Of a DNA stretch of 64,000 nt, positions 1-64,000 are shown one piece after another. The stretch is taken from the NCBI RefSeq assembly GCF_001570565.1, contig NZ_BBXE01000016.1:1-64000 (forward strand). The letters run 5' to 3'. This stretch comes from Herbidospora yilanensis. GTDB taxonomy: Bacteria; Actinomycetota; Actinomycetes; Streptosporangiales; Streptosporangiaceae. The translations under genes were made by a program, and so were the position numbers. Below the pieces are notes generated by a model. It was not told the origin of the DNA. It made no database searches and saw nothing but the letters and a program-made list of their open reading frames with translations. Each line of letters starts with the position of its first letter. Within the stretch, counting starts at the first letter, position 1.

Positions 1-142
1 TGGTCATCTCGTCTGGGGAGGGACTGCGCGGCTCAGCCATGGCCACGCATTCGCCCACCCCTCGGCACCTCCGGTCGACGCCGAACGGGGTCGCGCCGGA
101 GTTGTATTCCCGCAAGCTTCGTGGGGGAGGAAAGGTACCGCT

Positions 143-164
143 GTGCCCCCGTTGGTGGGGGCAC
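143..164. terminator. stem-loop, possible terminator of the small secreted gene to its right
   Basis: A perfect 8-bp stem (GTGCCCCC / GGGGGCAC) encloses a six-base loop. It lies about 40 bp past the minus-strand stop at 205. There is no U-tract on either side, so this is only a candidate terminator or mRNA-stabilising hairpin. The remaining bases 1-204 hold no gene I can support. Confidence 0.4.
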
Positions 165-204
165 GCCAATCGTGATCTCTTATCGCGGTAGGTCTTGATC
201 AGGC

Positions 205-594
205 TCAGGTGTGAGGCGGTGCGCGGGCCCGGTGTCCGGGGGTGCCGGCGACGTGGGCGGAGGTTGGCAGCCGCCACGCGCCGTATACCTGAACCGGCCG
301 ATTATCTCTGACCAGAATCACCGGCACGAATTCGACGAGCAGATAATTTCTCGTTGTTTTTATCGTGCGCGTCATCGTGGCATCTCCGCCCGGCGCGAGA
401 TCGCCGGGCCACCACGGTAGATTGATGCGCCCGGTGGCGGTCTCCTCAGTGTCGACCACCACGTCCGGCACCGGCGTCACCGACAGGGCAAGAGCCGTAC
501 CTGCGGGAACGAACAATCCGATGACGGCGAAGGCGAGCGAGACGAGAACCGCCCATGTTCTGCCGATCAGTCTGCCCACAACACACCCCCACAA
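205..594 (-). CDS. small secreted protein of unknown function
   Basis: 129 residues if the ATG at 594 is used; a GTG six codons in is an equally good start. The first 35 residues form a clear Sec signal peptide: RLIGR n-region, a long Leu/Val/Ala core and an ALA-type cleavage site near residue 35. The mature part is about 90 residues, has no cysteines and carries a beta-rich acidic/Thr stretch (VDTEETATG). The Arg/Pro-rich end (after about residue 115) does not look like folded protein, so the tail could be frameshifted or simply disordered. I do not recognise a family. No ribosome binding site stands out. The gene is reported because signal peptide and codon bias agree with coding. Confidence 0.5.
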   Translation of the reverse strand: MWGCVVGRLIGRTWAVLVSLAFAVIGLFVPAGTALALSVTPVPDVVVDTEETATGRINLPWWPGDLAPGGDATMTRTIKTTRNYLLVEFVPVILVRDNRPVQVYGAWRLPTSAHVAGTPGHRARAPPHT

Positions 595-897
595 ATATCG
601 AGCTCATTTGATTTTCGCCCCGGGGGGTGGCGCCTTATTTAGTGACACCCCTGAACTACCCCCGGCGATCACGCCTGTAAACAAACTTCAGAAGAAAAAA
701 TTCGAGCGCCGCGATGTGGGCTTGTGTCCCTTTTTTCGGTGCCGGTACGCTGACTAAATCCGGATATCCCGGCGAAGGGTCAGCCATTGTCGGCCGCGCC
801 CGACAGGTGCGCCGTGTGCCGACAGATCAGGCTTTCTCGTGCGGCCCGGCCGCCAATCAAAAATGGACATGAGACCCATGAGTCCGAATCGGCTGAT

Positions 898-910
898 CTG
901 AACGTTTCAG
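898..910. promoter_or_regulatory. operator-like palindrome CTGAA-cgt-TTCAG upstream of the pectin lyase
   Basis: A 13-bp near-perfect palindrome 40 bp upstream of the proposed -35 box. Its AACGTT-like centre resembles LacI-family operators of carbohydrate genes, but no LacI gene is adjacent, so the link to a regulator is speculative. Confidence 0.3.
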
Positions 911-949
911 TCACGACCTCGGATGACATTACGGCGATGTCGACGATCG

Positions 950-978
950 TTGACCGGTTGAGTCGGGATTTCTACGTT
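950..978 (+). promoter_or_regulatory. promoter for the rhamnogalacturonan lyase
   Basis: TTGACC (950-955), a 17-bp spacer and TACGTT (973-978) fit a sigma-70/HrdB-type promoter. Transcription would start near 985, giving a leader of about 27 bases before the ATG at 1012. Confidence 0.5.
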
Positions 979-1011
979 CTGGGCCTGACGCTCCCCCAGA
1001 TTGGACCGGCT

Positions 1012-3213
1012 ATGAAACGTTTCGCCCTCGTCGCGGCAGGGCTGCTGGTGGCCGCGGTCGCCCTGCAGGGTCCGGCCACGGCCGCCGTGGCCTGCCGGAT
1101 CGACTACTCCGTCGGCAGTGCGTGGCCCGGCGGGTTCTCGACCACCGTCACCGTCAACAACCTCGGCGACCCGGTCGACGGATGGCGGGTGACCTGGACG
1201 TTCACAGCCGGGCAGCAGATCACCCAGGCGTGGAACACCGCCCTCACCCAGAGCGGCGGCAACGTGACGGCGGACGACGCCGGCTACAACCGCCAGCTCG
1301 CGACGGGCGCCTCGACCGCGTTCGGCTTCAACGCCTCCATGAGCGGGACCAACAACCCCGCGCCCACGAACTTCGCCCTCAACGGCGTCCCCTGCAACGG
1401 CCCCCAGCCCAGCCCGACGCCGACCCCCACACCGACGCCCACCCCGACACCGACGCCCACCCCGACGCCGACCCCCACCCCGACGCCGACCCCCACGCCC
1501 AGCGGCGCGAAGCAGGTCGAGGACCTCGACCGCGGCGTCATCTCGGTCCGCAGCGGCAGCGCGAACCTCGTGTCGTGGCGGCTGCTCGGCACCGAGGCCC
1601 GGGACACCTCGTTCAACGTCTACCGGTCGGGCACCCGCGTGGCCACCGTCTCCGACTCCACGAACTACCTGGACAGCGGGGCGGCCTCCGACGCGACGTA
1701 CACGATCAGGGCGGTGAACGGCGGTGTGGAAGGGCCGAGCTCCGAGACGTCGCTGCGGTTCGCGGGCGGCTACCTGGACGTCCCCATCACGCCGCCGAGC
1801 TCCAACTACACCGCCAACGACGCCAGTGTCGGCGATCTCGATGGTGACGGCCGCGTCGACCTGGTGCTGAAGTGGGAGCCGAACGACGCCAAGGACAACT
1901 CCCAGTCGGGCGTCACGTCCCCGGTCTACGTCGACGGCGTCAAACTCGACGGCACCCGCCTGTGGCGGATCAACCTCGGCCGCAACATCCGCGCCGGGGC
2001 GCACTACACGCAGTTCCAGGTATACGACTACGACGGCGACGGTCGCGCCGAGGTCGCCATGAAGACCGCCGACGGGACCGTCGACGGCCGGGGCACCGTG
2101 ATCGGCAACGCGTCGGCGAACTACGTCAACTCCGGCGGCTACGTGCTCTCCGGCCCCGAGTTCCTGACCGTGTTCAACGGCCAGACGGGCGCCGCGATGT
2201 CGACCGTCGACTACCAGCCGGGCCGGGGCACCGTCTCAAGCTGGGGCGACAACTACGGCAACCGCGTCGACCGGTTCCTGGCCGGCACGGCCTACCTCGA
2301 CGGCCAGCGCCCCTCGCTGATCATGTCTCGGGGCTACTACACCCGGGCGGTCGTGGTGGCCTGGGACTTCCGCAACGGCGCGCTCACCCGCCGGTGGACG
2401 TTCGACTCCAACAACGCCACCTCCTACGCGGGCCAGGGCAACCACCAGCTCTCGATCGCCGACGTCGACGCCGACGGCCGCGACGAGATCGTCTTCGGCG
2501 CGGCCGTCATCAACGACAACGGCTCGGGCCTCTACAACACCGGCCTCGGCCACGGCGACGCGCTGCACGTGGGCGACCTGAACCCGTCGCGGCAGGGCCT
2601 GGAGATCTTCAAGGTCAGCGAGGACGGCTCGAAGCCGGGTTCCTGGATGGCCGACGCACGGACCGGCCAGATCCTCTGGCAGACCGCCTCGGGCGGCGAC
2701 AACGGCCGGGGCGTCTCGGGCGACGTCTGGGCCGGCAGCGCGGGCGCCGAGTCGTGGTCGGCGCGCGACACCACGCTCCGGTCGCCGACCGGCGCGAGCC
2801 TCGGCCGGGAGCCCTCGTCGATCAACTTCCTGGCCTGGTGGGACGCCGATCCCGTCCGGGAACTCCTCGACGACGTGCGCATCGACAAGTACGGCACCGG
2901 CGGCGACACCCGCCTGCTGACCGCTTCCGGCGTCCACTCCAACAACGGCACCAAGGCGACCCCGTCGTTGTCGGGCGACATCCTCGGCGACTGGCGCGAA
3001 GAGGTGATCTGGCCGACCAGCGACAACCGGGCGCTGCGCATCTACTCGACGCCCACGGTGACCAGCGTGAAGATCCACACGCTGCTGCACGACCCGATGT
3101 ACCGCGTCGCGCTGGCCTGGCAGAACACCGCCTACAACCAGCCGCCCCACCCGAGCTTCTTCATCGGCGACGGGATGGCGACCCCGGCCAGGCCGAACGT
3201 GTACGTCCGCTAG
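1012..3213 (+). CDS. secreted family 11 rhamnogalacturonan lyase with N-terminal CBM2
   Basis: Predicted to cleave the rhamnogalacturonan I backbone of pectin by beta-elimination outside the cell (PL11, YesW/YesX-like). The ATG at 1012 gives MKRF followed by a hydrophobic Sec signal ending in ATAA near residue 25, giving 733 residues. Next comes a family 2 carbohydrate-binding module (about residues 27-125) bounded by the usual cysteine pair, then a (PT)n linker of about 35 residues, then the catalytic region from about residue 165: a short fibronectin-like N-part followed by the eight-bladed propeller with repeated DxDGDGR and DVDADGRDE calcium-type motifs. CBM2 usually binds cellulose or xylan, so the enzyme is probably held on plant wall material. 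Single-gene unit with its own promoter. No strong Shine-Dalgarno is visible. Confidence 0.9.
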
Positions 3214-3240
3214 TCCTCGATGAGGTTCGACGGACAACGT

Positions 3241-3861
3241 TCAGTCGGCGATGTAACTCACGGAGTTCACGTAGTAGCCGGCCGCCTTGGTGCCCCGCAC
3301 GTGCAGGAACATGGCGCCGCCCTCGTAGGAGTAGGCGCAGCTGTGGCCCTTGGGCTCCTTGGAGCAGCCCTGCCAGTGGTAGGGCACGCCGTTGGGGTCC
3401 CACTTGACCTTGAAGAGGGTCTTGACGGCTCCGGCGGTGGCGACCTCGCGGGCCCGGTTCCTGTCGTTGGCCCACCACGACTTGACGAAGTACTGCGCGA
3501 CCGTGCCGGGCGAGGTGATGTGCTGCGACGTCCACGCCTTGACGACCTTGTCGCCCTTCACCTGGAAGAGGAAACCCTTGAGGTCGCCCGGCACCTTCAC
3601 GCTGGTGTGCACGAATCGGCACGTTCCACCGGCGGTGCAGCCCGCGAACTTGTCGGGCGCGCGGAACTTGTACTTGAGGAGCTTGCTGACGACCTCGGGG
3701 GTGGCGTACTTGCCCATGGTCGTCTTGTTCTTCTTGAGCCAGCCGTCGAAGAGCTTCTTGGCGACGGTGGCGGGGGTGGCCGCCTGGGCGGCGGGGGCGG
3801 CGACGGTCAGCAGGGCGGTCGCGGTCAGGGCGACGCCGGCGAGCAGTGATCTTGAGGACAT
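3241..3861 (-). CDS. secreted protein with an internal tandem duplication
   Basis: 206 residues with a Sec signal peptide (MSSRSLL, Ala/Leu core, AQAA cleavage near residue 28). The mature protein consists of two related halves of about 85 residues. Each begins with a T-V-A-x-x-hydrophobic-F/V helix, has an ATPxxV/ATAGAV motif, an aromatic K-x-K segment, and a cysteine pair before a F/Y-x-H/Y-x-x strand (GCTAGGTC in the first, CSKEPKGHSC in the second), ending in a beta strand with a small-residue turn. I read this as an ancestral duplication. No catalytic motif is apparent and I cannot name the family. A TAGGGT -10-like box lies seven bases before the ATG, suggesting leaderless transcription. 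Confidence 0.75.
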   Translation of the reverse strand: MSSRSLLAGVALTATALLTVAAPAAQAATPATVAKKLFDGWLKKNKTTMGKYATPEVVSKLLKYKFRAPDKFAGCTAGGTCRFVHTSVKVPGDLKGFLFQVKGDKVVKAWTSQHITSPGTVAQYFVKSWWANDRNRAREVATAGAVKTLFKVKWDPNGVPYHWQGCSKEPKGHSCAYSYEGGAMFLHVRGTKAAGYYVNSVSYIAD

Positions 3862-3924
3862 GGCGACACCCTAGAGCCGCCCGCTTTACAGCCGATAGCG
3901 GATGACTTGCGGGGGTAGACGACC

Positions 3925-4884
3925 ATGATGGCGATCTATGGCTTTCACGCCTCTCATGAGCAGGTTTCCCCCGGTGATCTTCTGGACGCCGTCCGCCTGG
4001 CCGACGAGGCCGGCTTCGCGATGGCGATGTGCTCCGACCACATCGCGCCCTGGAGCGCCCGGCAGGGCGAGTCGGGGTTCGCGTGGTCGTGGCTGGGCGC
4101 CGCGCTCCAGGCCACGACGCTGCGGTACGGCGTGGTGAACGCGCCCGGCCAGCGCTACCACCCGGCCATCGTCGCGCAGGCGATCGGCACGCTCGCGGCG
4201 ATGTTCCCCGGCCGTTTCTGGGCCGCGCTCGGCTCGGGCGAGGCGTCGAACGAGCACGTCACCGGCGACCGGTGGCCGCGCAAGGAGATCCGGCAGCGGC
4301 GGCTGCGCGAGTGCGTCGACGTGATCAGGGCCCTGCTGAACGGCGAAGAGGTCAGCCACGACGGGCTCGTCACCGTCGACCGGGCCAGACTGTGGTCGCT
4401 CCCGGCGGAGCCGCCGAAGCTGATCGGCGCCGCGGTCAGCGTGGAGACCGCCAGGTGGGTCGCGGAGTGGGCCGACGGGCTCATCACGGTGAACAGTCCG
4501 CTGTCCAAGGAGGTCCTGGACGCCTACCGCGAGGCGGGCGGGCGGGGGCCGGCGGCCGTACAGGTGCATCTGAGCTGGGCGCCGAGTGAGGAGGAGGCGC
4601 TGGCGACCGCGCACGACCAGTGGCGGTCGAACGTGGTCGGCCCGCCCGGGAGCTGGGACTTCGACACCCCGGAGATGTTCGACAGCGTGGCCCGGTTCGT
4701 CACCCCCGAGCAGGTCGCCGAATCGGTCTTCGTGTCCGCCGACACCTCACGGCACGTCGACTGGCTGCGCGGCTACGCCGACGCCGGATTCGACGAGGTC
4801 TACCTGCATCACGTGGGCAGGGAGCAGACCCGGTTCATCGAGACGTTCGGCGCCAAGGTGCTGCCCGAGCTCACTACAGGGTGA
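3925..4884 (+). CDS. LLM-class flavin oxidoreductase (TIGR03885-like, probable non-F420 type)
   Basis: 319 residues, the normal length for luciferase-like monooxygenase barrels. The N-terminal strand (YGFHASHEQVSP), the SDHIAPW segment near residue 37, GSGEASNEHVTGDRWP near residue 100 and ADGLITVNSPL near residue 190 match the subfamily usually described as a flavinoid oxidoreductase of the non-F420 branch. The substrate is unknown. Two in-frame ATGs (3925 and 3928) are both possible; a purine-rich GGGGGTAG lies just upstream. The stop codon lies inside a 26-bp palindrome (4872-4897). Confidence 0.8.
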   Translation: MMAIYGFHASHEQVSPGDLLDAVRLADEAGFAMAMCSDHIAPWSARQGESGFAWSWLGAALQATTLRYGVVNAPGQRYHPAIVAQAIGTLAAMFPGRFWAALGSGEASNEHVTGDRWPRKEIRQRRLRECVDVIRALLNGEEVSHDGLVTVDRARLWSLPAEPPKLIGAAVSVETARWVAEWADGLITVNSPLSKEVLDAYREAGGRGPAAVQVHLSWAPSEEEALATAHDQWRSNVVGPPGSWDFDTPEMFDSVARFVTPEQVAESVFVSADTSRHVDWLRGYADAGFDEVYLHHVGREQTRFIETFGAKVLPELTTG

Positions 4885-4897
4885 TCACCAAGTAGTG
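4872..4897. promoter_or_regulatory. 26-bp palindrome across the stop codon of the LLM oxidoreductase
   Basis: Outer arms CACTAC and GTAGTG flank a perfect 10-bp core GGTGATCACC, with two mismatched bases on each side between arm and core. It sits 125 bp before the WxL-like gene at 5022. It could be an operator for that gene or a terminator hairpin; there is no U-tract, which favours protein binding. Confidence 0.4.
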
Positions 4898-5021
4898 ATC
4901 CAGCGGATGGTCAAGATCTCCTCTGACCTGCGCGCGGAGCGCCGGGGGCGGCTCGTCAGCGATCTACGCTCGCGCTGACTTGTTCGCAACCCGGTGTTTC
5001 CGGGCGATGTGAGGATGACCG

Positions 5022-5555
5022 ATGCGGTTTCTCAAGTATGTGATCGGCATGGCCATGGTGCTGCTGATCGGTTCCGTTGCCCCGGCGCAGGCCGCCGACA
5101 CCACTGTGACCTTCACGATCCAGGGCGGCGCGCTCACCATCAGCGCCCCGGCGAGCATCAACTTGGGCAACACCGCTTCAGGTGCCACCCTCCAGGGCAC
5201 GATCGGCCCGGTCACGGTCACCGACCTGCGTGCCACGCTGCTCGGCTCGTGGACGGCCCACGTCTCCTCGACCGACTTCACCACGGGCGGCGGCACCGCG
5301 AACGAGACGATCCCGAAGACCGACGCCGCGTACGCCTCGGGCGCGGCCACCTCGACGACCGGCGTCGGCACCTTCGTGCCCGGCCAGCTCACCGTGCCGC
5401 TGGCCGCGCCGCTCACCGGCCAGGTCACCGCGTTCAGCGCGACCGCGCTGGTCGGCAACAACACGGTCACCTGGAACCCGACCCTGCGCGTCACCATCCC
5501 GAACTCCGCGGTCGCCGGCACGTACACGGGGACGGTGACCCATTCGATCGCGTGA
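5022..5555 (+). CDS. WxL-like secreted surface protein, first paralogue
   Basis: 177 residues. A Sec signal (MRFLKYVIG to AQAA, about residues 1-24) precedes one beta-rich domain. It runs from a TFTIQGGALTISAP strand through LGNTASG, VTDLRATLLGSWTAHVSSTDF, and ends VTWNPTLRVTIPNSAVAGTYTGTVTHSIA, the pattern of the C-terminal WxL-like domain of surface proteins. The two Trp sites (SWTAH, TWNP) fit the family signature. A GAGGATG Shine-Dalgarno precedes the ATG. Its close relative at 6543-7214 ends in nearly the same sequence (GTITHSVA), and the DUF916-like gene lies between. In Firmicutes such sets form wall-bound complexes; that role here is inference. Confidence 0.8.
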   Translation: MRFLKYVIGMAMVLLIGSVAPAQAADTTVTFTIQGGALTISAPASINLGNTASGATLQGTIGPVTVTDLRATLLGSWTAHVSSTDFTTGGGTANETIPKTDAAYASGAATSTTGVGTFVPGQLTVPLAAPLTGQVTAFSATALVGNNTVTWNPTLRVTIPNSAVAGTYTGTVTHSIA

Positions 5556-5607
5556 CCGGGCCGCTCTCCACCGGATCCTGATCGCGCCCCTCCTGGTTCT
5601 GCTCGCC

Positions 5608-6546
5608 GTGCCGGCCCTGACCGGCCGGGCGGACGCGAAGCCGGCGGGGCAGATCGGGATCAGGCTCGTCGAGGCCCCAGAGGACAGGGCCGACGATCCG
5701 CGTGCGCGGGTCTACATCGTCGACCACGTGAAGCCGGGAACCGTGATCCACCGGCGGTTCGCCGTGAACAACACCTCCGCGAGACCCCAGACGTTGTGGT
5801 TGTACGCGGCAGGGGCGGAGATCAGGCAGAAGAAGTTCGGCTTCCTGCCGGAACAGACGGGCAACGAGTTGTCGTCGTGGATCACGTTCGACCACCCGGC
5901 CGTCACGCTGCCTCCCGGCGGGGAACGAATACTCAGGGCCACCATCCGGGTGCCGCGAACCGCCTGGAAGGGCGAGCGGTACGCCGTCATGTGGGCCGAG
6001 GCCCGCGCGAGGGCGACCGGGGAACGCAACGTCCAGGTCAACAACCGGGTCGGCATCCGCGTCTACCTCGACGTCGGGGCCGGCGGCGAACCGCCGACCG
6101 ACTTCCGCGTCGACAGGATCTGGGCGAGCCGCGACCCGGCGGGCAAGCCGCGTCTGGAGGCGCAGGTCACCAACACCGGCCGGCGGGCCGTCGACATGAG
6201 TGGCGAACTGCGGCTCTCGGAGGGCCCCGGCGGCACGTCGGCCGGGCCGTTCACGGTGACCAGCGGCGTGACCATGGCGCCCCGGGACGTGGGCCGGGTC
6301 GAGGTCCTCCTCGATCCCTCGCTGCCCGCGGGGCCGTGGAAGGCGGACCTGGAGCTGAGGAGCGGGCGTACCACCAGATCCGCGAGCGGGACCGTGACGT
6401 TCCCCGCCGCCCGTGACACGGCGGCCCCCGTGAAACTGGGCAGCACCGCCTTTCCCTCGCCGACCGCCCTGCTCGTCGCAGCGGGGGCGCTCGCGGTGGC
6501 GGGCGGTGGCTACCTCATCTGGCGACGAGCCCGGAGGACACCGTGA
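5608..6546 (+). CDS. DUF916-like (WxL-interacting) membrane-anchored protein, start uncertain
   Basis: 312 residues from the GTG at 5608. The DUF916-type Ig-like domain (IGIRLVEAP near residue 17, VDHVKPGTVIHRRFAVNNTS, WITFDHPAVTLPPGG, YAVMWAEARA) is followed by a second beta domain (about residues 160-265), a C-terminal transmembrane helix (about 283-303) and a basic RRARRTP tail. This topology needs a signal peptide, but none follows 5608. The same frame is open back to 5539 and encodes a perfect n-region plus hydrophobic core (RSRDRAALHR then ILIAPLLVLLAVPALTG), yet contains no ATG, GTG or TTG before 5608. Either a rare ATT start at 5542 is used, or the GTG that overlaps the upstream stop (5552) was coupled and a frameshift intervenes. 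Overlaps the next gene by GTGA. Confidence 0.75.
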   Translation: MPALTGRADAKPAGQIGIRLVEAPEDRADDPRARVYIVDHVKPGTVIHRRFAVNNTSARPQTLWLYAAGAEIRQKKFGFLPEQTGNELSSWITFDHPAVTLPPGGERILRATIRVPRTAWKGERYAVMWAEARARATGERNVQVNNRVGIRVYLDVGAGGEPPTDFRVDRIWASRDPAGKPRLEAQVTNTGRRAVDMSGELRLSEGPGGTSAGPFTVTSGVTMAPRDVGRVEVLLDPSLPAGPWKADLELRSGRTTRSASGTVTFPAARDTAAPVKLGSTAFPSPTALLVAAGALAVAGGGYLIWRRARRTP

Positions 6547-7214
6547 GACCACGCGTGACGGCGACCCTGGTGGCGGTGGTCGCCGCCGTCGTGACCGCGA
6601 TCCCCGCCATCGCGGACGACCGGGCCGACACCGGCGTCGTGTGGGCCGCCATACCGGATGAAGCCGGGGAGGGTGGAGCCCTGGGCGGCGTCCTGGATGG
6701 CACACAGGAGAAACCCGCCCAAGGCCGCCCACCGTCCCCGGCCCGCCCGGCACCTCGGAACTCGGCGAAACGGCTGGCCAACGCCGGTCTCGCCATCACC
6801 GCCCCCACGTCGGCGGCGCTCGGCAGCACCACCATCGGAGGCCAGTTGTCGGCCCCGCTCGGCACGGTCACCGTGGCCGACACCCGTGACTCGCCGGTCC
6901 AGATCGGCTACACGGCGACGGTCAGCACGACCAACTTCACCACCACCGTCGGCGGCAACACGTCCACGATCTCGAGACCGAACATCTCCTACTGGTCGGG
7001 CCCGGCGACCGCCACCTCCGGCGTCGGCGTGTTCACTCCGGGCCAGCTCACGGCGGTGAACGCGATAGCCCTGACGGGCACGCACACGGCATTCACCGTG
7101 ACCCTGGCGGTGGGGAACACCACGGTCGCGTGGAATCCGACAGTAATCATCAGAGTTCCGTCATCGGCGGCGGCGGGTTCCTACTCGGGAACGATCACGC
7201 ATTCCGTCGCATGA
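6543..7214 (+). CDS. WxL-like secreted surface protein, second paralogue
   Basis: 223 residues, GTG start overlapping the stop of the DUF916-like gene (GTGA), so translationally coupled. A Sec signal covers about residues 1-25, followed by a Gly/Pro-rich linker of about 55 residues absent from the first paralogue, then the same WxL-like domain (LAITAPTSAALGSTTIGG, TATVSTTNFTT, VAWNPTVIIRVPSSAAAGSYSGTITHSVA). The first Trp position of the domain is replaced by Tyr (GYTATV), while the second (AWNP) is kept. The linker may let this protein reach further from the wall. No anchor or sorting signal is present, so retention would depend on the WxL-like domain or its partner. Confidence 0.8.
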   Translation: MRPRVTATLVAVVAAVVTAIPAIADDRADTGVVWAAIPDEAGEGGALGGVLDGTQEKPAQGRPPSPARPAPRNSAKRLANAGLAITAPTSAALGSTTIGGQLSAPLGTVTVADTRDSPVQIGYTATVSTTNFTTTVGGNTSTISRPNISYWSGPATATSGVGVFTPGQLTAVNAIALTGTHTAFTVTLAVGNTTVAWNPTVIIRVPSSAAAGSYSGTITHSVA

Positions 7215-7310
7215 CCGGCGTTGTGGTGCCGGCTTGGCCCACACGACGCCCGGCTGCACATCGAGTCACGGCCCACCGTCCAACGAGCCCGCGCCCAGAA
7301 GACTCCGGGA

Positions 7311-8189
7311 TCAGGCCGTTCTGCGTCGTGAGACGGCCACGCCGGCCAGGCAGAGCGCGCCGCCCGCCAGGGCCAGCCAGGTCGGGGTCTCCCCCAGCAG
7401 CACCCACGCCATCACGATCACTATCGCCGGAACCACGTAGGTGGTGGCGCCCATCTTCCCCGCCGTCGTCCTCGCCAGGGCGTACGCCCACGTCGTGAAA
7501 GCCAACGCCGTTGGGAAAACGCCGAGATAGACCAGGTTCAGCGTGGCCGACAGCGGCGCGTCGGCGGCCTGGGCGACGAGTTGCCCGGCGAACGGCAGGC
7601 AGGTGACCGCGCCGATGAGGCAGCCGAAGGTGGTCACCTGGAGCGCGGAGGCGTGCCGCAGCGCGGGCTTCTGCACGATCGTCGCGATCGCCCAGGTCAG
7701 CGCGGCCACCACGCAGAGCGCCACGCCCAGCACCGAGGCCCCGCCGCCATCGGACATGGAGAAGCCGACGACGACCGCGCCGGTGAACGACACGGCCATG
7801 CCGATGAGCAGCCGGCGCGGGAACCCTTCGGCGAGGAACAGCCCCGACAACAGGGCGATGATGATCGGCCCGATGTTGACGACCATGGCGGCCGTCCCGG
7901 CGTCGACCTCCTGCTCGCCCCAGTTGAGGGCGATCATGTAGATGCCGAACCAGAGCACGCCGGAGACGGCGATCCCGGGCCAGGCCGCACGCGGCGGCAG
8001 CCCTTCGCGCCGGGCCAGCAGGATGACCAGGAGGGTCAGCGACCCGGCCAGCATCCGCCCGAGGGCGAGGGCTCCGGGGGAGTAAGAGAGCACGGCGTGC
8101 CTGATGGCGACGAACGCGGATGCCCAGAGCACCACGGTCACCCCCGCGGCGATGAGCGCCCGGCGGTCGGTTTGTTCCACGGTGGGCAC
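7311..8189 (-). CDS. EamA/DMT-superfamily permease
   Basis: 292 residues with ten hydrophobic segments in two five-helix EamA repeats (about residues 10-135 and 150-285), the standard size for drug/metabolite transporters of the RhaT/YdcZ/PecM kind. Typical features are the N-terminal WASAFVAIRHAV motif, the GEQEVDAGTAAMVVNIGPI segment closing the first repeat, and the PAIVIVMAWVLLGETPTW signature in the second. Exports an unknown small molecule, probably an amino acid or metabolite. It is transcribed away from the ArsR-type regulator at 8274 across an 84-bp gap that holds a palindrome, so it may belong to the same regulon. Confidence 0.85.
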   Translation of the reverse strand: MPTVEQTDRRALIAAGVTVVLWASAFVAIRHAVLSYSPGALALGRMLAGSLTLLVILLARREGLPPRAAWPGIAVSGVLWFGIYMIALNWGEQEVDAGTAAMVVNIGPIIIALLSGLFLAEGFPRRLLIGMAVSFTGAVVVGFSMSDGGGASVLGVALCVVAALTWAIATIVQKPALRHASALQVTTFGCLIGAVTCLPFAGQLVAQAADAPLSATLNLVYLGVFPTALAFTTWAYALARTTAGKMGATTYVVPAIVIVMAWVLLGETPTWLALAGGALCLAGVAVSRRRTA

Positions 8190-8234
8190 TTTAGGGGGAC
8201 ACCCGCTCGGTGCGCATCACGGTTTCGCGCCCTA

Positions 8235-8264
8235 TTGACAAGGAAGTTTTTTACGTACAAACTT
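8235..8264 (+). promoter_or_regulatory. promoter and operator-like inverted repeat before the ArsR-type gene
   Basis: TTGACA (8235-8240) is a consensus -35. An inverted repeat with arms AAGTTT (8244-8249) and AAACTT (8259-8264) lies directly downstream and overlaps the likely -10 (TACAAA, 8256-8261). The AT content stands out from the flanks. A repressor bound here would block RNA polymerase; autoregulation by the downstream ArsR-type protein is the natural guess. Confidence 0.5.
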
Positions 8265-8273
8265 GTTTTTGCG

Positions 8274-8834
8274 ATGAGAGACGTCCTGTACCTGGAAGAG
8301 ATCGAGCAGGCCGAGGCCTTGCTCAAGCCGCAGCGCATCGACGTGCTGCGGCAGCTCGCCGAGCCGCGCACCTGCGGCGAAGTGGGCGCGATCTTGGCGC
8401 AGACCCCGCAACGGGTCTACTACCACGTGAAACGCCTGGTGGAGGCCGGGCTGGTCGAGCAGGTGTCCGAACGGAAGGTGCGCGGCATCTCCGAGGGCAT
8501 CTACCAGGCCACCGCCCGCTCCTACTGGCTTTCACCCCGGCTCGTCGGCCACATCGGCCTGGGCCGGGCCCGCGACGAACTCAGCCTGGGCCACCTCCTC
8601 GACCTGGTCGAAGAGGTTCAGGCCGACATCGCCGCACTCGACCGATCGGTTCCCGAGTTGCCGTCGATCGGCGTCTCGGGCGACATCCGCGTCCCACCGG
8701 AGCGACGGCCGGAGTTCCTGGCCGAGCTCCAAGCCACCCTGCAACGACTGTTCACGAAGTACGGCGGAGCTGAAGGCGACCCTTTCAAGCTCGTCGTGGC
8801 CTGTTACCCGAACCAGCAAGGAGAAGCGTCATGA
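8274..8834 (+). CDS. ArsR-type winged-helix regulator
   Basis: 186 residues from the ATG at 8274. A winged HTH occupies about residues 10-75: the LLKPQRIDVLRQLAEPRTCGEVG helix pair, the TPQRVYYHVKRLVEAGLVEQV recognition helix and a basic wing (SERKVRGISEG). The C-terminal half (about residues 85-180) is helical and may bind ligand. No metal-binding cysteine cluster is seen, so it is not a classical ArsR metal sensor. No Shine-Dalgarno precedes the ATG and a promoter ends just upstream, so the message is probably leaderless. Its stop overlaps the next start (ATGA), tying it to the AHSA1 protein, a common pairing. Confidence 0.85.
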   Translation: MRDVLYLEEIEQAEALLKPQRIDVLRQLAEPRTCGEVGAILAQTPQRVYYHVKRLVEAGLVEQVSERKVRGISEGIYQATARSYWLSPRLVGHIGLGRARDELSLGHLLDLVEEVQADIAALDRSVPELPSIGVSGDIRVPPERRPEFLAELQATLQRLFTKYGGAEGDPFKLVVACYPNQQGEAS

Positions 8835-9673
8835 CCCAGTCCCCCATCTCGGCCGTCCGGATCCAGGCCCCGCTCAAGACGGTGTTCCACGCCCTGACCG
8901 ACCCCGCCGAGCTGCGCGTCTGGTTCGCCGAGCACGCCGAGGTCGAGCTGCCGGACCGCTACGACTTCTGGGGCCGCCACACCCTCGACGGCGACGCCCC
9001 CCACCAGCGGGTGCTGGAGGTGGCCGACGACCTGATCATGTTCGCCTGGACCATCGACGGCACCGAGACCACCACCGAGATCCGGCTCGCCGAGACCGAC
9101 GGCGAGACCCTCGTGTCGGTGATCCAGTCCCACTTCGACCGCTCGCTCGTCTTCTCGGGCAGCCCGAGCCCGCTCGCCGGGCTGGAGACCTTCTGGGCGC
9201 TGGCCCTCGGCAACCTGGCCGACCACGTCGAGGGCCGGAAGCTCGGCCCGAAGGTCGACTACACGGCGAAGGTCGGCGAGTTCTCCGCCGCCCTGGAGAT
9301 CGACGCCCCGGCCGACCGCGTCTACACCGCGCTGACCGACTCCGGGCAGGCCACCGCGTGGTTCGGCTACCCGATCGAGATCGAGCCCGAGGTCGGCGGC
9401 CGGTTCGCGATGGGCGGCTTCGAGGCGGCCGGCGACTACGCGGCGAAGTTCGTCGCGCTCGACTCCGGCTCGGCGACGATCGACTGGGGCGGCATGGTGA
9501 CGAGCTGGGAGCTGGCGGGCTCCGGCGGCAAGACCACCCTGACGTTCGTCACGAGCGGGTTCGACGCGGCCCAGCCGCCCTACGCCTCGTGGGCCGGCTG
9601 GCTCAGCGGCCTGGTCGAGATGCGTCGTTACCTGGAGCAGCCGAACTGGCGGTCGGTGTTCGTCCAGGGCTGA
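8831..9673 (+). CDS. tandem SRPBCC (AHSA1-type) protein
   Basis: 280 residues made of two START/Bet v1-like domains (about residues 1-135 and 145-278), each opening with the A-P-L/A-D-x-V-F/Y-x-A-L-T-D motif and showing the W-F ligand-cavity segment (LRVWFAEHAEVE, ATAWFGYPIEIEPEVGG). Such proteins bind hydrophobic ligands and are usually co-transcribed with ArsR-type regulators, as here (ATGA overlap). The precise ligand is unknown. The last 71 bp run into the 3' end of the opposite-strand gene. Confidence 0.85.
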   Translation: MTQSPISAVRIQAPLKTVFHALTDPAELRVWFAEHAEVELPDRYDFWGRHTLDGDAPHQRVLEVADDLIMFAWTIDGTETTTEIRLAETDGETLVSVIQSHFDRSLVFSGSPSPLAGLETFWALALGNLADHVEGRKLGPKVDYTAKVGEFSAALEIDAPADRVYTALTDSGQATAWFGYPIEIEPEVGGRFAMGGFEAAGDYAAKFVALDSGSATIDWGGMVTSWELAGSGGKTTLTFVTSGFDAAQPPYASWAGWLSGLVEMRRYLEQPNWRSVFVQG

Positions 9674-11363
9674 GCATCCGGGGCAGCCTCGGCGGCTTGA
9701 AGAACCCTTCGGCGATGGCCGAGGCGATGCCCACCCTGACGAGGTCGCGGGTGTCCTCGTACGCCAGGAAGCGGGGCACCCACTCAGGGTGATACTTCAC
9801 GTTGGCCCGGTAGAGCGCTTCGAGCTGCCACCAGCGTGAGAGGAACAACAAGGTACGCCGCCAGGCCCGGATCACCGGGCCGGCGCCCATCCTCGCGCCC
9901 TCCTCGAAGGCCGACCGGAAGACCGCGAAGTTGAGCGAGATCCGTTCGACCCCGAGCCAGCCGGCGTTCCTGACGAGCCCGGCGACCATGAACTCGACCA
10001 GGCCGTTCTCCGCAGTCCGGTCCCGGCGCATCAGGTCGAGCGAGAGCCCGCGGTCGCCCCACGGCACGAACGACAACAACGCCGCCTCGTCGCCTTCCTT
10101 GCTGAGGCTCTCGACCAGCACGCAGCCCGCGTCGAGCGGGTCGCCGAGACGGCCGAGGGCCATCGAGAACCCGCGTTCGGTCTCGGTGTCGCGCCAGGCG
10201 TCGGCGCGTTCGCTGATCAGCCGCATCTCCTCGGGGGCGATGTCGCCGTGGCGGCGCACCCGGAGCTGGTAGCCGGCGCGCTCGACCCGGTTGGCGGCCT
10301 GGCGGACGCCGCGCATCTCCCGGCCCTGGAGGCTGAACCTCTTGACCTCGATGACGGCCTCGTCGCCGAGTTCGAGCACCTTCAGGCCGGCCCGCTGGTA
10401 GGCCCTGGCCCCTTCGGCGCCGCAGCCGATGGCGGCCAGGGTCCAGCCGAACTCGCGGGCCTGCCCGGTCCACGCCCTGATCGCGTGGTCCCACGCCTCG
10501 GGATCGCCGAGCGGGTCGCCGCCCGCGAGGGTCACCCCGTTGACCACCCGGAACGACACCGCGGCCTTGCCGCTCGGCGAGAAGATGACGCTGCGGTCGC
10601 GCCGGGTGGCGAAGTAGGCCAGCGAGTCGCGTTCGCCCAGCAGCCCCCGGAGCCGCTCCTCGTCGCCGGGCGCGAGCACGGCCCGCTGCCGCTGCGACCG
10701 GAACAGCACCCCGAACGCCACCAGCAGCGCGACGGCGCTCATCAGCCCGATCAGGAACGCGACCCACACCGGCGGATGGCCGTAGTCCTCGACCTCGATC
10801 ACCCCGCCGAGCACCCGGCTGAGCACCCAGATCGCGCGGGCCGACCGTGTCAGGTCGCCCGGAAAGAAGATCGTCAGCAGGAAGCCCACGACGTAGGACG
10901 CCCCGAGCAGCGCGATGAGCGTGGCCGTGGCCTTGCGGAACGACGCGGGCTGCGTCTTGGCGAAGAACTCGCCCCGCCCCCACCACAGGTAGCCGATCAG
11001 GATCAGCGCGATCGCCCCGGAGACCAGTATCTCGCTGAGCAGCCGTCCCTGGTCGGGTATCTCGGCCAGCGGCGCGATCGCCACCAGCGGTGTCGAGACC
11101 ACGCTGAGCAGCACCGAGAACGCCAGCAACAGCACCAGCAACCGCCAGGCCACCCGCTTGCGCCGCGCCAGCGCCCCGGCGAGCAGCCCGAGGAAGGCGG
11201 CGTAGGCCAGGTTGGGCGTCAGCGGGACGGCGTAGTCGTCGACCAGCGCGGTCAGCGGCCGCGCCACCTCCCGCAGCGGCGGCACGATGGCGATGGCCGC
11301 CGAGTAGACCGCCAGCACGGTCAGCACGATGGACGCCACCCGCGGCACGTCACCCCGCGCCAT
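9603..11363 (-). CDS. membrane protein with C-terminal DUF2156 lysyltransferase domain (MprF/LysX-like)
   Basis: 586 residues from the ATG at 11363. About seven transmembrane helices (roughly residues 8-225) precede a cytoplasmic double-GNAT DUF2156 domain (about 260-560): FSPSGKAAVSFRVVNG, the GGDPLGDPEAWDHAI motif, GWTLAAIGC, MRGVRQAANRVERAGY, LVESLSKEGDEAALLSF and the terminal segment with YHPEWVPRFLAYED. This arrangement matches enzymes that transfer an amino acid, usually lysine, from tRNA to phosphatidylglycerol and change envelope charge. The fused lysyl-tRNA synthetase of mycobacterial LysX is absent. The last ~25 residues are Pro/Ser/Arg-rich and overlap the convergent gene. Overlaps the rhomboid-like gene upstream by 14 bp. 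Confidence 0.85.
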   Translation of the reverse strand: MARGDVPRVASIVLTVLAVYSAAIAIVPPLREVARPLTALVDDYAVPLTPNLAYAAFLGLLAGALARRKRVAWRLLVLLLAFSVLLSVVSTPLVAIAPLAEIPDQGRLLSEILVSGAIALILIGYLWWGRGEFFAKTQPASFRKATATLIALLGASYVVGFLLTIFFPGDLTRSARAIWVLSRVLGGVIEVEDYGHPPVWVAFLIGLMSAVALLVAFGVLFRSQRQRAVLAPGDEERLRGLLGERDSLAYFATRRDRSVIFSPSGKAAVSFRVVNGVTLAGGDPLGDPEAWDHAIRAWTGQAREFGWTLAAIGCGAEGARAYQRAGLKVLELGDEAVIEVKRFSLQGREMRGVRQAANRVERAGYQLRVRRHGDIAPEEMRLISERADAWRDTETERGFSMALGRLGDPLDAGCVLVESLSKEGDEAALLSFVPWGDRGLSLDLMRRDRTAENGLVEFMVAGLVRNAGWLGVERISLNFAVFRSAFEEGARMGAGPVIRAWRRTLLFLSRWWQLEALYRANVKYHPEWVPRFLAYEDTRDLVRVGIASAIAEGFFKPPRLPRMLSPGRTPTASSAAPGNDASRPGR

Positions 11364-12228
11364 CGTTTCCCCCCAAGACCGGCGACGGAGGGGACATACC
11401 CCATTTCCCCAGGTCAAAAGCGGGTGGTGTACGCGGCGGCGCGACCCGCAGGCAGATCAGCGCGGCCACCAGACCGCAGACCGTGGCCAGCAGATGCCCC
11501 AGATCCCAGACGGTACGGCTGATCACGATCGGCGCCCCCACGCCCAGCGTCAGCGCGATCACCCCCACGGCCCGCCCCCGCCCCCGCATCAGGATCACGG
11601 CCGCCATTACCCCGGCGACCATGATGTAACTGACCCCGACGTCGGTGGAGACGGCCAGCCGCGCGGGAGCCAGCCCGTTGACGATCGCGTGATACTCCAC
11701 CAAGGCGGTCAGCAACGACCCGAACACGTGCCCGCAGAGCCCGATCACGATGATCCGCGGAGTGCCGTACCGCTGCTCCGCCCATGCGACGACGGTCGCG
11801 TAAACGACCACGTAGAAGGTCAGAAACGCGCCCCGATCCGAGACCCAGAGCGCACTGTCGGCCAGCACCACGAGCGGATTGTCGGACAACCGCACCAGAT
11901 TGGTGCTCTGAAACGTCGTCAACACGTCGATCAGATCCGGCGGCCCCGTCCGCTGCAGAACCGTCGAACTCGTGAACACCACGATGTAGGTGAACGTGGC
12001 CGGCGCCGACAACACCCACTGATGCAGAAACCGCGTGTAGGGCGACCCACCCCGCACCACCCGCCGAGCCCTCCGCGACCACCGCGAAACCCCCCGGAGG
12101 AGATACCAACCCAAGGTGACCAGCACGAACACCAAACAAAAGATCACACGCCACCCCGGCTTCCCCCCGTGGTCGGAGACATCTCCAACCCTCAGTCGGA
12201 TACGCCGGCCAGACCCGGTCTTTACCAT
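11350..12228 (-). CDS. rhomboid-like multi-pass membrane protein
   Basis: 292 residues from the ATG at 12228; earlier starts would read through the repeat element and are rejected. Six to seven hydrophobic segments are visible. A GVSYIMVAG motif (near residue 200) and a later WDLGHLLATVCGL (near residue 245) occupy the positions of the serine and histidine of rhomboid proteases, but the canonical GxSG is GVSY, so activity is uncertain. The actinobacterial rhomboid-like family of this kind is common and poorly characterised. It overlaps the start of the lysyltransferase-like gene by 14 bp, indicating co-translation and perhaps a shared envelope role. Confidence 0.7.
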   Translation of the reverse strand: MVKTGSGRRIRLRVGDVSDHGGKPGWRVIFCLVFVLVTLGWYLLRGVSRWSRRARRVVRGGSPYTRFLHQWVLSAPATFTYIVVFTSSTVLQRTGPPDLIDVLTTFQSTNLVRLSDNPLVVLADSALWVSDRGAFLTFYVVVYATVVAWAEQRYGTPRIIVIGLCGHVFGSLLTALVEYHAIVNGLAPARLAVSTDVGVSYIMVAGVMAAVILMRGRGRAVGVIALTLGVGAPIVISRTVWDLGHLLATVCGLVAALICLRVAPPRTPPAFDLGKWGMSPPSPVLGGNDGAG

Positions 12229-12235
12229 CTGACTT

Positions 12236-12390
12236 GGTCGTGAGGCCGGCCAGTCGTGGCTTGGCCGCGTCCGGGCCTTCCCTCGTCGCTCCGGTTCGCT
12301 TCGCTCTCCTGCGCTCCTCAGTCCAGGCCCGGACGCGGCCAAGCCCGCCGCGCCGGAGGCGCGGCCATCAAACAGGCGCGGCCATCAAAC
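12236..12390. repeat. intergenic repeat copy A: 48-bp core between 20-bp inverted repeats
   Basis: Structure: outer left arm 12236-12257, inverted repeat 12258-12277, core 12278-12325, inverted repeat 12326-12345 (perfect complement of the first), outer right arm 12346-12390, which ends in two tandem 17-bp units (12357-12373, 12374-12390). A second copy lies at 47934-48093. There the outer arms are exchanged and inverted while the core reads in the same direction, so core and arms have opposite relative orientation in the two copies. Copy A lies between two divergent genes, 10 bp from one start codon and 12 bp from the other, so it must overlap their promoters. Confidence 0.85.
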
Positions 12391-12402
12391 ACAGAGGTTG
12401 TC

Positions 12403-12903
12403 ATGTTCCCACTCACCGCTGTCGTCGCCGGGCTGGCGTTGCTGCTGATGGGCAATATCGCCGGGCTGTTCTACGCCTATTCGGTGTCGGTCATCCCGGG
12501 GCTCAACGCCTCGCGGGCCGACCATGCCGTCGCCGCGATGCGGCAGATCAACGTCAAGATCCTGAACCCGGTCTTCTTCGCCTCCTTCATCGGCGCGCCT
12601 CTGGTCGCGGCCGTCGCCGGGGTACTGCTCCTCGGTTCGGGCCAGCGTGGGGCCGCGATGTTCTTCTTCGCCGCGACGGCCGTCTACGTGCTGGGCGCGT
12701 TCGTGCCGACGGCGATCGTGAACGTCCCGTTGAACAACGCGCTGCTGGCGGCGGGGGAGGTCGCCGATCCGGCGCGGGCCGCGCAGGTCTGGGCCGAGTT
12801 CGCGCCGAAGTGGGCGCCGTGGAACCACCTGCGCACGGTGGCGAGCTGCGCCGGGCTGCTGCTGACGGGCGCCGCCCTGTTCGTCTGGGCGGGCAACCGC
12901 TGA
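12403..12903 (+). CDS. DUF1772-family small membrane protein
   Basis: 166 residues from the ATG at 12403, preceded by an AGAGG Shine-Dalgarno. Four transmembrane helices and the family hallmarks are visible: the first helix ending in GLFYAYSVSVIPGL, the QINVKILNPVFFASFIGAP motif, the NVPLNNAL segment before the third loop, and W-x-x-W-N-H-L-R-T before the last helix. DUF1772 proteins are often called anthrone-oxygenase-like, but most family members have no known role. The repeat element ends 12 bp before the start codon, so its state could affect expression. Confidence 0.85.
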   Translation: MFPLTAVVAGLALLLMGNIAGLFYAYSVSVIPGLNASRADHAVAAMRQINVKILNPVFFASFIGAPLVAAVAGVLLLGSGQRGAAMFFFAATAVYVLGAFVPTAIVNVPLNNALLAAGEVADPARAAQVWAEFAPKWAPWNHLRTVASCAGLLLTGAALFVWAGNR

Positions 12904-12922
12904 CCGTCCCTATGCTGGGGAG

Positions 12923-13141
12923 GTGCGCGAGACCTTTGAACTGGATGACGAGTTCATCCCGCTCTGTGACCTGCTGAAATACCTGTCCATCGCCGAGAGC
13001 GGCGGCGAGGCCAAATACATGGTCGCCGAGGGCTACGTTCTGGTCGACGGCGAGGTCGAACTGCGCAAACGCTTCAAGGTCCGCCCCGGCCACGTCGTGA
13101 GCGGCGACGGCTTCGAGATCCGGGTCGTGGCCGCCCGCTGA
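12923..13141 (+). CDS. S4-domain RNA-binding protein (YbcJ/RlbA-like)
   Basis: 72 residues, GTG start with a GGGGAG Shine-Dalgarno eight bases upstream. The whole protein is one S4 domain: IPLCDLLKYLSIAESGGEAKYMVAEGYVLVDGEVELRK in its helix-helix-strand order with the conserved GGEAK and VDGE..RK elements, then a basic strand. S4 proteins of this size bind structured RNA; in other bacteria relatives are implicated in ribosome assembly. The gap to the DUF1772 gene is 19 bp, so they may share a transcript. A strong hairpin follows the stop. Confidence 0.88.
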   Translation: MRETFELDDEFIPLCDLLKYLSIAESGGEAKYMVAEGYVLVDGEVELRKRFKVRPGHVVSGDGFEIRVVAAR

Positions 13142-13156
13142 TCACAGGCGCAGGTC

Positions 13157-13202
13157 CTGAGGCCAGCAGACCGGCCCGGCCGCGTGGCCGGCCGGCCCTC
13201 AG
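13157..13202. terminator. convergent hairpin between the S4 gene and manA
   Basis: Outer arms CTGAGG (13157-13162) and CCTCAG (13197-13202) enclose a GC-rich region with an inner perfect stem CCGGCC / GGCCGG around GCGT (13176-13191). It sits between convergent stops and can serve both directions. No U-tract. Confidence 0.5.
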
Positions 13203-14335
13203 TTCTGGCGGGGCTCCGCGACGAAGACCACGCCCGCCCCCGTGACCTCGAAGTCTCCCGCCGACGCCGCGTGGAAGGCCGAGTCGCCGGGGTGGAGCTT
13301 GAGTTCGCCGTCCAGAACGACCTCGCCCTCCACGCAGACCGCGATCCGGGGCACGCCGCCCGGCAGAGTGCGGCCCTCGTCCGGGGCGATGCGGCGGAGC
13401 TGGAACTCGGGGCAGTGGGGCAGGTAGAGGTCGCCGACGGGGGCGATCTCGGCGGGCTGCTCGCCGGGGTCGGTGATGCGCAGCAGCTCTTCGACGTCGA
13501 TCGGCTTGGGGGTCAGGCCGGCCCGCAGCACGTTGTCGGAGCTGCCCATGATCTCGACGCCGAACCCGCTGAGGTAGGCGTGCAGCACCCCGGCGCCCAG
13601 GTAGAGGGCCTGGCCGGGAGCGAGTTCGTGGTGGCGCATGAGCAGCGGCGCGAGCACGGCGGGGTCGGCCGGGTAGGTCTCGGCGAGGGTCGCCACCAGC
13701 GGGTCGCACGACGCCCGCACCACGTCGGCGACCAGTGCGGGCCGCTCGCCGGCGGGCCATTCGAGCAGCACCCGCAGCGCGCCGAGCACGTCGCCGGCGG
13801 CGAGCCGGTCGGCGACCGGCTGAAGGGCGGGCAGTTCGAGGGCCGCCACCAGGGCCGCCGCCTCGGGGCCCGGCCGGAAGCCGGCCAGCGCGGAGAACGG
13901 GGTCAGCGCGACGATCATCTCGGGCTTCGGCCACGGGTCGGAGTAGTTCTTGTCGCCCCGCAGGAACCCTTCGGCCGCCTGGTCGAGGGTGGGGTGGACC
14001 TGCATGGAGAGGGCGGCGTCGACCGCGATGAGCTTCATCAGGTAGGGCAGCCGCTCACCGAACCGCTCGACGACCTCGGGCCCGAGCTCACCGGCGGGGT
14101 CGGCGGCGATGATCTCGTTGAGGGCGTGTTCCACACCGTCGCGCGTCAGCCGCGAGGGGCCGGACGGGTGCGCCCCGAGCCACATCTCCGCCTCGGGCCC
14201 GGTCGCGGTACGGCCCATCAGCGCGGCGATGGCCGTACGGGAACCCCATCCGTAGTCCTTGATCGGGTTGGTGAGCAGGTCCACGTTGTCCACGTCCTCG
14301 TGAGTCGGTGTGGTCGTTCGGATCGAGGGTGTCAA
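13199..14335 (-). CDS. manA: mannose-6-phosphate isomerase, class I
   Basis: Interconverts mannose 6-phosphate and fructose 6-phosphate in the cytoplasm. 378 residues, normal for type I enzymes. The N-terminal NPIKDYGWGS motif, the zinc-site QVHP (residues 112-115), and the C-terminal cupin signature YLSGFGVEIMGSSDNVLRAG followed by LTPKPID (near residues 255-285) are all present. It is the last gene of the minus-strand mannoside operon. Here it would feed mannose, released by the beta-mannosidase and phosphorylated by the ROK kinase, into glycolysis. A separate housekeeping copy for mannose donor synthesis could exist elsewhere. Confidence 0.95.
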   Translation of the reverse strand: MTPSIRTTTPTHEDVDNVDLLTNPIKDYGWGSRTAIAALMGRTATGPEAEMWLGAHPSGPSRLTRDGVEHALNEIIAADPAGELGPEVVERFGERLPYLMKLIAVDAALSMQVHPTLDQAAEGFLRGDKNYSDPWPKPEMIVALTPFSALAGFRPGPEAAALVAALELPALQPVADRLAAGDVLGALRVLLEWPAGERPALVADVVRASCDPLVATLAETYPADPAVLAPLLMRHHELAPGQALYLGAGVLHAYLSGFGVEIMGSSDNVLRAGLTPKPIDVEELLRITDPGEQPAEIAPVGDLYLPHCPEFQLRRIAPDEGRTLPGGVPRIAVCVEGEVVLDGELKLHPGDSAFHAASAGDFEVTGAGVVFVAEPRQN

Positions 14336-14375
14336 TTCCAGATGAACCGGGGGGCGTCCTCCGGTGAACAGGATG

Positions 14376-15302
14376 TCACTCTCGGCCGAGTGCCAGGGCC
14401 GCCGCCCCGAGCAGCCCGGCGTCGCGGCCGAGGCTGGTCGGCTCGACCTTCAGGCGGCGCAGGAACCCGAGCCCGGCCTGGTCGGCCACCGCCCGCCGCA
14501 GCGGGGTCAGCAACGTCGTGCCGGCGGCGGCCACCCCGCCTCCGACGACGACGTTGTCCACGTCGAAGAGGGCCGCCGTCGTGAGGATCGCGGTGGCCAG
14601 CGCGCCCGCGGCCCGGTCGAACGCCTCCACGGCCACCGCGACGCCGCGCTTGGCGTCGGCGGCCAGCGCCCGCGCGTCGACCGGCCGGCCGGCCCAGAAG
14701 GTCGGCTCCACCGCCTGCTGCCAGCCGTTGGCCAGCGCCCACCGCACCATCGACGGCCCGGACGCGATCGTCTCCACACATCCGACGGCCCCGCACCGGC
14801 ACGCCTCCCAGCCTTCACCGGCCCGGATGTGCCCGATGTGCCCGGCGTTCCCGGTGGGCCCGAGGTGCGGCTGTCCCTCGAAGACCAGGCCGCCGCCGAT
14901 GCCGGTCGACACCACGACACCGAGCAGCGCCCCGGCCGAGAACCGGCCCCGCCACCACTCGCCGAGCGCCATGAGCTGCCCGTCGCCCGCGAGGTGCACC
15001 GGCACCCCGGGCAGCAACTGGGCCACGGTCTTGACCAGCGGGAAGTCCCGCCAGACTGAGATGTTGACCGGGCTCACGGTGCCCCGCACCGCGTCGAGCG
15101 GCCCGGCCGAGCCGATCCCGACGCCGGTCAGGCCCTCCTCGGAGATCAGCCCGGGGACGACGATCCGCGCCACGATGTCTTTCAGCGTCGCCGTGGGGTC
15201 GGGGCCGACCGGCATCTCCAGCTTGGCGGTGATCGTCCCCGTGGGTTCGACCGTCGCGGCGGCGAACTTCGTACCTCCGATGTCTATCGCCAAGACGGTC
15301 AT
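14376..15302 (-). CDS. ROK-family sugar kinase (probable mannokinase/glucokinase)
   Basis: 308 residues. The phosphate-binding DIGGTK (residues 7-12), catalytic Asp107 in LAGDGQLMALGE, the GHIGH motif (154-158) and the zinc-binding CxCGxxGC (Cys168, 170, 175) define the ROK kinase branch; no HTH is present, so it is an enzyme rather than a repressor. The usual N-D-A-N before the catalytic region is G-D-G-Q, a small deviation around the conserved Asp. Position between GH2 beta-mannosidase and ManA makes mannose the expected substrate, with ATP as donor. An AGGGGAA Shine-Dalgarno precedes the ATG. The gene starts 12 bp after the GH2 stop. Confidence 0.9.
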   Translation of the reverse strand: MTVLAIDIGGTKFAAATVEPTGTITAKLEMPVGPDPTATLKDIVARIVVPGLISEEGLTGVGIGSAGPLDAVRGTVSPVNISVWRDFPLVKTVAQLLPGVPVHLAGDGQLMALGEWWRGRFSAGALLGVVVSTGIGGGLVFEGQPHLGPTGNAGHIGHIRAGEGWEACRCGAVGCVETIASGPSMVRWALANGWQQAVEPTFWAGRPVDARALAADAKRGVAVAVEAFDRAAGALATAILTTAALFDVDNVVVGGGVAAAGTTLLTPLRRAVADQAGLGFLRRLKVEPTSLGRDAGLLGAAALALGRE

Positions 15303-15314
15303 GAGTTCCCCTGT

Positions 15315-17678
15315 CTATTCGTTGACGCAGCGGAGCACCGGATAGGCCGTCAGGGCGTCCGGGCCGAGATCCTTCCCGGTCACGACGAAGGTCGCGGTCT
15401 CTCCGGGGAGCAGGGTGACGAGCATGTCGTCGACGACCGCGGCGGGGTCGAGGCGGTCGGGGAACAGGGCCAGGTCGCGGACCAGGGTGCGGGCCGTGAT
15501 CTCGACACGTACACCATCGCTGAGCTGCTCTGTCGTCACGTCGTAGGACGCCTGCGGCAGGTCGTCGGCGGGGAACCGGAGGGCCCGCAGGTCGCCGACG
15601 GAGGCGCTCACGAGCTCCTTCGACGGGTCGCCGGGCGTCATCGAGGCCGGCAGCGGGACGGTCATCGCCGAGCGGGCGGCCAGGCGCACCGGGAAACGTT
15701 CGCGCGCGAGTTCGCCACCGTGGACGGTCAACCGGACCACCGACAGTTCGGCCTGCCATTCGTCGGAGGTGTCGTTGACGACAACAACGGTCTCGGGGTT
15801 CTGGAAGGTGACGAGACGGTCGGCGAAGCTGCGGCGGAGGGCGTACCAGAGCGGCTTTCTGCGGCCGTCGCCGTCGACGGCGGCCCACGATGTGACGGGC
15901 CAGCAGTCGTTGAGCTGCCAGACGATCGTGCCCATGCAGTAGGGCATCAAAGAGCGGAACCGCTCGACGCCGAACGCCATCGCGTGGGCCTGGTTGAGCT
16001 GGGTGTAGTAGTGCCAGTCGTCGAAGTTGCCCGGTTGGGGCAGGTGGTCGCCGAGGCCGCGCAGCAGTTTCCCGTTGCCGTCCTGCGCCTTCTGGTGGTG
16101 CAGGACGCCTTTGGACGTCGGCGTCAGCGGCTCGTCGGAGACGGCGCGGCGCAGCGTGGCGAAGGCGGGCGGGCCCTGGAAGCCGAACTCGGCGACGAAG
16201 CGCGGGGTGTAGGTGCCGTAGAAGGTGTAGTCCTCGCGGTTCCAGACGGTCCAGATGTGGGTGGTGCCGCGTGACGGGTCGTTCGGCGGGGCGTCGGGGC
16301 TGCCCGAATAGGGCGAACCCGGCCAGTAGGGACGCGTCGGGTCGAGGTCGGCGACGATCTTGGGGAGCAGGTCGAAGTAGAACCCGGCGCCCCAGCTACG
16401 GCCGTCGAGGGTGTCCTGCCAGCCCCAGTCGGCGTGGCCCTCGATGTTCTCGTTGTTGCCGCACCACAACACGAGTGAGGGGTGGCTCGACAGGCGGGTG
16501 ACCTGCTGGCGGGCCTCCGCCTCGACCTCGGCCCGGAACGGGCCCTCCTCGGGGTAGGCGGCGCAGGCGAACGGGAAGTCCTGCCAGACCAGCACGCCGA
16601 GGGCGTCGGCCTGGGCATAGAAGTCCTCGCTCTCGTAGAGGCCGCCGCCCCAGACCCGCAGCGTGTTGGCGCCGGTGTCCACAGCCTGTTGAAAACGTTC
16701 GGCGACCCGCTCCCGGGTGACCCGGTTGGGGAAGCAGTCGTCGGGGATCCAGTTGAAGCCCTTCATGAAGACCGGCTGGCCGTTCACAACCAGCCGGAAG
16801 GCCTCGCGCTCCAGCACCACCGACCGGAAGCCGATTTCACGGGACCACACGCTGTCGCCGACGGTCACGGTCAGCGGGTAGAGCGCCTGTTCGCCGTAGC
16901 CCCGGGGCCACCACAGATCGGGCTCGGGCACGGTCAGGGTGATGACCGCGGTGCGCTCGCCGGGCGCCAGGCGTACCCGCTCTTCGACCCCGGCGACGGA
17001 CGCGGTCACGGTGAGCGGCGCCTGGGCGGCGCGGTCGACGGTGACGTGGACGCGCACCTTCCCGTCGCGGCCGTCGAGGGTCACCAGCGGGCGGACCTCC
17101 GCGAGCCGCGCCGACGACCAGGTCTCCAGGTAGATGGGCCGCCAGATGCCCGAGGTGACCACGGTCGGGCCCCAGTCCCAGCCGAAGTTGCAGGCCATCT
17201 TCCGGATGAACTGGTAGGGCTCACTGTAGGCGCCGGGCCGGTCGCCGAGCGCGGCCCGCTGCTTCTCGGCGTAGCCGTAGGGGGCCTCGAACAGCACCTT
17301 CAGCGTGTTCTTCCCCTCCCGCAGCAGGTGCCGGGCCGGGAAGCGGTAGACGCGGTGCTGGTTGGCGGTCTGGCCGATCTGGACGCCGTTGAGGATCACC
17401 GTCGCGGCCGTGTCGAGGCCCTCGCACACGAGGTCGGCCCGCTGGTCGCCGGGGTCGGTCCAGTCGAAGGCCGTCTCGTACGACCAGTCGGTGCGCCCGA
17501 TCCACTTGAGTCTGTTCTCGTTGTCGTCGAGATAGGGGTCGGGGATGATCCCCGCGTCGAGCAGGTCGGTGTGCACGCATCCCGGCACCGTCGCCGGCAG
17601 CCCCGCCACGACCGGGCGGGGTTGCCCGGTCGACGAGACGGCCGTGACGGTCCATCCTTCGTGCAGCGTCCTGATCAC
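15315..17678 (-). CDS. glycoside hydrolase family 2 beta-mannosidase
   Basis: 787 residues from the GTG at 17678, chosen because it overlaps the upstream stop (GTGA) and lies behind a perfect GGGAGG. The sequence shows the N-terminal jelly-roll (VPGCVHTDLLDAGIIPDPYLDDNE, WSYE), immunoglobulin-like domain, and TIM barrel with acid/base Glu410 in LWCGNNE and nucleophile Glu497 in FVAEFGFQG. These features are those of GH2 beta-mannosidases, not beta-galactosidases. No signal peptide: it works on oligosaccharides already imported by the adjacent ABC transporter, releasing mannose from non-reducing ends. Followed after 12 bp by the ROK kinase. Confidence 0.93.
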   Translation of the reverse strand: MIRTLHEGWTVTAVSSTGQPRPVVAGLPATVPGCVHTDLLDAGIIPDPYLDDNENRLKWIGRTDWSYETAFDWTDPGDQRADLVCEGLDTAATVILNGVQIGQTANQHRVYRFPARHLLREGKNTLKVLFEAPYGYAEKQRAALGDRPGAYSEPYQFIRKMACNFGWDWGPTVVTSGIWRPIYLETWSSARLAEVRPLVTLDGRDGKVRVHVTVDRAAQAPLTVTASVAGVEERVRLAPGERTAVITLTVPEPDLWWPRGYGEQALYPLTVTVGDSVWSREIGFRSVVLEREAFRLVVNGQPVFMKGFNWIPDDCFPNRVTRERVAERFQQAVDTGANTLRVWGGGLYESEDFYAQADALGVLVWQDFPFACAAYPEEGPFRAEVEAEARQQVTRLSSHPSLVLWCGNNENIEGHADWGWQDTLDGRSWGAGFYFDLLPKIVADLDPTRPYWPGSPYSGSPDAPPNDPSRGTTHIWTVWNREDYTFYGTYTPRFVAEFGFQGPPAFATLRRAVSDEPLTPTSKGVLHHQKAQDGNGKLLRGLGDHLPQPGNFDDWHYYTQLNQAHAMAFGVERFRSLMPYCMGTIVWQLNDCWPVTSWAAVDGDGRRKPLWYALRRSFADRLVTFQNPETVVVVNDTSDEWQAELSVVRLTVHGGELARERFPVRLAARSAMTVPLPASMTPGDPSKELVSASVGDLRALRFPADDLPQASYDVTTEQLSDGVRVEITARTLVRDLALFPDRLDPAAVVDDMLVTLLPGETATFVVTGKDLGPDALTAYPVLRCVNE

Positions 17679-18457
17679 GACGCGTCCTCCCATTTCGTGT
17701 GCAGTTGCGGCACCGACGCCAGCAGCTTCTTCGTATAGGCGTGCTCCGGCTGCTCGAACACGGCGTCGGTGGGCCCGTACTCCACGATCCTTCCCTTGTG
17801 GAGCACGACCGTCCGCTCACTGATGTAGTTGCCCAGCGCGAGGTCGTGGGTGATGAACAGCACCCCGAGGCCCCGCTGCTTGAGGTCGGCCAACAGGTTC
17901 AGCACGTCGATGCGGGTGGACGCGTCGAGCATCGAGATGATCTCGTCGGCGACCAGGTATTCGATGTCGAGCAGCAGCGCCCGCGCGATCAGGAGGCGCT
18001 GGAGCTGGCCGCCGGACAACTGGTGGGGGAACTTGTTCAGCACCGCCGCCGGGCTGAGCCGGACGGCGTCGAGGGCTGCTTCGATCTTCGCGGTCCACTC
18101 CTTGTCGGGCACGCCCCTGAAGTAGACCTCGCGGATCATGGCGAAGACCCGGTCGGCCTTGAAGACCGGGTTGTAGGAGCTGAACGGGTCCTGGAAGACG
18201 CCCTGGACCTTGCGGTAGTAGTCGCGCCTGCCGATCCCGCGCACGTCGCGGCCGTCGATGGAGATCGTCCCGGAGGTCGGCGGGAGCAGCCGGAGCACCA
18301 TCTTGCCGATCGTGCTCTTGCCGCTGCCGCTCTCGCCGATCAGCGAGACCACCTCGCCCGGCTTGATCTCGAACCCGGCGTCGTCGACCGCCGTCATGGT
18401 CTGCCCGCCGAACGCGCCGATCCGGTAGACCTTGGTGACCCCGTCGAGTTTCAGCAT
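17675..18457 (-). CDS. Opp/Dpp-type ABC transporter ATPase (second, DppF-like)
   Basis: 260 residues from the ATG at 18457. Walker A GESGSGKST, Q-loop VFQDPFSSYNP, signature LSGGQLQR, Walker B-like YLVADEIISMLDAS and the H-loop FITHD are intact, with one deviation: the Walker B region reads VADEIIS where DEPVS is usual. Couples ATP hydrolysis to uptake through the two permeases. Start overlaps the stop of the first ATPase gene (ATGA) and its own stop overlaps the beta-mannosidase start, so the whole block is translationally coupled. Longer upstream reading in this frame runs antisense-like through other genes and is not real. Confidence 0.92.
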   Translation of the reverse strand: MLKLDGVTKVYRIGAFGGQTMTAVDDAGFEIKPGEVVSLIGESGSGKSTIGKMVLRLLPPTSGTISIDGRDVRGIGRRDYYRKVQGVFQDPFSSYNPVFKADRVFAMIREVYFRGVPDKEWTAKIEAALDAVRLSPAAVLNKFPHQLSGGQLQRLLIARALLLDIEYLVADEIISMLDASTRIDVLNLLADLKQRGLGVLFITHDLALGNYISERTVVLHKGRIVEYGPTDAVFEQPEHAYTKKLLASVPQLHTKWEDAS

Positions 18458-19401
18458 CAGGCGGCCTTCCAGCAGGCGACGACGTGGTCCTTCTCGACCT
18501 CGACCGGCGGCGGGTCCTCGGCGCACTTCTCGAACGCCAGCGGGCAGCGGTCGCGGAACCGGCACCCGGGCTCGGGCTTGAGCAGCGACGGCGGGTTCCC
18601 GGGGATGCCGGTGAGGCGCTTGTCGGCGTACCGGACCCCGACCTCCGGGAGGGAGGAGATCAGAAGCTGGGTGTACGGGTGCTTCGGCGCGTTCACCACG
18701 GTCGAGGCGGGCGCCTTCTCGGCGAGTTTCCCGGCGTACATGACCATGATCGTGTCGGCGAGCTGGTTGGTCAGCGAGATGTCGTGGGTGATGAAGATCA
18801 TCGACTTCACGAAGCCGCGGTCGCGGAAGCCCTTCAGCGTGGTGACGACGGCCTTCTGGGTGGAGACGTCGAGGGCCGAGGTGATCTCGTCGGCGATCAG
18901 CAGCGAGGGGTTGAGCAACGTCGAGATGACCATGACCATGCGCTGCTTCATGCCGCCGGACAACTCGATCGGGTACTTCCCGAGCACGTCCTTCGGCAGC
19001 TCCACCAGGTCGAGGCGGTTGTGCAGTTCGTCGAGGTCGAGCTTCTCCCGGCGCGATTCGAGCAGCTCGCGGACCATGCGGCCGATCTTGCGGGTGGGGT
19101 TCATCGCGCTCATCGAGTACTGCGGGATGAGCGAGACGTGCTTGAACCGGTAGGGGTTCATCTTGGCGTCGTCGCCGATCGGGAGGACCTGGCCGTCGAG
19201 GGTGACGCTGCCGCCGACGTGTTTCATCCGGCCGTCGAGCCGGATCAGCGCCTTGCCGAGGGTGGTCTTGCCGCAGCCCGACTCCCCCGCGAGTCCCAGG
19301 ATCTCGCCGTCTCTCAACGGGAACGAGACCCCGTCGAGGGCCTGCACGTCGCCTTTCAACGTCCGGTAGTAGACCCTGAGGTCGTCCACTTCCAGGGTCA
19401 T
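18457..19401 (-). CDS. Opp/Dpp-type ABC transporter ATPase (first, DppD-like)
   Basis: 314 residues. Walker A GESGCGKTT near residue 40, Q-loop LIPQYSMSAMNP, signature ELSGGMKQR, Walker B LLIADEITSALD, and the C-terminal oligopeptide-transporter extension with CRFRDRCPLAFEKC near residue 285 that in this family carries a cysteine cluster. Works as a heterodimer with the next ATPase. Opp-family transporters also carry beta-mannosides and cello-oligosaccharides in other bacteria (the Thermotoga systems are the known example), which suits the GH2 beta-mannosidase next door. Confidence 0.93.
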   Translation of the reverse strand: MTLEVDDLRVYYRTLKGDVQALDGVSFPLRDGEILGLAGESGCGKTTLGKALIRLDGRMKHVGGSVTLDGQVLPIGDDAKMNPYRFKHVSLIPQYSMSAMNPTRKIGRMVRELLESRREKLDLDELHNRLDLVELPKDVLGKYPIELSGGMKQRMVMVISTLLNPSLLIADEITSALDVSTQKAVVTTLKGFRDRGFVKSMIFITHDISLTNQLADTIMVMYAGKLAEKAPASTVVNAPKHPYTQLLISSLPEVGVRYADKRLTGIPGNPPSLLKPEPGCRFRDRCPLAFEKCAEDPPPVEVEKDHVVACWKAA

Positions 19402-20244
19402 CTAGAGCTCCCTCAGCTTGGGGTTGAACACCTCGTCGAGGCCGACGTTGGCGACGTACAGGGCGCCGACGATGAGGGTGATGCCGGCTCCGGGTGGGAC
19501 GAACCACCACCACAGGCCCAGGTGCATCGCACTCCACTGGTGGGCCTGTTGCAGCATCAGGCCGAGGGAGACGGCGTCGGTCGGGCCGAGGCCGATGAAG
19601 TCGAGCGACGAGGCGATCAGGATCGAGCCGCCGAACAGCAGGATGAACGTGAGCAGCAGGTAGGAGCTCATGTTCGGGGCGATCTCGCGCATGATGATGC
19701 GGCCCGACCCCACGCCGCTGAGCCGGGCCAGGTCGACGAAGTCGCGTCCGCGCAGCGAGAAGGTCTGGGCGCGGATCGACCGGGCCGCCCACGGCCACTG
19801 CGTCAGCCCGATGAACAGGGCCTGCATGCCCGCGCTCCGGACGCCGATGTAGGCGTTCAGGATGAACAGCACGGCCAGCGTCGGCAGCACCAGGACGATG
19901 TTGGTGAGCATGTTGAGGATCTCGTCGATCCAGCCGCCCTTGTAGCCGGCCAGGAACCCGACGACCATGCCGATGACCGCCGCGATGCCCCCGCCGAGCG
20001 CGCCGACCAGGAACGTCGTGCGCAGGCCGTGCACGAACTGGGCCCACAGGTCCTGCCCGAACGTGTTGGTGCCGAGCCAGAACTCCCCGCCGGGCGGCTG
20101 CATCTGCATGCCGACGTACTCGGTCGGGGGCTTGTCGATGAAGAACGGCCCGATCACGCCGATGCCCAGCAGGACCAGGATGATCCCGGCCCCCACCAGC
20201 AGCTTCGTGTTGCGGATCGCGAAGTAGAGCGCCTCCGTCTTCAT
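19402..20244 (-). CDS. Opp/Dpp-type ABC transporter permease (DppC-like)
   Basis: 280 residues from the ATG at 20244, which overlaps the upstream stop (ATGA). N-terminal transmembrane helix, the periplasmic-side LGTNTFGQDLWAQFVHGLRTTF motif of the OppC N-domain, and the EAA loop (FVDLARLSGVGSGRIIMREIAPN) that docks to the ATPase. Six transmembrane segments are predicted. Stop codon abuts the ATPase gene start with no gap. Forms the channel with the DppB-like subunit. Confidence 0.92.
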   Translation of the reverse strand: MKTEALYFAIRNTKLLVGAGIILVLLGIGVIGPFFIDKPPTEYVGMQMQPPGGEFWLGTNTFGQDLWAQFVHGLRTTFLVGALGGGIAAVIGMVVGFLAGYKGGWIDEILNMLTNIVLVLPTLAVLFILNAYIGVRSAGMQALFIGLTQWPWAARSIRAQTFSLRGRDFVDLARLSGVGSGRIIMREIAPNMSSYLLLTFILLFGGSILIASSLDFIGLGPTDAVSLGLMLQQAHQWSAMHLGLWWWFVPPGAGITLIVGALYVANVGLDEVFNPKLREL

Positions 20245-21236
20245 GCCGCGGCACCCGCCATTCCGACTCGCGTACGCGGATCGACGATCACGTAGACCAC
20301 GTCGATGATGAAGTTGGCGATCAGCACGCCCAGCACGATGAACAGGAACGCGCCCTGGAGCAGGAAGAAGTCCTTGTTCTGGATGGCCGCCAGGATCAGC
20401 GATCCGAGGCCCGGATAGGAGAACACGATCTCCGTCACCAGCGCGCCGGCGACCAGCACCCCCAGTTGCAGCGCCAGACCGGTGATCTGCGGCAGCACCG
20501 CGTTCCTGAAGGCGTAGCGCCGGATGAGCTTCTGGGGGGCGCCCAGCGCCGACATGTAGTTGGCGTAGTCCGATTCGAGCTCGTAGATGATCACGTTGCG
20601 CATGCCGATCGCCCAGCCGCCCAGCGCGACCAGGAACAACGACGCGAACGGCAACAACCAGTGCCAGAACAGGTCGGCGACGAACGCCCACGTCAACGAG
20701 GGCGTCATCGAGAAGCTGTAGCCGCCGGCCACCGGGAAGATCCCCCACACGACGCCGAAGCCCCAGGCCATCAGGGCGGCCAGCCAGAGATAGGGGGTGG
20801 CGGTCAGCACGTACGAGACCGGCAGGACGGTGTTGTCCAGCACCTTGCGGCGGGCGGCGAGCGCGCCGAGGCGGTTCCCGACCACCCAGCTCAGCAGGAT
20901 CGACGGGACGAGCAGCGCCAGCGAGTAGGGCACCGCCCGGGTGAGCAGGTCGGCGACCGGCGTCGGGAACGCCCACAGGCTGATCCCGAAGTCGCCGCGG
21001 AACAGGGATCCCCAGGAGTTCAGATACTGCTGCCACCAGGGGAGGTCGAAGCCGAACAGGTTGTTGTAGTAGACGCGCAGGGCTTCCTGGGCCTCGGGCT
21101 GCGCGACCCGGGCCCGCGCCAGCATGCTCGCGACGGGGTCACCCGGCATGAGGCGCGGCACCAGCCAGTTGACGGTCACCGCCATGAAGAAGGTCAGCCC
21201 GTAGATGAGCAGTTTCCTGCCGAAATAGCGACGCAA
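20241..21236 (-). CDS. Opp/Dpp-type ABC transporter permease (DppB-like)
   Basis: 331 residues from a TTG at 21236 that has a GGGAGA Shine-Dalgarno at the right distance. Shows the DppB N-terminal helix ending in LMPGDP (near residue 30), six transmembrane segments, and the EAA loop YANYMSALGAPQKLIRRYAFRNAVLP near residue 225. The large loop after the first helix (YNNLFGFDLPWWQQYLNSW, GDFGISL) is typical of the family. Separated from the binding-protein gene by 65 bp containing a strong stem-loop. Confidence 0.92.
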   Translation of the reverse strand: MRRYFGRKLLIYGLTFFMAVTVNWLVPRLMPGDPVASMLARARVAQPEAQEALRVYYNNLFGFDLPWWQQYLNSWGSLFRGDFGISLWAFPTPVADLLTRAVPYSLALLVPSILLSWVVGNRLGALAARRKVLDNTVLPVSYVLTATPYLWLAALMAWGFGVVWGIFPVAGGYSFSMTPSLTWAFVADLFWHWLLPFASLFLVALGGWAIGMRNVIIYELESDYANYMSALGAPQKLIRRYAFRNAVLPQITGLALQLGVLVAGALVTEIVFSYPGLGSLILAAIQNKDFFLLQGAFLFIVLGVLIANFIIDVVYVIVDPRTRVGMAGAAA

Positions 21237-21255
21237 GAGGGGTTCTCCCTAGGGA

Positions 21256-21289
21256 GGCCCTCCCCGGCTTCGCAGCGCCGGGGAGGGCC
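21256..21289 (-). other. strong stem-loop between binding-protein and permease genes
   Basis: Perfect 13-bp stem (21256-21268 with 21277-21289), eight-base loop, no U-tract. In binding-protein-dependent operons such intercistronic hairpins protect the upstream mRNA from 3' decay and lower expression of the membrane subunits; that role is inferred here. Confidence 0.6.
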
Positions 21290-21301
21290 GAGACGGGTTG
21301 G

Positions 21302-23059
21302 CTAGGGAGCGACCGGCTGCAGCGACGCGAGCGACTCGAAGCCGCCGAGTTCGAGCCAGTTACGCCACATCGTGGGCGCCGACTTGGGCGCGCTGCCCTC
21401 GCTGGAGGGCCAGTTCTTCCACACGCTGCTGCTGACCTGCGACCAGAGGCCGTTGTACCAGAGCGGGATGACCGGCATCTCGTCGAGCATGATCGACTCA
21501 AGCTGCGAGGCGACCTTCTTCATGCCCTCGACGTCGTCGGTCTTGGTGCCGTCGAGCTGCTGCACCAGCTTCCAGGCCTCCTCGTTCTCGTACCGGCCGA
21601 AGTTCACGGTGTTCTGCTGCGCCTGGACGGGGAGCTGGAAGACGTACTCGAAGTAGGTGTACGGGGAGTTCGAGAGCTGACGCTCGTTGTTGATGACCAG
21701 GTCGAACTTGCCCGAGTTGCGGGCCTCGACGAGGGCGTTGTAGTCGGGGAACTCGGCCTCGACGTTGATGCCGGCGGCCTTGGCGCCGGTGGCGATGACC
21801 CGGATGGCCTCCATCCAGTCGGTCCATCCGGCCGGCACGATCAGCTTGAGCGCGATCGGCGAGCCGTCCTTGTTCTCGACCATGCCGTCGCCGTTGGCGT
21901 CCTTGTAGCCGGCGGCGGCGAGCATCTGCTTGGCCTTGGCGGTGTCGAACGCGAAGCCCTTCTGGCCGACGACCGCCTGGTCGACGAACTGGTCCCACTG
22001 CGGCAGCAGGCCGGTCGGGCTGGCGGGCTTGACCAGGTTGCCGTACACGCCCTCGACGATCTTCTTCACGTCGACCGAGGTGGCCAGCGCCTTGCGGAAC
22101 GCGGCGTCGTTCATCGGCTTCTTGGTGGTGTTGGGCACCAGCCAGGCGGTGTTGGCCGACAACATGTAGGGCGGCTCTGGGTAGAACGTGGTGATGCCGA
22201 AGTTGCCGCTGACCAGGTTGGCCGCGCCCGGCAGGAAGTTGTTGGACAGGTCGAGGCCCTTCTGGAGCAGCAGGCCCATCGCCACCTCGTTGGAGGAGTT
22301 GACGATGTCGACGATGTACTTCGGCTTCGGGTCGAGGTTGAGCTGCGCCTTGCCCCACCAGGTGTCGTTCTTCACCCACGCGACGCGGTCCTGGTCATGG
22401 CTGTGGTACTTGTACGCGCCGGTGCCGACCGGGTTCTCGTTGATCCCGTCGAGCACGTCCTTCTCGGCCCGGCCCTCCCAGATGTGCTTGGGCACGATCG
22501 ACCGGCTGTAGATGTTGAAGTCCCACTGCTGGTAGTTGGCCTTGGAGAAGCTGAACCGCACGGTCGACGCGTCGGGCGCCTCGACGGCGGAGAGCCAGTT
22601 CCACAGGTTGTGGTAGGGGATCGTCTCCATCTTGCCGAGTTCGAAGGTGAACTTGACGTCCTCGGCGGTGAACGGCTTGCCGTCCGACCAGGTGATGTTC
22701 GGCCGCAGCTTGACCTCGTACGTCGTGTCGTCGACCCAGGCCCCGCTCGCGGCCAGCCACGGGGTGAGCTTCCCGGCGACCGGGTCGAAGTGGAACAGCG
22801 TCTCGTAGACCAGGCCCTTGGTGCCGGTCGCGGAGTCCCACTCACGGATGGGGTTGAAGTTCGCGGGTGGTCCCCACTGGGTGCCGCTCGTGTAGAGGGT
22901 CTCGTTCCGCGGGAAGGCGCCGCCTTCGGCGGCGGGAGCCGGCGCGGCCGGCGCGGTCGCTCCCGGGGCCGGAGTGGGGGTGCCACCACTCGTACACGCG
23001 GCCGCGAGTAAGCCCGCTGCCACGATAGGGATCAGAAACCGGGTAGCGCGGTTCCGCAT
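21302..23059 (-). CDS. family 5 extracellular solute-binding lipoprotein (probable mannoside binding)
   Basis: 585 residues from the ATG at 23059 with an AAGGAG Shine-Dalgarno. Type II signal peptide with lipobox LAAAC (Cys22), a Gly/Pro/Ala-rich tether, then an SBP_bac_5 fold: ETLYTSGTQWGPPANFNP, GLVYETLFHFDP, the LRPNITWSDGKPFTAEDV motif near residue 115, and NDAAFRKALATSVD near residue 320. Family 5 proteins classically bind peptides or nickel, but clusters with glycosidases bind oligosaccharides. First gene of the minus-strand operon, directly downstream of the LacI-type operator. The next gene encodes the permease, after a stem-loop. Confidence 0.92.
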   Translation of the reverse strand: MRNRATRFLIPIVAAGLLAAACTSGGTPTPAPGATAPAAPAPAAEGGAFPRNETLYTSGTQWGPPANFNPIREWDSATGTKGLVYETLFHFDPVAGKLTPWLAASGAWVDDTTYEVKLRPNITWSDGKPFTAEDVKFTFELGKMETIPYHNLWNWLSAVEAPDASTVRFSFSKANYQQWDFNIYSRSIVPKHIWEGRAEKDVLDGINENPVGTGAYKYHSHDQDRVAWVKNDTWWGKAQLNLDPKPKYIVDIVNSSNEVAMGLLLQKGLDLSNNFLPGAANLVSGNFGITTFYPEPPYMLSANTAWLVPNTTKKPMNDAAFRKALATSVDVKKIVEGVYGNLVKPASPTGLLPQWDQFVDQAVVGQKGFAFDTAKAKQMLAAAGYKDANGDGMVENKDGSPIALKLIVPAGWTDWMEAIRVIATGAKAAGINVEAEFPDYNALVEARNSGKFDLVINNERQLSNSPYTYFEYVFQLPVQAQQNTVNFGRYENEEAWKLVQQLDGTKTDDVEGMKKVASQLESIMLDEMPVIPLWYNGLWSQVSSSVWKNWPSSEGSAPKSAPTMWRNWLELGGFESLASLQPVAP

Positions 23060-23133
23060 CGTCTCTACTCCTTGCATCCACACCTGCTGGCCAACCCCGA
23101 TGGGCCGGCCGGTGGGAGCCCCCGGCCGACGGG

Positions 23134-23149
23134 TTGGGAGCGCTCCCAA
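23134..23149. promoter_or_regulatory. perfect 16-bp LacI-family operator (contains the CebR box)
   Basis: TTGGGAGCGCTCCCAA is an exact palindrome with the central CpG of LacI-family sites. Its inner 14 bp (23135-23148) equal the TGGGAGCGCTCCCA operator known for the Streptomyces cello-oligosaccharide repressor CebR. A further half-site GGCTCCCAA (23152-23160) follows. It lies 75 bp upstream of the binding-protein ATG and 125 bp upstream of the divergent lacI start. Confidence 0.85.
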
Positions 23150-23173
23150 GAGGCTCCCAATGCGTGATTCATG

Positions 23174-23254
23174 GCTGAACCGGATAAGTACCGAGACCGT
23201 AAAATCCACATGACGGGGGTGTCAATAGCCTGATATACGCTGAACCAGTTAAGT
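23174..23254 (+). repeat. two direct repeats GCTGAACCNGNTAAGT in the lacI / binding-protein intergenic region
   Basis: Copies at 23174-23189 and 23239-23254 match at 14 of 16 bases and start 65 bp apart. The second overlaps the probable lacI -10 (TACGCT, 23236-23241). They may be sites for a second regulator or for looping; neither matches the 23134 palindrome. Confidence 0.5.
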
Positions 23255-23273
23255 CGCACGACGGGGTGGGTTC

Positions 23274-24293
23274 GTGAAAAGACCGACGATCGCTGATATC
23301 GCACGTCAGGCGGGGGTTTCCAAGGGTGCGGTGTCCTACGCGCTCAACGGGCAACCCGGTGTATCGGAGTCCACCCGGCAGCGCATTCTTGCGATAGCCG
23401 ATGAAATCGGCTGGCGGCCGAACAGCGCCGCCCGCGCCCTGAACGGCGCCCGCGCCAACGCGATCGGCCTGACGCTCTGCCGCCCGGCCCGCATCCTCGG
23501 CATGGAACCGTTCTTCATGGAGCTCATCAGCGGCCTGGAGGCCGAGTTGTCGGCGCGCGACTTCGCGCTCATGCTCCAGGTCGTCGGCGACCACGACGCC
23601 GAGATCGCGGTCCACCAGCGCTGGTGGGGCGAGGGCCGCATCGACGGCGCGTTCCTGGTCGACCTGCACGTCGACGATCCGCGCGTCCCGGTCATGGAGG
23701 AACTCGGCATGCCGGTCGTCGTCATCGGCGACCCGTCCGGGACGGGCACGCTGGTGCCGGTCTGGTCCGACGAGGGCGCCCCGGTACGCGAGACCGTCGA
23801 CTACCTCACCGCCCTCGGCCACCGGCGGATCGCCCGAATTGCGGGCCTGCCGAAACTCGTCCACACCACACTGCGCGACCGCGAGTTCGCCCGCGCCTGC
23901 GCCGGGCTCGACGACTGCCCGGTCGTGCACACCGACTACACGGGCGAGGAGGGCGCGCGGGCCACCCGGCGGCTGCTGTCGTCGCGGGTCAGGCCGACCG
24001 CGATCGTCTACGACAACGACATCATGGCCGTCGCCGGCCTCTCGGTCGCCCAGGAGATGGGCCTGGCCGTCCCCACCGACCTGTCGATCGTGGCCTGGGA
24101 CGACTCACCCCTCTCTCAGGTCGTACGCCCCCCGCTGACCGCCCTGACCAGGGATATCCCGGCCTATGGGGCACACGCCGCACGCATGCTGCTCGACCTG
24201 ATCGACGGCTCCCAGCCCGGTTCGTTCGAAGACCGGGCGGCCAGTCTGAATCCTCGCGGAAGCACCGGACCGCCGGTTTCGGCCGGGCATTAG
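23274..24293 (+). CDS. LacI-family regulator of the mannoside locus
   Basis: 339 residues, GTG start with GGGTGGG upstream. The N-terminal LacI HTH is exact (TIADIARQAGVSKGAVSYALNG, residues 5-26), followed by the hinge (NSAARALNGARANAIGL) and a type I periplasmic-binding-like ligand domain (about residues 62-330) with the YDNDIMAVAGLSVAQEMG and DLSIVAWDDSPLSQVVRPPLT motifs. Hinge-helix residues AARALNG agree with recognition of a central CpG operator. It is divergent from the transporter operon and a matching operator lies between them, so repression relieved by a mannooligosaccharide is the simplest model. Confidence 0.93.
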   Translation: MKRPTIADIARQAGVSKGAVSYALNGQPGVSESTRQRILAIADEIGWRPNSAARALNGARANAIGLTLCRPARILGMEPFFMELISGLEAELSARDFALMLQVVGDHDAEIAVHQRWWGEGRIDGAFLVDLHVDDPRVPVMEELGMPVVVIGDPSGTGTLVPVWSDEGAPVRETVDYLTALGHRRIARIAGLPKLVHTTLRDREFARACAGLDDCPVVHTDYTGEEGARATRRLLSSRVRPTAIVYDNDIMAVAGLSVAQEMGLAVPTDLSIVAWDDSPLSQVVRPPLTALTRDIPAYGAHAARMLLDLIDGSQPGSFEDRAASLNPRGSTGPPVSAGH

Positions 24294-24326
24294 GGGATTC
24301 GTCGTTACACTTTGCAGCGGTGACCG

Positions 24327-24341
24327 GGGGGTGGCCCCCCG
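24327..24341 (+). terminator. short GC hairpin after lacI
   Basis: Six G and six C pair around TGG directly downstream of the regulator, followed within a few bases by TTT. A TACACT -10-like box (24307-24312) just before it may belong to the promoter of the next gene, so the hairpin could also sit in that leader. Confidence 0.4.
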
Positions 24342-24365
24342 ACCGTTTCCCCCGGGGGTAGGGCG

Positions 24366-25769
24366 TTGAGTCAGGTCGACGTGCGTCCAAGGCTGGTTCC
24401 GCCACCACTGCCCGAACGGCCCCGCCGCCTTTGGGTCGCATGGGTGCAGGTGCTGATCGCGGCGGTCATGGGCGTCGTGGTCGGGGCGGTGAGCTTCGTG
24501 GTCACCGGCTACGTGAAGGTCACCACCGTCAAGCACGAGTCGGTCCCGACGTCCGACCTCGGCCCGCGTCCGGAGAAGATCAACCCGGCGCTGAACGTGC
24601 TCATCGTGGGCTCCGACCAGCGCAACGGCGCGAACGCCAAGTATGGCGACTTCGCCGGAGAGCGCACCGACACGATCATCCTGGCCCACATCTCCCCCAA
24701 ACGTGACGGCGCCACGTTGATCAGCTTCCCGCGCGACTCCCTCGTGCAGTTGCCGGCCTGCCGGGCCAGGAAGGGCTTCCCGGGCCAGAACGCCCACGTC
24801 GGCATGATCAACGAGTCGTTCAACTCGGGGGGCATCGGCTGCACGTGGAAGACGATCGAGACGCTCACCAAAATCCACATCGACCACTACGTGAAGGTCG
24901 ACTTCACCGGCTTCAAGGCCATGGTCGACGCGCTGGGGGGCGTGCCGGTCTGCGTACCGGAACCCGGGATCAGCGACAAGAAGGCCCTGCTCACCCTCGC
25001 GCCCGGCAAGCAGACCCTCAACGGGGAACAGAGCCTCGGTTACGTCCGCGCCCGCTACAGCCTCGGCGACGGCTCCGACATCGGCCGCATCCAGCGCCAG
25101 CAGATGTTCCTGGCCGCGATGGCGAAGAAGGCGATGAGCGGCGAGACCCTCACCAACCCGGGCGCGCTGCTGGCCCTGCTCGACGCGGTGACCAAGTCGA
25201 TCACCACCGACCCCGAGCTGACCCCGTCGGTGCTGAAAGACCTGGCGCTGAGCGCCGAGGGCCTGAAGGCCGGTTCGATCCGGTTCATCACCACGCCCTG
25301 GCACTACTCGCTGACCAGCCCCGGCCGGGTCGAGTGGGTGCAGCCGCAGGCCAGGAGCCTGTTCACGATGGTGGCCAAAGACCAGCTCACCTCGAAGGTC
25401 GACACGGGCGAACAGAAGATCCCCAAGAGCCAGATCCACGTGCTCGTGCAGAACGGCTCGGGCCGCTCCGGCCTGGCCACGAACGTGGCGGCGATCCTGG
25501 AGCAGCGCGGCTACCACATCCTCGGCGTCGAGGACGCGCCCAAGCCCTACCCGAAGACGTTCGTGAAATACACCCCGAACGGCCAGACGCGCGCGGCCCG
25601 GGTGTTCCGCGAACTGGTGAAGTCGACCACGTTCAACGTGAAGAACGGCACGACGCAGCGGGTCGTCCTGGTGCTCGGCGCCGACTACCAGGGCCTCAAG
25701 GAACCGAAGACCACCATCGAAGACGTCGAGGGCTTCGACGCGACCCACGACACCTGCACCACACAGTAA
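24366..25769 (+). CDS. LCP-family (LytR-CpsA-Psr) wall-polymer ligase with LytR_C domain
   Basis: 467 residues from a TTG preceded by a G-rich Shine-Dalgarno. Short cytoplasmic Pro/Arg-rich N-terminus, one transmembrane helix (about residues 27-48), then the extracellular LCP domain (about 72-240): VLIVGSDQRNG, AGERTDTIILAHISP, LISFPRDSLVQLP and RARYSLGDGSDIGRIQRQQ carry the Arg and Asp residues that bind pyrophosphate-lipid. A C-terminal LytR_C domain (about 360-455) follows (IHVLVQNGSGRSGLA, RVVLVLGADYQGL). LCP enzymes attach teichoic acid-like polymers or arabinogalactan to peptidoglycan. Followed after 13 bp by a second LCP gene. Confidence 0.93.
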   Translation: MSQVDVRPRLVPPPLPERPRRLWVAWVQVLIAAVMGVVVGAVSFVVTGYVKVTTVKHESVPTSDLGPRPEKINPALNVLIVGSDQRNGANAKYGDFAGERTDTIILAHISPKRDGATLISFPRDSLVQLPACRARKGFPGQNAHVGMINESFNSGGIGCTWKTIETLTKIHIDHYVKVDFTGFKAMVDALGGVPVCVPEPGISDKKALLTLAPGKQTLNGEQSLGYVRARYSLGDGSDIGRIQRQQMFLAAMAKKAMSGETLTNPGALLALLDAVTKSITTDPELTPSVLKDLALSAEGLKAGSIRFITTPWHYSLTSPGRVEWVQPQARSLFTMVAKDQLTSKVDTGEQKIPKSQIHVLVQNGSGRSGLATNVAAILEQRGYHILGVEDAPKPYPKTFVKYTPNGQTRAARVFRELVKSTTFNVKNGTTQRVVLVLGADYQGLKEPKTTIEDVEGFDATHDTCTTQ

Positions 25770-25782
25770 GCGTTAGCCCTCG

Positions 25783-27075
25783 ATGGAACAGGGCATACGG
25801 GACGTCATGCGCGAAAACCGGAGCCTGCGCAGGGCGTTGGCCCTGACGCTCGCTTCGACGATTCTGTGGGGCGTCGCGCACATCTGGACCGGCCGGACCC
25901 GCACCGGCCTGACCCTCGCGGCCGGGTGGCTGGTCCTGTTGTCGGCCGCGGTGACCGTCCTCGGCAACGCGCCGACGCTGCCGCTGCGGCGGCTCGACGT
26001 GGTCGTCGACGCCGGGGTCGTGCTGGCCGTCGTGTGGGTGGGCGTCATCGTCTGGTCGTGGCTGGTGATCCGCCCCCGGCGGGTGCGCTTCGGCCTTCCC
26101 CTGCTCGCCGTCGCCGGGCTCTGCGTGCTGGTGGCCGCGCCGCTGGGCTACGCGGCGCGGCTGGCGTACGTGTCGAACGAGGTGGTCAGCACGGCCTTCG
26201 CCGCCGACGACCCGGCCCCCGAGGTCGCGGCCCCCGTGGCGGCCGACCCCTGGGCGGGCCGCGAACGCCTGAACATCCTGCTCGTCGGCGCCGACGCGGC
26301 CGAGAACCGGCCCGGCGCCCGGACCGACAGCATGACGGTGGCCTCGGTCGACACCCGCACGGGAGAGTCGGTCCTGTTCTCCCTGCCGCGCAACCTGCAG
26401 AACGTGCCGGTCGAGGGCTTCCCCCCGGCCGCGTTGCTGAACGAGGTCTTCCAATGGGGCGAAGACCACGAAGAGTCCGGCGCCGACCTGCTGAAGTCGA
26501 CGGTCGGCGACATCCTCGGCCTCGACGTCGACTACTACGCGATGGTGGACATGCGCGGCTTCGCCCAGATCATCAACGCCATGGGCGGCGTCACCGTGAC
26601 GGTGCGGCACGACATCGTGTTCGGCGCCTATCGCGAGGGCCTCATCAAGGCCGGCACCCGGCGTCTGAACGGCACCGAGGCCCTGTGGTTCGGCCGCTCC
26701 CGCACCGACAGCGACGACTACCAGCGCATGGGCCGGCAGAAGTGCCTGCTGAACGCGGTGGCCGACCAGGCCGACCCGCTGAAGGTGCTGCGCGGCTTCG
26801 AACGCATCGCGGACGTGACCAAGCGCTACGTCTCGACCGACATCCCGCGAAGCCTGGTGCCCGATCTAATCGACCTGGCCCCGAAGGTCAAGGAGGCCGA
26901 CATCACCAGCCTCCAGTTCGTGCCGCCGCTGATCCGGACCGGAAACCCGGATTGGGACCTGATCAAGGAGAAGGTCGCCGAGGCGCTGGGCGAACACACC
27001 CGCCCGGTTGCGGCGACCCCGGCCGCGAAGCCGAAGGCCGACAAACCGGTCGACCTGGACAGGTCATGTTCCTAG
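25783..27075 (+). CDS. second LCP-family protein, with four-helix N-terminus and no LytR_C
   Basis: 430 residues; an ATG eight codons later is also possible. The first 130 residues hold four hydrophobic helices (WGVAHIWTG..., LTLAAGWLVLLSAAV, VVVDAGVVLAVVWVGVIVW, FGLPLLAVAGLCVLV), unlike the single helix of its neighbour. The LCP domain (about 160-340) retains LNILLVGADA, ARTDSMTVASVD, SLPRNLQNVP, GRSRTDSDDYQRMGRQ. The multi-helix N-terminus is seen in some actinobacterial LCP paralogues. The pair probably serves different wall polymers or steps. Its last 4 bp overlap the opposite-strand Uma2-like gene. Confidence 0.9.
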   Translation: MEQGIRDVMRENRSLRRALALTLASTILWGVAHIWTGRTRTGLTLAAGWLVLLSAAVTVLGNAPTLPLRRLDVVVDAGVVLAVVWVGVIVWSWLVIRPRRVRFGLPLLAVAGLCVLVAAPLGYAARLAYVSNEVVSTAFAADDPAPEVAAPVAADPWAGRERLNILLVGADAAENRPGARTDSMTVASVDTRTGESVLFSLPRNLQNVPVEGFPPAALLNEVFQWGEDHEESGADLLKSTVGDILGLDVDYYAMVDMRGFAQIINAMGGVTVTVRHDIVFGAYREGLIKAGTRRLNGTEALWFGRSRTDSDDYQRMGRQKCLLNAVADQADPLKVLRGFERIADVTKRYVSTDIPRSLVPDLIDLAPKVKEADITSLQFVPPLIRTGNPDWDLIKEKVAEALGEHTRPVAATPAAKPKADKPVDLDRSCS

Positions 27076-27725
27076 CACTTGACCTCGAAAAGGACAGCGG
27101 GGTCGAACTCGATTGGAACCGGCGCTTCTGATTCGAACAGATGCCGAGCAAAGACCCTTTCCACCCGCTCATAGGTGCGATGTCCGGACGCGAGCTTGTT
27201 GCGAGTGATGCACAACGCCGGCTCGAACTCGACGATCCAGTATTCGGGAATCCCCGAAGCGGCATACTCGTCGAACTTCTCGTACCAATCGGTACGTTCG
27301 CTACCACTACCCCGCGAAACGATCTCTACGACCAGTCTCACGTCACGCGCTTCGTGGCCTCGTTCCATCTGTCGAGTCGACCGCTCGACGGCTGTCTGAT
27401 CGATTACCGCGACGTCAGGTACGAGAAGGCCGTGCTCGGTGAGGACGTCGGTCGGTCCGCGGACGATGAGATCGGCATTGGCGATTTTGATGGCAGATCT
27501 CAGGAGGTCCCGGAGATTTTCCGCCACGGTCTCGTGGGGCACGATCGGCCAGGGCGACATCAGGATCCATCCCTTGAGGAGCTCGTAGCGCGCGTCCCTC
27601 GGCATGCGATCCAGATCCGCGATCTCGTAGGGGCCACGATCGAACGCGTAGTCCTGCCCGTCGTAAGCGACGGTCACGCCCCTCACCTCCGATCCAACGG
27701 TGTCCTGAAAGCTTATAAGGCGCAC
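27072..27725 (-). CDS. Uma2-family putative restriction endonuclease (DUF820)
   Basis: 217 residues from a GTG with an AAGGGA Shine-Dalgarno. The Uma2 PD-(D/E)XK core is present: LPDVAVIDQ (Asp of the PD), RLVVEIVSRGSGSERTDWYEKFDEYAASGIPEYWIVE (Glu and the downstream K-x-x-x-Y-x-x-x-G-V-P/I-E-Y-W signature) near residues 130-165. The family is greatly expanded in actinobacteria and cyanobacteria; its biological role is unknown. Base composition is visibly lower in GC than the neighbours, with mixed third positions, suggesting recent acquisition. Tail overlaps the convergent LCP gene by 4 bp. Confidence 0.88.
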   Translation of the reverse strand: MRLISFQDTVGSEVRGVTVAYDGQDYAFDRGPYEIADLDRMPRDARYELLKGWILMSPWPIVPHETVAENLRDLLRSAIKIANADLIVRGPTDVLTEHGLLVPDVAVIDQTAVERSTRQMERGHEARDVRLVVEIVSRGSGSERTDWYEKFDEYAASGIPEYWIVEFEPALCITRNKLASGHRTYERVERVFARHLFESEAPVPIEFDPAVLFEVKC

Positions 27726-27743
27726 ACATCATCCCTTCGTGTT

Positions 27744-27769
27744 TAGGAGAAGTATATAGACATCTCCTA
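27744..27769 (-). promoter_or_regulatory. inverted repeat TAGGAGA-N12-TCTCCTA over the Uma2-like promoter
   Basis: Perfect 7-bp arms (27744-27750, 27763-27769) flank an AT-rich 12-bp spacer that on the minus strand contains TATACT (27756-27751), a good -10. The start codon is 20 bp downstream. The layout suits repressor control of the Uma2-like gene. Confidence 0.5.
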
Positions 27770-27802
27770 GACGTTCATTGCATGTCCAAAAACCTACCGG
27801 GC

Positions 27803-27831
27803 TTGACGGGAATCTTGGATCGCTCTTTAAT
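27803..27831 (+). promoter_or_regulatory. promoter of the sulfonate-type ABC operon
   Basis: TTGACG (27803-27808), 17-bp spacer and TTTAAT (27826-27831). Immediately downstream (27832-27863) lies an AT-rich stretch with a TAGTAGGAAT element reminiscent of half-sites bound by Rrf2/CymR-type sulfur regulators; an Rrf2 gene closes the operon. The operator assignment is tentative. Confidence 0.55.
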
Positions 27832-27874
27832 ACTCCCTAACCCGACTTATTTAGTAGGAATCAGGGAGAAGCGT

Positions 27875-28957
27875 ATGAAGGCTCGCAGGGTTCGCGGGGT
27901 CGTCGCCGCGCTGGCCGCGGTGATGGTCACCTCGCTCGCGGCCGCCTGCGGCGGGGGCGGTACGACCGCCGAAGGGGGCGCCTCCGCTCCCGCCGGCGGG
28001 GCACCTGCGGAGAAGAGCGAGCTCCGGCTCGGGTTCTTCCCCAACATCACCCACTCGACCGCCCTCGTCGGCGTCGAGAAGGGCTACTTCACCAAGGCTC
28101 TGGGCGACGACGTCACCCTCAAGACGAGCACCTTCAACGCCGGTCCCGCCGCCATCGAGGCGGTCTTCTCGGGGGCCATCGACGCGACCTACATCGGCCC
28201 GAACCCCGCGATCAACGCGTGGGAGAAGTCGAAGGGCCAGGCGATCAAGATCGTGGCGGGGGCGGCGTCGGGGGGCGTCTACCTGGTCGTGAAGCCCGAG
28301 ATCAACAGCATCGAGGACCTCAAGGGCAAGAAGGTCGCCACCCCGCAGCTCGGCAACACCCAGGACGTCGCCCTGCGCTACTACCTGGACGAGAAGGGCA
28401 TCAAGACCGACACCAAGGGTGGCGGCGAGGTGTCGATCGTGCCGCAGGAGAACTCGCTGACCCTGCAGACCTTCGCCACCGGCGACATCGACGGCGCGTG
28501 GGTGCCCGAGCCCTTCGCCAGCCGCCTGATCCAGGAGAGCGGCGGCAAGGTCCTGATCGACGAGCGCGACCTGTGGCCGAACAAGCAGTTCGTGATCACC
28601 CACCTGATCGTCCGGCAGGAGTGGGCCAAGGAGCACCCCGACCTGGTCAAGAAGCTGATCGAGGGCCACGTCGAGTCGACCGCCTTCATCAACTCCGACC
28701 CGGCCGGCGCGGCCACGGCGGTCAACGCCCAGCTTGAGAAGCTGACCGGCAAGCCGCTCAAGCCCGAGGTGCTCGACGCGGCGCTGAAGAACATCACGTT
28801 CACCAACGACCCGATCGCCTCCTCGCTGGTCGGCAGCGCCGACCACGCCATCAAGGTCGGCCTGCTGAAGCCGATCGACCTCAACGGCATCTACGACCTG
28901 ACCACGCTCAACGGGATCCTGGCCGCCAAGGGCGAGACGGCGGTGAGCGACAAGTGA
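27875..28957 (+). CDS. ABC substrate-binding lipoprotein, aliphatic sulfonate/taurine/nitrate type
   Basis: 360 residues from the ATG at 27875, behind GGGAGAA. Lipobox LAAAC (Cys25), then a SsuA/TauA-like fold: LRLGFFPNITHSTALVGVEKGYF, the SGAIDATYIGPNPAINAWEKS segment near residue 95, ASGGVYLVVKPEINSIEDLKGKKVATPQLGNTQDVALRYYL near residue 140. The YIGPNPA loop and the LGNTQD motif are typical of alkanesulfonate and taurine binders rather than the bicarbonate/nitrate branch. First gene of a four-gene unit with ATPase, permease and Rrf2 regulator. No desulfonating monooxygenase is present here. Confidence 0.9.
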   Translation: MKARRVRGVVAALAAVMVTSLAAACGGGGTTAEGGASAPAGGAPAEKSELRLGFFPNITHSTALVGVEKGYFTKALGDDVTLKTSTFNAGPAAIEAVFSGAIDATYIGPNPAINAWEKSKGQAIKIVAGAASGGVYLVVKPEINSIEDLKGKKVATPQLGNTQDVALRYYLDEKGIKTDTKGGGEVSIVPQENSLTLQTFATGDIDGAWVPEPFASRLIQESGGKVLIDERDLWPNKQFVITHLIVRQEWAKEHPDLVKKLIEGHVESTAFINSDPAGAATAVNAQLEKLTGKPLKPEVLDAALKNITFTNDPIASSLVGSADHAIKVGLLKPIDLNGIYDLTTLNGILAAKGETAVSDK

Positions 28958-29739
28958 CAGCTCCTATCCAGGAGCTCGGCCACGGCCGGACGGAGGGCCC
29001 CGTGCCCGCCGTCCGGCTGGACGCCGTCTCCAAGGTCTACGGCCGGGGCACGACCAGCCTGCTCGCCCTCGACCAGGTCTCCCTGACGGCGGCGCAGGGC
29101 GAGTTCGTCTGTCTCCTCGGCGCGTCGGGGTGCGGCAAGAGCACCATGCTCAACCTCGTCGCGGGTCTCGACCGGCCGACCGCCGGGACCATCGAGACCG
29201 GCGGCAGGCAGATCGCCATGATGTTCCAGGAACCGGCCCTGTTCCCGTGGCTGACCGTCACGGGCAACGTCGAGCTCGCCCTGCGCAAGCTCGACCGCAG
29301 GAAGCGCAGGGAGCGGGCGGCCGAGCTCCTCGACGTCGTCCACCTCGGCGGCTTCGCCAAGAAGCGCCCCCACGAGTTGTCCGGCGGCATGCGCCAGCGT
29401 GTCTCCCTCGCCCGCGCGCTCGCCCAGGAGGCCGACGTCCTGCTGATGGACGAACCGTTCGGCGCCCTCGACGCGATGACCCGCGACCTCCTCCACGACG
29501 AACTGGAGCGCATCTGGCGCGAGCGCAACCTCGCGATCCTGTTCGTCACCCACAACGTGCGCGAGGCGGTCCGCCTCGGCGACCGGGTGGTTCTCCTGTC
29601 CAGCCGCCCGGGGACCGTCATCGAGGACTACGCGGTGGAGCTCGAACGCCCGCGCCGCACGGAGTCGGCCGAGGTCGCCAAGCTCGCCGGAGAGATCACG
29701 GTCCGGCTCAAGGAGGAGGTCAGCCGCCATGGCCGTTGA
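28954..29739 (+). CDS. ABC ATPase of the sulfonate/taurine-type transporter (SsuB-like)
   Basis: 261 residues; GTG start overlapping the binding-protein stop (GTGA). Walker A GASGCGKST near residue 58, Q-loop MMFQEPALFPWLTV, signature ELSGGMRQR, Walker B VLLMDEPFGALDAMTR and H-loop FVTHNVREAV are all intact. The PALFPWLTV sequence after the Q-loop is the usual NitT/TauT family form. Energises import through the adjacent permease. Confidence 0.93.
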   Translation: MTAPIQELGHGRTEGPVPAVRLDAVSKVYGRGTTSLLALDQVSLTAAQGEFVCLLGASGCGKSTMLNLVAGLDRPTAGTIETGGRQIAMMFQEPALFPWLTVTGNVELALRKLDRRKRRERAAELLDVVHLGGFAKKRPHELSGGMRQRVSLARALAQEADVLLMDEPFGALDAMTRDLLHDELERIWRERNLAILFVTHNVREAVRLGDRVVLLSSRPGTVIEDYAVELERPRRTESAEVAKLAGEITVRLKEEVSRHGR

Positions 29740-30586
29740 GACACGCGATCAGATCGCCGGGCTCGACGCGCTGGAGATCCAGGTCAAGGCCAGGCGCAAC
29801 ATCCCGGCGGCGATCTGGGGCCGCCTGTGGCCCATGCTGCTGGCCGTCTCGATCGTGCTGGTCATCTGGGAAGCGGTCGTCCTGGCCGAGTTCTGGCCCG
29901 AATACGTCTTCGCCGGACCGGTCACCGCCCTCGGCGAGCTCGGGACCCGCCTGGGCGAGGGCGAGTTCTGGCACGCCGTCGCCACCACGATGCGCCGGGC
30001 GGTCTCGGGTTTCCTGCTGGCCATCCTCGTCGGCGTCGTCATCGGCGCGGCCGTCTCCCGGGTCAAGCTGCTCCGGGCGGCGTTCGGGTCGCTGATCACC
30101 GGTCTCCAGACCATGCCGTCGATCGCCTGGTTCCCGCTCGCCATCCTACTGTTCGGCCTCACCGAGAACGCGATCACCTTCGTGGTCGTGCTCGGCGCGG
30201 CGCCGTCGATCGCCAACGGCCTCATCACCGGCGTCGACTACACGCCGCCGATCCTGCTCAGAGCCGGTCACGTGCTGGGGCTGCGGCGGATCTCCCTCTA
30301 TCGGCACCTGATCCTGCCCGCCTCGTTGCCGTCGTTCCTGGCGGGGCTGAAGCAGGGCTGGGCGTTCGCGTGGCGGTCGCTGATGGCGGGCGAGATCCTG
30401 GTGATCATCGCCAACCAGCCCTCACTGGGCGAGCAGCTCCACTACGCCCGAGAGCTGGCCGACTCGGCCCGCCTGCTGGCCACGATGATCGTCATTCTGC
30501 TCATCGGCATCGTGGTCGACGTGCTCTTCGGCGCGGCGGACAACGCGCTGCGTCGCCGCTGGGGGCTGGACCAGCGGATCGGCTGA
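29729..30586 (+). CDS. ABC permease of the sulfonate/taurine-type transporter (SsuC-like)
   Basis: 285 residues; the ATG at 29729 has GGAGGAGG upstream and overlaps the ATPase gene by 11 bp. Six transmembrane helices, the periplasm-facing VFAGPVTALGELG segment, and a BPD_transp_1 EAA loop (LRAGHVLGLRRISLYRHLILPASLP near residue 190). The PSIAWFPLAILLFGLTE motif is the SsuC/TauC hallmark. Forms the membrane channel. Confidence 0.93.
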   Translation: MAVETRDQIAGLDALEIQVKARRNIPAAIWGRLWPMLLAVSIVLVIWEAVVLAEFWPEYVFAGPVTALGELGTRLGEGEFWHAVATTMRRAVSGFLLAILVGVVIGAAVSRVKLLRAAFGSLITGLQTMPSIAWFPLAILLFGLTENAITFVVVLGAAPSIANGLITGVDYTPPILLRAGHVLGLRRISLYRHLILPASLPSFLAGLKQGWAFAWRSLMAGEILVIIANQPSLGEQLHYARELADSARLLATMIVILLIGIVVDVLFGAADNALRRRWGLDQRIG

Positions 30587-30591
30587 CAGGC

Positions 30592-30984
30592 ATGCGCCTG
30601 TCGGCACGCACCCATTACGCGCTCCGGGCGGCGGCCGAACTCGCGGCCGCCCCTCCGGGGCCCGTCCCGGCCGAACGCATCTCGGCCGCCCAGCGCATCC
30701 CGCGCCGTTTCCTGGACAACATCCTGCTGCAACTGCGCCGCGCGGGACTGATCCACAGTCAGCGCGGCCCCGACGGCGGCTACTGGCTCGCCCGTCCGGC
30801 CGATCAGATCACGCTCGCCGAGGTCATCGTGGTGATCGAGGGAGTGCCGCAGGACAACGAGGCGTTCTTCGGCGCCTCCGAGCCGCTGGAGAAGGTCTGG
30901 GCGGCGCTGCGCGAGAACGAGGCCCGCGTGCTCGGCGGAGTGACCCTGGCCCACCTCGCCGGCGGGTCTCTCCCGGCCCTGTGA
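30592..30984 (+). CDS. Rrf2-family regulator
   Basis: 130 residues from the ATG at 30592, 5 bp after the permease stop. Classic Rrf2 N-terminus (MRLSARTHYALRAAAELA), HTH with ISAAQRIPRRFLDNILLQLRRAGLI and wing SQRGPDGGYWLARPADQITLAEVI. The region after residue 85 lacks the three cysteines that bind an Fe-S cluster in IscR/NsrR, so a cluster is not expected; the CymR-like, cysteine-free branch linked to sulfur supply is the better match. Co-transcription with a sulfonate-type transporter supports a role in sulfur regulation. Confidence 0.9.
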   Translation: MRLSARTHYALRAAAELAAAPPGPVPAERISAAQRIPRRFLDNILLQLRRAGLIHSQRGPDGGYWLARPADQITLAEVIVVIEGVPQDNEAFFGASEPLEKVWAALRENEARVLGGVTLAHLAGGSLPAL

Positions 30985-31062
30985 CACATACCTCACCTAA
31001 GCCCCATTAGTTATGGAAGACTCCGACTTCTATAGAGGCCCGGGTGTGCAGAGGCAGGCTTT

Positions 31063-32583
31063 ATGGGAAGTCCGGGGCAGCTCGTAGTCAAGCGTTACCG
31101 GCTCGTCCGGGCGCTCGGCCAGGGCAACACGGGCATCGTCTGGGAAGGCCACGACGACCTGCTCGACCGCCCGGTGGCCGTCCGCGAGGTGTTGCTCCCC
31201 GCCGGGTTGCGGGAGAGCCGCCTGACCGCGTTGCAGCAGCGCATCGCGCGGGAGTCGCGGCAGGCCGAGCGGCTGCGGCATCCCGGCATCGCCTCCGTCT
31301 TCGACGTCGCCGAAGAAGACGACACGCTGTACGTCGTCATGGAGCTGGCCCGGTCCAGGTCGCTCGACGGGATCGTGGCGAGTGACGGGCCGCTGGAGGT
31401 GCCGAAGGCCGCGTACGTCATCAGGACCGCCCTCGCCGCCCTCACGGTGGCCCACGCGGCCGGGGTCCGGCACGGCGACGTGCGGCCCGCGAACATCCTG
31501 GTCGGGCATGACGGCCGGGTGGTGCTGGCCGACTTCGGCGTGGGCTCGGTGGCGGCCGACCCGGTGTTCGCCAAGCGGGTGGGCGAACGGTCGCCCGCCC
31601 ACGGCGAGTCGTGGAGTTCGGCGCGCTCGGCGGCCACGTTCCGGGCGCCGGAACGGACCGATCCCGACGCGCCGGTCAGGGAGACCGCCGACCTGTGGTC
31701 GCTGGGCGCCTCGCTCTATTTCGCGGTCACCGGGAAGCCCCCGGCGCCGCCGCAGGAGAAGCCGCGGACCCCCGCGAAGGACGTCGACGTGTCGGCCGCC
31801 CCGGAGGAGCTGCGGCCGGTGCTCGCCGCGCTGCTGGCGCGCGACCCCAAGCGGCGTCCGTCCCACGAGGCCGCCGACGAACTGCTCGCGGCGTTCGAAC
31901 CGCCGCCGGCCCCGTCCGAGCCGAAGCCGGTGCGGGGCGGCGGGCGGATGCGGTTCATCGCGGTCGGCACGGCCGTCGTCGTCATCGCGGGCGCGGTCAG
32001 CGGATGGGCGCTGTTACGTCCCGAGTCGACGGTCATCACCACCCGCACCGCCGCGACCGATCCGACCACCGCGCCGGTCGTGCTCCCGTCGCCGTCGCCC
32101 TCGCCGGTCGAGGCGCTGAGGTTCCGGCTGGCCCCGTACGACTCCCCGGCCGGCTGGCACGCCATGGCGCCCCGCACGTGGAAGCGCACCGTCGGGGAGT
32201 ACTCCGTCTGGTGGGTCGACCCCCGTCAGCGCGCTCACCTGTCGATAGAGGTGACGAACCAGGTCGGCACCGATCCGCTGGCCGCCCTCCACGAGGCGGA
32301 GGCGTTCCTCTATCCCAACGTGGAGGCGTACACGAAACTGCGCCTGAAGACCGTCGGGTCGAGGCTGGGGTCGGCCGCCGATTGGGAGTTCACCTGGCGC
32401 CAGGTTCGTAACGCGCGAGACACACACCTGGTGAAGGGGCAGACGTACCACCAATATCGGCGCGTCATCTCCACCGAAACCACCACGACGGTTCTCACCT
32501 GGACGACCACCGCCACCGAATGGGAGCGCATGCGGCCCACATTGCTCCGGGTCTTCCGGGCCTACTCGCCCACGCGGACCTGA
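31063..32583 (+). CDS. Ser/Thr kinase-like membrane receptor with degenerate kinase motifs
   Basis: 506 residues. The kinase-like domain (about 10-275) keeps the Gly loop GQGNTGIVWEG (19-29), DFG (157-159) and an APE-like RAPERT, but the ATP-anchoring lysine of VAxK is Arg41 (PVAVREV) and the HRD motif is HGDVRPAN (137-144), with the catalytic Asp139 and Asn144 retained. One transmembrane helix (about 299-318) leads to a Thr/Pro spacer and an extracellular domain (about 345-500) of the PsbP/LpqN kind (GWHAMAPRTWKR, YSVWWVDPRQRAHLSIEV). The missing lysine suggests a pseudokinase or weak kinase that relays an external signal. No phosphatase or substrate gene is adjacent. Confidence 0.85.
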   Translation: MGSPGQLVVKRYRLVRALGQGNTGIVWEGHDDLLDRPVAVREVLLPAGLRESRLTALQQRIARESRQAERLRHPGIASVFDVAEEDDTLYVVMELARSRSLDGIVASDGPLEVPKAAYVIRTALAALTVAHAAGVRHGDVRPANILVGHDGRVVLADFGVGSVAADPVFAKRVGERSPAHGESWSSARSAATFRAPERTDPDAPVRETADLWSLGASLYFAVTGKPPAPPQEKPRTPAKDVDVSAAPEELRPVLAALLARDPKRRPSHEAADELLAAFEPPPAPSEPKPVRGGGRMRFIAVGTAVVVIAGAVSGWALLRPESTVITTRTAATDPTTAPVVLPSPSPSPVEALRFRLAPYDSPAGWHAMAPRTWKRTVGEYSVWWVDPRQRAHLSIEVTNQVGTDPLAALHEAEAFLYPNVEAYTKLRLKTVGSRLGSAADWEFTWRQVRNARDTHLVKGQTYHQYRRVISTETTTTVLTWTTTATEWERMRPTLLRVFRAYSPTRT

Positions 32584-32599
32584 AGATCCATGGCACACT

Positions 32600-32629
32600 G
32601 ATTACGACAATCATTTTCATCGTCGTGAT
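32600..32629. promoter_or_regulatory. Zur-like palindromic region before the CooC-like gene
   Basis: The right half AATCATTTTCA (32609-32619) equals the conserved half of actinobacterial Zur boxes (TGAAAATCATTTTCA type); the left half is degenerate. The same stretch also forms a larger inverted repeat, arms ATTACGAC (32601-32608) and GTCGTGAT (32622-32629) with one mismatch. Which symmetry matters cannot be told by eye. The start codon is 15 bp downstream. Confidence 0.45.
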
Positions 32630-32643
32630 CAGGGAGACCACCC

Positions 32644-33570
32644 GTGCGTGTTGCCTTCGTCGGCAAGGGCGGCAGCGGCAAGACCACCCTTTCCTCACTG
32701 TTCGCCCGCTACGTGGCCACCCGCGCCCGGGTCGTGGCGATCGACGCCGACATCAACCAGCATCTCGCGCTCGTCCTCGGCGCGGAGCAGCCCCGCCCGC
32801 TCGGCGGCATGCTCACCGAGATCAAAGACCACCTGCGCGGCGACAACCCGCGCATCCCCTCGGCCGCCGCCATGGTGAAGACGACCCCGCCCGGCCGGGG
32901 CTCGCGTCTGCTCACCCTCGACGACCCGTTCTTCCCGTCGGTCGAGGTCGAGGGCCTGCGGCTGATGGCGACCGGCCCCTTCAGCGAGACCGACCTCGGG
33001 GTGGCCTGCTACCACTCGAAGGTCGGCGCGGTCGAGCTCTACCTGAACCACCTGGTCGACGGCCCGGGTGAATACGTCGTGGTCGACATGACCGCCGGCG
33101 CCGACTCGTTCGCCAGCGGCCTGTTCACCAGGTTCGACGTCACCTTCCTGGTGGTCGAGCCCACCCGCCAGGGCGTCAGCGTCTACCGGCAGTACCAGGA
33201 GTACGCCGCCGAGTTCGACGTCACCGTCGCCGTGGTCGGCAACAAGGTCCAGACCGCCGACGACCGCGCGTTCCTGCTCGACCAGGTCGGCCCCGACCTG
33301 CTCACCTGCCTCGACCACAGCCCGGCCGTACGGGCCATGGAACAGGGCCGAGCCTTCACCCTCGACGACCTGGAGCCCGGGAACCTCGCCGGTCTCCAGA
33401 CCCTGCTCGACCGAGTCGACGCGGCCGAGAAGGACTGGGCGAAGTTCGGCCGTCAGGCGCACGAGTTCCACTTGCGCAACGCGCGCGCCTGGGCGAACAG
33501 GGCGACCGGCGAGGATCTGGCCGACCAGATCGATCCCGGCTTTATTTTCGGGAGCGTCGCCTTGGCATAA
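32644..33570 (+). CDS. CooC-like MinD/ParA-superfamily ATPase
   Basis: 308 residues, GTG start with AGGGAGA upstream. Deviant Walker A GKGGSGKTT (residues 7-15) with the extra N-terminal lysine of the MinD/CooC class, VVAIDADINQHLAL switch, and VVDMTAGADSFASGLFTRFD Walker B region near residue 148, then VVEPTRQGVSVYRQY and NKVQTADD. CooC enzymes use ATP to load nickel into CO dehydrogenase; no CODH is here, so another metal-protein or cofactor target is likely. There is no obvious metal-binding CxC. Operon partner is the 128-residue protein 35 bp downstream. A Zur-like box upstream points to metal control. Confidence 0.82.
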   Translation: MRVAFVGKGGSGKTTLSSLFARYVATRARVVAIDADINQHLALVLGAEQPRPLGGMLTEIKDHLRGDNPRIPSAAAMVKTTPPGRGSRLLTLDDPFFPSVEVEGLRLMATGPFSETDLGVACYHSKVGAVELYLNHLVDGPGEYVVVDMTAGADSFASGLFTRFDVTFLVVEPTRQGVSVYRQYQEYAAEFDVTVAVVGNKVQTADDRAFLLDQVGPDLLTCLDHSPAVRAMEQGRAFTLDDLEPGNLAGLQTLLDRVDAAEKDWAKFGRQAHEFHLRNARAWANRATGEDLADQIDPGFIFGSVALA

Positions 33571-33605
33571 CGTCGTAAACGCCCCAACCGAGAGGAGAAA
33601 GCCTC

Positions 33606-33992
33606 ATGTCGCTGACCGTTCCGAACGATCTGCTCGACCAGGCCAGGGCCGGTGATGTGGACGATGCGGCCTTCGTGGCCTGCGTCCGCGACTCGTTGCC
33701 GTACGCGTGGGAGCTGATCAGCGAGCTGGTCAGAACTCGGACCGAGTCGGGCGCGATCTTCGCCGACAACCAGGTCCCGCCGCCGGACGAGGCGGCCCGG
33801 GGGCAGCTCCTGCGCTGCCTCGCCAGTGACGCCATGCGGGGCGCGCTGGAACGCCACTTCCAGGTGAAGCTGGCGTTCCAGAACTGCCACCGCGTGGCCG
33901 TGTTCGACCCGTCGGCGACCGCCGAACTGGCCCACTTCACCACCGCGCGCGCCCAGATCCTCAACCAGCAGCCGGAGCTCGTCGACTGCTAG
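33606..33992 (+). CDS. small conserved actinobacterial protein of unknown function, SCO-type
   Basis: 128 residues with an AGAGGAGA Shine-Dalgarno. All-helical by appearance: LTVPNDLLDQARAGDVDDAAFVACVRDSLPYAWELISEL, a middle SGAIFADNQVPPPDEAARGQLLRCLASDAMRGALERHF, and an end with CHRVAVFDPS. Cysteines at about 28, 81, 99 and the terminal Cys could bind metal but are not in a known motif. No signal peptide or membrane helix. The tight spacing behind the CooC-like ATPase gene makes it a likely client or cofactor of that ATPase. I cannot assign a family. Confidence 0.7.
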   Translation: MSLTVPNDLLDQARAGDVDDAAFVACVRDSLPYAWELISELVRTRTESGAIFADNQVPPPDEAARGQLLRCLASDAMRGALERHFQVKLAFQNCHRVAVFDPSATAELAHFTTARAQILNQQPELVDC

Positions 33993-34042
33993 TAGCGCGT
34001 TGAGCAGGGCAAACCGAGGGCGCCCGCCTAGACTTGACCGCC

Positions 34043-34684
34043 ATGAAGGCCGAGTGGCGAATGCTCGTCTTCGCGGGCGTCTTCCTGGTCGCGTACGCGA
34101 CCCCGATCCTCTTCCCGCAGATGCCCTCCCCCTGGAAGCTGACCTGCTGGATCGCCCAGCTCGGCTGCTGGTTGGTGTTCCTGGCCGAATACGTCGTCCG
34201 GTTCGCGCGGGCCGGCGACAAGAAGGCGTTCGCCAAAAACAACCTCATCGACCTGCTGGTCATCATGCTGCCGCTGATGATGCCGCTGCGGATGCTGCAA
34301 CGGCGGCTCGGCTTCCAGCGCAAGGTGCTGACCTTCACCGCCACGACCACGCTCGTGCTCGGCCTGGCCGGCAGCCTCGCGATCCTGCGCGTCGAACGCG
34401 ACGCACCCGGCGCGACCATCCTGACCTTCGGCGACGCCGTGTGGTGGGCCGTCACGACGATGACGACCACCGGCTACGGCGACACCTATCCCGTCACCGC
34501 CTACGGCCGGATCATCGCCTCGGTCCTGATGCTCGGCGGCGTGGCGCTGCTGGGCGTGGTGACGGCGACGCTGGCCTCGTGGTTCGGGCGCAGATTCGAC
34601 ACCGGCGACAACACCGAGAAGCTGCTCCGCGAGGCGTTGAAGGAGATCGGCGAGCTGAAGGAGATGCTCAGAACCCGAGGCTGA
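34043..34684 (+). CDS. two-pore-segment potassium channel family protein
   Basis: 213 residues from the ATG at 34043; a TAGACT -10 box (34029-34034) ends eight bases before it, so the mRNA is probably leaderless (a TTG at 34034 falls inside the box). Voltage-gated-like architecture: helices at about 8-24, 33-52, 66-82 and 98-116, then the pore with selectivity filter TTTGYGD near residue 145 and the last helix ([21 protein letters not shown]). The fourth helix has few regularly spaced arginines, so voltage sensing is doubtful. A C-terminal coiled coil ([16 protein letters not shown]) may tetramerise it. The last 17 bp overlap the convergent rnhB. Confidence 0.9.
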
Positions 34685-35336
34685 GTTGTCCCTCTCCGAC
34701 CGCCGGGTCGCGGTGACGCTTCAGGTGCAGCCACTTCGGCAGGTCGTCGAGGTAGGACCACGAGAGTCGATGGTGCGGGCCGGGCCCGTGTTCGGCGAGC
34801 GCGGCCTGGTGGGCAGGCGCGGGATAGCCGGCGTTCTCTGCGAAGCCGTAGAGGTCGGCGCCTTCGAGAGTGGCCATGAACAGGTCGCGCCGCACCTTGG
34901 CCAGCACCGAGGCCGCCGCCACCGACACGCAGTTCAGGTCGCCCTTGATCTCGCAGCGCACCGGCCACGGCGCACCGAGGTAATCGTGTTTCCCGTCCAG
35001 GATCACCACGTCGGGCTTCACCGGCAGCGCCTCCAGCGCCCGCCGGGCGGCCCGCCGCAGCGCCTCGGTCATCCCGAGGGTGTCGATCTCCTCGACCGAC
35101 GCCTCGCCGTGCCCGAACCCGACGACCCACTGTTCGAGCTCCAGGACCATCGCCTCGCGGCGACCGGGCGCGAGCATCTTCGAGTCGGTCAGCCCCTCGG
35201 GCGGTTCGCTGAAGTCGGTCACCACGGCGCACACCGACACCGGCCCGGCCCAGGCGCCCCGGCCGACCTCGTCGACCCCGGCGACGATCTTGTTGCTTCC
35301 CGTGGTGAGCAGGCGTTCGAGTGTGTACGACGGCAC
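34668..35336 (-). CDS. rnhB: ribonuclease HII
   Basis: 222 residues. Removes ribonucleotides and RNA primers from DNA in the cytoplasm. The catalytic DEVGRG (Asp21, Glu22), DSKML, the [11 protein letters not shown] Asp near residue 110, and [10 protein letters not shown] with the last carboxylate near residue 140 form the complete RNase HII acidic set. The C-terminal basic [10 protein letters not shown] fits substrate binding. Normal length. Tail-to-tail overlap with the K+ channel gene (17 bp). Confidence 0.95.
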
Positions 35337-35345
35337 CGGCCAAAC

Positions 35346-36290
35346 CTAGTCGGCGAACCCGTTCGTGGTGGTCAGATAGCCGAGATCACTGGCCAGATAG
35401 CGGGCGGCGACGTGCAGCGCTCGGAGGGAGGCGGCCACCGAGGCCCGGTGCACCGATGACTCGCGCGCCACGGCGGTGATGACCCGCTCGACGGGTTCCC
35501 CGGGGAACTCCCGCACCACCACGCCCCGCACCCCGGCGGCCAGGCACAGGGCGGGCACCGCGGCGATGCCGATCCCCTTTGCGACCAGGCTCAGGATCGT
35601 GCCGAGACCCTCGAACTCCCAGGCCACGGGCGGCGCGCCGCCGACCTCGGTGAGCAGCCGGTCGACGGCGGTGCGGGACGGTTCCCCCTCGGGGGTGGCC
35701 ATCCACGCCTCGTCGCGCAGTTCGGCGGGGTCGACCGGCTCGTCGAGGTCGGCCAGCCGGTGTTTGCGCGGCACCACGAGGACCAGCGGGTCGCGCAGGA
35801 GCGGGAACACGGTGAGCGTCTCGCGTCGCCGCACCCGCCCCCACCAGTCGTCCACGAGCGCGATGTCCGCCTCGCCCGACTCCACCTCGCGCATGCCCCG
35901 GCCCGACCGGCTCTGCGACAACCGCAGGGCGAGTTGCTTGTGCCGCCGCAGCGACTGGGCGAGCGCGGGCGCGAAGGCGACGGCGGCGGTCGGGAACGCC
36001 GTGATGATGACCCGCCCGGTTGGAGTTCCAGCATGTGCCGACAGGTCGGACTCGGCCGTCTCGACCATCGCCAGGATGCGTTCGGCGTGCACGACCAGCC
36101 GCCGCCCCGCGTCGGTGAGCTCGGCGCTGTGGCTGGTCCGGTCGATGAGGGCCGCGCCGGCCTCCCGTTCCAGGGCCGCGAGCTGCTGCGATACCGCCGA
36201 CGCGCTGTAGCCGAGGGACGCTGCCGTGGCGGCGATACTGCCCCTTCGGGCGAACTCGCAGAACAACGTCAAACGCCGCAGATCCAGCAT
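35346..36290 (-). CDS. LysR-family regulator
   Basis: 314 residues. Winged HTH at the N-terminus (LRRLTLFCEFARRGSIAATAASLGYSASAVSQQLAALEREAG, residues 5-46) with the ActR-like wing, followed by a two-lobed substrate-binding domain (about 92-300). It is transcribed divergently from the aminotransferase gene at 36388. The 97-bp gap contains a perfect inverted repeat (36340-36360), suggesting control of that gene and of itself. The effector is unknown but is likely an amino or keto acid. Confidence 0.92.
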   Translation of the reverse strand: MLDLRRLTLFCEFARRGSIAATAASLGYSASAVSQQLAALEREAGAALIDRTSHSAELTDAGRRLVVHAERILAMVETAESDLSAHAGTPTGRVIITAFPTAAVAFAPALAQSLRRHKQLALRLSQSRSGRGMREVESGEADIALVDDWWGRVRRRETLTVFPLLRDPLVLVVPRKHRLADLDEPVDPAELRDEAWMATPEGEPSRTAVDRLLTEVGGAPPVAWEFEGLGTILSLVAKGIGIAAVPALCLAAGVRGVVVREFPGEPVERVITAVARESSVHRASVAASLRALHVAARYLASDLGYLTTTNGFAD

Positions 36291-36339
36291 CGGATCTCCT
36301 TATGCCCGGCACCGAAAAGCCTCGCTTGTCCTGATGCCC

Positions 36340-36360
36340 GTACCCACACAAGGTGGGTAC
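36340..36360. promoter_or_regulatory. perfect inverted repeat GTACCCAC-N5-GTGGGTAC
   Basis: 8-bp arms at 36340-36347 and 36353-36360. Position is 28 bp before the aminotransferase ATG and 50 bp before the LysR start codon, as expected for an operator in a divergent LysR pair (the inner T-N-A symmetry fits LysR boxes). Confidence 0.6.
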
Positions 36361-36387
36361 GTTCCACAGCATTCAGGAGGAAACAGT

Positions 36388-37698
36388 ATGCACGTCACAC
36401 TTTCGCCGACTCTGGCCGCAAACGAAGACATCGCCCGAAGACGGAGGTCCGGGGAACGGGTGCTTCATCTGGCTTTCGGTGAGGCCGGGCTGCCCGTACA
36501 CCCCGCCCTGCTGGCCCGGCTCGCCGACGCGGGGGCCAGCAACGGCTACGGCGAGGTCGCGGGTCTGGCCGCGCTGCGCGAGGCGGCGGCCGGTTACTGG
36601 TCGCGGCGCGACCTGCCGACCGACCCCGACCTGGTGGTCTGCGGACCGGGCAGCAAGTCGTTGCTGTTCGGCCTGCTGGTCGCCATCGGTGCCGACCCGG
36701 GAGAGTGGAGGTCTCCCGGAGACATGGTGCTGCCGATGCCGAGCTGGGTGAGTTACGCCGCCCAGGCCGAGATCGTGGGAGTACGCCCGATCCTGGTGCC
36801 GACCCCGGCCGGCGAGGGCGGCGTGCCCGACCCCGACCAGGTGAGGTCGGCGGTGCTGCACGCCCGCGCGCAGGGCCGGACGGTCCGCTCGGTGCTCATC
36901 ACGCTCCCGGACAACCCGACCGGCCGCCTGGCCCGGCCGGAGACGGTACGTCGGCTGGCCGAGGTCGCCCGCGAGCTCGACCTGGTGATCATCTCGGACG
37001 AGATCTACCGCGACCTCGTCCACGACCCGCAGGCCACCCCTTTTCTGAGCCCGGCCGACGTGGCGCCCGAACGCACCGTCATCACCAGCGGCCTGAGCAA
37101 GTCGCTCGCGCTGGGCGGCTGGCGGATCGGCGTCGCCCGGCTGCCGCACACCCCCGGCGGGTGGGCGCTGCGCCAGCGGCTGCTCGCGGTGGCCAGTGAG
37201 ATCTGGTCGGCCCCGGCCGCGCCGGTGCAGCACGCCGCCGCGTACGCGTTCGCCGAGCCCGAGGAGATCGTGGAACGTATCGACGACTCGCGGCGGCTGC
37301 ACGCCACCGTGGCCCGCGCGGTCGCCGACCGGTTCGCGCGCGCGGGCGCGAAGGTGGACCTGCCGCAGGGCGGCTTCTACCTCTATCCGCAGATGCCCGG
37401 TTTCGACAACTCCGACGAGCTGGCCCGGATCCTGCTCGACCGCCACGGCGTCGGCGTCCTGCCGGGCACCGCGTTCGGCGACGAGCCGCGTCCGGCGCGG
37501 GTCCGCGTGGCCACCTCACTGCTGTACGGCGAGACCGCCGAACAGCGTCTCGCGGCGTTGCACGGATCGGATCCGCTGTCGCTCCCGTGGGTGGCGGAAT
37601 CGCTCGACTACCTGGAGGAAGCCCTCGGCGGACTGGCCACGAAGGAGCCGTCGAGAGCACGAAGGGGGATGTTCCTGGCACCCGCTCCGGCGCGTTGA
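36388..37698 (+). CDS. pyridoxal-phosphate aminotransferase, class I/II
   Basis: 436 residues from the ATG at 36388 with an AGGAGG Shine-Dalgarno. The fold-type I aspartate-aminotransferase family motifs are present: LAFGEAGLPVHPALL, the NGYGEVAGLAALREAAAGYW region, LPDNPTGRLA (Asn, Pro around residue 175), IISDEIYRDL (Asp that pairs with the pyridine nitrogen) and the PLP lysine in SGLSKSLALGGWRIG (near residue 236). Exact amino acid unknown. Under control of the divergent LysR regulator by layout. Confidence 0.92.
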   Translation: MHVTLSPTLAANEDIARRRRSGERVLHLAFGEAGLPVHPALLARLADAGASNGYGEVAGLAALREAAAGYWSRRDLPTDPDLVVCGPGSKSLLFGLLVAIGADPGEWRSPGDMVLPMPSWVSYAAQAEIVGVRPILVPTPAGEGGVPDPDQVRSAVLHARAQGRTVRSVLITLPDNPTGRLARPETVRRLAEVARELDLVIISDEIYRDLVHDPQATPFLSPADVAPERTVITSGLSKSLALGGWRIGVARLPHTPGGWALRQRLLAVASEIWSAPAAPVQHAAAYAFAEPEEIVERIDDSRRLHATVARAVADRFARAGAKVDLPQGGFYLYPQMPGFDNSDELARILLDRHGVGVLPGTAFGDEPRPARVRVATSLLYGETAEQRLAALHGSDPLSLPWVAESLDYLEEALGGLATKEPSRARRGMFLAPAPAR

Positions 37699-37860
37699 CG
37701 ATCTTTGTCGAATCTTTACCCTCGGCGGCCGTGCCGAGGCCGTCGAGAAACGCTTCTGACCTGCGGTTTTATAGCTAAGGTGGGCGCTCAACCTGGGGTT
37801 CCACAAGATGTCGTGTGTCATTTGGCACCAGACATGTCGTCCAGACCCCATCATGTGCTC

Positions 37861-38505
37861 ATGCCCGCTTTTGTCACCCTGTCCGGGCGCTTCGTGCGCC
37901 TGGAACCGCTCACCCTCGCGGCCGTCGACGACCTGGTCGCCGCGGCGAGCGAGGACCGCGCGACGTACTCGTTTACGCGCGTTCCCGCAGGCCGGGAGGA
38001 GATGGTCTCGTACGTCGAGGCCGCTCTGGCTGAGCAGGCGGAGGGCCGCACGATGCCCTTCGCCATCCGGTGGCTGCACACCGACCGCGTGGTCGGTGCC
38101 ACCCGTCTGATGCACCTGGAGTACTGGCAGGGCCCGATGCCCTGGCCGCCGGGCACCAAAGGCGTGGTGGGCGAGGTCCCGTCGGTCGCGGACATCGGTT
38201 ACACCTGGCTGGGCGCCTCCGCCCAGGGCACGGGTGTGAACCGGGAGGCCAAGTATCTCTTGCTCTCCCACGCGTTCGAGACGTGGCAGGTCCACCGGAT
38301 AACTCTCAAGGCAGACGTACGCAACCACCGATCCCGGGCCGCCATCGAGGCCCTCGGCGCACACCTCGACGGTGTGCGGCGAGCGGACAGCCGAGGCGCC
38401 GACAACACGGTCCGAGATACGGCGTACTACTCGATCCTGCGTTCTGAATGGCCGGCGGTACGAGAACGGATCCAAGCGCGTCTTGATTACGCGCACGCCG
38501 CCTGA
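37861..38505 (+). CDS. GNAT N-acetyltransferase (RimJ/RimL-like)
   Basis: 214 residues from the ATG at 37861; an ATG nine codons upstream (37834) is an alternative. The RimJ/RimL layout is visible: LSGRFVRLEPLTLAAVDDLVAAA, IRWLHTDRVVGATRLM, the acetyl-CoA loop with YTWLGASAQGTGVNREAKYLLLSHAFE near residue 125 (the usual RG pattern is replaced by GTGVNREAK, common in this subgroup) and the RITLKADVRNHRSRAAIEALGA motif. Acetylates an amine of unknown identity. Followed by a strong hairpin. Confidence 0.9.
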   Translation: MPAFVTLSGRFVRLEPLTLAAVDDLVAAASEDRATYSFTRVPAGREEMVSYVEAALAEQAEGRTMPFAIRWLHTDRVVGATRLMHLEYWQGPMPWPPGTKGVVGEVPSVADIGYTWLGASAQGTGVNREAKYLLLSHAFETWQVHRITLKADVRNHRSRAAIEALGAHLDGVRRADSRGADNTVRDTAYYSILRSEWPAVRERIQARLDYAHAA

Positions 38506-38535
38506 CCAGCCATTCCTTCGAGCCGAAACGGAACG

Positions 38536-38569
38536 AGCGGCCCGCCCCCATGCCGGAGGGCGGGCCGCT
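38536..38569 (+). terminator. strong terminator hairpin after the GNAT gene
   Basis: A perfect 12-bp GC-rich stem (38536-38547 with 38558-38569) around a ten-base loop, 30 bp past the stop. No U-tract, as usual for actinomycete terminators. Being symmetric it could also serve the convergent gene ending at 38698. The rest of 38506-38697 shows no gene. Confidence 0.65.
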
Positions 38570-38697
38570 GCGTGTCCGGGTGACCATCGCCCGCACCGGC
38601 CGCTGTCGTCTCACGTTGTTGCGGAAGTGCTGTCCAAGTGACGTGTCACCAGTCGCTTTGGAGCGATTGTCCCCTATCCATATGGATCGGTGGAAGA

Positions 38698-39213
38698 TCA
38701 GACGGTGTAGCCGAACTCGTCGTCCCACGCGTTGTAGATCTCGTGCCAGGAGCCGCACTTCGTCGGGTAGCTGCTGTAGAGGCCGATCTGGCAGACCTTC
38801 ACCTCGACCTGGGCCACGTCGTGGCGGGTGAACTTGATGTTCTTCCAGCCGTCGGTGCCGCACTGCCGGTAGGTCTTGTAGCTGGAGGACCAGTCGTCCT
38901 CCTCGTCGTCCCAGGAGACGTAGCGGAAGGCGACGTAGCCGCACTTGCCGCCCTGGTGCTCGGTCCGGTAGTCGCGGTCGTAGAGCTTGCCGCCGATGCG
39001 GACGGTGTTGGACTCCTCGTGGTCGTAGTCGACGTCGATCCAGCCCTTGGCCTTGGCCTTGCCGTTGTTGCTGTAGTAGTAGCCCCAGTCGTCGTCGTAG
39101 TCCCAGTCGTTCGACGAGAGGGGGGCGGCGTTGGCGGCCGAGGCGACCAGGCCCATGCCGAGGGTGAGGGCGGTGGCGGTGGCGGCGGCGCCGAGCACGT
39201 TGCGGATGCGCAT
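38698..39213 (-). CDS. secreted acidic, Tyr/Trp-rich protein of unknown function
   Basis: 171 residues from the ATG at 39213 behind TGGAG. Sec signal (MRIRNVLG to ANAA, about residues 1-29). The mature protein is rich in Asp, Tyr, Trp (NDWDYDDDWGYYYSNNGKAKAKG) and then continues as a small beta domain with four cysteines (GGKCGYVAF, YRQCGTDGW, VEVKVCQIGLYSSYPTKCGSW), likely two disulfides. No catalytic motif visible. The opposite-strand SARP-type regulator starts 165 bp away. Function unknown. Confidence 0.8.
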   Translation of the reverse strand: MRIRNVLGAAATATALTLGMGLVASAANAAPLSSNDWDYDDDWGYYYSNNGKAKAKGWIDVDYDHEESNTVRIGGKLYDRDYRTEHQGGKCGYVAFRYVSWDDEEDDWSSSYKTYRQCGTDGWKNIKFTRHDVAQVEVKVCQIGLYSSYPTKCGSWHEIYNAWDDEFGYTV

Positions 39214-39377
39214 TGGATACTCCAGGGTTTTGAGGACGATCCCCGTTTCCGGGTACGGCTCATTGATAGGCCGCCCTGCCTGCACGGGACTTTCACCGTC
39301 CTTGAGACCTCATTGCGAGCGACCTGACGTCGTATCATTCGGAGCGAAACTTCCGATTGGTACAAAGAGGGCTTCTG

Positions 39378-42374
39378 ATGGCAGGTCAGCTGCGCTTCGC
39401 GGTACTTGGACCCGTCAGAGCCTGGCGAGACGACGCCGAGCTCGATCTCGGCACTCCGCTGCAGCGGTCCATCATGGCGATGTTGTTGCTGCGCGAGGGC
39501 CGCGCGGTCACCCCCAACGAGCTCATCGACGCCGTCTGGGGTGAGGAGGCGCCGCCCCGGGCACTGGGCGCGCTGCGCACCTACGTCTCACGGTTGCGCA
39601 CGGCGCTGGAGCCCGACCGCTCGCCCCGTACCGCACCGCAGTTGCTCACCTCGGTCGGCAAGGGTTACGCGCTCAGGCTGCCCGACGACGCCTTCGACCT
39701 GGCCCGGTTCGAGAAGGCGGCGCACGCCTGCGAGTCGGCCCGCAAGGCGGGCGACGCGAGCCGGGCCGCCGAGACGTTACGCGAGGCCCTCACCTGGTGG
39801 AGCGGCGAACCACTCGGAGGCGCCGTCGGCCCCTACGCCGAGTCGCAGCGCGAACGGCTCCTGGAACGTCACATCGCGGCCGTCGAGACGCTGATGGACC
39901 TCGACCTCGAACTCGGCCGGCACGCCGAGGTCATCTCCGAGCTGATGGTGCTGACCGCCGACCACCCACTGCGCGAACGCCTGCGCGCCCAGCTCATGCT
40001 CGCCTACTACCGCTGCGGACGGCAGGCCGAGGCGCTCAACGTCTTCACCGACACCCGCAACGCCCTCATCGAGGAACTCGGCATCGACCCGGGCGCCGAA
40101 CTCACCGACCTGCACCGCCGCGTGCTGGCCGCCGACCCGACGCTGAGCTTCGTGAAGCCGCAGGCTTCTTTACGGCTCCCACCGGACGAGCCCGCCGAAT
40201 CCCAGCCCGTCGTCGAGATGCCGAAACCCGCGCAGCTCCCCGCCGCCGTAACCGACTTCACCGGCCGCAAGGCCCTGGTCAACCGGCTGCTCAACCAGCT
40301 CGGCGTGGCCGACGGCGTGCCCATCGCGGCCATCTGCGGCATCGGCGGCGTCGGCAAGACCACCCTGGCCGTGCACGTCGCCCACCTGCTGCACGACACC
40401 TTCCCGGACGGCCAGCTCTACGCCGACCTGCGCGGATACGGCCGCGAACCCACACCGCCCGAGACCGCGCTCGCGGCGTTCCTGCGCGCGCTCGGCATCC
40501 CGGTCGACGTCATCCCCGACGGCCTGGCCGACCGCGCGGCGCTGTTCCGTTCGCTGCTGGGCGACCGGCGCATGCTGGTGCTGCTCGACAACGCGCGCGA
40601 CGCCGACCAGGTCGAACACCTGCTGCCGGGCGCCCCGGGCTGCGCCGCGCTCATCACCAGCCGGGGCAAACTGGCCGACCTCCCGGCGGCCCGCCTGATC
40701 GACCTCGACGTGATGGAGCCCGACGAGGCGCTGGCGCTGTTCTCGGCCGTGGCCGGTCCCGAACGCGTCGCCGCCGAACGCGCCGCCGCCATGGACGTGG
40801 TCGCCGCCTGCGGTTTCCTGCCGCTGGCGGTCCGGATCGTGGCCGCCCGGCTCGCCTCCCGCCCGTCGTGGACGGTCGCCTCACTCGTCCCCCGGCTGGC
40901 CGACGAGAGACGCCGCCTCGACGAGCTGAAGATCGGCAACCTGGCCGTCTCGGCGACCTTCGCCCTCGGATACGGCCAGCTCGACCCCCGCCAGGCCCGC
41001 GCGTTCCGGCTGCTGTCGCTGCCCAACGGCACCGACATCTCCACCCCGGCCGCGGCGGCCGTGCTCGACCTGAGCCCGGTCGAGACCGAGGACGTGCTGG
41101 AGTCGATGGTCGACGTCAGCCTGCTCGAAGCGCCCGCGCCGGGCCGCTACCGCTTCCACGACCTGCTGCGCCTGTTCGCCCGCCGCCAGGCCGAAGACGC
41201 CGAGACCCCCGAGGCCCGCCACCAGGCGCTGCGCCGGCTGCTCGGCTTCTACCTCGGCTCGGCCCGCGCGGCCCACCGGCTGGCCTACGAGGGCAGCAAG
41301 GTCGCCGACAACCTCACGGTCATCGGCGCCCGGGGCCACACGTTCGGATCGGCCGACGAGTCGGTGGCGTGGCTGGCCGCCGAGGCCGACGACCTGTTCG
41401 CCTTGCTCGGCCAGGTCGCGGAAGAGGCGAGCCCCGGCCGGCCGGAGACCGATCGCGGCTCGCACCAGGAACCCGCCTCGCGGATACGCGCCGACCTGCC
41501 CGCCGCCGCCGACCTGCTGGTCGCGATGGAACCGCTGCTGGAGGCGGGCGCGTTCGCCCGCGAGTTCGACCTGCGCACCCGTGCCCTCATCGAGGCCGGC
41601 GGCGACCCGACCCGGCTGCGCGCCCACTACGTGCGCGGCCGGATGTTGTTCGGGGTGAACCGGCTGGCCGAGGCCGAGCAGGTGTTCCGGGAGTCGCTGC
41701 GGATCGCCGAACGCACCGGCGACCACGCCCTGCTGGGGGAGACCTACAACGCGCTCGGCGTGGTGACCGGGCGGCTCGGCAGACACCCGGAGGCGCTCGA
41801 CTGGTTCGGCCGGGCGACCAAGGTCTACCGCGAGCTGGGCAACCTGGCCGGGGAGGCGCTGGTGCTCAGCTACTCGGCCCGCGACCTGCTGCTGCTCGGC
41901 CGGGCCGCCGACGCGGTCGCCGTCTCGGAGCAGGGCCTGCAGATCTTCGGCGAGATCGGCAGCGGCCCCGGCGTGGCCAGGGCCCGCTACCACCTGGGCG
42001 TGGTGTTGTCGTACGTCGGCCGCCTGAACGAGGCCGTCGTCCACCACGCCGAATGCCTGGAGTTCTTCCGCGCCAGCAACCAGAAGGTCTGGGAACAGCG
42101 CGTCTGCAACCGGCTCGCCACCACCCTCACCAAGGCCGGACGTTTCCAGGAGGCCGCCCGGCACGCCGAGCAGGCCCTCCAGGTCAGCCGGGAGATCACC
42201 CATCCCTACGGGGAGGCCCAGTCGCTGACCGCGCTCGGCAAGGCGCTGCGCGGGCTCGGCAGCCGCAAGCGCAGCCGCGACGCGCTAGAGAAGGCCCTCG
42301 ACCTGTTCATCCGGCTCGGTTCGGCCGAGGCGGACGACGTCCGGAAGCTGCTCGCCGATCGCGTCGAGACCTAG
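39378..42374 (+). CDS. SARP-family regulator with NB-ARC and TPR domains (AfsR-like)
   Basis: 998 residues from the ATG at 39378; GAGGG lies upstream. Domain order: OmpR-type winged helix (about 1-100; LRFAVLGPVRAWRDDAELDLG, RTYVSRLRTAL, GKGYALRL), BTAD (about 105-255; DLARFEKAAH, ELGIDPGAELTDLHRRVLA), NB-ARC ATPase (about 285-530) with Walker A GIGGVGKTT and Walker B-like RRMLVLLDNARD, then a helical region and TPR repeats (about 690-980; HYVRGRMLFGVNRLAEAEQVFRESLRI and AEQALQVSREI). Full-length AfsR/GlnR-type SARPs couple ATP-dependent switching to transcription of secondary-metabolite or developmental genes. No biosynthetic cluster is next to it, so its targets are elsewhere. Confidence 0.95.
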   Translation: MAGQLRFAVLGPVRAWRDDAELDLGTPLQRSIMAMLLLREGRAVTPNELIDAVWGEEAPPRALGALRTYVSRLRTALEPDRSPRTAPQLLTSVGKGYALRLPDDAFDLARFEKAAHACESARKAGDASRAAETLREALTWWSGEPLGGAVGPYAESQRERLLERHIAAVETLMDLDLELGRHAEVISELMVLTADHPLRERLRAQLMLAYYRCGRQAEALNVFTDTRNALIEELGIDPGAELTDLHRRVLAADPTLSFVKPQASLRLPPDEPAESQPVVEMPKPAQLPAAVTDFTGRKALVNRLLNQLGVADGVPIAAICGIGGVGKTTLAVHVAHLLHDTFPDGQLYADLRGYGREPTPPETALAAFLRALGIPVDVIPDGLADRAALFRSLLGDRRMLVLLDNARDADQVEHLLPGAPGCAALITSRGKLADLPAARLIDLDVMEPDEALALFSAVAGPERVAAERAAAMDVVAACGFLPLAVRIVAARLASRPSWTVASLVPRLADERRRLDELKIGNLAVSATFALGYGQLDPRQARAFRLLSLPNGTDISTPAAAAVLDLSPVETEDVLESMVDVSLLEAPAPGRYRFHDLLRLFARRQAEDAETPEARHQALRRLLGFYLGSARAAHRLAYEGSKVADNLTVIGARGHTFGSADESVAWLAAEADDLFALLGQVAEEASPGRPETDRGSHQEPASRIRADLPAAADLLVAMEPLLEAGAFAREFDLRTRALIEAGGDPTRLRAHYVRGRMLFGVNRLAEAEQVFRESLRIAERTGDHALLGETYNALGVVTGRLGRHPEALDWFGRATKVYRELGNLAGEALVLSYSARDLLLLGRAADAVAVSEQGLQIFGEIGSGPGVARARYHLGVVLSYVGRLNEAVVHHAECLEFFRASNQKVWEQRVCNRLATTLTKAGRFQEAARHAEQALQVSREITHPYGEAQSLTALGKALRGLGSRKRSRDALEKALDLFIRLGSAEADDVRKLLADRVET

Positions 42375-42547
42375 TTCGTCATCGAGCCTGGTCATCCGGA
42401 CGTGGTTGATCACCGGGGTTCCTTTCGGTACGGGAGCTGGACGCCCGGCCGGTCGCCGCTCTCACCCGGCGCGTTAGGGGGCCCGGTGGGATCCACACGG
42501 TGCGCCTCGGTGATCGCCAGCCGCCTCTCTGAAAACGACCGGCCGGG

Positions 42548-42583
42548 CCGGGCGAGGTCCCTACCCCCGGGTTCCCCGCCCGG
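42548..42583. terminator. bidirectional hairpin between the SARP gene and the methyltransferase gene
   Basis: Arms CCGGGCGAGG (42548-42557) and CCCCGCCCGG (42574-42583) pair with one mismatch and are followed on the plus strand by TTT. The 241-bp gap between the convergent stops (42374 and 42616) holds nothing else I can name. Confidence 0.45.
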
Positions 42584-42615
42584 TTTCACTCTCCTACGCC
42601 GCGTTTGACGATCGA

Positions 42616-44055
42616 TCAACGCCCGATTGCGAAGAACCCCTCGGCCACCAGCCGGCGCACGCTCTCGGTGTCGGCCAGGCCCGGCCTGCCGGTGAGCTCG
42701 CCGATGGCGGCCAGCAGCGGGCCGGTCTTCAGCTCGCCGTCGACGACCCCCGCCAGCGCCGCCTCGACGGTGCCGACGTCGGTCGTCCGGCGCAGCCCCC
42801 GGGTCTGGCGGAGCCTGATCACCGACGGGTCGTCGGCGCCGGGCGGGCCGACCCGTTCTTCGATCACGCCCTCGGCAAGGGTGAGCGGGAGGTTCCGCAG
42901 TTCGTCGTCGCTCAGCCGGTGGGCGGCGGTGATCGCGTCGAGGACCCGGTCGACGTAGGCCCCCACGGGGAGCTCGACCTGGTGGGTGAGCTGCTCTATT
43001 CGTACGACGGGATCGAGGGAACCCGAGTCGTTGAGGGTGATCCAGCCGAACCCGACGCCCTCGACCTCCTGCTCCTCGAACCACTCCAGCCACTCGTCGT
43101 AGCGGTCGCGGTAGACCGGGGTGCCCTGCTCGGCCGCGTCGCGCAGCCACAACTCCACATACTCGGCCGGATCCTGGACGTCGCGCTGCACCACCCAGCC
43201 GTCGCAGCCGGTCGCGGAGATCCAGCCGCCGACGCGGTCGCGCCAGTCTTCGCCGCGCACGTGGAGCCAGTTGGCCAGCAGGTGGCAGGTGCCCCCGGCG
43301 GCCAGGTGGGCGGGCGCCTGCCGGACGAGGTCGCGGCAGAACTCGTCGCCCCGGTATCCGGTCTCGCGGTAGGTCAGCCGCCCGGCCGGCGAGATCACGA
43401 ACGGGGGATTGCACACGATCAGGTCATAGCGCTCGCCGCCGACCGGCTCGAACATCGAGCCCTTGCGCGTCTCGACGCCGGTCACCCCGGAGAGCCCCCA
43501 GCTCAGCCGGGCGAGGTGGAGCGCGCGGGCGTTCACGTCGGTCGCCGTGATCTCGGTCGCCCGGTCGGCCAGGTGGAGCACCTGCACCCCGCAGCCGGTC
43601 CCGAGGTCGAGCGCCCGGTCGACCGGCTCCCGCGAGACGAGCTGCGCCAGGTTCGCCGACGCCCCGCCCGCCCCGACCACGTGGTCACGCCGCAGCGCCG
43701 GGTCGCCGGGCCGCACCTTCCGGTCGGACACCACATAGCCGCCGGTCTCCCAGGGCTGGATGTGCACGTTGGCCTGGACGGTGTCCCCCACCTTGATCAG
43801 CAACCCGCTGCGCAGCAACTCCTGCAGCGGCAGATCGGCGGCGGCCGTGCTGACCGGCACCCCCAGCCACCACAGGCGGATCAGGGTGCCCAGCGAGTCG
43901 CCGTCACGCGTCACGCGCAGCGCCGGGACGAGCTCCTCACGCGCCAGCGCCGAGGCCGCCGTGTCGCCGAGCCTCTCGCGTACGCCGTCGATCGTGTAGC
44001 CGATCTCGCGGAACCGGTCGCTAAGCCGTATGAGCAGGTCAGATGGTGCGTCCAC
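42616..44055 (-). CDS. SAM-dependent methyltransferase with N- and C-terminal extensions (HemK/RlmG-like core)
   Basis: 479 residues from the GTG at 44055, chosen because a TAGATT -10 box (44063-44068) ends seven bases before it, implying a leaderless transcript; a start 11 codons upstream would fall before the promoter. N-terminal helical domain (about 1-140), then the Rossmann methyltransferase core with motif I ALDLGTGCGVQVLHLA (near 170), TATDVNARAL and the catalytic-site IVCNPPFVIS (NPPF, near 240), characteristic of N-methyltransferases acting on RNA or protein glutamine. A C-terminal winged-helix-like region follows (about 380-479). Found widely in actinobacteria; the substrate is not established. 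Confidence 0.88.
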   Translation of the reverse strand: MDAPSDLLIRLSDRFREIGYTIDGVRERLGDTAASALAREELVPALRVTRDGDSLGTLIRLWWLGVPVSTAAADLPLQELLRSGLLIKVGDTVQANVHIQPWETGGYVVSDRKVRPGDPALRRDHVVGAGGASANLAQLVSREPVDRALDLGTGCGVQVLHLADRATEITATDVNARALHLARLSWGLSGVTGVETRKGSMFEPVGGERYDLIVCNPPFVISPAGRLTYRETGYRGDEFCRDLVRQAPAHLAAGGTCHLLANWLHVRGEDWRDRVGGWISATGCDGWVVQRDVQDPAEYVELWLRDAAEQGTPVYRDRYDEWLEWFEEQEVEGVGFGWITLNDSGSLDPVVRIEQLTHQVELPVGAYVDRVLDAITAAHRLSDDELRNLPLTLAEGVIEERVGPPGADDPSVIRLRQTRGLRRTTDVGTVEAALAGVVDGELKTGPLLAAIGELTGRPGLADTESVRRLVAEGFFAIGR

Positions 44056-44205
44056 ACAGAGCAATCTAGCGCCGTGAGCGCTTCGCAAGTCGCGTCAAAC
44101 AGGCTGGCGTATGACCCGGACAACCTCATCGGGGAGTTTGCCATGCTCATACCGTGCCTGGCCTGCGGCTGGAGATCTCCCTCGACAAGCGGACGTGGCG
44201 GGTGC

Positions 44206-44793
44206 TCAGCCGCTGAGGCTGGCCCAGGCGGCCTCGGCGAGCGACCGGATCTCCTCGTCGGTCGGCTGGTGGGCGCCGGCGAACCACAGGCGGCACATCT
44301 CCTGGGCGGGGCCGAGCCACAACACGTAACACATGGTCGACTGGACCGGCTTGAGCAGCCCCGACTTCATGTGGGGCTTCCACCAGTCGGCGACCTGGCG
44401 GAAGAAGGTGCGCCGCGAGTCGGAGACCTCGGCGCCGCCGGGCTCCTCGCGCCGGGGCGGCCGTTCGCTGATCAGCAGCCGGGCCCGCTCCGGGTGTTCG
44501 CCGCACCACTCCATGTGGAAGGCGACGATCGCCTCGATCCCGGCGCGGGCGTCGTCGTTGGCGAGCAGCCGGGTGATGAACGCTTCCTGGTACATCGCCA
44601 GCGTTTCGGCGTAGAGCACCCCGAACACGTGCTCTTTGCTGGCGAAATGGTGATAGAAACTACCTACGCTCACGCCGCTCTCCTCACGGAGGCTGGCGAG
44701 CGTGGTGGCGGAGACGCCGTCCTGGCTGAACCGGCGCAGGGCGCCGTCCATGATCCTGGTCCGCCCGTCTCGACCGATCTTCGCGCTCTTCAC
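44206..44793 (-). CDS. TetR-family regulator
   Basis: 195 residues, GTG start overlapping the stop of the GNAT gene (GTGA), hence translationally coupled. HTH at residues 12-58 (RTRIMDGALRRFSQDGVSATTLASLREESGVSVGSFYHHFASKEHVF) is a textbook TetR motif. The C-terminal domain contains Trp/Cys-rich helices (WCGEHPERARLLI, MCYVLWLGPAQEMCRLWF) that probably form a ligand pocket. No dedicated operator can lie directly upstream because of the overlap, so it shares the promoter of the GNAT gene. Confidence 0.9.
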   Translation of the reverse strand: MKSAKIGRDGRTRIMDGALRRFSQDGVSATTLASLREESGVSVGSFYHHFASKEHVFGVLYAETLAMYQEAFITRLLANDDARAGIEAIVAFHMEWCGEHPERARLLISERPPRREEPGGAEVSDSRRTFFRQVADWWKPHMKSGLLKPVQSTMCYVLWLGPAQEMCRLWFAGAHQPTDEEIRSLAEAAWASLSG

Positions 44794-45287
44794 ACCATCA
44801 ATGGTGGCCTAACAGAGCTTTGTTCTGCAAATGCGAGGGTCGCTCTGACCTGAACCGACCCGTGTTCGACGGCCATCTCGGCCTCCGGCCAGGCCTTGTT
44901 GATCATGGCGAGCACCCGCCGGTTCTCCCCCATCACGTCCATGGTCAGCCACCGGACCCCGGTCGCGCGGCCGAGCAGTTCCCTGATCAGCGAGGAACCG
45001 ATCCCCTGGCCCTGCCAGGCGTCCGCCACCACGACGGCGATCTCGGCCTCATCGTCCTTCCGGTACGCCATCGCGTGCCCGATCACCCGGGAGTCGGCGG
45101 TGGCCAGTAAGGCGTCGCGGCGATCGTCTCTGGCCAGCATGGCCCCGATGAGCGTGTTCGTGGGCCGGGTGAGCCCGGCGAAGAAACGATGCGTCTGCGT
45201 GCGCAGCGAGAGGTCGAGCAGGAACTTCCGCACCCCGTCCGCGTCATCCGGCCCCGCGGGGCGGATGTCCACCTGAGTTCTCTGCAT
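44790..45287 (-). CDS. GNAT-family acetyltransferase
   Basis: 165 residues. The acetyl-CoA motif AIVVADAWQGQGIGSSLIRELL (Q/RxxGxG/A near residue 95) and the preceding beta strands (IRPAGPDDADGVRKFLLDLS, VIGHAMAYRKDDEAEIAV) are conserved. Start ATG 45287 lies inside one of two CTGAGT-N11-ACTCAG palindromes, so the gene is probably repressed by the divergent HxlR regulator. The downstream TetR gene overlaps its stop. Confidence 0.9.
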   Translation of the reverse strand: MQRTQVDIRPAGPDDADGVRKFLLDLSLRTQTHRFFAGLTRPTNTLIGAMLARDDRRDALLATADSRVIGHAMAYRKDDEAEIAVVVADAWQGQGIGSSLIRELLGRATGVRWLTMDVMGENRRVLAMINKAWPEAEMAVEHGSVQVRATLAFAEQSSVRPPLMV

Positions 45288-45295
45288 GGACTCAG
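45273..45295. promoter_or_regulatory. palindrome CTGAGT-N11-ACTCAG, copy 1, over the GNAT start codon
   Basis: Arms 45273-45278 and 45290-45295. The GNAT ATG (45287-45285) is within the spacer. Same arms and same 11-bp spacer as copy 2, 37 bp away. Confidence 0.75.
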
Positions 45296-45309
45296 CGTTT
45301 ATTGCCAGG

Positions 45310-45332
45310 CTGAGTATGTCAAGTAGACTCAG
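45310..45332. promoter_or_regulatory. palindrome CTGAGT-N11-ACTCAG, copy 2, in the divergent promoter
   Basis: Arms 45310-45315 and 45327-45332. It contains TAGACT (45324-45329), a good -10 for the HxlR gene 30 bp downstream, so protein binding here should shut off that promoter. Two copies with identical geometry argue for one dimeric regulator, most simply the HxlR protein. Confidence 0.75.
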
Positions 45333-45358
45333 ATGCGAAGAGGAAGTGATGATTTACG

Positions 45359-45850
45359 ATGCGTGCCATGACCGATCCGCCGCGAAGCGCCTTCCGGCTG
45401 GACAACTGCTCCATCGAACGCACCCTCTCGGTGCTCGGCGAGAAGTGGACCTTCCTGGTGCTGCGGGAGGCCTTCGCCGGCGTCCGCCGCTTCGCCGACA
45501 TCCAGGCCAACACGGGCGCGCCCCGGCAGGTGCTCAGCGCCCGCCTGGCCCGGCTCGTCGACGAGGGCACCCTGCGCAAGGTCCCCTACCAGGAGCCCGG
45601 CCAGCGCCAGCGCGACGAATACCGGCTGACCGACAAGGGCCGCGAGCTCTTCCCGATCCTGGTCGCCCTGCTCCACTGGGGCGACCGCTACCTGGCCGAC
45701 CCCGAGGGCCCCTCGCTCCTGGTCACCCACCGCGACTGCGGCGCCCCGGTCACGCTGGAGCTGCGCTGCGCCGAAGGACATCATGTGGGCGGCCCCCGCG
45801 AGACCGTCGCGCTGCCCGGACCGGGATCCCGGGTCAAGGGCACCGCATAG
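45359..45850 (+). CDS. HxlR-family winged-helix regulator
   Basis: 163 residues. The HxlR pattern is complete: NCSIERTLSVLGEKWTFLVLREAF near residue 16, GVRRFADIQANTGAPRQVLSARLARLVDEGTL, and the wing YRLTDKGRELFPILVALLHWGDRYL. The single Cys17 at the conserved N-terminal position is the redox or electrophile sensor of several HxlR proteins (YodB, HypR type), so thiol stress is a plausible signal. It is divergent from the GNAT-TetR pair with two identical palindromes between. Confidence 0.92.
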   Translation: MRAMTDPPRSAFRLDNCSIERTLSVLGEKWTFLVLREAFAGVRRFADIQANTGAPRQVLSARLARLVDEGTLRKVPYQEPGQRQRDEYRLTDKGRELFPILVALLHWGDRYLADPEGPSLLVTHRDCGAPVTLELRCAEGHHVGGPRETVALPGPGSRVKGTA

Positions 45851-45869
45851 GGTCCCTAGTCTGTAGGAC

Positions 45870-46664
45870 GTGTACCGGTTCCTGCTGACCCCTCGCTGGC
45901 TGGCGCTTCACGTCGTCGTGCTGCTGGTGATCCCGGCCTTCGTCTTCCTCGGCCGGTGGCAGTTCGGCCGGTGGGAAGACCGCTCCGCCGCCGAAGACCG
46001 CAACGCCACCAACCTGTCCGCGCCTCCGGTGCCGGTCGGGACGTTGACGAGCGTGGGCGGGGCCGTACCCGAGTCGGACAAGTTCCGCAGGGTCACCGCC
46101 ACCGGCACCTACGACACCGCACACGAGCTGCTGGTCCGCCGCCGCACCCAGAACAGCCAGGTCGGCTTCTACGTCCTCACCCCGCTCAAGACCGCCGACG
46201 GCGCCGTGCTGGTCAACCGGGGCTGGGTCAAGGCCGGCGCGACCATCGACACCCTCCCCGACGTCCCGCCGCCCCCTGGCGGGGAGGTGACACTGACGGG
46301 CCGTCTGCGCCCGGCCGAGACCACCGAGACGACCGGCATCATCGACCGCAAGGGCCTCCCGGCGGGCCAGGTCCTCCTGATCGACGACCGCCCCATCGCC
46401 GGCCTCGTCGGCTCCCCCCTCTTCGGCGGATACGTCGATCTCATCGAACAGCGGCCGACCGCGGAAAAAGCCCCCGAACCCGTGCCCGCCCCGGAATCGG
46501 GTGGTGGCGGAGGGCTCAATCTGGCCTACGGAGTGCAGTGGTGGCTGTTCATCGGGGTGGCGATCGGCGGCTGGATCCTCCTGATCCGCCGAGAGCTTCA
46601 CGACCGGCGGGAAAGTACTGATAATGGTGGGGCGGCCGAGGCGACGAGCCCCGCCGTGACGTGA
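45870..46664 (+). CDS. SURF1-family protein
   Basis: 264 residues, GTG start; TAGTCT (45857-45862) ends seven bases upstream, so probably leaderless. The N-terminal helix (about 10-30; LALHVVVLLVIPAFVFLGRWQFGRW with the GRWQ/RW motif), the extracytoplasmic domain including FRRVTATGTYD, VGFYVLTPLKTADGAVLVNRGWV, and a C-terminal helix with NLAYGVQWWLFIGVAIGGWIL (YaxQWwxF signature) are those of SURF1, an assembly factor for the aa3 cytochrome oxidase. Ends in a disordered polar tail. The cytochrome oxidase genes are not in this window. Confidence 0.92.
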   Translation: MYRFLLTPRWLALHVVVLLVIPAFVFLGRWQFGRWEDRSAAEDRNATNLSAPPVPVGTLTSVGGAVPESDKFRRVTATGTYDTAHELLVRRRTQNSQVGFYVLTPLKTADGAVLVNRGWVKAGATIDTLPDVPPPPGGEVTLTGRLRPAETTETTGIIDRKGLPAGQVLLIDDRPIAGLVGSPLFGGYVDLIEQRPTAEKAPEPVPAPESGGGGGLNLAYGVQWWLFIGVAIGGWILLIRRELHDRRESTDNGGAAEATSPAVT

Positions 46665-46732
46665 CGAACGGATACCAACCGGAGACCTGCCAGCTTGTTT
46701 GGCGTTATTCCTTGGCCCTAACGTTGAATGCT

Positions 46733-47929
46733 GTGAGTACCCCGCTGCTTCCCGACCCTGAGCCGAGGCGGCGGGATTTTGTGATCATTTCAGTCGATGA
46801 TCACGTGATCGAGCCGCCCGATCTCTTCGAGAACCGCCTCGCGTCCAAATACCACGACGCGGCCCCCAAGGTCGTCGACACCGACAGCGGCCACCAGGTG
46901 TGGCGCTACGGCGGCGCGACCTACCCGGCCGCCGGCATCGACGTCGGCGCCGGCCGCCCCCGCGAGGCGTGGACCCTCGATCCGGTCCGCTTCGACGACA
47001 TGCGCCCCGGCTGCTACGACGTCGACGCGCGCATCGAGGATATGGACCGTGCCGGAATCTGGGCGGCCCTGAACTTCCCCGGCATGCTGGCCACCCAGGC
47101 GGGCGTCGCCTTCGCCCGCACCCGCGACCAAGACCTCGGCTTAGCCTTGGTGAAGGCCTGGAACGACTGGCACGTCGACGTGTGGGCCGGCACCTACCCC
47201 GAACGCGTGATCGCCCTCCAGCTCCCCTGGCTCCCCGACCCCGAGGTGGCCGCCAAGGAGATCAAGGCCAACGCCGCCCGCGGCTTCAAGGCCGTCGTCT
47301 TCCCCGAGTTCCCCACCCGCCTGCGCCTCCCGTCGATCCACAGCGGCCACTGGGACCCGTTCCTGGCCGCCTGCGAGGAGACCGGCACGGTCGTCTGCCT
47401 CCACACCGGCGCCTCGTCGTGGGCCCCCGTGCCCTCTCCCGACACCCCCATCGAAGCGATCACCACCCTGATGCCGTCGACCGCGATGTTCGCCTGCGCC
47501 GACTGGTTGTGGTCGGGCATCCCGCTGCGCTTCCCCGGTCTCCGCATCCTCATCGTCGAAGGCGGCGTGGGCTGGCTCCCCATGCTGGCCGAACGCGCCG
47601 ACTACGCCCTCGACCACCCGGTGTCGAGCGAATCGGCCTGGGACGGCGGCCTGCGGCCGAGCGAGGTCCTGCGCCGCAACTTCTTCTTCGGGACCCTCGA
47701 CGACACCGCGCTCAGCGGGGTGCGCATGGCCGTGGGGATGGAACACGTGCTGCTGGAGAGCGGATATCCGCGAGCGGAGTCGTCGTGGCCCGACACCCAG
47801 CGATCGGTGGCCAGGCGGCTGGGGAACCTGCCGCCCGCGGACATCGCGCGGGTGGCTTACGGGAACGCGGCCCGGCTGTTCGGACATCCGCTGCCGTCGC
47901 GGGCGTGGTTGCGCATGGAAGAGATCTGA
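46733..47929 (+). CDS. amidohydrolase (PF04909 family)
   Basis: 398 residues from the GTG at 46733; a GTG at 46661 overlapping the SURF1 stop would add 24 non-conserved residues, and a promoter-like TTGTTT-18-TAACGT (46695-46724) lies between, so the later start is preferred. The family opening ISVDDHVIEPPDLF has D-x-H metal ligands, with later GFKAVVFPEF, VCLHTGASS (His), and the C-terminal GMEHVLLESGYPRAESSWPDT where the metal Asp is expected (seen here as ESxYP-x-x-x-S-S-W). Members decarboxylate or hydrolyse cyclic and aromatic acids; the reaction is not fixed here. A repeat element begins 5 bp after the stop. Confidence 0.88.
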   Translation: MSTPLLPDPEPRRRDFVIISVDDHVIEPPDLFENRLASKYHDAAPKVVDTDSGHQVWRYGGATYPAAGIDVGAGRPREAWTLDPVRFDDMRPGCYDVDARIEDMDRAGIWAALNFPGMLATQAGVAFARTRDQDLGLALVKAWNDWHVDVWAGTYPERVIALQLPWLPDPEVAAKEIKANAARGFKAVVFPEFPTRLRLPSIHSGHWDPFLAACEETGTVVCLHTGASSWAPVPSPDTPIEAITTLMPSTAMFACADWLWSGIPLRFPGLRILIVEGGVGWLPMLAERADYALDHPVSSESAWDGGLRPSEVLRRNFFFGTLDDTALSGVRMAVGMEHVLLESGYPRAESSWPDTQRSVARRLGNLPPADIARVAYGNAARLFGHPLPSRAWLRMEEI

Positions 47930-47933
47930 GCCT

Positions 47934-48093
47934 GTCTGATGGCCGCGCCTGTTTGATGGCCGCGCCTCCGGCGCGGCGGGCTTGGCCGCCTTCAGTCCGG
48001 GCCTTCCCTCGTCGCTCCGGTTCGCTTCGCTCTCCTGCGCTCCTCAGTCCAGGCCCGGACGCGGCCAAGCCACGACTGGCCGGCCTCACGACC
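47934..48093. repeat. intergenic repeat copy B, core flipped relative to copy A
   Basis: Left arm 47934-47978 is the reverse complement of the right arm of copy A and includes the two 17-bp units (47934-47950 with one mismatch, 47951-47967). Inverted repeat 47979-48003 carries a 5-bp insertion; core 48004-48051 matches the copy A core in the same direction; inverted repeat 48052-48071 is perfect; right arm 48072-48093 is the reverse complement of the left arm of copy A. It sits between convergent genes. 48094-48193 shows nothing further. Confidence 0.85.
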
Positions 48094-48193
48094 GAGTTTG
48101 GCCTTCTGCCAGGCCATCGAAGGCCTACGGCGCCGGAGAGGCCTGCGGTGGACTTGCGGGGTTCGGGTCCGGTGCCTGAAGGGATGGAGCCTC

Positions 48194-48562
48194 TTAGGCC
48201 CGGTGGCGGGGGTCGATCTTCGGTTCGGGGGTCAGGGCGAGGTTGCGGCGCTCCCAGTCCACGTAACGCCCGCTTTCGCCCAGCAGTGACGTCGCCAGCC
48301 ACAGGAACACACCGAAGTCGTCGACCACGCCCAGCGCCAGGAACAGCGCCTCCGGGACGACGTCGACCGGGCTGAGGATGTAGAGGATCGCGGCGCCCAT
48401 CAGGGCCAGCTTGCCCTTGCCGAATTCGCGGTAGTCGCCGCGCAACGCGCCGGCCAGCATGCGGGGCAGGGCGCGGATGCGGGCGCCCAGCCCGGGGCTG
48501 CCGGGCCTGGAGATGTCCTGGTAGGCCTTGTACGCCTGCGCCGCCCGTCGTGCCTTGACCAT
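48194..48562 (-). CDS. YkvA/DUF1232-family membrane protein
   Basis: 122 residues. The DUF1232 signature is clear: KGKLALMGAAILYILSPVDVVPEALFLALGVVDDFGVFLWLA, residues 48-89, with the SP(V/I)D-x-(V/I)PE and DD motifs between two transmembrane helices. Basic, disordered ends on both sides. The family has no established function. Downstream of copy B of the repeat, in the convergent sense. Confidence 0.9.
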   Translation of the reverse strand: MVKARRAAQAYKAYQDISRPGSPGLGARIRALPRMLAGALRGDYREFGKGKLALMGAAILYILSPVDVVPEALFLALGVVDDFGVFLWLATSLLGESGRYVDWERRNLALTPEPKIDPRHRA

Positions 48563-48622
48563 GAGAGCCTCCCTGCCCGGCCATTTGCCCCGATAACGGA
48601 GGACTTTGCGGCGTTGGTTCCG

Positions 48623-49570
48623 TTACTGAGGGGCCAGATTTCTTACCGTTTGGTCCATCGGCTGGTCACCGAGGTCGAGCGGGGCCAGAACAGGTGTGGT
48701 GAGGCCGTTCTCAACGTACTCGTTCACCCTCGCCCGGCACTGCTCCGCCGTACCGTGGATGATCAGATCGTCGACCACCTCGTCGGGAATGGCCTTCAAC
48801 GCCGCCGCCCGATCACCGGCCGCCCACGCCTCGTGCATCGGCCGCAGCACCTCACCCCGGCCCAGCCAGTCGTGGAACGCCGCGTACACCGGCACCGTGA
48901 GATATCCGGCGATCATCCGCCGCCCGATGGCCCTGACCCGGTCGGTGTCCTCGCTGACGATGATGAAGAGCCGCGCGATCAGCTCGGTCTCGTCGCGGAT
49001 CTCGCCCCGAACCTTCTGTACGTCCCCCGGAGCCAACCAGTTGGTGATCGCACCATCGGCCTCATCGGCGGCGAGCCGCAGCATGCGCGGCCGAAGCGCG
49101 GCCAGCACGATCTTCGGCGGCGTCTTCGGCGCCTGCTCCAGCTTGAACCCCTGCACGGAGAAGGTCTCGTAGGCCTCGGTGACCTTCTCCCCGTTGAGCG
49201 CCCTGCGCAGGAACCGCAGGGTGTCACGCGTGCGGGCGAACGGCTTCACGAACTCACCGGCGTTCCACCGCTCGACGATCGCGGGGGAGGACGCGCCGAT
49301 TCCGAGCAGGAACCGCCCGGGCGCCCGATCGGCGACCGTCGCCGCCGTCATGGCCAGCAGCCCCGGCCCACGCGTCGAGACCGGCACGATCGCCGTGCCC
49401 AGCCGCAACTCCGGAGCCCACTCGGCGGCCAGAGTCAGCGGAGTGAACCCGTCGTTGCCGTTGACCTCGGCCGACCACGCGTCGGTGTAACCGAGAGAAG
49501 GCAGTTCGGCGATCAACTCCCGATCGAGACCGCTCCCCGCGAACGGGATGGTGATTCCCCAGCGCGCCAC
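48623..49570 (-). CDS. LLM-class F420-dependent oxidoreductase
   Basis: 315 residues from the GTG at 49570 with a GGAGGG Shine-Dalgarno; the 14 extra upstream codons are not conserved-looking. TIM-barrel luciferase-like family with ITIPFAGSGLDRELIAELPSLGYTDAWSAEVNGNDGFTPL, TAIVPVSTRGPGLLAMTAATVADRAPGRFLLGIGASS (F420-binding loop region) and KIVLAALRPRMLRLAADEADGAITNWL. Closest in style to actinobacterial F420-dependent hydride transferases of unknown substrate. A nested palindrome lies just upstream (49594-49640). Confidence 0.9.
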   Translation of the reverse strand: MARWGITIPFAGSGLDRELIAELPSLGYTDAWSAEVNGNDGFTPLTLAAEWAPELRLGTAIVPVSTRGPGLLAMTAATVADRAPGRFLLGIGASSPAIVERWNAGEFVKPFARTRDTLRFLRRALNGEKVTEAYETFSVQGFKLEQAPKTPPKIVLAALRPRMLRLAADEADGAITNWLAPGDVQKVRGEIRDETELIARLFIIVSEDTDRVRAIGRRMIAGYLTVPVYAAFHDWLGRGEVLRPMHEAWAAGDRAAALKAIPDEVVDDLIIHGTAEQCRARVNEYVENGLTTPVLAPLDLGDQPMDQTVRNLAPQ

Positions 49571-49593
49571 AGTGCCCTCCCGGCTCTTCGATT

Positions 49594-49640
49594 GAGGGCA
49601 CGAGCATACCAACCGTTCGGTACGTCAGGTAAATGCCCTC
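49594..49640. promoter_or_regulatory. nested palindrome between divergent genes
   Basis: Outer arms GAGGGCA (49594-49600) and TGCCCTC (49634-49640) and an inner ACCG-TT-CGGT (49612-49621) share the same centre of symmetry. The inner element resembles TetR-type operators; the outer arms could form a hairpin or a second site. Located 24 bp before the LLM start and 20 bp before the plus-strand gene. Confidence 0.45.
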
Positions 49641-49660
49641 TGAGCTGCTAGAACGAAGAA

Positions 49661-50779
49661 ATGGCAGATATCCCGGTGGAAGTGAGAACGTCCTGTCACG
49701 CGGAAGTGCGCGGGCCTTTGGCAGAGGTGACCTGCGAACGAAGCGAGACCATCCGGCTGTCGAGGGCCGTTCTGGCCCGTCTCCTGCGCCCTGGCCGACC
49801 GTTGTCTTCCGCCGAACCGACATGGATTTCGGCACCCATGGTGCGCAAGCCGGCGACCACGTTCCTGGCCGTTCCCGTCACGATTCCCGTGTTGCTCCGA
49901 CCGCTCGCCCTGATAACGCTCCCGGCGAAGCCGCTCGTGTACATCCCTGCCACCCCACTTCCCGGGGCGCTGTCGGCCCTTGCCATCCAGGTCCCGCCGA
50001 CGAAGACGCTAGCCATCGAAATCCCCGTGGCCACGCTGCTGACGCAGCCTGTGGAAAGCAGCCCTGTGGAAACCGGCGCTGTGGGTACTCCGGCTGTGGA
50101 TCGGAGTGCCGCACACAGCCCAACGGAGAACAAATCGACTGCGAGTTCGCCCGCCACGGAAACGCATCCTGTGGATAAACGCGCAACAGATGTGCAAGCT
50201 GTGGATAACTCCACGGTGAACAGACCACCCGCTGTGGAAGAACCATCCACCACGCTGCCGGCACAGAAGACACTGCCCCAAGGCCATGCCACTGCGCCGG
50301 ATCACGGCCAACCCACCAGCCCGAAGGCACTCACCCAGCCCGTACAGGAACGGGACCCGAAGGCGCCCAATAGGCCGGCACTCGAAGAGCCCCCGAATCG
50401 CCCCGCTGATCCGGCGAACCCGCCTGCCCAGAACTCGCCCAACGGGAACCCGGCCGCCGAGGCGCAGCCGTCGTCGAACCCGGCCACGCCCAAACCGCCC
50501 GGTCCCGCATCAGTTGCGCCCGAACCCGCAACCGGACCCACCGCCCTACCCGCGGCTCAACCCCCGGCCCAGCCTGGTACCGGTCCTGCCGTTCCCTCCG
50601 CCCCGGTGCGGATCAACCCCGTCCCACTGGCCGACGGCGCGATCGCGCGGGCCCGGAAGCGGATGGCTCAGGCCGCGACCACGCATCGGCCGACCGATCG
50701 GCAGGCCGTCGTGGTCGTTCTCTTCACGGCCGTGATCGCCGTCGCGGCGGGAGCGGTGCTCAGGCGGCGCCGCCGCTAG
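49661..50779 (+). CDS. proline-rich tail-anchored protein of unknown function
   Basis: 372 residues. The first 130 residues are Leu/Pro/Val-rich and not obviously secreted. About residues 128-335 are low-complexity, with five-residue repeats of the type (P/A)VxxS/T and later Pro/Asn/Ala stretches. A single C-terminal transmembrane helix (about 348-366) ends in RRRRR, so the body would lie on one side of the membrane with a basic stop. Base composition in the repeat stretch is less GC-biased at third positions (CCT, GCT), and the DNA there carries DnaA-box-like sequences (50050-50208). The last 20 bp overlap the opposite-strand DUF4239 gene. Codon pattern is convincing but I recognise no family. 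Confidence 0.6.
   Translation: MADIPVEVRTSCHAEVRGPLAEVTCERSETIRLSRAVLARLLRPGRPLSSAEPTWISAPMVRKPATTFLAVPVTIPVLLRPLALITLPAKPLVYIPATPLPGALSALAIQVPPTKTLAIEIPVATLLTQPVESSPVETGAVGTPAVDRSAAHSPTENKSTASSPATETHPVDKRATDVQAVDNSTVNRPPAVEEPSTTLPAQKTLPQGHATAPDHGQPTSPKALTQPVQERDPKAPNRPALEEPPNRPADPANPPAQNSPNGNPAAEAQPSSNPATPKPPGPASVAPEPATGPTALPAAQPPAQPGTGPAVPSAPVRINPVPLADGAIARARKRMAQAATTHRPTDRQAVVVVLFTAVIAVAAGAVLRRRRR
50050..50208 (+). repeat. DnaA-box-like cluster inside the proline-rich gene
   Basis: Two exact TGTGGATAA sequences (reverse complement of the TTATCCACA consensus) at 50170-50178 and 50200-50208, 30 bp apart, preceded by four related TGTGGxxxx units starting at 50050, 50065, 50080 and 50095, a strict 15-bp periodicity (the five-residue protein repeat). 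All are in the same orientation. Confidence 0.55.
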
Positions 50780-51524
50780 GGAGCAAGCGGTCGATCTCGT
50801 CGAAACGGACCTGGGCCTCCTTGAGAGGCCCGGGGTCGACGGCGCCATCGAGTCCATAGGGGTGCGAGATCAGGTGGATCACCACGATCCCGGTCACCAC
50901 CGTCGCGACCCGCACCACGTCGGCGATCACCGACGGCGCCGTCGGCCGGCGGCGCAGGGCCCATGGCAGGGCGATCACCAGCAGGCCCGAGATGACCATC
51001 GACACCATGAAGACCGATTCCAGCCCGGACGTCGCGTTGTCCGCCCGAACCGTGCGAGCGTGCGACACCTCGGCCGCCCGCGCCAGGGCCTCCGCCCGCA
51101 GTTCGGAGTCGGTCGTGGGCAGCTTGAGCATCGCCGTCCGCAGCGAGTCGAGTGTCACCCCGGTCCGCGCGTCGAGGGACGCCTCCCGCATGCGTGGCCA
51201 GTCGAGTTCGACGGTCTGGGTCGTGTACGCCCGCACCAGGTCACGCACCTCGGCCGACTGCGGCAGCGGGGCCACCGCCCAATAGAGCTCGACCAGGCTC
51301 TCCGACTCGGCCCGCACGTCGGCGCCCGACGCCGAGATGGCGTCGCGGCACAACACCACGGCATAGGCCACGACCACGAGGAACACCGCGAGGGCCAGGT
51401 TGACCGCGAAGTCGATCGGCCCGGCGCCGCCTTCTTCGTCGGACCGTCCGCTGCGCCGCAGCCACGTCAGCACCGCGAACAGGGCCACCACGACAATCGC
51501 CACAAACCCGAAGACCCACACCAT
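50760..51524 (-). CDS. DUF4239-family membrane protein (bestrophin-like)
   Basis: 254 residues. N-terminal hydrophobic helices (about 1-20 and 42-62), a soluble helical stretch with LVELYWAVAPLPQSAEVRDLVRAYTTQTVELDWPRM, then two C-terminal helices (about 163-185, 200-222). This pattern is the DUF4239 family, often called bestrophin-like domain proteins. Role unknown. Start is 19 bp downstream of the TetR stop on the same strand, so both may be one transcript. Confidence 0.88.
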   Translation of the reverse strand: MVWVFGFVAIVVVALFAVLTWLRRSGRSDEEGGAGPIDFAVNLALAVFLVVVAYAVVLCRDAISASGADVRAESESLVELYWAVAPLPQSAEVRDLVRAYTTQTVELDWPRMREASLDARTGVTLDSLRTAMLKLPTTDSELRAEALARAAEVSHARTVRADNATSGLESVFMVSMVISGLLVIALPWALRRRPTAPSVIADVVRVATVVTGIVVIHLISHPYGLDGAVDPGPLKEAQVRFDEIDRLLPSGGAA

Positions 51525-51543
51525 GTGACTGACAGTAATCAGA

Positions 51544-52200
51544 TCATTCCCGCAATTCGCGGACCACCTCGATGAAATCTCGTGTCACACCACGCAAACC
51601 CGGCAGGTAGGAAAGCGCGACCAAACGATCGACCAAGGGCACGCTCCGGTCGATGAGCCGGTAGGTGCGCCGGCATCCGGGCGAGGTGTCGTGCACCCAG
51701 AAAAGCACCACTCCCATCGACAACAACCACAGGAGTTCGGGCAGTTCGGCCCGCAATTCGGGGTCCATTCGATCGGCGCAGCCCTCGACGACCTCGCGGT
51801 AGAGCGCCACCGAGGAATCGCGTGCCGGAGCCGATTCCGCACTGAAAGGGCTCAGCGGATTGTCGGGCTCGGCCGCGTGCTTGAAGAATTTCACCGCGAA
51901 CGCATGGTAGGGCTCGGAAACCCGCACCCACGCGCTGAGTACGCCGTGCAACCGGGCCGCGAACGCCCTTTCCCGGGCGAGGATTTCCCGGCTGGCCGCC
52001 TCGTGGGCCGACTGGGCCTGGTCGTAATAGGCCTGGATGAGCTGTTCTTTCGAGGCGAAATAGTAATAGGCGCTGCCGACGGAAACGCCCGCCTCGGCCG
52101 CGATCGCGCGCATCGTCGTCGCGTCGTACCCCCGCTCGCGGAAAAGCCGCAGTGCGGTGTCCACGATGAGATCCCTGTTCGACCTGGGCACATCGGTCAC
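51544..52200 (-). CDS. TetR-family regulator
   Basis: 218 residues. HTH (about 8-55) with LIVDTALRLFRERGYDATTMRAIAAEAGVSVGSAYYYFASKEQLI. The C-terminal ligand domain contains LLWLLSMGVVLFWVHD near residue 155. Third positions are somewhat less GC-rich than in neighbours. A perfect 26-bp inverted repeat lies 45 bp upstream of its start (52245-52270), a natural autoregulatory operator, and the divergent secreted gene at 52360 would be its other target. Confidence 0.9.
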   Translation of the reverse strand: MTDVPRSNRDLIVDTALRLFRERGYDATTMRAIAAEAGVSVGSAYYYFASKEQLIQAYYDQAQSAHEAASREILARERAFAARLHGVLSAWVRVSEPYHAFAVKFFKHAAEPDNPLSPFSAESAPARDSSVALYREVVEGCADRMDPELRAELPELLWLLSMGVVLFWVHDTSPGCRRTYRLIDRSVPLVDRLVALSYLPGLRGVTRDFIEVVRELRE

Positions 52201-52244
52201 TGTACGTCTCCAGCCCCCGTCAGGTCATGAACCCACCAGATGAT

Positions 52245-52270
52245 GGCCGAGTTACCCCAAACACTCGGCC
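52245..52270. promoter_or_regulatory. perfect inverted repeat GGCCGAGT-N10-ACTCGGCC
   Basis: 8-bp perfect arms at 52245-52252 and 52263-52270. Between divergent TetR and M15-like genes; the length and spacing fit a TetR-family operator. Confidence 0.6.
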
Positions 52271-52311
52271 TCTCCGAGGGTGGCTCACCCCCAGGCGTGG
52301 GAGTTAAGCCA

Positions 52312-52340
52312 TTGATCAAGCTCCCCCACCGCGCTACGGA
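52312..52340 (+). promoter_or_regulatory. promoter of the M15-like secreted gene
   Basis: TTGATC (52312-52317), 17-bp spacer, TACGGA (52335-52340). A G-rich Shine-Dalgarno (GGGGGAAG) precedes the ATG at 52360. Confidence 0.5.
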
Positions 52341-52359
52341 GAGTAATGGGGGAAGTAGA

Positions 52360-52959
52360 ATGACCCAACGCACGACCGGCTGGAGTGTCGCCGGGTTGAC
52401 CGTTCTCGCCTTGGTCACGCTCCCCGGCCCGACGGCCGACGCCGACACCCAACGCGCCCGACCGAAGCTGACCTTCCGCCCCGTCGAGGCGCCCCAGGGG
52501 GTGCGCACCGCGTTCCGTACCGGAGTGCTGAAAGTCCGTTACTGGACGTGGCGCCGCGCGATGAACACCCGCCTGCACCACAACTACGCGATGAACCGAA
52601 TACGGAAGGCGGGCCTCGGCTGGCGTTCCACCGGCAACTGCGTCGACAAACACCGCCCGACCTGCACGTCGCTGCACACCGTCAGGCTCGGCACCCTGCT
52701 GAAGACGATCGAGCTGAAGCGCATGTCGGGCTGCCGGCTGATCGTGACCGGCGGCACCGAGACCGGGCACGCCGCCGGCACCTACAGCCACGGCAATGGC
52801 TGGAAGATCGACCTGGCTCCCAACCGTTGCCTCGACCGATACGTCACCCGCAAGCTCGAACCGCACGGCAAGCGCGGCGACGGCTCCCAGCTCTACATCT
52901 CTCCCGAGCAGGACCTGTTCGCCCGGGAGAGCGACCACTGGGACATCCTGTTCCGTTAG
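52360..52959 (+). CDS. secreted protein with an M15-peptidase-like zinc motif
   Basis: 199 residues from the ATG at 52360. Sec signal ([28 protein letters not shown], about 1-28). The mature protein has a [29 protein letters not shown] core near residue 130, in which SHGNGWKID reproduces the H-x6-D zinc pair of M15 (VanY/Hedgehog-type) DD-peptidases and the preceding GGTExGH supplies a further His. Cysteines ([21 protein letters not shown]) probably form disulfides. Likely a cell-wall peptidase or a binding relative. Its stop codon overlaps that of asd. Confidence 0.72.
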
Positions 52960-54025
52960 GCGGTGTATTCGGTGGCGACGATCAGCTCGGCGATCTCGGC
53001 CGCGTTCAGGGCCGCGCCCTTGCGCAGGTTGTCGCCACACACGAACAGGTCGAGCGTGTTGGGGAAGTCGAGGGCCTGCCGCACCCGGCCGACGTAGGTC
53101 GGGTCGGTGCCCACGACGTCGATCGGCATCGGGTAGATCCCGTTGGCCGGGTCGTCGACCAGCACGACGGTCGGCGCCGCCTCCAGCACGCGGTGGGCGT
53201 CGGCCACGGTGATCTCGCGCTCGAAGGTCGCGTGGACGGCGAGCGAGTGGGTGGTGATCACCGGGACGCGCACGCAGGTGGCGGAGACCTTCAGCGTCGG
53301 GATGCCGAGGATCTTGCGCGACTCGTTGCGCAGCTTCAGCTCCTCGGACGCCCAGCCGTCTTCCTTGAGCGAGCCCGCCCACGGCACGACGTTGAACGCG
53401 ACCGGCGCCGGGAACGTGTCGTCGCCGTCGCCGAGCTTGTTCTGCAGGACCTTGCGCACGTCACCGGCCGTGGTGCCGACGGTGCGGTCACCGGCCAGAG
53501 CCTCGACCTCGTCGTACAGACGAGCCGAACCGGCCACACCCGCGCCGGAGACGGCCTGGTAGGACGCCACGACGAGCTCCTTGAGCCCGAACTCCTCGTG
53601 GAGGGCGCCCATGGCGGCCATCATCGACAGGGTGGTGCAGTTGGGGGTCGAGACGATGCCCAGCGGACGGTTGGCGGCGTCGCCCGGGTTGACCTCGGGG
53701 ACCACCAGCGGGACCTGCGGGTTCATCCGGAAGGTGCCCGACTTGTCGATGACGGTCGCGCCGCGCTCGGCCGCGATCGGCACCCAGGTGGCCGACACCT
53801 CGTCGGGCACGTCGAAGATCGCGATGTCGACGCCGTCGAACACCTCGGGGGCCAGCGCCTGGACGACGACGTCTTCGCCGCGGACCCGCAGGACCTTGCC
53901 GGCCGAACGGGCCGAGGCGACCAGGCGGATCTCGCCGTAAACGTCTTCACGCCCGGAGATGATCTCGCGCATGACGGTGCCGACGGCACCGGTCGCACCG
54001 ACGAGGGCGAGGGTGGGCTTGGTGC

Positions 54026-54029
<4 letters not shown>
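52956..54029 (-). CDS. asd: aspartate-semialdehyde dehydrogenase
   Basis: 357 residues. NADPH-dependent reduction of aspartyl phosphate to aspartate semialdehyde, the branch point for lysine/DAP, methionine and threonine. Rossmann opening [14 protein letters not shown] (residues 7-20), the catalytic cysteine in STPNCTTL (near residue 130), and [12 protein letters not shown]..., plus the His-containing [10 protein letters not shown] region (near residue 255). ATG overlaps the lysC stop by 4 bp, so the two are translationally coupled. Confidence 0.95.
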
Positions 54030-55300
<1,271 letters not shown>

Positions 55301-55336
55301 TGGATCTCTCCGAACGAATCAGGACGTGGAGTTCAC

Positions 55337-55364
55337 AGTTTAGCTACGCACCCCAGAGGGCCAA
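55337..55364 (-). promoter_or_regulatory. promoter of lysC-asd
   Basis: On the minus strand TTGGCC (55364-55359), 16-bp spacer, TAAACT (55342-55337), giving a leader of about 30 bases before the lysC GTG. Confidence 0.6.
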
Positions 55365-55391
55365 CTGAGTTAGCCCAGCATGTGGACAACC

Positions 55392-55925
55392 TCAGACCGC
55401 GGTGACCTCTTCAGCCACGTCGAGCCGCGTGTGGGCCACCAGCGCCTGCAGGGCCCGCAGGGCCGCCCCGGCATGGTTGCCCCAGGTGTTGAAGTAGGAG
55501 TACTGCCACCACCAGATCGCTTCGAGCGGCCGGCCGGCCTTGTAGTGGCGCAACCCGTGGATCAGGTCGGCCGCCACCGCCGTCAGGTCGTCGGACAGCC
55601 GGTAGGGCGTCACGGTGGTGTCCTTGTAGGGGTCGAACACCTCGGCGTAGTCGTCGACCGGGCCGAGCCGGGCCGCCAGCGCCACCCGCAGCGGGTCGAT
55701 GTCGGGATCTTCGCTGAGTGCGGGCTCGACGTTGCCCTGCAGGATCACGTCGTGCACCGCGGCGAGCTGGGAACCGGCCAGGCTGACCTGGGCGACCTCC
55801 ACGAGCAGCAGCGGCAGGATGGCGTTGCCGCCCTCGCCGCCCGCCAGCCTGGTCAGGCCGTCGAGGTAGTTCTGGGCGTGCCCGGCGACCCGGTCGGCCA
55901 GGTCCTTCCACTCGTCGTCAAACAT
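55392..55925 (-). CDS. DUF5063-family protein
   Basis: 177 residues. Helical protein with [19 protein letters not shown] at the start, [43 protein letters not shown] in the middle and [28 protein letters not shown] near the end (residues 135-165). The conserved DxYxxxFdP and WxWxxSxxxHWGxH signatures identify the DUF5063 family seen between recR and lysC in many actinobacteria. Function unknown. The ATG overlaps the end of recR by 8 bp. Confidence 0.85.
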
Positions 55926-56517
55926 CCAGCAGTCTCCGTCCTTCGAAAGCGCGGCCCAAGGTGACCTCGTCGGCGTACTCCAGATCGCCGCCGACGGGCA
56001 GACCGCTGGCCAGCCGAGTGACCTTTAAACCCATCGGTTTGACGAGCCGGGCCAGATAGGTGGCCGTGGCCTCGCCCTCAAGGTTCGGATCGGTGGCGAG
56101 GATGAGCTCGGTCACCTCGCCGTCGGCGAGCCGGGCCATCAGCTCGCGGACCCGGAGATCGTCGGGACCGACCCCGTCGATGGGACTGATCGCGCCCCCC
56201 AGCACGTGGTAGCGCCCCCGGAACTCGCGCGTCTTCTCGATCGCGACGACGTCTTTCGACTCTTCGACCACGCAGATGACGTGGGGGTCGCGACGCTGGT
56301 CGCGGCAGATCCGGCATTCCTCCTCGGCGGCCACGTTGCCGCACACCCGGCAGAACCGCACCTTCTCCTTGACCTCGAGAAGGGCGTGGGCCAGCCGTTT
56401 CACGTCGGCCGGGTCGGCCGACAGCAGGTGGAACGCGATGCGCTGCGCGCTCTTGGGACCGACACCGGGCAGCAGGCCCAGCTCGTCGATCAGGTTCTGG
56501 ACGACGCCTTCGTACAT
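55918..56517 (-). CDS. recR: recombination protein RecR
   Basis: 199 residues. Helix-hairpin-helix ([20 protein letters not shown], residues 13-32), four-cysteine zinc site (CRVCGN...CRIC, near 56-72), Toprim domain with [14 protein letters not shown] and [10 protein letters not shown] near residue 110. Works with RecFO in loading RecA on gapped DNA. Starts 2 bp after the ybaB stop (same transcript) and overlaps the DUF5063 gene by 8 bp. Confidence 0.95.
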
Positions 56518-56519
56518 AT

Positions 56520-56852
56520 TCAGAAACCTGGGAGCTGGCCGAGGCCTTGCGACAGAGGGCCGAGCTTCTCCTGCTGGAGCTCGCCGGCGGCGCGGACGGC
56601 GTCGCGGACGGCCGCGATGACCAGATCGGCGACGGTCTCGGCCGTCTCGGCGGCGTCACCGGAGTCGATGACCTTCGGGCTGATCTTCAGTTCGAGCAGC
56701 TCGCCACTGCCGTTGACGGTCGCCACAACCAGGCCCCCGCCCGCGCTCCCCTGAACCTCGGCGTCGTTGAGCTCCTGCTGCGCCGAGACGAGCTGCTGCT
56801 GCATGAGCTGAGCCTGCTCCAGCAACTGCTGCAGGTTGACTTCTGGGTTCAC
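56520..56852 (-). CDS. ybaB: YbaB/EbfC nucleoid-associated protein
   Basis: 110 residues, GTG start. Compact dimeric DNA-binding protein with [57 protein letters not shown], the family core, followed by a C-terminal helix and Gly/Gln/Leu tail. Sits ahead of recR, the usual partner. Its normal upstream neighbour dnaX is separated here by two opposite-strand genes. Confidence 0.92.
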
Positions 56853-56959
56853 AATCGTGCGCTCCTCAGCGACCGGCGACGTAGTTCGTCCCGACGAGCC
56901 TACGGTGTTTGCCGCTCATCTGACACCGGAGCACGGAGCGTGTTCATTGGTGCGGCCCT

Positions 56960-57004
56960 GGCCGGGTCCCGGCCCCCCTCCAAGCGTCCGAGACCCGGCC
57001 TTTT
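56960..57004 (+). terminator. U-tailed hairpin in the leader of the GAF regulator gene
   Basis: Perfect 9-bp stem GGCCGGGTC / GACCCGGCC (56960-56968, 56992-57000) with a 23-base loop, followed at once by TTTT, all on the plus strand. It is 97 bp upstream of the GAF gene start and no plus-strand gene precedes it, so it could be an attenuator or the end of a short RNA. No promoter for such an RNA is obvious. Confidence 0.5.
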
Positions 57005-57100
57005 CCACTCCGGGTCGGCCGCGGCCCGGACTGGCGGAACCAAACGTAGTCACCGGAACGTTGCATACAGGTTGCGATCAATCGGTTACTCCTGGAGATT

Positions 57101-58465
57101 GTGGATCAGCATCCGAGAGGGTTGGGGCCTGTGAGATCACGCGACATGATCATCTCGGCGTCATGGCGCCGTTCACTCGCCGCCGGGGTCGACCCCGGGG
57201 TCCGCGCGGCCCCGCTGGTCTACGACCACACCGACGTCTCGACCGCCCGCGCGGCCCATCCGCTGCGCGAGCTGGTGCCCCTCCTCCGTCACACGCTGTT
57301 GCAGATCGCCGACGAGGCGGCCCACATCATGGTGGTCACCGACGCCGACGGGAACGTCCTCTGGCGCGACGGCCACAGCGAGGTCCTCCGCCAGGCCGAC
57401 CGCATCGGCCTGGCCGACGGTTTCGCCTGGTCGGAGTCGGTCGTCGGCACCAACGGCATCGGCACCGCGCTGGCGGCCGGCGTCCCCACGAGCGTCTACG
57501 GCGAGCAGCACCACATCGAGGTCCTCCACGGCTGGTCGTGCGTCGGCGCCCCGATCGTCGACCCCGACACCGGCGCGGTGCTGGGCTGCGTCGACATCAG
57601 CGGCATCGCCAAATCCCTGCCTCCGGCCACGGTCGCCCTGGTCGGCGCGGCCGCCCATCTCGCCGAGAGCCACCTGGCGCTGCGCATGAGGGAGAACGAC
57701 GAGCGCATCCGCACCCGCCACGCCGCCCGCTCGGGCCTGCTCGTCTCGTGCAGCGGCCGGGTCATCGCCGGAGAACGGTTCCGGGGGGAACGTGTTTCAC
57801 TCCCGTCCGAGGGCGGCCGGGTCGTCCTCCCCGACGGCCGCGTGGGCGACGTCGAGTTCCTCGGCGACTCCTACCTGGTCAACTGTCGGCGCGGCGCCCC
57901 GCCCCGGCTGTCGCTGACCCTCCTCGGCGGCACCCCGTTCGCCGAATACAGCGGCCGGCGCGTGACCCTCTCCCTGCGTCACGCCGAGATCCTGACCCTC
58001 CTGGCCACCCATCCGCGCGGCCTGACGGCCGAACAGCTCTCCTTCCTCCTGTACGGCGACGACGGCAACCCCGTGACCATCCGCGCCGAGATCCACCGGC
58101 TCCGCGCGCAGCTCCCCGGCGCCGTGGCCGCGAAGCCCTACCGCCTGGTCGGCGAGGTCGAGACCGACCTCCAGACGGTCCGCATGGCGTTGTCCACAGG
58201 CGACCTCGACACGGTCGCCGACCGCTACCAGGGCCCGCTGCTGCCCCGGTCGGAGTCCTTCGAGATCCGTCGCGAAAGGGACGAACTGGAAGCCCGCGTG
58301 CGGTCCGAGATCCTGGGCAAGGGCGATGCGACGCACCTTTGGAGTTATGCACAGACGAGCGGAGGCCACGACGACGTCGCGATCCTGGAGCGCATCATGT
58401 CGATCGTCCCGGCGGAGGACCACCGCCACGCGGCTGCGTCGGTCCGCCTCACCCACTCCTTCTAG
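57101..58465 (+). CDS. GAF-domain transcriptional regulator
   Basis: 454 residues from the GTG at 57101 with TGGAG upstream. N-terminal half of AcoR/NtrC-type sensor layout: SASWRRSLAAGVDP (residues 20-33), then a GAF domain (about 65-185; GFAWSESVVGTNGIGTALAAGVPTSVYGEQH, APIVDPDTGAVLGCVDISG). The C-terminal part is not an AAA ATPase; it has a winged-helix-like segment (about 290-345, SLRHAEILTLLATHPRGLTAEQLSFLLYGDDGNPVTIRAEIHRLRAQL) in the manner of OmpR/SARP DNA-binding domains. A known actinobacterial type, often beside aldehyde dehydrogenase genes, though none is here. Followed after 12 bp by the small secreted gene. Confidence 0.85.
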   Translation: MDQHPRGLGPVRSRDMIISASWRRSLAAGVDPGVRAAPLVYDHTDVSTARAAHPLRELVPLLRHTLLQIADEAAHIMVVTDADGNVLWRDGHSEVLRQADRIGLADGFAWSESVVGTNGIGTALAAGVPTSVYGEQHHIEVLHGWSCVGAPIVDPDTGAVLGCVDISGIAKSLPPATVALVGAAAHLAESHLALRMRENDERIRTRHAARSGLLVSCSGRVIAGERFRGERVSLPSEGGRVVLPDGRVGDVEFLGDSYLVNCRRGAPPRLSLTLLGGTPFAEYSGRRVTLSLRHAEILTLLATHPRGLTAEQLSFLLYGDDGNPVTIRAEIHRLRAQLPGAVAAKPYRLVGEVETDLQTVRMALSTGDLDTVADRYQGPLLPRSESFEIRRERDELEARVRSEILGKGDATHLWSYAQTSGGHDDVAILERIMSIVPAEDHRHAAASVRLTHSF

Positions 58466-58477
58466 GGAGAAGCATCG

Positions 58478-58942
58478 ATGATCGGCACGCTCCTCATGGC
58501 CGGCCTCCTCGCCCTGTCGGCCCCCGCCGGCGGCTCCGCGGGCCGCGACGGCGGCACCCTCGACGGCTTCGCGATCACCCACGTCCCGGCGGCCACCGGC
58601 CCCTCGGTGAGCGATTTCGAGTCCGAGTGGGAAGACGTGACCTTCGCGACCCGCGTCTGGGAACGCGAGACTCCCGACGGCCACCAGGCCGATCTCCGGG
58701 TCGCCGTGCTGCGCGGCGAGGGCCTGACCGACCTGCCGTCGCTGCGGGAGTTCCTGACGGAATACGACGAGCGGGAGACGTGGCACCTGACGGAGTTCTC
58801 GAAAGACGGCGCCCCCGGCCTGGCGACCGAGACCGAGGCCTTCTGGCTCGACGCACCGGGGGTCGCCCTGACGGTCCGCATCACCGAGAACCCCCTGAAG
58901 TCCGACGACCTGATGGACGTGGTGCGGGGGATCAGCGGCTAG
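58478..58942 (+). CDS. small secreted protein of unknown function
   Basis: 154 residues. Hydrophobic signal peptide (MIGTLLMAGLLALSAPAGG, about 1-20), no lipobox. The mature domain (about 30-154) looks like a mixed alpha/beta fold: FAITHVPAATGPSVSDFESEWEDVTFATRVWERETPDGHQADLRVAVLRGEGL, SLREFLTEYDE, GLATETEAFWLDAPGVALTVRI. Resembles the small LpqN/PsbP-like group only loosely. The start lies 12 bp after the GAF regulator stop, so they form a two-gene unit. Tail-to-tail 4-bp overlap (CTAG) with dnaX. Confidence 0.78.
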   Translation: MIGTLLMAGLLALSAPAGGSAGRDGGTLDGFAITHVPAATGPSVSDFESEWEDVTFATRVWERETPDGHQADLRVAVLRGEGLTDLPSLREFLTEYDERETWHLTEFSKDGAPGLATETEAFWLDAPGVALTVRITENPLKSDDLMDVVRGISG

Positions 58943-61263
58943 GAGTGGTCGATCTCCTGGATGACCCGCCCGCCCAGTTCCTTCTGGAGCAGGGCCAGGC
59001 CTGAGAGGCCGTCGGTGTCGACGTCGGCGTCGTTGTCGGGGTCGACGTCGTCCACGTCCGACTTCTTCGCCCGCGACGGCACCGCGTCCGGCCACGCCTG
59101 CCGGGCGGGCGCGGAGGCCGCCTGACGCGCTGCCGCAGGCGCCGCAGACGCCGCCGCCCTGGGCGGCGGGGCCTCGTAGTCAGACTGCGGGGCCGGGCGT
59201 TCGAACTCGTCGGTGGGCGCGTCCGGCCACGATTCGTCGGTGGCGGCCTTCTCGGGCTGCTTGCGCGCCGGGGCGGCCTCCCGGGGGGTCGGCACCGGAG
59301 CCGACGGAGCCGACGGAGTCGGCTGGGCGGGCTGAGCCTGCTGCACCGGCTGCGCGGGCTGGGCCGGTGGGGCGGGAGGCGGAGACGGCTGGGCCGGACG
59401 CGCGGCCTGGCCGCCTCCGGTGCCGCCCACGACGACGTCGACCCGCCAGCGCCCTCCAAGGACGTCACCGAGGGCGGCGGCGACGACCTCGTCGCGCTTG
59501 CCCTTCAGGAAGCCCTGGACGTCGCCCGGCTTCTCGAACCCGACCGTCACCACGTTGCCCTCGGCGCCGAGAAGGCGGCCCTGGGCGTTGAGGATCATCC
59601 AGGCGACCCGCTGCCGGTTCTTGACCGCCTCCAGCACCTGCGGCCACACCTGGGCCACCGCACCCGCACCGGCGGACGCCTGAGGGGCCTGGGTCGCTTC
59701 GGCCTGCGGCGCGGGCGGAGCGTCGGCGGGCCGGCCGCCGGAACCGGGCTTGACGGCGGCGGGCCAGTCATCGGCCGGGGGAGCGGCGGGCTGGGCCACC
59801 GGTCCGCCCGAGCCGGGCTTGACCGTCTCGGGCCAGTCGTCGGCGGCCGGCGAACCACCGGCTGAGGGTGCCGCGCCGGGCTGATCGGCCGCGTGCCCGA
59901 CCCCGGAAGGGGCATCGGGGGACTGGGCGGGCCGGCCGTGCGAAGAGTCGGTCTGCTGAGCCGAGCCGTGCTTCTGGTGTGCACCAGGCCGGCCCAGGTC
60001 CGCGCCAGCGCGCGGCGCTGGACTCGGATGAGCAGCGTGCTGCGGAGCCTGGGCCTGGTGCCCGGCACCACCGTTGTGGCCCGCCGGAGCGGTCCGAAGC
60101 CCCGCGACCCCGTCACGCTCCAGCCGCTCCAACCGGGTGAGCATGGCCGCCTCGCCACCTTCGGCCGCCGGCAGCAGGATTCGAGCGCACATCAGCTCCA
60201 GGAGAAGCCGGGGCGAGGCCGCCCCGCGCATCTCCGTCAGCCCCGCGTTGAAGATCTCCCCCGCCCGCGTCAGCTCCGCGGGCCCCATCGCGGCCGCCTG
60301 CCCCTGCAGGCGCTCCAGCTCGTCGGCGGGCCGGTCGAGCAGGCCGTTGGCCGCCGCCTCGGGCACGTTCGCCAGGATCACCAGGTCGCGGAACCGCTCC
60401 AGCAGGTCGGTCGCGAAGCGCCGGGGGTCGTGGCCGCCCTCGATCACCCGGTTGACCGCCTGGAACACCTGCCCGCCGTCACGCCGGGCGAAGGCGCCGA
60501 CGATCTCGTCGAGGAGGTCGCCGTCGGTGTATCCGAGAAGGGACACCGCGCGGGCGTAGGTGATCCCGTTCTCGTCGGCCCCCGCCAGGAGCTGGTCGAG
60601 GATCGACAGGGAGTCGCGGGCCGAGCCGGCCCCTGCGCGTACGACCAGAGGAAGAGCCGAAGGCTCGTAGGGCACCGACTCCGACGCGAGGATCTCCTCC
60701 ATGAGCGCTTTCAGCGTCGCCGGAGGCATCAGCCGGAACGGGTAGTGGTGGGTGCGCGACTTGATCGTCCCGATGACCTTCTCGGGTTCCGTGGTCGCGA
60801 AGACGAACTTCAGGTGCGGCGGAGGCTCCTCGACGAGTTTCAGCAGCGCGTTGAAACCCTCGCGGGTCACCATGTGCGCCTCGTCGATGATGTAAATCTT
60901 GAACCGCGCGGAGACAGGCGCGAAGAAAGCCCGTTCGCGCAGGTCACGCGCGTCGTCGACACCACCGTGAGAGGCGGCGTCGATCTCGATCACGTCGAGG
61001 TGGCCGGGCCCGGTCGGGGCCAGGGCGACACACGACTCGCACACGCCACACGGATCGGGAGTCGGCCCCTGCTCGCAGTTGAGGCTCCGGGCGAGGATCC
61101 GCGCGCTCGACGTCTTGCCACACCCACGAGGGCCGCTGAAGAGGTAGGCATGGTTCACGCGCCCGCTTCTGAGGGCCTGGCGGAGCGGTTCGGTGACGTG
61201 CTCCTGCCCTTTGACCTCTGCAAACGTCCCGGGACGGTATTTGCGGTAGAGCGCGAGACTCAT
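58939..61263 (-). CDS. dnaX: DNA polymerase III subunit gamma/tau
   Basis: 774 residues from the ATG at 61263 with GAGGAGAC upstream (an earlier ATG would include 12 unlikely residues). Clamp loader ATPase: SLALYRKYRPGTFAEVKGQEHV, Walker A FSGPRGCGKTSSARIL (near 40), zinc-binding CxxxxxxxxCxxC (CEQGPTPDPCGVCESC), Walker B IYIIDEAHM, sensor 1 FATTEPEKVIGTIKSR. The middle and end are Pro/Ala/Gln-rich with acidic WPDA/WPEAV repeats that resemble the tau region binding DnaB and polymerase alpha. Two long low-complexity linkers (about 400-520 and 615-740). SRP RNA lies 37 bp upstream on the same strand. Confidence 0.95.
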   Translation of the reverse strand: MSLALYRKYRPGTFAEVKGQEHVTEPLRQALRSGRVNHAYLFSGPRGCGKTSSARILARSLNCEQGPTPDPCGVCESCVALAPTGPGHLDVIEIDAASHGGVDDARDLRERAFFAPVSARFKIYIIDEAHMVTREGFNALLKLVEEPPPHLKFVFATTEPEKVIGTIKSRTHHYPFRLMPPATLKALMEEILASESVPYEPSALPLVVRAGAGSARDSLSILDQLLAGADENGITYARAVSLLGYTDGDLLDEIVGAFARRDGGQVFQAVNRVIEGGHDPRRFATDLLERFRDLVILANVPEAAANGLLDRPADELERLQGQAAAMGPAELTRAGEIFNAGLTEMRGAASPRLLLELMCARILLPAAEGGEAAMLTRLERLERDGVAGLRTAPAGHNGGAGHQAQAPQHAAHPSPAPRAGADLGRPGAHQKHGSAQQTDSSHGRPAQSPDAPSGVGHAADQPGAAPSAGGSPAADDWPETVKPGSGGPVAQPAAPPADDWPAAVKPGSGGRPADAPPAPQAEATQAPQASAGAGAVAQVWPQVLEAVKNRQRVAWMILNAQGRLLGAEGNVVTVGFEKPGDVQGFLKGKRDEVVAAALGDVLGGRWRVDVVVGGTGGGQAARPAQPSPPPAPPAQPAQPVQQAQPAQPTPSAPSAPVPTPREAAPARKQPEKAATDESWPDAPTDEFERPAPQSDYEAPPPRAAASAAPAAARQAASAPARQAWPDAVPSRAKKSDVDDVDPDNDADVDTDGLSGLALLQKELGGRVIQEIDHS

Positions 61264-61299
61264 GAACGGTCTCCTCGGGGAGAGCAGAACCGGAAGCAA

Positions 61300-61390
61300 A
61301 GAACCCCCCGCACACCCGCCAGAGCCCGCTTATCCTTGCTGCCTTCCGGCCCTGGGGAGGTTCACAGGATGACGCCGCGCGAGGGGTCCG
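61300..61390 (-). ncRNA. ffs: signal recognition particle RNA, small bacterial type (4.5S)
   Basis: Minus-strand RNA with the conserved SRP core: GTGAACC before the asymmetric loop, CAGGGCCGGAAGGCAGCAAGG with the GGAA/G-rich loop, and closing stems (GGACCCC at the 5' side pairing with the G run near the 3' end). TAGACT (61401-61396) is a good -10 about six bases before the predicted start, and T-rich sequence ends the RNA. About 91 nt, typical for actinomycetes. It scaffolds Ffh for targeting of membrane and secreted proteins. The ends are approximate to a few bases. Confidence 0.9.
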
Positions 61391-61479
61391 AGGACAGTCT
61401 AGCCGCCGCCCGCACCACCTGCGCCCGGCCCGCCGAACGGAAGGACGGCGCATGCGCCAAGTCATGTAAGCTTCTCGGC

Positions 61480-61565
61480 GGAGGATTCGCCTAGTTGGCC
61501 TAGGGCGCACGATTGGAAATCGTGTTTCGGGAAACCGATCAGGGGTTCAAATCCCCTATCCTCCG
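61480..61565 (+). tRNA. tRNA-Ser: tRNA-Ser(GGA)
   Basis: Class II tRNA: acceptor GGAGGAT / ATCCTCC, D-arm, anticodon loop TTGGAAA with anticodon GGA (reads UCC and UCU), long variable arm, T-arm AGGGG TTCAAAT CCCCT, discriminator G and an encoded CCA (61566-61568). Confidence 0.97.
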
Positions 61566-61571
61566 CCACCA

Positions 61572-61605
61572 GAAGGGGCAGGTCGCTCAGCCGACCGGCC
61601 CCTTC
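61572..61605 (+). terminator. terminator of tRNA-Ser(GGA)
   Basis: Two stacked stems, GAAGGGGC / GCCCCTTC and an inner GGTCG / CGACC separated by one mismatch, with loop CTCAGC, three bases after the CCA end; CTTTCC follows. Confidence 0.75.
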
Positions 61606-61666
61606 AGCCTTTCCAGGCCAGAACTCACCCCGCATGATCGCTCATCGGAGGGGCAGTAGCGCGCCC

Positions 61667-62524
61667 ATGGATTTCGATGACCAAGCGCAACTCGACTCCT
61701 CTCAGGTCGAGAACCGCGGCCGGGGCGGCATCCCCGGTGGCGGGCTTGCGGTCGGCGGTGGCGCGGCCGGCATCATCGCGTTGATCGTCGCCCTCGTCTT
61801 CGGCCTCAACCCCGGTGACATCACCGGCGGAGGGGGCGCGGAGAACCCCGGCGTCCAGCCGTCGAGTGATCTCGGTGAGAAGTGCAAGACCGGCGCGGAC
61901 GCCGACCAGGACGAGCAGTGCCGGGTCGTCGGTGTCGTCAACAGCTTGCAGGACTACTGGGCCACGCAGGTCGACGGCTACCAGAACGCCAAGACGGCGC
62001 TCTTCGAGCAGGGCGTGCAGACCGGGTGCGGCGCGGCCGACTCGGCCGTGGGGCCCTTCTACTGTCCGGCCGACCGCTACGTCTATCTGGATCTGAGCTT
62101 CTTCAACCAGCTCGAATCCCAGTTGGGCGCGGCCAACACCCCGTTCGCCCAGTCCTACGTGATCGCCCACGAGTACGGCCACCACGTCCAGAACCTCACC
62201 GGCACCCTCGAACAGAGCGGTGGCGAGGGCGCCGGAAGCGGGTCGGTCAGGGTGGAGCTCCAGGCGGACTGCTACGCGGGCGTGTGGGCCAAGAACGCCG
62301 TCGACACCGGCTTCTTCGCCAAGCCCTTCACCGACGCCGACATCCAGGAGGCGCTCGACGCCGCCGCGGCGGTCGGCGACGACTCGATCCAGCGCAAGAG
62401 CGGCGGGCAGGTGAACCCCGACGCCTTCACCCATGGCACCTCGGAGCAGCGGGTGACCTGGTTCACGAACGGCTACAAATCAGGGGATCCCGCACGATGT
62501 GACACGTTCTCAGGGTCGATCTGA
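61667..62524 (+). CDS. neutral zinc metallopeptidase (YpfJ/PF04228 family)
   Basis: 285 residues from the ATG at 61667, with GGAGGGG upstream. N-terminal Gly-rich cytoplasmic part, one transmembrane helix (about 30-50), then an extracytoplasmic domain with HEYGHH (near residue 167; zinc His pair plus catalytic Glu) and the later VELQADCYAGVWA (Glu ligand, near residue 205). The QRVTWFTNGYKSGDPARCDTF tail is family-typical. Related proteins of this group are cell-envelope-associated peptidases of unknown substrate. Inserted between two tRNA-Ser genes. Confidence 0.92.
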   Translation: MDFDDQAQLDSSQVENRGRGGIPGGGLAVGGGAAGIIALIVALVFGLNPGDITGGGGAENPGVQPSSDLGEKCKTGADADQDEQCRVVGVVNSLQDYWATQVDGYQNAKTALFEQGVQTGCGAADSAVGPFYCPADRYVYLDLSFFNQLESQLGAANTPFAQSYVIAHEYGHHVQNLTGTLEQSGGEGAGSGSVRVELQADCYAGVWAKNAVDTGFFAKPFTDADIQEALDAAAAVGDDSIQRKSGGQVNPDAFTHGTSEQRVTWFTNGYKSGDPARCDTFSGSI

Positions 62525-62557
62525 CCCGGGCCACCTTCGTCTCATAAACTACATAGC

Positions 62558-62848
62558 GTGATCTTTAAGTTGGTCGGCGACGAACGCCCTTACCCCGAGC
62601 ACGGTCTCGGACATCGCGAATGGGCGCAGATTCCGCCCCGCCAGGTCAGACTCGACGCGCTCATCACCACCAAGGCCAACCTCGACCTGCACTCGCTGCT
62701 GGCCAAGGACTCCACCTTCTACGGTGACCTCTTCCCACACGTCGTGCAGTGGGAGGGCGAGCTCTACCTGGAAGACGGGCTCCACCGGGCCCTGCGCGCG
62801 GCGCTCCACCAGCGGTCGGTGCTGCACGCCCGGGTGCTGGAACTCTGA
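62558..62848 (+). CDS. small conserved actinobacterial protein, VapB-antitoxin-like annotation but no toxin partner
   Basis: 96 residues, GTG start; TAAACT (62545-62550) is a -10 seven bases upstream, suggesting a leaderless mRNA. Sequence shows IPPRQVRLDALITTKANLDLHSLLAKDSTFYGDLFPHVVQWEGELYLEDGLHRALRAALHQRSVLHARVLEL. The YLEDGLHRALRAAL and RSVLHARVLEL segments are highly conserved in this family, which databases often label as a VapB-type antitoxin. No RNase-like partner gene is adjacent, so a toxin-antitoxin role is doubtful. Confidence 0.82.
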   Translation: MIFKLVGDERPYPEHGLGHREWAQIPPRQVRLDALITTKANLDLHSLLAKDSTFYGDLFPHVVQWEGELYLEDGLHRALRAALHQRSVLHARVLEL

Positions 62849-62860
62849 GACGGAAAACGA

Positions 62861-62891
62861 AAGACCCGGTGTGATGATCACACCGGGTCTT
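62861..62891 (-). terminator. terminator of tRNA-Ser(CGA)
   Basis: A 14-bp stem (AAGACCCGGTGTGA with its complement) around TGA. On the minus strand it is followed by TTTCGTTTTCC, so it serves the tRNA; it also lies 12 bp beyond the plus-strand gene ending at 62848. Confidence 0.85.
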
Positions 62892-62902
62892 CGAATGCGT
62901 GG

Positions 62903-62987
62903 CGGTGGTGGTGGGATTTGAACCCACGGTAGGTTGCCCTACACGCGCTTTCGAGGCGCGCTCCATCGGCCACTAGGAGACACCACC
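62903..62987 (-). tRNA. tRNA-Ser: tRNA-Ser(CGA)
   Basis: Class II tRNA on the minus strand: acceptor GGTGGTG / CACCACC, anticodon loop CTCGAAA with anticodon CGA (reads UCG), variable arm, T-arm GTGGG TTCAAAT CCCAC, discriminator G, encoded CCA at 62902-62900. UCG is a frequent serine codon in high-GC actinomycetes. Confidence 0.97.
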
Positions 62988-63011
62988 GCAGAGCAGCTTA
63001 CCGGAGAATGG

Positions 63012-63449
63012 TCACTGCTCGCGCCTCGCGGCGAAGAAGGCCGAAAGCAGGGCAGAACATTCTTCTTCGCGTACGCCCATGACCACCTCCGGCCGATGGT
63101 TGAGCCGCCGGTCGCGCACCACATCCCACAATGACCCGACCGCCCCGCCCTTCTCGTCGACGGCCCCGTAGACGATCCGGTCGACCCGTGAGAGCACGGC
63201 GGCCCCCGCGCACATCGTGCAGGGCTCCAGCGTCACGACGAGGGTGCAGCCCGACAGCCGCCATTCCCCCAGCGCCGCGGCGGCGGCGCGGAGGGCCAGG
63301 ATCTCGGCGTGCGCGGTCGGATCGCCGGAGCTCTCCCGCGCGTTCGAGGCCCGCGCCAGAACCCGGTCACCCGACACGACGACGGCGCCCACGGGCACCT
63401 CACCCCGCCGGGACGCCTCCAGGGCCTCGGCGAGGGCCAGGCCCATCAC
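63012..63449 (-). CDS. tadA: tRNA-specific adenosine deaminase
   Basis: 145 residues. Converts wobble adenosine 34 to inosine in tRNA-Arg(ACG). Zinc cytidine-deaminase fold with TAHAEILAL (His and catalytic Glu, near residue 48) and EPCTMC (near residue 77) that bind zinc. GTG start; 18 bp separate it from the upstream associated-protein gene, so they are co-transcribed. An essential enzyme in most bacteria. Confidence 0.93.
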   Translation of the reverse strand: MMGLALAEALEASRRGEVPVGAVVVSGDRVLARASNARESSGDPTAHAEILALRAAAAALGEWRLSGCTLVVTLEPCTMCAGAAVLSRVDRIVYGAVDEKGGAVGSLWDVVRDRRLNHRPEVVMGVREEECSALLSAFFAARREQ

Positions 63450-63467
63450 CTGGTCGTACAGAGAAGA

Positions 63468-63950
63468 TCACCTGAGCCGGTCGAGCTCTTCGCCGAAGGC
63501 GAGGCGCTCGGCCACGACCGACAGGACGTCGGCGGGCAGCATGCCCTCCTCGACGCTGAGCTCCAGCAGTTCCTCGGCACGTAGCCCGAAGTCGGCCAGC
63601 AACTCGAAGTCGCCGCCGGGACGGACCCCGAGGTCGGGCGTCTCCTTGTCGACCGCGATGCCGGCCAGCTCGGCGAACAGCTCGCCGAGCGGGTCGGTCG
63701 CCCCGGCTTGGGCGTCGGACAGGAACACCCGGGGGTCGAGGTCGCCCTCGTAGCGCACGAGGGCGAACCATTCGTCTTCGACCTCGACGCAGAGCAGCAC
63801 GAGCTCGTCACCGGACAGGCCGAGGGCCTCGCCGACGGCGTCGCCGACGTCGTCGGCGATCTCGGCTTCGGACAGGTCGACCTCGGCCCCCGACCAGCGG
63901 CCGTTGGTGCGCAGGAAAGCGGCGGCGAAGAGATTGGTTCGCGTGGGCAT
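63468..63950 (-). CDS. tRNA adenosine deaminase-associated protein
   Basis: 160 residues. Acidic protein (SEAEIADDVGDAVGEAL, VEVEDEWFALVRYEGDLDPRVFLSD, LGVRPGGDFELLADFGL) of the actinobacterial family that always precedes tadA. Role is unproven; a chaperone or partner of TadA is assumed. Starts with ATG at 63950, behind CGAGGTCC-like purine-poor sequence. Confidence 0.9.
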   Translation of the reverse strand: MPTRTNLFAAAFLRTNGRWSGAEVDLSEAEIADDVGDAVGEALGLSGDELVLLCVEVEDEWFALVRYEGDLDPRVFLSDAQAGATDPLGELFAELAGIAVDKETPDLGVRPGGDFELLADFGLRAEELLELSVEEGMLPADVLSVVAERLAFGEELDRLR

Positions 63951-63967
63951 GGCGAGGTCCCGAGGTT

Positions 63968-64000
63968 TTAGCCGATGATGGCGTCGACGGCGCGTTCGAA
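63968..64000 (-). CDS. possible 3' end of a truncated reading frame
   Basis: The last 33 bases encode on the minus strand FERAVDAIIG followed by TAA (63970-63968), 17 bp before the associated-protein start. It fits the end of a gene running off the window. Too short to identify. Confidence 0.4.
   Translation of the reverse strand, partial: FERAVDAIIG

Follow-up and report, generated by a model that had tools for sequence, protein, structure and literature searches.

An inverted loop between perfect arms in a dispersed repeat of Herbidospora yilanensis is most likely a template-switch scar

When a short segment lies inverted between inverted repeats, close to the start of a gene, is it a genetic switch or the trace of a mutation? 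The question is raised by a repeat at positions 12236–12390 of the window (the whole 64,000-nt stretch of Herbidospora yilanensis DNA that was analysed), here called copy A, and by a relative, copy B, 36 kb off on the opposite strand. The parts of the two copies are as follows.

12236–12257, plus strand: outer left box of copy A, in common with copy B (direct reading, BLAST and orthologue alignment)
12258–12278, plus strand: 5′ arm of hairpin 1 of copy A, 21 nt
12279–12324, minus strand: 46-nt loop (core) of copy A, inverted relative to the arms, with the usual family reading on the minus strand
12325–12345, plus strand: 3′ arm of hairpin 1 of copy A, exact reverse complement of the 5′ arm, with the bulge of the orthologues missing
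12347–12365, plus strand: hairpin 2 of copy A, 8-bp stem, marker of the element's usual orientation
12357–12390, plus strand: two 17-nt units in tandem in copy A, formed by the end of hairpin 2 plus the tail
47934–48093, minus strand: copy B, same family in the usual orientation, 3′ arm bulged; scored by model R1 at 140.2 bits over 48077–47945

Copy B has the same parts as copy A, but its core lies the opposite way relative to the arms. That the core is inverted between the copies when they are aligned by their arms, as the initial annotation held, is borne out by direct reading, in which both copies have the same central 40 nt of the core on the plus strand (12282–12321 and 48008–48047), and by the BLAST strands: nucleotides 1–155 of copy A align with 47934–48093 on the minus strand (80%), and nucleotides 23–110, the core plus inner arms, give a separate alignment with 47979–48071 on the plus strand (95%). 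The 20-bp repeats and 48-bp core said to be shared by the pair are present, but in copy A they measure 21 bp and 46 nt, and the repeats differ between the copies. In copy A they form a perfect 21-bp pair (12258–12278 and 12325–12345, separated by 46 nt); in copy B they are 77% complementary over 26 nt, the pairing being imperfect because of about five extra bases in the 3′ arm. RNA folds are more stable than shuffles for both copies (z −6.3 and −5.1).

Both copies are members of a dispersed two-hairpin repeat, whose parts are, in order, a left box, hairpin 1, hairpin 2 and a tail, for example ATCAAACAG. The loop of hairpin 1 is 46 nt long, conserved and rich in purines, and in usual copies the 3′ arm of this hairpin is interrupted by a bulge of about 5 nt. 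The likeness of the two copies is not due to chance: the core pattern has 14 matches (up to 3 mismatches) in the species' own 7.85-Mb genome, a draft assembly of 67 contigs, and a reversed-pattern control has none there. Across seven Herbidospora genomes there are 80 core matches (14, 12, 8, 10, 5, 14 and 17), and a degenerate core pattern, run against genomes of named species, returned 46 stretches, from six Herbidospora species and one Virgisporangium. A covariance model built from 43 copies (alignment A2) has hits at an E-value of 0.01 or better in 83 of the 150 family genomes sampled, and in 39 of the 68 genera that they represent; no more than 22 candidates were scored in any one genome and the E-values are approximate, which means that isolated weak hits could have arisen by chance. 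Ten model alignments were examined, of which seven come from three other genera; in these ten, the stems vary and the loop is largely kept. Among the 43 sequences, both sides have changed in 22 of the 27 modelled pairs and 96.2% of cells are paired, a level reached by none of 500 shuffles (best slid register, 44.1% paired), the tested structure being itself derived from such copies.

By crude gene calls, the copies are largely intergenic. An old site lies before a gene that we take, from the reading MGIRKYKPT, to be rplB; it is occupied in six of the seven Herbidospora genomes (L011, L158, L163, L171, L182 and L207), and its arms differ among genomes yet still pair. Two copies (L005 and L202) are without the left arm, and at one locus (L206:1171–1418, in G006) hairpin 1 and hairpin 2 occur twice in direct tandem, with starts 115 bp apart. 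Mobilization by RAYT proteins was considered and rejected, as a Y1_Tnp domain (PF01797) was present in one of the seven genomes and absent from this one. In a check for target-site duplication and MITE character, the two genomes without the element at the site of copy A (G003 and G004) proved too diverged there to show a duplication. Rfam, run on six loci and the copy A region, placed no family at gathering score on the repeat; two microRNA hits fell far below cut-off, one of them over the copy A hairpin (18 versus 100 bits), and a tRNA match in L003 lay off the repeat. Distant-mode searches with E-values up to 1e-5 gave no match to copy A in a plasmid collection or to copy B in a phage collection. 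No title naming this repeat was found in the literature searched, which consisted mainly of open-access articles.

Against this background, the orientation of copy A is exceptional. With matches oriented by the core, 79 rows read by eye and L007 read separately (also usual), 79 of the 80 matches in the seven genomes have the usual orientation, and copy A is the sole flipped one. All 80 were then re-checked automatically, and hairpin 2 was found on its usual side in 70. Three others (L006, L166 and one copy in L206) have a usual hairpin 2 beside an equal or longer hairpin, unrelated or neighbouring, on the other side; four (L156, L164, L184 and L194) have an imperfect hairpin 2 and two (one copy in L170, and L200) a damaged one, all six usual by eye. 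None of the 79 is flipped with its bulge kept, and copy A alone among the 80 has an uninterrupted stem of at least 12 bp, one of 21 bp. At the orthologous site of copy A, G001, G002, G005 and G006 carry the element unflipped with the bulge present, and G003 and G004 are without it. Since all four orthologous elements are unflipped and copy A is unique among the 80, the flip is, as judged from these comparisons, a derived state. The initial annotation would have counted as refuting a core absent from the rest of the genome, or one fixed orientation elsewhere combined with reads that never show the flip, and had suggested a genome-wide count by orientation; the core does recur, and the count puts the other 13 copies of this genome all in one orientation, which supplies one half of the second refuting condition. 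Whole-element inversion or re-insertion at copy A is rejected because hairpin 2, the left box and both flanks are unmoved.

Across the family, a pattern for flipped copies (CTCAGTCC, 15–45 nt, hairpin 2) gave 2 matches in 341 genomes, and its counterpart for usual copies gave 168 matches in 24 genomes, although three of these matches, in G266, look unrelated; both patterns require a near-fixed hairpin 2, so many copies are missed. A second copy in which core and arms disagree lies in another genus (L247:1420–1560, in G110; compare L261 and L264), with its bulge kept. At the same site in G033 the whole element lies the other way round, and in G148 a remnant has its outer parts also the other way round and its stem-loop gone. 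Because the outer parts of the G110 copy are turned relative to the flanks while its core agrees with that of G033, at least two steps seem needed, a more complex history than that of copy A; as the bulge is kept, this copy does not repeat the copy A signature.

How copy A arose was addressed by enumerating breakpoints under two template switches and under reciprocal inversion, with each orthologue taken as the ancestor. The two-switch distance to copy A is 0 from G005, G002 and G001, whereas reciprocal inversion at its best is still 5, 5 and 7 edits away, respectively. From G006 the two-switch model leaves 25 edits and inversion 15; this orthologue fits neither model because of its own changes, an inserted base and a damaged hairpin 2. 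For three of the four orthologues, then, an ancestor prefix, a reverse-complement copy and an ancestor suffix together equal copy A, the segment is flanked by inverted repeats (the 21-bp arms), and the direction of change is known from relatives. The entry point can lie anywhere within 10 nt, and the exit within 11 nt (G005 or G002) or 2 nt (G001).

In the proposed event, DNA synthesis, either replication or repair synthesis, would have reached the 5′ arm. The nascent strand would then have switched to the 3′ arm through the 10-nt inverted identity, copying would have proceeded backwards across the loop and then the 5′ arm, and a return switch would have followed through the outer-stem identity (11 nt if the ancestor is G005 or G002). 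A single event of this kind would invert the loop and replace the bulged 3′ arm with one that pairs perfectly with the 5′ arm; with the roughly 5-nt bulge gone from one of them, the arms of copy A are fully complementary. This is the gain over inversion: one event accounts for both the inverted loop and the vanished bulge. Precedents are found in the yeast gene REG2, for which an excerpt of PMC8604942 describes a spacer inversion together with arm homogenization, and in rRNA hairpins, for which the portion of PMC8794818 consulted gives loop inversions, one of them from Actinobacteria, with inverted-loop changes very rare there. We therefore consider it quite probable, from the alignments, that a two-step template switch made copy A from an unflipped ancestor, and we infer one event, occurring during DNA synthesis. 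Copy A is most likely a mutation scar, and in this assembly the flip is a fixed state.

Several points weigh against a template switch. The model has two more free breakpoints than plain inversion, and plain inversion plus a loss of 5–7 bases fits the same three orthologues. As an ancestor, G006 fits badly and fits the two-switch model worse. The only other flipped copy found, that of G110, keeps its bulge and has flanks that show further inversion, and the case for copy A rests on one assembly.

The promoter-switch reading depends on the genes beside copy A, which are the following.

11350–12147, minus strand: left neighbour, rhomboid-like protein, with its probable start at 12147, not 12228
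12403–12903, plus strand: right neighbour, anthrone-oxygenase-like protein (PF08592)

Both start codons had been placed within about 10 bp of copy A. This stands for the right gene, whose ATG at 12403 is 12 bp past copy A and is ATG in all seven Herbidospora genomes, but not for the left. There, none of the six relatives has the ATG at 12228: each reads ACG at that point, in five of them in a different frame from the probable start. The start codon that the seven genomes have in common, a GTG or an ATG, falls at 12147 in the alignment, some 90 bp away from copy A. The seven genes around copy A (8.8–17.7 kb) contain no recombinase domain, and a search of 12100–12500 for a consensus sigma-70 promoter gave none, a weak test in such an organism.

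Other histories could be imagined for the same locus. Usual sequencing reads are longer than 21 bp, the full length of the perfect repeat, and a fold-back chimera arising in assembly or amplification would need to dominate the consensus; such an artefact is thus very unlikely, even though the genome is a draft of 67 contigs and copy A its sole flipped copy. A phase-variable switch, in which a recombinase flips the loop and so alters transcription of both neighbours, would suit the perfect inverted repeats of copy A and its place just upstream of the conserved start codon at 12403. Nevertheless, 79 of 80 copies share one orientation, the four orthologues are all unflipped with imperfect repeats, the seven neighbouring genes are without a recombinase domain, the left start codon is not adjacent and the sigma-70 consensus was not found; the small invertible switch first suggested is not supported, and we regard it as highly improbable.

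The remaining alternatives concern the mechanism of inversion itself. Reciprocal recombination between the arms might have inverted the loop, with the bulge deleted in a separate event. The best inversion is 5 edits off for G005 and G002, which is the bulge length, and the part of PMC12928735 consulted describes plastid small inversions between inverted repeats of 11–24 bp as hairpins undergoing homologous recombination. But two events would be needed in one lineage, the other 79 core copies are without an uninterrupted stem of at least 12 bp, and the genus holds no flipped copy with its bulge retained; we consider this course unlikely. It is somewhat less improbable, if still a minority view, that microhomology-mediated break-induced replication, rather than template switching at a fork, made the inversion. 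Break repair of this kind has been proposed, in the excerpted text of PMC8755829, for human–chimpanzee microinversions flanked by inverted repeats, and its end product could look identical; that text invokes short, imperfect flanking repeats, however, against identities of 10–11 nt at copy A. It corresponds to the repair-synthesis branch of the preferred explanation, so that the likelihoods we assign to the two overlap. Template switching at a hairpin, the other origin initially suggested, is supported: one two-switch event is exact from three of the four orthologues and explains the lost bulge.

What the loop does in usual copies bears on what the flip may have cost. In the inner helix, G-U outnumbers A-C by 15 to 2 (70 clean copies; 8 of 78, unclean, and copy A left out), and in all helices of alignment A2 by 18 to 8 (p 0.08), with 1 to 6 in the outer helix. 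Because the copies are related, the excess is suggestive only; in the inner helix it would suggest that the purine-loop strand is under selection as RNA. An RNA role is likely: judged by the covariation of its stems, the repeat, where functional, probably acts as a folded RNA element. RNA from copy A would carry the complementary, pyrimidine-rich loop, and copy A has therefore probably lost whatever function the loop serves. Whether the repeat amounts to an undescribed class of structured RNA, present in 39 of 68 genera, with compensatory stems, a template-switched loop and a serine-recombinase attachment site, is a broader reading that we put forward tentatively, as slightly short of an even prospect.

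The attachment site in that description comes from a mobile element that inserts into the loop. In the seven genomes, all six matches to the right-end sequence CGAAGGTAACTCTAAGAAGG (up to 2 mismatches) adjoin the loop and 3′ part of a repeat, and all five matches to the left-end sequence CTGGACAAACGCACCTTCGTAG (up to 3 mismatches) follow the left half of one. The element ends lie 10.0 kb apart in G000 (contig C23, 105854 and 115860) and 13.1 kb apart in G006 (contig C24), and the G000 junctions share AC within CTGG-AC-TGAGG. The loci of the element are L005:2–1468 (minus strand) with L214 and L251/L272, and also L213 with L271. A large serine recombinase gene starts beside the right end in G000 and G006, two of the six right ends; Pfam (Resolvase, Recombinase) was run on the G000 protein, and the G006 protein was recognized by its near-identical sequence. 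No recombinase gene of at least 220 aa is listed beside the right ends in L211, L212 and L215, and none was recognized beside the sixth, in L216 (neighbouring locus L036). Because the element ends abut repeat halves and AC is common to the G000 junctions, the loop serves as an attachment site for a serine-recombinase element. The G000 recombinase is encoded on another contig than copy A, in the element that inserts into the repeat loop. A serine recombinase thus meets this repeat by insertion; the evidence concerns integration, and none of it concerns loop inversion.

At copy A, a single exact reconstruction, for which the direction of change is known, links the inversion of a 46-nt loop to the loss of the difference between the arms, and many unflipped copies of the same bacterial repeat stand as natural controls. 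More generally, when the core enclosed by inverted repeats is found flipped, this does not have to reflect a genetic switch.

In invertible promoter switches of the fim and hin types, a short segment close to the start of a gene is framed by inverted repeats, and copy A resembles them in this geometry. It differs in that 79 of 80 copies hold one orientation, no recombinase lies among the seven neighbours and the repeats were made perfect by the event itself. Like REP elements and other dispersed bacterial stem-loop repeats, the family is multicopy, hairpin-forming and largely intergenic, but six of the seven genomes have no RAYT-type Y1 transposase, and the repeat has a long conserved loop and two hairpins. 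Hairpin geometry and exact inversion are shared with human and chimpanzee microinversions, 17–33 nt in the part of PMC8755829 consulted, and with plastid small inversions, given as 5–50 bp in the corresponding part of PMC12928735, a range that includes the 46 nt of copy A; here, the arm difference has also been removed, and many unflipped copies serve for comparison. The closest likeness is to short template-switch (quasipalindrome-associated) mutations, which, as far as the excerpts of PMC8604942 and PMC8794818 describe them, share the inverted repeats, the exact reverse-complement copy and the joining of arm homogenization with spacer inversion in one event. Inversions in those excerpts span 2–5 bp in yeast and typically 4, up to 7–8 nt, in rRNA, whereas in copy A 46 nt are inverted, within a dispersed bacterial repeat.
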